The notes under the pieces are model-generated. The model saw only the letters and a program-made list of their open reading frames with translations. It was not told the DNA's origin and did no database searches. DNA of 14,816 nucleotides from Cytauxzoon felis (Eukaryota; Apicomplexa; Aconoidasida; Piroplasmida; Theileriidae), in the NCBI GenBank assembly GCA_020283715.1, contig JAIQCW010000120.1, forward strand, positions 1 to 14,816. The letters are read 5' to 3'. A program made the translations under genes and the position numbers. Shown piece by piece: positions 1 through 14,816 of this stretch (positions within the stretch are counted from its first letter, which is position 1; every line of letters begins with the position of its first letter).

Positions 1-617
1 GAATTAAAAATTTTTTTATATATACAGATGGCTAATATATAAATGCCAATTATTATTTTACACTTTACAATAAAATATTTTTATAAACCTCTAATGAAAT
101 ATTAAAGTAAAATTTTTTTTATCAAATATACATTTATTATATAAAATAATAAATTGATTTAATATCTTTAATTATAAGATAATAGATATATTTTAATTAT
201 AATATTTCATACAATATAACTTTTATTGAGTAAGATAATATTTATTTCTTAACTCAACTGCATTACAATGTAAAGATATTATTTTTTATATTATTTATAT
301 ATTTTATTTATATCTTTATATAAATTAATAAAAAATTTTATTGATATTAAAATAATTACATCAATTTATGATAACTTTAAATCATTTAAACATCACAAAT
401 AATTAATTTTTTAATTACAATATCTTTAATATTAACAGACAACCATAATTTTTTATAATAATCTCCCCTCCAACAACACCACATCCCAATTATAAGACGT
501 TGTATAATATATATATATGAATATATCATATAACTCATCTATATACTAAACTCATCAATATATGAATATATAATTGTTATATATTTCAAATTAATTATAT
601 TTTTTTTATAACTTTCA
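1..617. other. AT-rich spacer downstream of NOA1
   Basis: This stretch is almost pure A/T with short runs of T and alternating TA. It lies 3' of the minus-strand GTPase gene. I see no conserved coding segment, no RNA gene and no copy of the GC-rich repeat. A small C-rich patch at about 465-490 is the only compositional interruption. Confidence 0.7.
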
Positions 618-3533
618 TCATCTTGATGATAATTTCTTCTTAATCGTAGGTATACCCACATATGGTAATAATGGCTCCCTTAAATAAATTTCCACCTGTG
701 GTAATGTTTCTAACGATAATTCAAGATCTAATGCACCAGCAATCGATATAAAACCTAAACCTTTAATACATAAATCCGTCGTACACGATTTCCAACCATT
801 ACCAATGATACTAATTTTACGAATATTTGTACCATTATAACATAATTCATAATCACCAAATGGTTTATTCAATAAATATTCATCTATTTTATATGTTTTC
901 TTACCAATTATATCTATATGCTTCGATACAAATGGTGTAAAATAAAATGGTCTACCCCTCGTTATGTCTATACGAACATAAGGACCAAGTAAAAGTGTAT
1001 GACCTAAATAATTATAAATTAATTAATGAATATGGTGAATCGAGTATTGAATAGTCCACCTGAGGTCCAATCCACGTCTGTTCCACTCGCCGTGGCGGCC
1101 TTTTTTATTTACTTCCCCCTCAAACTCCCGTAGATCGTTTTCGGGTATATGATGAATTTAAGTCCCCTTAATCAGAATTATCCACTCATAAATCTCCATA
1201 TATTTACACCTTCATGATACACTATACTACTGAAATGAAGTTAAGGACCTCAAGTGGAACCCGTAAGCGATCTACGGGAGCTGGAGGGACGACTAAATAG
1301 AAGAGCCTCCACGGCGAGTGGAACAGACGTGGATTGGACCTCAGGTGGAGACGAACACTAGATGTAGTAACATCATCTCATCTACTTTGTTATTTGGTGA
1401 CAAACCTGATTTCAGTCGTAATGGTTTAATGATATTTAATGCAGATGGTACGATTATTTTAAGTTGATGTGTATTAACATGTGATGTAAGTGATTGATTA
1501 ATAACAATACCAGGTGTATCGAATAATTTAGTGTTGGTACCGATATTGATTTTAATAACATTTAAAGTTGTACCAGGTATAAGACTAGCTGATAACTTCT
1601 TTATCTTTTCATTTTTATCAACAAATGATGATAAATGATTCAATAATGTCGACTTTCCAGAATTCGTTACACCAACAAAAAATATCTTACGATTTAATGA
1701 TCGCTTAAATAATACACTCATAAATAAATTCACAGCAAATCCATTCTTCGCACTCAACTGAATATATATATATAATCACTTATAGAACTACTTTCCACCT
1801 GAGGTCCATACTGCCGTCAGCTCCTCCAACTCTCTTCGTCCTGCAGACAGCTTTCCACTTGAGGTCCTGCCGTCAGCTCTTCTAATTATCTCCCCCTCCG
1901 CTTCCCTGAGATCAGCTACGGGTAGTCCACTTGAGGTTTCCACTCGAGGTCCAGTATTATATTTGAGGTTTGACTTCGGGGTAGAGATTATTTTATTATC
2001 AAGTTCTTCGTTTGGATAATTGAGAGTAAGGGGACCGAGGAAATTTTTTTGATAATTTTCAACCCGGAAGAACGTAAATATGTTAACCCCTAAGAACAGA
2101 CCTCCACCTGAGGTTACATACACCGTAGGTCGTTCCACTCGGCGTGGAGCCTTCTTCAATTACCTATCTCTAAAGAGTAGAGCCACTCCCAGAGATCGTG
2201 GCGGTAGAGAAGGTAGTGATGGATCATCCATCATGGGAATGATGGAAGATGGTTCTATGGATGTATTGGATGTAACCTCAAGTGGAATACCCGTAGCTGA
2301 TCTCAGGGAAGCGGAGGGGGAGGTAAGTAGAGAAGCTGTCTGCAAGACGAAGGAAGGTGGATTGGACCTCAGGTGTAGGACTTAGAGTGATTGTTGTATA
2401 TATGGTATGAAACATACTAGGAAGATATTTTTGAGGTAGAGTTTGCGATGATTGAGTTTATTATTGATGAATTTATGTATATAATGTATGATTCTGTTAC
2501 GATTATGGTGTGGTAAAAGATCGATTTTATTAACGACAATATAGAGATTGATATATTTATTTCTATTGGATAATAAATTTGCTAATCCTTGTTCAAAATG
2601 TAGATCCATAATATCCATAACATATACGATTGTAATTTTATCTTTTTTAAATCTATTTAATGCATTTTTTAAAATGGTAATAGTTTCTTTAGAAGCTTCG
2701 ATAGCATTTATAAAATGTGTAGTATTATTATTATTAAATATTAAACCACTATACATATTTGAACAACGTTTACATCTTACTTTATTATTTTTTTCTCTCT
2801 CTAATATATAATCATCTATATAACCAGATTTATTTTCATTTAATGTTTGTAATTTTATACCACAACCATAACATTGTGATAAATCTGTATCAATTTCAAA
2901 TTTTTGTATTGCTAAACGCCATAAATTATTATTCTTCTCTTTAATTTTTTCTTGTTCATTTAATAATTTTGTCATTACATTTAATTCTGTTGATTCATCT
3001 TCTTCCTTTAATTTTTTTTCTGTATTTATTAACTCTTCTAATGATACATTATCAAATGGATCTTTCTTTTCAATCTTAGATTCTATATCCCATTTTCTAG
3101 ATGCTTTAATTAATTCTATATTACTATCATCATAAGGATACAAGTTATTATTTAAAGGTTGTACGATATCTAGATCATTATTAGTATCTTTATCCTTTAA
3201 ATTAATCTCTTCATTTCCTACTTCAAGTGTTTGGACATCAATATATCTTCTAGTTCCTCTAGTATTCCTTGTCCTTTGACGTGGTGTAGATAGACCTTTG
3301 ACATTGAGTGCATGATCAACAATGATTTCATCATCTTCAAAAGTTTTAAGTTCATTTTCAAGTTCTATTATATCAATTTTAGTGTCATTAGCTTCAAGAC
3401 TATAAATAGGAGCGAGTTTGCGATAAAATTTTATAAATGAAGGGTAATTTGCACATTTATTAGATTTTAAATAAATTAAACTAAAAACTACATTATTCAG
3501 TAATATTATTAAAAAATAATGGCAAAATACCAT
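618..3533 (-). CDS. NOA1: Circularly permuted GTPase of the YqeH/NOA1 family (3 exons)
   Basis: Exons, in gene order, are 3533-2418, 1757-1406 and 1003-618, giving 617 aa with consistent phases (0, then 1). Family members are GTPases that assist assembly of the small subunit of bacterial-type ribosomes in organelles. Visible motifs, in permuted order: a zinc finger CYGCG (221-225) with CKRC (254-257); G4 NKIDLLP (335-341); G5 SAK (374-376); G1 GVTNSGKST (401-409); G2 PGTT (433-436); G3 DTPG (452-455). The exon 2/3 join restores L-R-L-K-S-G-H-T-L-L-L-G, the usual block after the G domain. The N-terminus is hydrophobic (about 3-22) and then polar, like a signal plus transit peptide, so apicoplast targeting is possible; mitochondrial targeting is the alternative. 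Residues 45-215 are an acidic, charged insert before the finger. Introns of 660 and 402 nt both carry the GC-rich repeat. Confidence 0.9.
1055..1349. repeat. GC-rich inverted-repeat element, copy A (in NOA1 intron 2)
   Basis: The copy ends are TCCACCTGAGGTCCAATCC and its reverse complement. The outer 41 nt of the two arms (from 1055 and back from 1349) are perfectly complementary, and the complementarity continues with a few mismatches to 1137 and 1268. The interior (about 1150-1235) is AT-richer and unlike the other copies. The flanking intron keeps 56 nt after the donor and 51 nt before the acceptor. No target-site duplication is evident. Confidence 0.9.
1794..2377. repeat. GC-rich inverted-repeat element, copy B (composite, in NOA1 intron 1)
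   Basis: This is the longest copy. It has at least six end-type motifs (TCCAC-YYGAGGT or its complement), two near 1925-1955 and one at 2101, so it looks like several units joined or inserted into each other. It holds the CTGCCGTCAGCTC and TCTCTAAAGAGTA blocks, a 39-nt core at 2061-2099 shared with copy E, and a 44-nt block at 2209-2252 identical to copy I. Residual intron is 40 nt on the donor side and 36 nt on the acceptor side. Confidence 0.88.
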
Positions 3534-3615
3534 TTAATTTAGATTTTCCATATACTAATCTACACCAATAATATTGTACACCATAAATCAATCAGTTCTC
3601 AATCAATCTTTAACT
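3534..3615. promoter_or_regulatory. Short divergent spacer between NOA1 and PRCC
   Basis: Only 82 bp separate the two start codons (3533 on minus, 3616 on plus), so both promoters and 5' leaders must sit here or overlap the neighbouring gene. A shared bidirectional promoter is inferred; no specific motif is recognised. Confidence 0.5.
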
Positions 3616-5298
3616 ATGGATTGGATCAGAGCTGGTTTAAATAATGATACCAATGATTCAAGTGATATAGAAGAGGATATAAATGATAAATCGCAACCAG
3701 ATTTAATTATAGATGGCATTAACACAACAACAAAGGATACATACAGCCCATACATCTCAAACTTATCAAAAGCACTCGGTACTCATTATCCAAATGATAA
3801 TATAATCGCATCTAAAATAACTCCATCATCTAATAATATAACCACGCCCTGTCCTGCTACCAGCTCCTTTAATTACCTATCCGTTACTGGTAATATTACC
3901 CCCGGATATTACGGATATATACCCGGAGCGGATCTCAGAGAAACGAAAGGGGAAGTAATCAGAAGAGCTTCAAATGTTAGTGGAATATGTAGTCTTCCTA
4001 CGTCTGAGGTCGGTCTTGCAGACAGCTCTCCTAATTACCTCCCCGTAAACGGTAATGACACTCCCGGAGATCGTGTCGGATGTGAGTATTGGACCTCAAG
4101 TGGAATATTCGAGACAATCTACGGGAGTCGAGGTGAAGTAAATAGAGAGGCCACCACGCCTAGTGGAATGAATAATAGTACTGGACCTCGAGTGGAGCCC
4201 GAGAGCGATCTACGGGAGCTGGAGGGGGAAGTAAATGGAAGAGCTGTCAGCATGACAAAGGAAAGTGAATTGCCTGGTGCAATAGACATGGATACAACTT
4301 CTGGTGGTAACGGTTGTACTTTCAACGTTATGAATACTGTATCGTCAGGAAATTTGTTTTCCTATGATAATTCAAGGCGGAATACTGAGACATTTAAGGC
4401 TGTAAAGATAAATGTACCTCAATGTGTTAATGACGAAGAGATCGCATCAGCAATATCTAAACCTCATATAACCACTCCTGTTATTCCAATACATACACCC
4501 AATACTGTAAATAATGCCCAAATATTTAAAGTTAATGACCCATCATTAATGAAGGGAGTAAATTTATCGGACGTAAGTTTAATACTTATAATAATTCAAT
4601 TCTATAGTGGACTGATCCATCATTACGAGTCGTCGATATCAAAGCCGATGATCTACGACTAAGCAAAGAGTATGTTTACCCACACTCATACCACATGAGG
4701 TCCAATCACTATCTTCTCCACTCGCCGTGGTGGCCTTCCTTATTTACTTCCCCTTCCAGTTCCCATAGATCGCTTCCAGGTATTCCACTTCCACTTGAGG
4801 TTACATCCTTACTACCTTCACCTCCGCCACGATCTCTGGGAGTGGCATTACTCTTTAGAGATAGGTAAATAGAAGAGCCACCACGGCGAGTGGAAGACAA
4901 TGTTGTAACCTCAGGTGGGACAGCTAGTGGAAGAGTAGATGATAGCGATTGGACCTCGAGTGGAATGTTATATATAAATATAAATTAATTATTATTATAG
5001 GGAGAAGGAGCGTGCGTATTCTAAGGATGCATTGACTCAGGAGAGGAAGGCATTTATAATGCCCAGTAGAATATTAGAGACATCGGATGGTCACATATTA
5101 ACATCAAATGTAGTAAGACGTACACAAAAAAGGAAACATCAAGTTAGTTAATCATCTCATTGTTCATAATTTAATCCTCATCACTATTAGATCAACTGGT
5201 TAGCATCTGAAGCACAAGAACGTGAATTAGAAATCCTCGAACAAACCGCACATATGAGAAAAACCAAACATGAAACACAAATGAAATATGGATGGTAA
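3616..5298 (+). CDS. PRCC: PRCC-like nuclear protein (4 exons) with an in-frame repeat in exon 1
   Basis: Exons 3616-4572, 4608-4669, 5001-5142 and 5191-5298 give 422 aa with matching phases (0, 2, 0). The C-terminus carries the PRCC signature: KEEKERAYSKDAL, then KRKHQINWLASEAQEREL, then the ending TQMKYGW. In other eukaryotes PRCC family proteins are nuclear and spliceosome-associated, with a variable, disordered N-terminus and a conserved C-terminus, as here. The start is the first ATG followed by M-D-W-I-R-A-G; an upstream in-frame TTG is not needed. Residues about 79-219 are translated from a copy of the genome's GC-rich repeat (copy C). Intron 2 (331 nt) holds copy D; introns 1 and 3 are 35 and 48 nt. 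Splicing out the exonic repeat cannot be excluded, but no intron is required because the frame is open throughout. Confidence 0.85.
3850..4270. repeat. GC-rich element, copy C, lying within PRCC exon 1
   Basis: A diverged, composite copy: the CAGCTCCTTTAATTACC block at 3870, GATCTCAGAGAAACG at 3930, CTTGCAGACAGCTC at 4015, ACTCCCGGAGATCGTG at 4059, GGACCTCAAGTGGAAT at 4091, GGACCTCGAGTGGAG at 4183 and CGATCTACGGGAGCTGGAGG at 4205. The frame used by PRCC is open across all of it and contains three versions of a D-L-R-E-x-x-G-E-V-like peptide (the middle one degraded). Boundaries are approximate because the ends are degraded. Confidence 0.8.
4691..4964. repeat. GC-rich inverted-repeat element, copy D (in PRCC intron 2)
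   Basis: The ends are CCACATGAGGTCCAATC and GATTGGACCTCGAGTGGA. A nested inner pair, CCACTCGCCGTGGTGGCC (about 4719-4736) and its complement near 4876-4893, brackets a core with ATCTCTGGGAGTGGC and the self-complementary TACTCTTTAGAGATAGGTAA block. Residual intron is 21 nt after the donor and 36 nt before the acceptor. Confidence 0.9.
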
Positions 5299-5335
5299 TA
5301 AATACTATCTAATATACCATCTACTCTTCAACTTG

Positions 5336-5578
5336 ACTACACTTGAGGTTACCTCCACCGTTGGTCTTGCAGACAGCTCTTTTAATTACATATCTCTAAA
5401 GAGTAATGCCACTCCCGGAGATCGTGGCGATGATGATGCCTGTTCTTCCAGGTAGAATTCCTGTTCTTAGGGGTTAACATATTCACGTTCTTCCGGGTTA
5501 ACAAAATACCGAGGATGATCTACGGGAATCCGAGGGGAGATAAATAGAAGAGCTGTCTGCAAGACGACCTCGGGTGGA
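5336..5578. repeat. GC-rich element, copy E (just after the PRCC stop)
   Basis: Begins about 38 nt after the PRCC stop codon, so probably within its 3' untranslated region. The arms are GTCTTGCAGACAGCTCTT (5368) and AGAGCTGTCTGCAAGACGAC (about 5550-5569). The core holds ACTCCCGGAGATCGTGGCG and a 39-nt block (5461-5499) that is the reverse complement, with one mismatch, of 2061-2099 in copy B. Confidence 0.85.
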
Positions 5579-5817
5579 ACGGCTCATCATTGTCAACTAA
5601 TAGTTTTGATAGATTGTATTATTTAGATATGTAATATCATTATAAAATATTTAATATTAATATAATTATGTTAGATGTGTATATGAATGAGTTTAATATT
5701 GAGGTATAGGAATCTTGATGATAGCTTCCCCCATGATATTGATTCTATAGATTTATTATATTGTATTTTGTAAACTAATAATATGGTGCATAAATAATGT
5801 AGTTATTAAATGTTATA
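5579..5817. other. Upstream region of the mitoferrin gene
   Basis: AT-rich spacer between copy E and the carrier start. It is G-rich over C on the + strand. It presumably contains the carrier promoter and 5' leader; no motif stands out and no further coding exon is seen. Confidence 0.5.
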
Positions 5818-7057
5818 ATGATAGAGGCGGTTAAGAATCCTCTTGATTGGGAAGATTGGAATGGTATGTTGAGATATATATATAGACATTGATTATATAT
5901 ATATAGGTGAAATACCATTTTGGCAACATGCAATATGTGGTAGTATAGCAGGTATAATGGAACATTTATGTTTATTCCCATTGGATACTATAAAAACACG
6001 GATACAGATAAGGATATGTAAATGTATAAATAATAATAATATTAGATTAATAAATAATAATATTATATCGCATAATTATAAAAATTTATTTAGAGGATCA
6101 AATATTATAATCATAGGTTGTATACCCGCCCATATATTATATTTCACTGTATATGAAAATATTAAATTAATCGGTAATATACCAATCGCTGGAGCATTCG
6201 CTACTCTATCACATGATATCATACTTACACCTGCTGATGTCATTAAACAAAGATTACAATTAGGTTGTTATAATGGATCATTACACTGCTTCAAATCCAT
6301 CATCAAATATGAAGGCTTCAAATCACTCTTTAGAAGTCTATCAATTACACTCCTTATGAACGCACCATATCACTCTCTCCTAGTCACTATTATAGAAATA
6401 CTCAAAAAAAGATATAATACCAATAATAATCTCAACTACTTTGTTTATGCCGGTTTGTCAAAAATACCCATAACATAATCATCGTCTAATCCGCTCGCCG
6501 TTCCACCCGAGGTCGTCTTGCAGACAGCTCTTCTATTTACTTCCCCCTTCGCTTCCCAGAGATCAGCTACGGGTTCCACCTGAGGTCACATCACTACCTT
6601 CACCACGATCTCCGGGAGTGGCTCTACTCTTTAGAGATAGGTAAATGGAAGAGCTGTCTGCAAGACGACCTCGGGTGGAAGTGGAAGAAGAGTTGGATTG
6701 GACCTCGAGTGGAGTTTTTCTTTGATATATTTATTTTATAGGTATAGGTGGAGCTGTTGCGGGTGCCTTGACGACACCTATGGATGTGATAAAGACAAAA
6801 TTGCAGACACAGACATGTTATTTGAAGACTGATTCAAATGTATTTAAGCCATTGTATAGGGTGTGTTTAGATGTATAATTTAATATAATTAATAATAGAA
6901 TGTGACATCGACTGCATTTACTATACTTCGGGAGAATGGTTTTAGAGGATTTTGGAAGGGTATTGGTACAAGGGTTGGTATATGTATACCGGCAGCAGCA
7001 ATATCTTGGGGTACTTATGAAACACTTAAAAATTTTATTAAAATATTAATTGTTTAA
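5818..7057 (+). CDS. MFRN: Mitoferrin-type mitochondrial iron carrier (SLC25 family, 4 exons)
   Basis: Exons 5818-5863, 5907-6452, 6742-6860 and 6899-7057 give 289 aa, the normal size for a mitochondrial carrier. Three repeats each have the signature PLDTIK (40-45), PADVIK (124-129) and PMDVIK (210-215). Features specific to the mitoferrin (Mrs3/Mrs4, SLC25A37/28) branch are AGIMEH before the first signature, C-I-P-A-H (87-91, usually G-P-A-H), the S-H-D before the second, and M-N-A-P (166-169, usually M-N-I-P). It would import iron across the inner mitochondrial membrane. The start is an ATG giving a short acidic leader, M-I-E-A-V-K-N-P-L-D-W, before the W-Q-H-A of helix 1. Intron 2 (289 nt, donor GTTTGT) contains repeat copy F; introns 1 and 3 are 43 and 38 nt. 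The loop after repeat 1 is Asn-rich. Confidence 0.85.
6491..6713. repeat. GC-rich inverted-repeat element, copy F (in mitoferrin intron 2)
   Basis: The arms TTCCACCCGAGGTCGTCTTG and CAAGACGACCTCGGGTGGAA (outer part of a stem that extends through GCAGACAGCTCTTC) are exact complements. Inside are GAGATCAGCTACGGG, CACGATCTCCGGGAGTGGC and TACTCTTTAGAGATAGGTAA. A further end motif GGACCTCGAGTGGA closes it at 6713. Residual intron is 38 nt (donor side) and 28 nt (acceptor side). Confidence 0.9.
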
Positions 7058-7384
7058 TTTATTTATATTTTGTAATAATTTCTTACGTACTTTTTTGAGT
7101 AAATTTTTATTAGTTGTGATATTAGTAGTATTAACTACCTCTCTCTTTTTATTCTTCTTTACCTCTACTTTGTTATTAGATGTAACATTAATTTTAATGG
7201 ACTTGGATCTTTTATTACGTCTATTTTTAATTAATTTACTGACTTGATTTAAATTTGATAATTTTTTCAAGTCAATTTGAGATTTAATGGATTTTGGTAA
7301 GCCTTGTTTATAAAGATTTAGTTGATGATATGTATTTATAGGATCATTATATGAATTATTATTAGAATCTTTATTAATATCCAT
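7046..7384 (-). CDS. Small Lys/Asn-rich protein of unknown function
   Basis: A single-exon ORF of 112 aa, not recognised. Residues 1-50 are polar (N-K-D-S-N-N-N-S-Y-N-D, then a Leu/Lys stretch G-L-P-K-S-I-K-S-Q-I-D-L-K-K-L); the rest is strongly basic with K-N-R-R-N-K-R-S-K-S (about 53-62) and K-K-N-K-K-R-E (about 76-82), resembling nuclear or nucleolar basic proteins. The first ATG at 7384 is used. Its last four codons overlap the end of the mitoferrin gene on the other strand. An ORF of this length is uncommon by chance in such AT-rich DNA, and it forms a head-to-head pair with 14-3-3, which favours a real gene. A rival frame on the + strand (7050-7247) is hydrophobic only because it is the complement of Lys codons. 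Confidence 0.5.
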   Translation of the reverse strand: MDINKDSNNNSYNDPINTYHQLNLYKQGLPKSIKSQIDLKKLSNLNQVSKLIKNRRNKRSKSIKINVTSNNKVEVKKNKKREVVNTTNITTNKNLLKKVRKKLLQNINKLNN

Positions 7385-7736
7385 AATAATTAATAATTAT
7401 AACAAGAGGATATCTATTATTATTAAATAATAAATATTAATATAATAAAATATTATACATTATACACATTATTATTATTAAATTTACACCCTACAGATAA
7501 TATTTTATGTTACACCTGTGAGGCCATGAGCCTCCACCCCCACTGTATATTACCTATAAAGTTAATGATATTTATAAATTTAGATATTAAAATAACTATA
7601 TTATATTTTTAATATCTAATTTTGAATTCAATTATTTTTTTCATATTGAATTTCATTTTATAATTAAAAATTCCGTCAGTGTATTCATAATTTATATATC
7701 ATATAATATATCATCACCATTTATTACCACTTAAAT
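7385..7736. promoter_or_regulatory. Divergent spacer upstream of 14-3-3
   Basis: A 352-bp AT-rich region between two divergent starts, so both promoters should lie here. At 7503-7546 there is a single GC-rich island containing GAGGCCATGAGCCTC, which can fold as a 5-bp stem with a 5-nt loop, followed by CACCCCCAC. It is unlike the GC-rich repeat family. No copy of that family is present. Confidence 0.5.
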
Positions 7737-8909
7737 ATGGCGGAAGAAAATAACCATCGCTCAGAACTTATTTATACTTCCAAATTAGCCGAACAAGCTG
7801 AGCGTTATGATGGTATGTACATCATACACCCTAATTTAATCATTATTGTCTAGAAATGGCAGATGCTATGAAAACTTTAGTTGAGACATGTATAACAGAT
7901 AAAGAAGAATTGACAGTCGAAGAACGTAATTTGTTGGTATGTTTATTGAATATCTAACATATTATAATACATATTAGTCTGTTGCATATAAAAATGCTGT
8001 CGGATCAAGAAGAGCATCCTGGAGAATCGTTTCCAGCGTAGAACAAAAAGAAGCCAGCAAATCAAATACCACACACAAAGCATTCGCTAGCGAATATCGT
8101 ACCAAAATCGAAAAAGAACTCAATAAAATTTGCACTGATATACTAGGACTACTCAATTCCAAACTCATACCCTCCACCACCGTATGTTTACATTCCACTC
8201 GAGGTCCAATCCACCTGAGGTCCAATCCTACTCTTCTTCCACTCCCCGTGGAGGCATTCTCCATTTACATCCCCCTCCGCTTCCCTGAGATCAGCTACGG
8301 GTTCCACTTGAGGTCATGTACTCACTACCTCTACCTTTACTGCCACGATCTCTGGGAGTGGCTATACTCTTTAGAGATAGGTAATTGGAAGAGCTGACGG
8401 CAGGATGAAGAGTAGGATGGAGTAGAGATGATAGTGATTGGACCTCAGGTGGAAAGCTTAATGTATCCTTTATGATTTATTTAAATATGATATTTATATA
8501 GGAGAGTGAGAGTTTGGTATTTTATTATAAGATGAAGGGCGATTATTATCGTTATATAAGTGAATTTACATCAGATGATGGTAAAGCGAATGCATCTGCT
8601 GCGGCTAAGGAGTCGTATCAGAAGGCTACTGAGATAGCGGAGGCTTCATTGAAGCCTACACATCCGATTAGGTTGGGTCTTGCATTAAATTTCTCTGTAT
8701 TTTATTATGAGATATTATGTAGACCACAAGATGCTTGTGAAATGGCAAAGCGTGCATTTGATGATGCAATTACAGAATTTGATAGTGTTAGTGAAGATAG
8801 TTATAAAGATTCTACATTAATTATGCAATTGTTAAGAGATAATCTCACATTGTGGGCATCTGATATTCAAAGTGACTCAGTTGATGATAAAAATAAAGCT
8901 GAAGAATAA
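7737..8909 (+). CDS. 14-3-3 family phosphoprotein-binding adaptor (4 exons)
   Basis: Exons 7737-7812, 7854-7936, 7978-8181 and 8502-8909 give 256 aa, full length for the family. 14-3-3 proteins are dimeric adaptors that bind phospho-Ser/Thr motifs and regulate kinases and trafficking. Diagnostic blocks in order: [23 protein letters not shown] (joined across intron 2), [10 protein letters not shown], then [16 protein letters not shown] (after intron 3), [19 protein letters not shown], and [16 protein letters not shown] near the C-terminus. The groove residues K, R, R and Y expected in these blocks are all present. The tail is acidic and ends A-E-E. Introns 1 and 2 are each 41 nt; intron 3 is 320 nt and contains repeat copy G, with codons beside it shifted to C-ending on the left and G-ending on the right. 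Confidence 0.97.
8194..8453. repeat. GC-rich inverted-repeat element, copy G (in 14-3-3 intron 3)
   Basis: Starts only 12 nt after the donor and ends 48 nt before the acceptor. Two tandem left ends (TCCACTCGAGGTCCAATCC and CCACCTGAGGTCCAATCC) are followed by GAGATCAGCTACGGGTTCC, then ACGATCTCTGGGAGTGGC and TACTCTTTAGAGATAGGTAA, then GATTGGACCTCAGGTGGA. Confidence 0.92.
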
Positions 8910-9396
8910 TTTTCTTGATTTGTGTAGTATATATTTATTTTTTATAACTGAAGTTTAGTTGTAGGAAGGTAGAAGTATACTTGTATGAAGTTGTAGATGT
9001 AAATGGTGTATAGAATAATTATTATAATATATATAGTATATAACTACTAACATGATATGAAGTATTATACTAACTATATTGTACTTATAGTAATATTACT
9101 TAACTAACTTCTAAAATATTATACTTCAGTTATACTTCAATTATAAATGATGAAATGGCTATAGTTTTATAATAATACTTGTGTTATAACATCATTGGAT
9201 ATCATACTATACTTCTACTATAAACTTGCCCTACAAATATAGGGCGAATTATGGTGCATAAAAAATTATTGGGCAATTTAAATTAAAAGTTATAATAATC
9301 TAGTTTAAATGTTACGATAATTTTCAAATATCATTGAATCATGTACATTTTACTATAATAAATTTGTAATAATAAAAGTCTTTCATTTATAATACA
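8910..9396. other. Convergent 3' region between 14-3-3 and the membrane-protein gene
   Basis: A 487-bp AT-rich tract between two converging stops. It holds many copies of ATACTTC or its complement and a long-range inverted repeat ATAACTGAAG (about 8945) with CTTCAGTTAT (about 9124). A small hairpin GCCCT-(8 nt)-AGGGC sits at 9228-9245. These may be 3'-end signals. No gene and no GC-rich repeat is seen. Confidence 0.5.
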
Positions 9397-10200
9397 TCAT
9401 TCTTCATCAGAATTGAATTCATTATAAACATGCGATAATCCCAATTGTTTGGCATAATTGGTAGATGAACGACGTAATTGCCAATTCCAAGCTTCAGTAC
9501 CCTGACCAAATCTTTTAGCTTTAAGTCTTTGATATTCTGGTGTTTTATAAAGTTTATCTAATTCATTCTTGGTAAATTTGGAATCTCTATAATGGAATAA
9601 TGATGAATGTACCATATTAGTACAATATCTAGGACCAAATTTAGCTTTAAATAATGTAAATAGATCACAAGTAGTATTAATAAACCATTCAACTAATAAA
9701 AAAAATAATAATAAATAAACACATAATATCCATTGATTTAATGTATTATGTTTATATACTAATGATACATAATCTGGATGATATGGTTCAAGTAAATTTA
9801 ATAAATCATCAGTTTTTTCTTTTAAAAATATTACTGGATCTACTAATACATTATGTGTCTTGACAAATTTAACAACATTTCTTGTAACATCCCTTTTATA
9901 TAAATTTAAATTTATCAACACAGAATAAAAATCATTAGTTCTTGTTAATTTTGGTGATAAGAATTCTAAAATTAATAATCAAATTGAAAGATGGTAATAA
10001 ATCAACATACCTAATAATGCAGATAATGAAAATAATAAGAATAAAAATAATCTAAAGAATAAAATAAGATTATTATATGGTTTATAGAATTCTTCTTGTG
10101 TAAATTTAGATTTATTATAAACCTCTCTAATTTTAGATTCAGAGGTGGTTTTGGGGGCAAATTTTGTATTGTTAGTACGATTCAGATAATTATATACCAT
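9397..10200 (-). CDS. Two-pass membrane protein of unknown function (2 exons)
   Basis: Exons 10200-10011 and 9965-9397, joined across a 45-nt intron (GTATGT...TTTTAG, phase 1), give 252 aa. I do not recognise the family. Two strong membrane segments are visible, about 44-66 (ILFFRLFLFLLFSLSALL) and about 140-160 (WILCVYLLLFFLLVEWF). Between them is a roughly 75-residue mixed loop; the C-terminal part is hydrophilic and basic with the motif F-G-Q-G-T-E-A-W-N-W-Q-L-R-R and an acidic end, S-D-E-E. There is no cleavable signal peptide. The ATG at 10200 is the first in-frame ATG; an earlier TTG is ignored. Composition is ordinary for the region and no repeat copy is associated with the gene. Confidence 0.65.
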
Positions 10201-10326
10201 TTCTTCTAACAATTTATATATATTTAAGCTAACATTTTATATATACCATACACCACCTATAAGATTTTATATAAATTGAAACCTAAACATACCTAAATAA
10301 AAAAAATAACAACTTAATTATTAATA
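10201..10326. promoter_or_regulatory. Divergent spacer
   Basis: About 126 bp of AT-rich DNA between the membrane-protein gene and the proposed start of the secreted-protein gene; presumed promoters for both. No motif recognised, and no repeat copy. Confidence 0.35.
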
Positions 10327-11529
10327 ATGTTAGATAAAGTTAGTTTTATTTAATTATTCTATGAACATCAACTAATAGAAATAAGATTTCATATATAATT
10401 ATATACTGTGCATTATGTTGCACTGATGCAGTATTAAATTCTATAATATTATACTAATATTTACAGATTAATCCTAAAAGACAATTATTAATTAATAAAA
10501 GACATGTATATTATAAATTATCTATCAATTTATTATTCATTCAATAGAATATTGATGTCGTTATTGTCGTTTTTATTGTCTTTACCCATAACATCATTAC
10601 ATCTATTGGGTCTTCCTATGCAATAACTAATTATAATGATGGTATTTTTTTAAAAAAACAAATATTTTTATAATTAATTTAGATCCATGTCTTGAATTTC
10701 CAAATAAAATTTGTAAATATTGCCGTGATTTAACAATTCCAAAACATATATATCAAACATTCCCTGGAATTGATATATTCTCTAAAGATATCAATACACT
10801 TGTACATGAATATGTATATTTCACTTAATTTCATTAATAATATCCATTATTTATCATATTTAGCTCTCTAACATCACAGAACAAATATTTATTAGACAAA
10901 ATGATGCATCAGATATTATAATTACACAACTAGTTGAACAAGCTAATAGAATAGCTATGCCAATCGGGTTTTTATTTAATAAGAAGCCAAAGAGGTAATT
11001 AGCTATTTAATACTATTAGATATAATATTATATTTAGTTTAGAAGGAATTAGTATATTAATTGAAAATTATGTTAAATGTGTCAAGATGAAATCACAAAA
11101 TTATGCAAAGGGTTAGTGAAGTGATGAATAAACTTTTCAATCCACCATCATCACTACTATCCTTTTATCCTTAATTTAGATGTATTAGAGAAGATTAAAG
11201 TTGCAAATTTCGGTGAATTACCTGATTTAATAAATACTTTAACTGATGGCTTAATGAATTTGAAACATGTCACCTTCATAACACTAGGTGATATAATGGG
11301 TAGTATAAAATGCCATCAAATTTATACAACAGTCAGACATTGTTGCCTACGCAATTATCTTAATGAATTATCAAAAACAAAAATAATATCTTATGATGAT
11401 GTTAATATCGTTTCAAATACTAAAGAATGTATGGATTATAATAGTGTAACACAAGAGATCACTACATTAATTTACAATCTTGATAAACAACAGGAGGATA
11501 TATGTAATAATCTTAATATATTAAAATAA
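10327..11529 (+). CDS. Putative secreted Cys-containing protein of unknown function (about 8 exons)
   Basis: Proposed exons are 10327-10338, 10386-10430, 10467-10505, 10548-10641, 10683-10813, 10864-10994, 11038-11111 and 11180-11529, totalling 291 aa with every phase consistent. The last four or five exons are well supported; the first exon is the weakest because its acceptor would be AAG rather than the TAG/CAG used elsewhere. The N-terminus would read MLDK-ISYIIIYCALCC, a plausible signal peptide, followed after exon 3 by a second hydrophobic stretch V-V-I-V-V-F-I-V-F. Cysteines include D-P-C-L, K-I-C-K-Y-C-R-D, K-C-V-K, I-K-C-H and R-H-C-C-L. No known domain is recognised. Introns are 36-68 nt with no repeat copy. 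It could be a lineage-specific secreted or surface protein, but that rests only on the signal-like leader and cysteines. Confidence 0.6.
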
Positions 11530-11617
11530 TATCTACAAATATATAATTTTTAATAATTGTTTTTGTTTTAATGGTTTACCTCCTTGATAATTATCAACCT
11601 CTGTGTCCATCAATATA

Positions 11618-13383
11618 ATGGATGATGAAACACAGGATAAAAATGATAACGATGATGCTTTAAACTGGTGCTTAAATAATGGATATGTCATACCAAAATG
11701 GCTACAAAATTGTAATATAAAATGCCCATTCGTTAAAGGTAATATCATCAATGGCAAATACGGACCCATCAATTACTCTATCGCCGGAGATCCAAACAAC
11801 CCAATCGTATGTTGAAATATCATTCACTATATCATATCATTCTATCCACTTGAGGTCCATCCTGCCGTCAGCTCCTCTATTTACTTCCCCCTTCGCTTCC
11901 CTGAGATCAGCTACGGGTCCCACTCGAGGTCCAATCACTGTCTTCCACTACTTCATTTTTACCTCCAAAATTTGAAGGAATTCCTGAATTTCTGGGGAAA
12001 CTCATGAAGATTGTGGAGTGAATATTGAATGTATTTCTAATTTCAATATCTCATTGAAAAGGACTTTGATGATTGTATTGAGTTTACTCATCCTCACTTC
12101 ATTCCAATTTATATTCATTGAGATATCCTCGTTTATGTGGATTCTGTCACTTTAGTCGTATCTCGTCGAGATTAGATTTATAACCTCAAGTGGACTACCC
12201 GCAGCTGATCTCAGGGAAGCGGAGGGGGAAGTAAACAGAGAAGCTGACGGCAGGATTGTGACCTCAAGTGGAGTTGGATGTAACCTCAAATGATGATATT
12301 GATGATATATAGGTATTAACATTTCATGGTTTTAATGCTTGTCATACTGCATTTTCTTCATATCAGAATGTATTGGGTAAGAATGGTTATCATGTGATAG
12401 CATTTGGTAAGTTTGTATTGATATTGATATATATTAGTTATATAGATATGTATGGTCATGGTTTGAGTGGTCATCCTCGTTATAAAGTATTTGGTGATAC
12501 ATTTACAGCAAAATTTTTTGTTGATCAAGCAGATGAATTGATAGATTATTTAGGTTATAATGGTCGTATATTATCATTGATAGGTATATCAATGGGTGCA
12601 TGTATAGCAGCTGAATATTGTAGATATCATCCAGATATAGTTGATAGATTAATAATGATATCACCTGCTGGTTTATTATTAAAGAAACGTAAAAGGATAA
12701 AAATATTGAAATGTATACAATGTTTAATACCTATAATACCATGTTTTATATCAAAATGTTGTTTTAAACGTCATATAAAGAAATTAGATAATGATGAATT
12801 AAGTCCTATAATTAATCGTTTATTATGGACATTATTTATTACACCTAATTCTATTAGTAATTTATTAGGTGTTGCTAATAGAATACCATTATGGTCATCT
12901 AGAAAAATATTTAGACAAGTTGGTAAATTAGATAAATTAACATTATTTTTATTTGGTGAAAATGATAATTTAACCCCACCTTATTTATCAGATGAATTTA
13001 AATTATATTTTACTAATTCACATTCTATTATATTTCCAAATTCTGATCATTTATTATCATATAAAATGCCATTACAAGTTATTAGTACATGTTTATCATT
13101 CTTAGGTATACCTTCTGATGAACGTATAGAAAATTTTAAAAAATGGTTACCATTCAATGATAAAGGTGAATATATACCCAAAGTTGAACGTATTATTACA
13201 CTTAATCGTACAAGCAGCTGCCCTGATATACAAGAATATATTACACATAATCATACACGTTTCAAACATAAATTCCAATTTTTCAATACCGAACATTTCA
13301 AACCAAATAAATTACCAACATTACAACTAGATGATGATAATACACAACGAGTTCCACTCGTACTCATCACACAATTCGAATAA
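11618..13383 (+). CDS. Alpha/beta-hydrolase fold serine hydrolase (3 exons)
   Basis: Exons 11618-11806, 12313-12406 and 12446-13383 give 406 aa. The joins rebuild the canonical fold: I-V-L-T-F-H-G-F-N (strand plus oxyanion loop, about 63-71), F-D-M-Y-G-H-G-L-S-G (94-103), nucleophile elbow G-I-S-M-G with Ser143, the acid F-G-E-N-D with Asp268, and P-N-S-D-H with His296. A basic, Cys-rich insert (about 170-205) is probably the lid. Substrate is unknown; a lipase, esterase or lysophospholipase-like role is typical for such proteins. The C-terminal 90 residues extend beyond the core. Intron 1 (506 nt) contains repeat copy H. Intron 2 is 39 nt, in frame and free of stops, so an unspliced reading looks like one long ORF; removing it restores the DxxGxG block. 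An upstream GTG at 11603 is not needed. Confidence 0.87.
11845..12272. repeat. GC-rich inverted-repeat element with long unique interior, copy H (in hydrolase intron 1)
   Basis: Arms at 11845-11932 and 12181-12272 are closely complementary, sharing TCCACTTGAGGTC, CCTGCCGTCAGC and TTCCCTGAGATCAGCT. Between them lie about 240 nt (11940-12180) with no similarity to other copies in the window. An extra end-like TAACCTCAAATGA follows at 12281. Residual intron is 38 nt and 40 nt. Confidence 0.9.
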
Positions 13384-13394
13384 TACTCTTCCAT

Positions 13395-13679
13395 TCCACC
13401 GAGGTCCAATCCACCTCTTTTTGTCTTGCAGACAGCTCTTTCAATTACCTATCCCTGAAGGGTAAAGCCACTCCCAGAGATCGTGGTGAAGGTAGTGATG
13501 GATCATCCATCATGGGAATGATGGAAGATGGTGCTAAGGATGTGTAGTACTGGACCTCGAGTGGAACCTGGAAGCGATCTACGGGAGCTGGAAGGGGAAG
13601 CAAATAAGGGAAGCTGTCTGCAAGACGACATCAAGTTGAATGCCTAGTGGAATGAGAGTAGGATTGGATCTTAGGTGGA
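13395..13679. repeat. GC-rich element, copy I (just after the hydrolase stop)
   Basis: Begins 12 nt after the hydrolase stop codon. It has TCCACCGAGGTCCAATCC and, at the far end, GGATTGGATCTTAGGTGGA. Inside are GTCTTGCAGACAGCTCTTT with its partner AAGCTGTCTGCAAGACGAC, CACTCCCAGAGATCGTGG, a 44-nt block (13488-13531) identical to 2209-2252 of copy B, and GCGATCTACGGGAGCTGGA. Confidence 0.9.
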
Positions 13680-13929
13680 CTTCGTGTGATTATGTATGTA
13701 TTATAGGATGTTATTTTTAAGTTGCCATAATTTATGGTATTTTACCTTTACAGTGTATAGATAATGAAGAATTATGATGTATACTAGTACTTAATATTTC
13801 AAGATACTGGAATTGTATTATAATATTAATTTAATTTTAAATGTATGATTATACACATTTATGTCTACATGTTCTTTAGATATGTAGTGATATATGATGT
13901 TGAGATTAATTTATTTAAATTTTATATAA
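13680..13929. other. Upstream region of bL27m
   Basis: 250 bp of AT-rich sequence between copy I and the bL27m start. The + strand is richer in G than C near the repeat. No exon or motif is recognised; it should contain the promoter. Confidence 0.45.
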
Positions 13930-14556
13930 ATGTTGAATTTTAATAATATTTTTAATTCATGTAAAATATCTTTATTATGGAAGTATGAATTATATCGTTT
14001 TAAAACTGTAAAAGTATCAGCTTATAAAAGACCCTCTAGGTCATCACCTACTGGTCAATCTAAGAAGGCTAATATAGGTATTAAACGCTTATCTGCAGAA
14101 TATGTAAGACCTGGAGAATTAATTGTAAAACAGAGGAAATTTATAGCACATAATCCAAATGTTACAAGAAATAGACATTTTAAAATCTACCCGGGTGAAA
14201 ATGTCGGTGTTTCATCAAAGACTACAAGTCTATACGCATTAGTTGGTGGTAGAGTAAAATATACACACGATATTAATAAAAATATTAAATTAGCCAACGT
14301 ATTACCCGAACCGCCAGATGAATTATTACGAGATGACTTATGGAGATATAGAACCGAACACATTACATCAATAGAAGATAATTGTGCTCTAATATGGAGA
14401 CGAATCAAAAGCGCATACTGTCAATCACATCTATACCCACTCATTAATCCACCACTCAAACCACCGCCAAGATTAAAATTCCAATCTAAATACGATCAAT
14501 GGGAAAATCCAGCATACCCCAATCTACCACTCAATTATAGATTCCCACCCAAATAA
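13930..14556 (+). CDS. MRPL27: Mitochondrial ribosomal protein bL27m
   Basis: A single exon of 208 aa. The bL27 core is clear: GIKRLSAEYVRPGELIVKQR (50-69), then Y-P-G-E-N-V-G (87-93) and LYALVGGRVKY (101-111). bL27 is a large-subunit protein whose N-terminal region lies close to the peptidyl-transferase centre. Compared with bacterial L27 (about 85 aa) there is a roughly 35-residue N-terminal leader rich in K, R and hydrophobic residues, consistent with a mitochondrial presequence, and a roughly 90-residue C-terminal extension with W-R-Y-R, proline-rich P-P-L-K-P-P-P-R and ending F-P-P-K, typical of mitochondrial rather than plastid forms. An apicoplast L27 is the less likely alternative. 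The last 150 nt are strongly C-rich next to copy J. Confidence 0.88.
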   Translation: MLNFNNIFNSCKISLLWKYELYRFKTVKVSAYKRPSRSSPTGQSKKANIGIKRLSAEYVRPGELIVKQRKFIAHNPNVTRNRHFKIYPGENVGVSSKTTSLYALVGGRVKYTHDINKNIKLANVLPEPPDELLRDDLWRYRTEHITSIEDNCALIWRRIKSAYCQSHLYPLINPPLKPPPRLKFQSKYDQWENPAYPNLPLNYRFPPK

Positions 14557-14591
14557 ACAATAATCTATATCACTAATTAGATATTGTATAC

Positions 14592-14816
14592 TCCACTCGA
14601 GGTCCAATCCTACTCTTCTTCCCACTCGCCGTTCCACCTGATGTCACAATCCACCTTTCCTTGTCTTGCAGACAGCTTCTCTATTTAGTTCCCGTAAACG
14701 GTATAGCCACTCCCAGTGATCGTGGCAATATTAACCCGGAGGAACAAGGAATGTCAACGCGAAGGAACTAATGTTAAGGATGTAACCTCAAGTGGAACCC
14801 GTAGCTGATCTCAGGG
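14592..14816. repeat. GC-rich element, copy J, cut by the window end
   Basis: Begins 36 nt after the bL27m stop with TCCACTCGAGGTCCAATCC. Contains CTTGCAGACAGC, GCCACTCCCAGTGATCGTGG, AACCCGGAGGAAC (related to the block shared by copies B and E), and TAACCTCAAGTGGAACCCG followed by GTAGCTGATCTCAGGG at the edge, so the right arm continues outside the window. Confidence 0.85.

What the first reader, a model, noticed from the sequence alone, without database searches (positions are those of the whole stretch)
1611..14591. Strand composition flips at the GC-rich elements: C-rich to the left, G-rich to the right, regardless of gene strand
My hand counts on the + strand: left of F (6301-6480) C41/G15, right (6721-6900) C17/G39; left of G (8041-8190) C39/G17, right (8461-8640) C17/G44; left of B (1621-1790) C32/G14, right (2381-2580) C10/G41; left of C (3721-3840) C29/G8, right (4281-4440) C22/G35; left of I C45/G15, right C12/G26; left of J (14401-14580) C53/G13; E, D and H behave alike but less strongly. 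At F and G, A>T accompanies C on the left (G: A64/T30). The copy A left flank is the exception (C20/G23), its right flank fits. The flip occurs at B although NOA1 is on the minus strand, so transcription direction does not explain it. A leading/lagging-like asymmetry (local replication origin) or strand-biased break repair or gene conversion centred on the elements would give this shape. I know of no described equivalent at a 200-nt scale.
Basis: partly seen in the sequence, partly recalled or inferred. Interest (0 to 1): 0.88.

Follow-up and report, generated by a model that had tools for sequence, protein, structure and literature searches.

The report
Repeats that tilt neighbouring DNA composition
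In this tick-borne-parasite-like genome, many short GC-rich hairpin repeats leave a lopsided footprint, rich in C on one side and in G on the other, for about 200-300 letters into the neighbouring genes whichever way those genes run, probably because DNA repair keeps copying the repeats over one another.

Summary
The nine hand counts given with coordinates are exact. In 252 kb of the same 8.6 Mb piroplasm genome (window included), 151 element clusters show the same flip: 118 of 128 with free flanks, mean 0.163 against 0.000 (sd 0.016) for shifted positions. It fades within 300-400 nt on the left and more slowly on the right. At third codon positions 51-100 nt away the skew is -0.66/-0.70 on the left and +0.68/+0.61 on the right for plus/minus frames: it follows the side of the element, not the gene strand. 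Against distant sites it looks like A-to-G plus C-to-T on the strand running 5'->3' away from the element.

The footprint does not stretch where elements are far apart, which argues against forks travelling from an origin. The elements are modular and exchange sequence: linkage is nearly gone beyond 20 nt, and long identical tracts lie inside elements and favour near neighbours. Best reading (about 0.5): recurrent ectopic gene conversion at fixed elements, with strand-biased errors in outward repair synthesis; the causal link is inferred. Divergent transcription is the main rival. Nearest known: composition skew at meiotic break hotspots; yeast mitochondrial GC clusters.

The parts
1050..1354 (.). 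element A; right flank fits (C20/G34), left flank does not (C24/G24)
   Evidence: edges, counts
1790..2389 (.). element B, composite, inside a gene on the minus strand; both flanks fit
   Evidence: + letters at third positions left C15/G0 of 55, right G18/C0 of 60
3845..4307 (.). element C, lying inside one open frame (3559-4659); left flank fits, right flank flat
4687..4968 (.). element D; right flank fits, left nearly flat (C31/G29)
5317..5585 (.). element E; both flanks fit
6477..6718 (.). element F, between two exons of a mitochondrial-carrier gene; both flanks fit
   Evidence: Pfam Mito_carr in the left exon; the right exon was read by eye; 6496-6718 folds with z -8.46
8190..8458 (.). element G, in an intron of a 14-3-3 gene; both flanks fit
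   Evidence: the right exon matches 14-3-3, the left exon was read by eye
11840..12292 (.). element H, between exons of an alpha/beta hydrolase gene; both flanks fit; shares a 253-nt exact tract with an element on contig C98
   Evidence: hydrolase
13385..13682 (.). element I, between the hydrolase frame and the L27 frame; both flanks fit
14588..14816 (.). element J, cut by the window end; left flank fits strongly (C51/G13)
6299..6475 (+). carrier exon left of F: third positions C17/G2 of 59, Leu mostly CTC/CTA
6744..6869 (+). carrier exon right of F: third positions G15/C1 of 42, Leu mostly TTG
8041..8181 (+). 14-3-3 exon left of G: third positions C17/G0 of 47
8502..8681 (+). 14-3-3 exon right of G: third positions G21/C1 of 60; further right (8682-8906) G7/C3 of 75
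14374..14553 (+). L27 exon left of J: third positions C13/G3 of 60, against C4/G10 of 90 at the far end of the exon

Best explanation
The elements are GC-rich, hairpin-forming, modular repeats that mostly stay where they are and act as hot spots of ectopic recombination. Breaks or gaps arise inside an element (hairpin or cruciform processing is the likely cause); the ends are resected some hundreds of bases into the unique flanks; the interior is copied from another element; and the flanks are refilled by synthesis that runs outward from the element. The strand made on each refill is the one running 5'->3' away from the element (top strand on the right, bottom strand on the left). If that synthesis leaves mostly G.T wobble errors (dG opposite T, dT opposite G), the outward strand turns A to G and C to T, which gives C>G and A>T on the left and G>C and T>A on the right, whatever the gene strand. 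Shown here: the footprint, its range, its independence of gene strand, the transition-like shift against distant sites, and conversion-like exchange between element interiors. Inferred: that breaks occur, that resection and refill make the footprint, and the error chemistry.
For: Footprint tied to elements and to the outward strand. Range not set by the distance to the next element. Longer elements and longer arms do not weaken it; flip rises with element length (rho 0.29, n 128) and slightly with arm length (rho 0.14, n 233), as expected if the range counts from the element edge. Linkage between module columns falls from mean r2 0.44-0.47 at 1-2 nt to 0.02-0.03 at 20-34 nt and 0.01 beyond; 79 of 90 full X copies and 65 of 71 full Y copies are distinct combinations. 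17 of 11,325 element pairs share an exact tract of 60 nt or more; 5 of 17 lie within 5 kb against 392 of 11,325 overall (Fisher p 2e-4); the tracts cover the element midpoint in 21 of 34 placements (12.4 expected) and touch an element end in 0 of 34. Element H and an element on C98 share 253 identical nt inside, with a dissimilar outer right arm and no similarity in the flanks. Variants rarer than 5% make up only 1.4-1.5% of module bases, while third positions beside elements are shifted far more, so interiors look refreshed and flanks look old.
Against: No direct evidence of breaks, resection or repair synthesis. The changes are inferred from composition, not from polarised substitutions. Number of neighbouring elements does not predict skew (rho 0.05, n 128). 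Predicted fold energy predicts skew overall (rho -0.35, n 128) but not among elements of 200-340 nt (rho -0.15, p 0.17, n 83). Amino-acid change is not raised near elements (hydrolase 11 of 52 near, 38 of 144 far; L27 1 of 28 near, 8 of 101 far; low power). With a 50-nt threshold the midpoint preference is weak (56 of 190 against 49.9 expected), and several of the 17 pairs share elements, so they are not independent. One pair (C1 2637-2976 and 3391-3746) also shares a 55-nt tract that does reach the element ends. One-sided elements show skew mainly beyond their outward end (20 of 24 against 9 of 15 at the other end; paired p 0.12), which fits transcription at least as well. Low rare-variant load could also come from selection on the elements.
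Confidence: 0.5

Rival explanations
1. Divergent transcription: each element starts short RNAs outward on both sides. The outward strand is then the non-template strand, and transcription-coupled repair plus single-strand exposure (R-loops) give A-to-G and C-to-T on it over the first few hundred bases.
For: Both asymmetries are described for non-template strands, the C-to-T one concentrated near transcription starts in mammals (PMC2927911, discussion part 1). Coding frames 600-1500 nt from elements carry a mild asymmetry of the same sense on the coding strand: G among R-ending two-fold codons 0.24-0.32 against C among Y-ending 0.14-0.16. One-sided elements show skew mainly at the outward end.
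Against: Nothing here shows transcription from elements. Elements also sit in introns and inside open frames (24 of 151), where outward starts on both strands would be costly. It does not by itself explain exchange between elements.
Confidence: 0.2
2. Insertion-time mutagenesis: each element arrived by an error-prone copying event that mutated its flanks once; the footprint is a fossil of insertion.
For: Range set from the element edge; short clusters, some of them partial, have weak footprints (11 elements under 130 nt: -0.028 and +0.041).
Against: Third-position C goes from about 0.09 to 0.25 beside plus-strand frames, very much for a single repair event. Only 1 of 151 elements has a partner of 95% identity or more over at least 90% of its length (82 of 151 have any partner at that length), so recent whole-element insertions are rare in this sample.
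Confidence: 0.13
3. Local replication origin: elements fire as bidirectional origins and leading/lagging bias gives the flip.
For: The sign (G and T excess on the outward strand) is that of classical leading strands (recalled).
Against: The footprint does not lengthen where the next element is 2-4 kb or more away; non-coding skew 600-1500 nt away is almost zero; about 5.5 elements per 10 kb on the two long stretches would be very many origins.
Confidence: 0.07
4. Target preference or decayed element arms: elements landed in places already C-rich on the left and G-rich on the right, or the flanks are old arms.
For: Element modules have the same polarity, C-rich type before G-rich type in 122 of 126 clusters with both types. 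The strongest element-free flips are somewhat more often C-left/G-right (11 against 6 at threshold 45).
Against: Flanks include coding exons with the skew strongest at third positions. At threshold 30, element-free C-left/G-right flips are not commoner than the reverse (53 against 57).
Confidence: 0.05

Closest known systems
Base-composition skew at meiotic double-strand-break hotspots (mouse, human)
   Same: Composition skew at recombination initiation sites, cited as a sign of repair-associated mutation (one passage in PMC6116924). That the skew changes polarity at mouse hotspot centres is recalled (Smagulova et al. 2011), not seen in a call.
   Different: Here the sites are fixed repeats of one family in a protist genome and the effect reaches about 0.7 at third codon positions; breaks have not been mapped; the direction of the mammalian skew was not compared.
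Yeast mitochondrial GC clusters (GC42 and kin)
   Same: Short GC-rich palindromic elements in an AT-rich genome that merge and shuffle, with substitutions next to the element taken as co-conversion tracts (PMC4478555: abstract and outline; passages).
   Different: These are in a nuclear genome, about 100-600 nt long, in introns, open frames and between genes; a strand-polar footprint over 200-300 nt was not among the passages that I saw there.
Transcription-associated mutational asymmetry near transcription starts
   Same: A-to-G and C-to-T excess on one strand, localised (PMC2927911, abstract and discussion part 1).
   Different: Kilobase scale at gene starts in vertebrates; here 200-300 nt on both sides of repeats and independent of gene strand.
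Introners (introner elements)
   Same: High-copy short repeats, some lying between exons.
   Different: At element G the intron ends lie outside the element, and other elements lie in open frames or between genes.
Rickettsia palindromic elements (recalled)
   Same: Palindromic repeats that can lie in frame inside protein genes; 24 of 151 clusters here lie inside one open frame.
   Different: Bacterial; no sequence comparison was made; whether these frames are translated is unknown.

Membership tests
Recombination (break-repair) hotspot with composition skew | Skew that changes sign at the site and fades within some hundred bases | tested here: met
Recombination (break-repair) hotspot with composition skew | Exchange of sequence initiated at the site | tested here: inconclusive
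   exchange among elements is indicated by lost linkage and shared internal tracts; initiation was not seen
Recombination (break-repair) hotspot with composition skew | Mapped double-strand breaks | not testable with these tools
   no break data held
Replication origin | Skew reaching as far as forks travel, hence toward the midpoint between neighbouring origins | tested here: not met
   near zero by 300-500 nt also where the next element is 2-4 kb away (36 sides)
Replication origin | Nascent-strand initiation | not testable with these tools
   no replication data held
Divergent promoter | Outward RNA starts | not testable with these tools
   no RNA data held
GC-cluster-like palindromic repeat | GC-rich, hairpin-forming, modular, shuffled | tested here: met
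   one element, F, folds with z -8.46; module order; lost linkage
GC-cluster-like palindromic repeat | Mobility shown by presence/absence between strains | not testable with these tools
   only one genome was available
Introner | Element carries its own splice sites and so makes the intron | tested here: not met
   read at G only: exon ends at 8181 and restarts at 8502, element 8190-8458; one intron is a small sample
Known structured RNA family | Rfam match at gathering score | tested here: not met
   0 matches in the window

The most novel reading that the evidence does not exclude
A nuclear genome in which several thousand palindromic repeats form one genome-wide gene-conversion network: each repeat is a long-lived, sequence-encoded break-and-repair site that is overwritten again and again from other copies, and whose outward repair synthesis rewrites base composition, and with it codon choice, in about 200-300 nt of every neighbouring gene. 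(The number is an extrapolation: 110 clusters in 200 kb of contigs C4 and C9, to 8.62 Mb.)
Probability: 0.35. Interest if true: 0.9.

Novelty: new variant of a known kind. Interest (0 to 1): 0.74.

Why it matters
It is a natural case of a strand-biased mutational process with a known address. Many copies in one genome let the range, strand and type of the changes be measured from sequence alone. It shows codon choice being set by the side of, and distance to, a repeat: in the carrier gene Leu is CTC/CTA in 7 of 9 codons left of F and TTG in 4 of 5 right of it. That is a trap for codon-usage and selection analyses. If the repair reading holds, it links the persistence of palindromic repeats to their being repaired into one another, and makes the polarity of repair-synthesis errors testable.

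Tried and rejected
Replication origin: set aside as the main cause because the footprint does not lengthen with element spacing. In the same table the skew nearest the element is lower at the most isolated sides (0.16-0.17 for 13 sides with gaps over 4 kb, 0.30-0.34 for 78 sides with gaps of 0.7-1.2 kb), but neighbour number and distance had no significant effect when tested per element. Pre-existing flips as targets: no excess of element-free C-left/G-right flips at threshold 30, a small excess at high thresholds. Decayed arms: the flanks include coding exons with skew strongest at third positions. Transcription of the host gene: both gene strands behave alike. Strong sequence context (deaminase-like): none seen; G among A/G sites rises 1.6- to 2.1-fold and C among C/T sites falls to 0.44-0.69 of its distant value in every single-neighbour class. 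Raised protein change near elements: none in two genes. Arms of one element being more alike than arms of different elements (fold-back copying): not seen (X 0.778 against 0.789; Y 0.735 against 0.806). Rfam: no match in the window. An exact 29-nt module pattern in the prokaryote and viral contig collections: none. Element F against plasmids: none. The third protein search (a minus-strand frame beside B) gave one weak hit (E 2.7e-6) and was not used for alignments. The ten paper searches listed no description of these elements; the library lacks most subscription journals, and I saw listings of the top results only.

Rows dropped before counts: 23 of 151 clusters lack two free 150-nt flanks and are not in the 128. 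Clusters that broke the order rule (4) were left out of the arm test. Columns with fewer than 100 letters were left out of the variant counts. Coding frames are open frames of 360 nt or more chosen by length, not gene models. Loci L001-L030 were fetched around the end motif, so they over-represent elements; contigs C4 and C9 were taken in full stretches. Fold energies use RNA parameters.
Full report
WHAT WAS CHECKED. Its L27 protein is 81% identical to that of Theileria parva over 88% of the query and its hydrolase matches Theileria best, so it is a piroplasm. Size and G+C (0.31-0.33 in the window and the two long stretches) resemble those printed for Cytauxzoon felis (9.1 Mbp, 31.8%; passages of PMC3748084). 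The species is not proven.

The nine counts with coordinates are exact. Elements were marked in 252,225 bases by two rounds of blastn from the ten window copies: 151 clusters, 41,247 nt, median 258 nt. On the two contiguous stretches there are 51 in 120 kb and 59 in 80 kb. The end motif GGACCTCNAGTGGA occurs 996 + 971 times in the whole genome, its reversed control 0 times.

THE FOOTPRINT. Left of elements C exceeds G and A exceeds T; right of them the reverse. GC skew is -0.24 to -0.30 on the left and +0.24 to +0.29 on the right over the first 150 nt. On the left it is -0.12 at 151-200 nt and near zero by 400 nt; on the right it is +0.21 at 151-200 nt, +0.07 at 301-400 nt and still +0.05 to +0.08 at 401-600 nt. 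Shifted positions and element-free points show nothing comparable; element-free gaps between same-strand frames show little. In coding frames the effect is strongest at third positions: left 51-100 nt -0.66 (plus) and -0.70 (minus), right +0.68 and +0.61. First and second positions mostly move the same way but less. In the window the 14-3-3 exon left of G has C17/G0 at 47 third positions and the exon right of it G21/C1 at 60; the minus-strand frames around B have (+ letters) C15/G0 of 55 and G18/C0 of 60; the carrier gene around F has C17/G2 of 59 and G15/C1 of 42, with C7/G7 of 100 further away. At two-fold sites G among R-ending codons of co-directional frames is 0.53 at 51-100 nt against 0.24-0.32 beyond 300 nt, and C among their Y-ending codons 0.06-0.07 at 51-150 nt against 0.09-0.16. 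In frames on the other strand C among Y-ending codons is 0.29 against 0.10-0.14 and G among R-ending codons 0.08-0.10 against 0.16-0.24. Read on the outward strand this is A-to-G plus C-to-T, relative to distant sites. It is a statement about composition, not about polarised substitutions.

SHAPE AND WHAT IT EXCLUDES. The decay does not lengthen where the next element is far, and long elements or long arms do not weaken it. Forks travelling from a central origin would predict otherwise. Element-free flips of the same sense are not in excess at a moderate threshold (53 against 57), with a small excess at a high one (11 against 6), so elements do not merely mark an existing pattern. Coding frames far from elements carry a mild asymmetry of the same sense on the coding strand, which keeps a transcription-based cause alive.

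THE ELEMENTS. They are built from two modules (X with a C tract, 270 hits; Y with a GCCAC...GTGGC hairpin, 198 hits), separated by CCACYYGAGGT-type ends. In 122 of 126 clusters with both module orientations the C-rich orientation precedes the G-rich one. Element F folds far better than shuffles (z -8.46; one element tested so). Most module columns are either nearly invariant or have two or three common alleles; variants rarer than 5% are 1.4% (X) and 1.5% (Y) of bases. Linkage between polymorphic columns is high only over a few bases, partly at paired stem positions (for example Y columns 31 and 38, r2 1.00), and nearly lost beyond 20 nt. Exact tracts of 60 nt or more join 17 of 11,325 element pairs. 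These pairs are often close neighbours (5 of 17 within 5 kb, 3.5% of all pairs), the tracts cover the midpoint in 21 of 34 placements (12.4 expected) and touch an element end in 0 of 34; one pair has a further 55-nt tract that does reach the ends. The clearest case joins window element H to an element on C98: 253 identical nt inside, a right arm that turns dissimilar at once, a left arm that diverges further out, and no similarity in the flanks. I read this as ectopic gene conversion among elements that stay in place. One element of 151 has a partner at 95% or more over at least 90% of its length (82 of 151 have any partner at that length; median best identity 77.6%).

MECHANISM. If breaks in elements are repaired by copying another element, the resected unique flanks must be refilled from the element outward, and the refilled strand is the outward one. 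Recurrent G.T wobble errors on that strand would give the two transitions. This ties the exchange among elements to the footprint beside them, and explains why the range counts from the element edge, is some hundreds of bases, and ignores gene strand. The tie is inference. Results that do not help it: neighbour number, fold stability at fixed length, amino-acid change near elements, and the one-sided elements (20 of 24 skewed beyond the outward end, 9 of 15 at the other end, paired p 0.12), which could equally fit outward transcription.

PRIOR ART. Composition skews at DSB hotspots of mouse and human are cited as support for repair mutagenesis in PMC6116924 (one passage). Yeast mitochondrial GC clusters are the closest mobile-element analogue (PMC4478555, abstract, outline and passages). 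Local A-to-G and C-to-T asymmetry in transcribed DNA is discussed in PMC2927911 (abstract and part 1 of the discussion). A review of strand asymmetries (PMC10030826) and a paper on GC-rich yeast origins (PMC3945215) were looked at by term only. My ten searches listed no account of these piroplasm elements or of such a footprint.

VERDICT. Observation confirmed and generalised; the origin idea is not supported; break repair or gene conversion is the most likely cause but unproven; novelty: a new variant of a known kind.

Noticed in passing
window 3845-4307; also C9 28693-30741, C3, C4 and C1 (24 of 151 clusters): Elements lie inside long open frames that continue on both sides; one frame on C9 (27338-31258) holds three of them. 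They may be translated.
   Followed up: partly
window 11940-12178: The core of element H is itself a repeat: 40 scored matches of 402 first-look candidates in the own genome, most at 85-89% identity, one (C98) at 98%.
   Followed up: partly
window 1952-2098: The core of element B recurs too: 42 matches, the best at 93% on C23, in the opposite orientation.
   Followed up: partly
C4:38650, 14729, 5111, 74104: Strong C-left/G-right flips 600 nt or more from any recognised element; possibly lost elements, but such flips are not clearly commoner than the reverse kind.
   Followed up: partly
module Y columns 31/38, module X and Y columns 7/9: Small hairpins in the modules exist in alternative versions with matched changes on both sides (r2 1.00), as if the pairing is kept.
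   Followed up: partly
window 13383-13930: A Babesia protein (P0054) carries both hydrolase and L27 domains, the two genes that are neighbours here, so the gene order seems old; element I lies between them.
   Followed up: no
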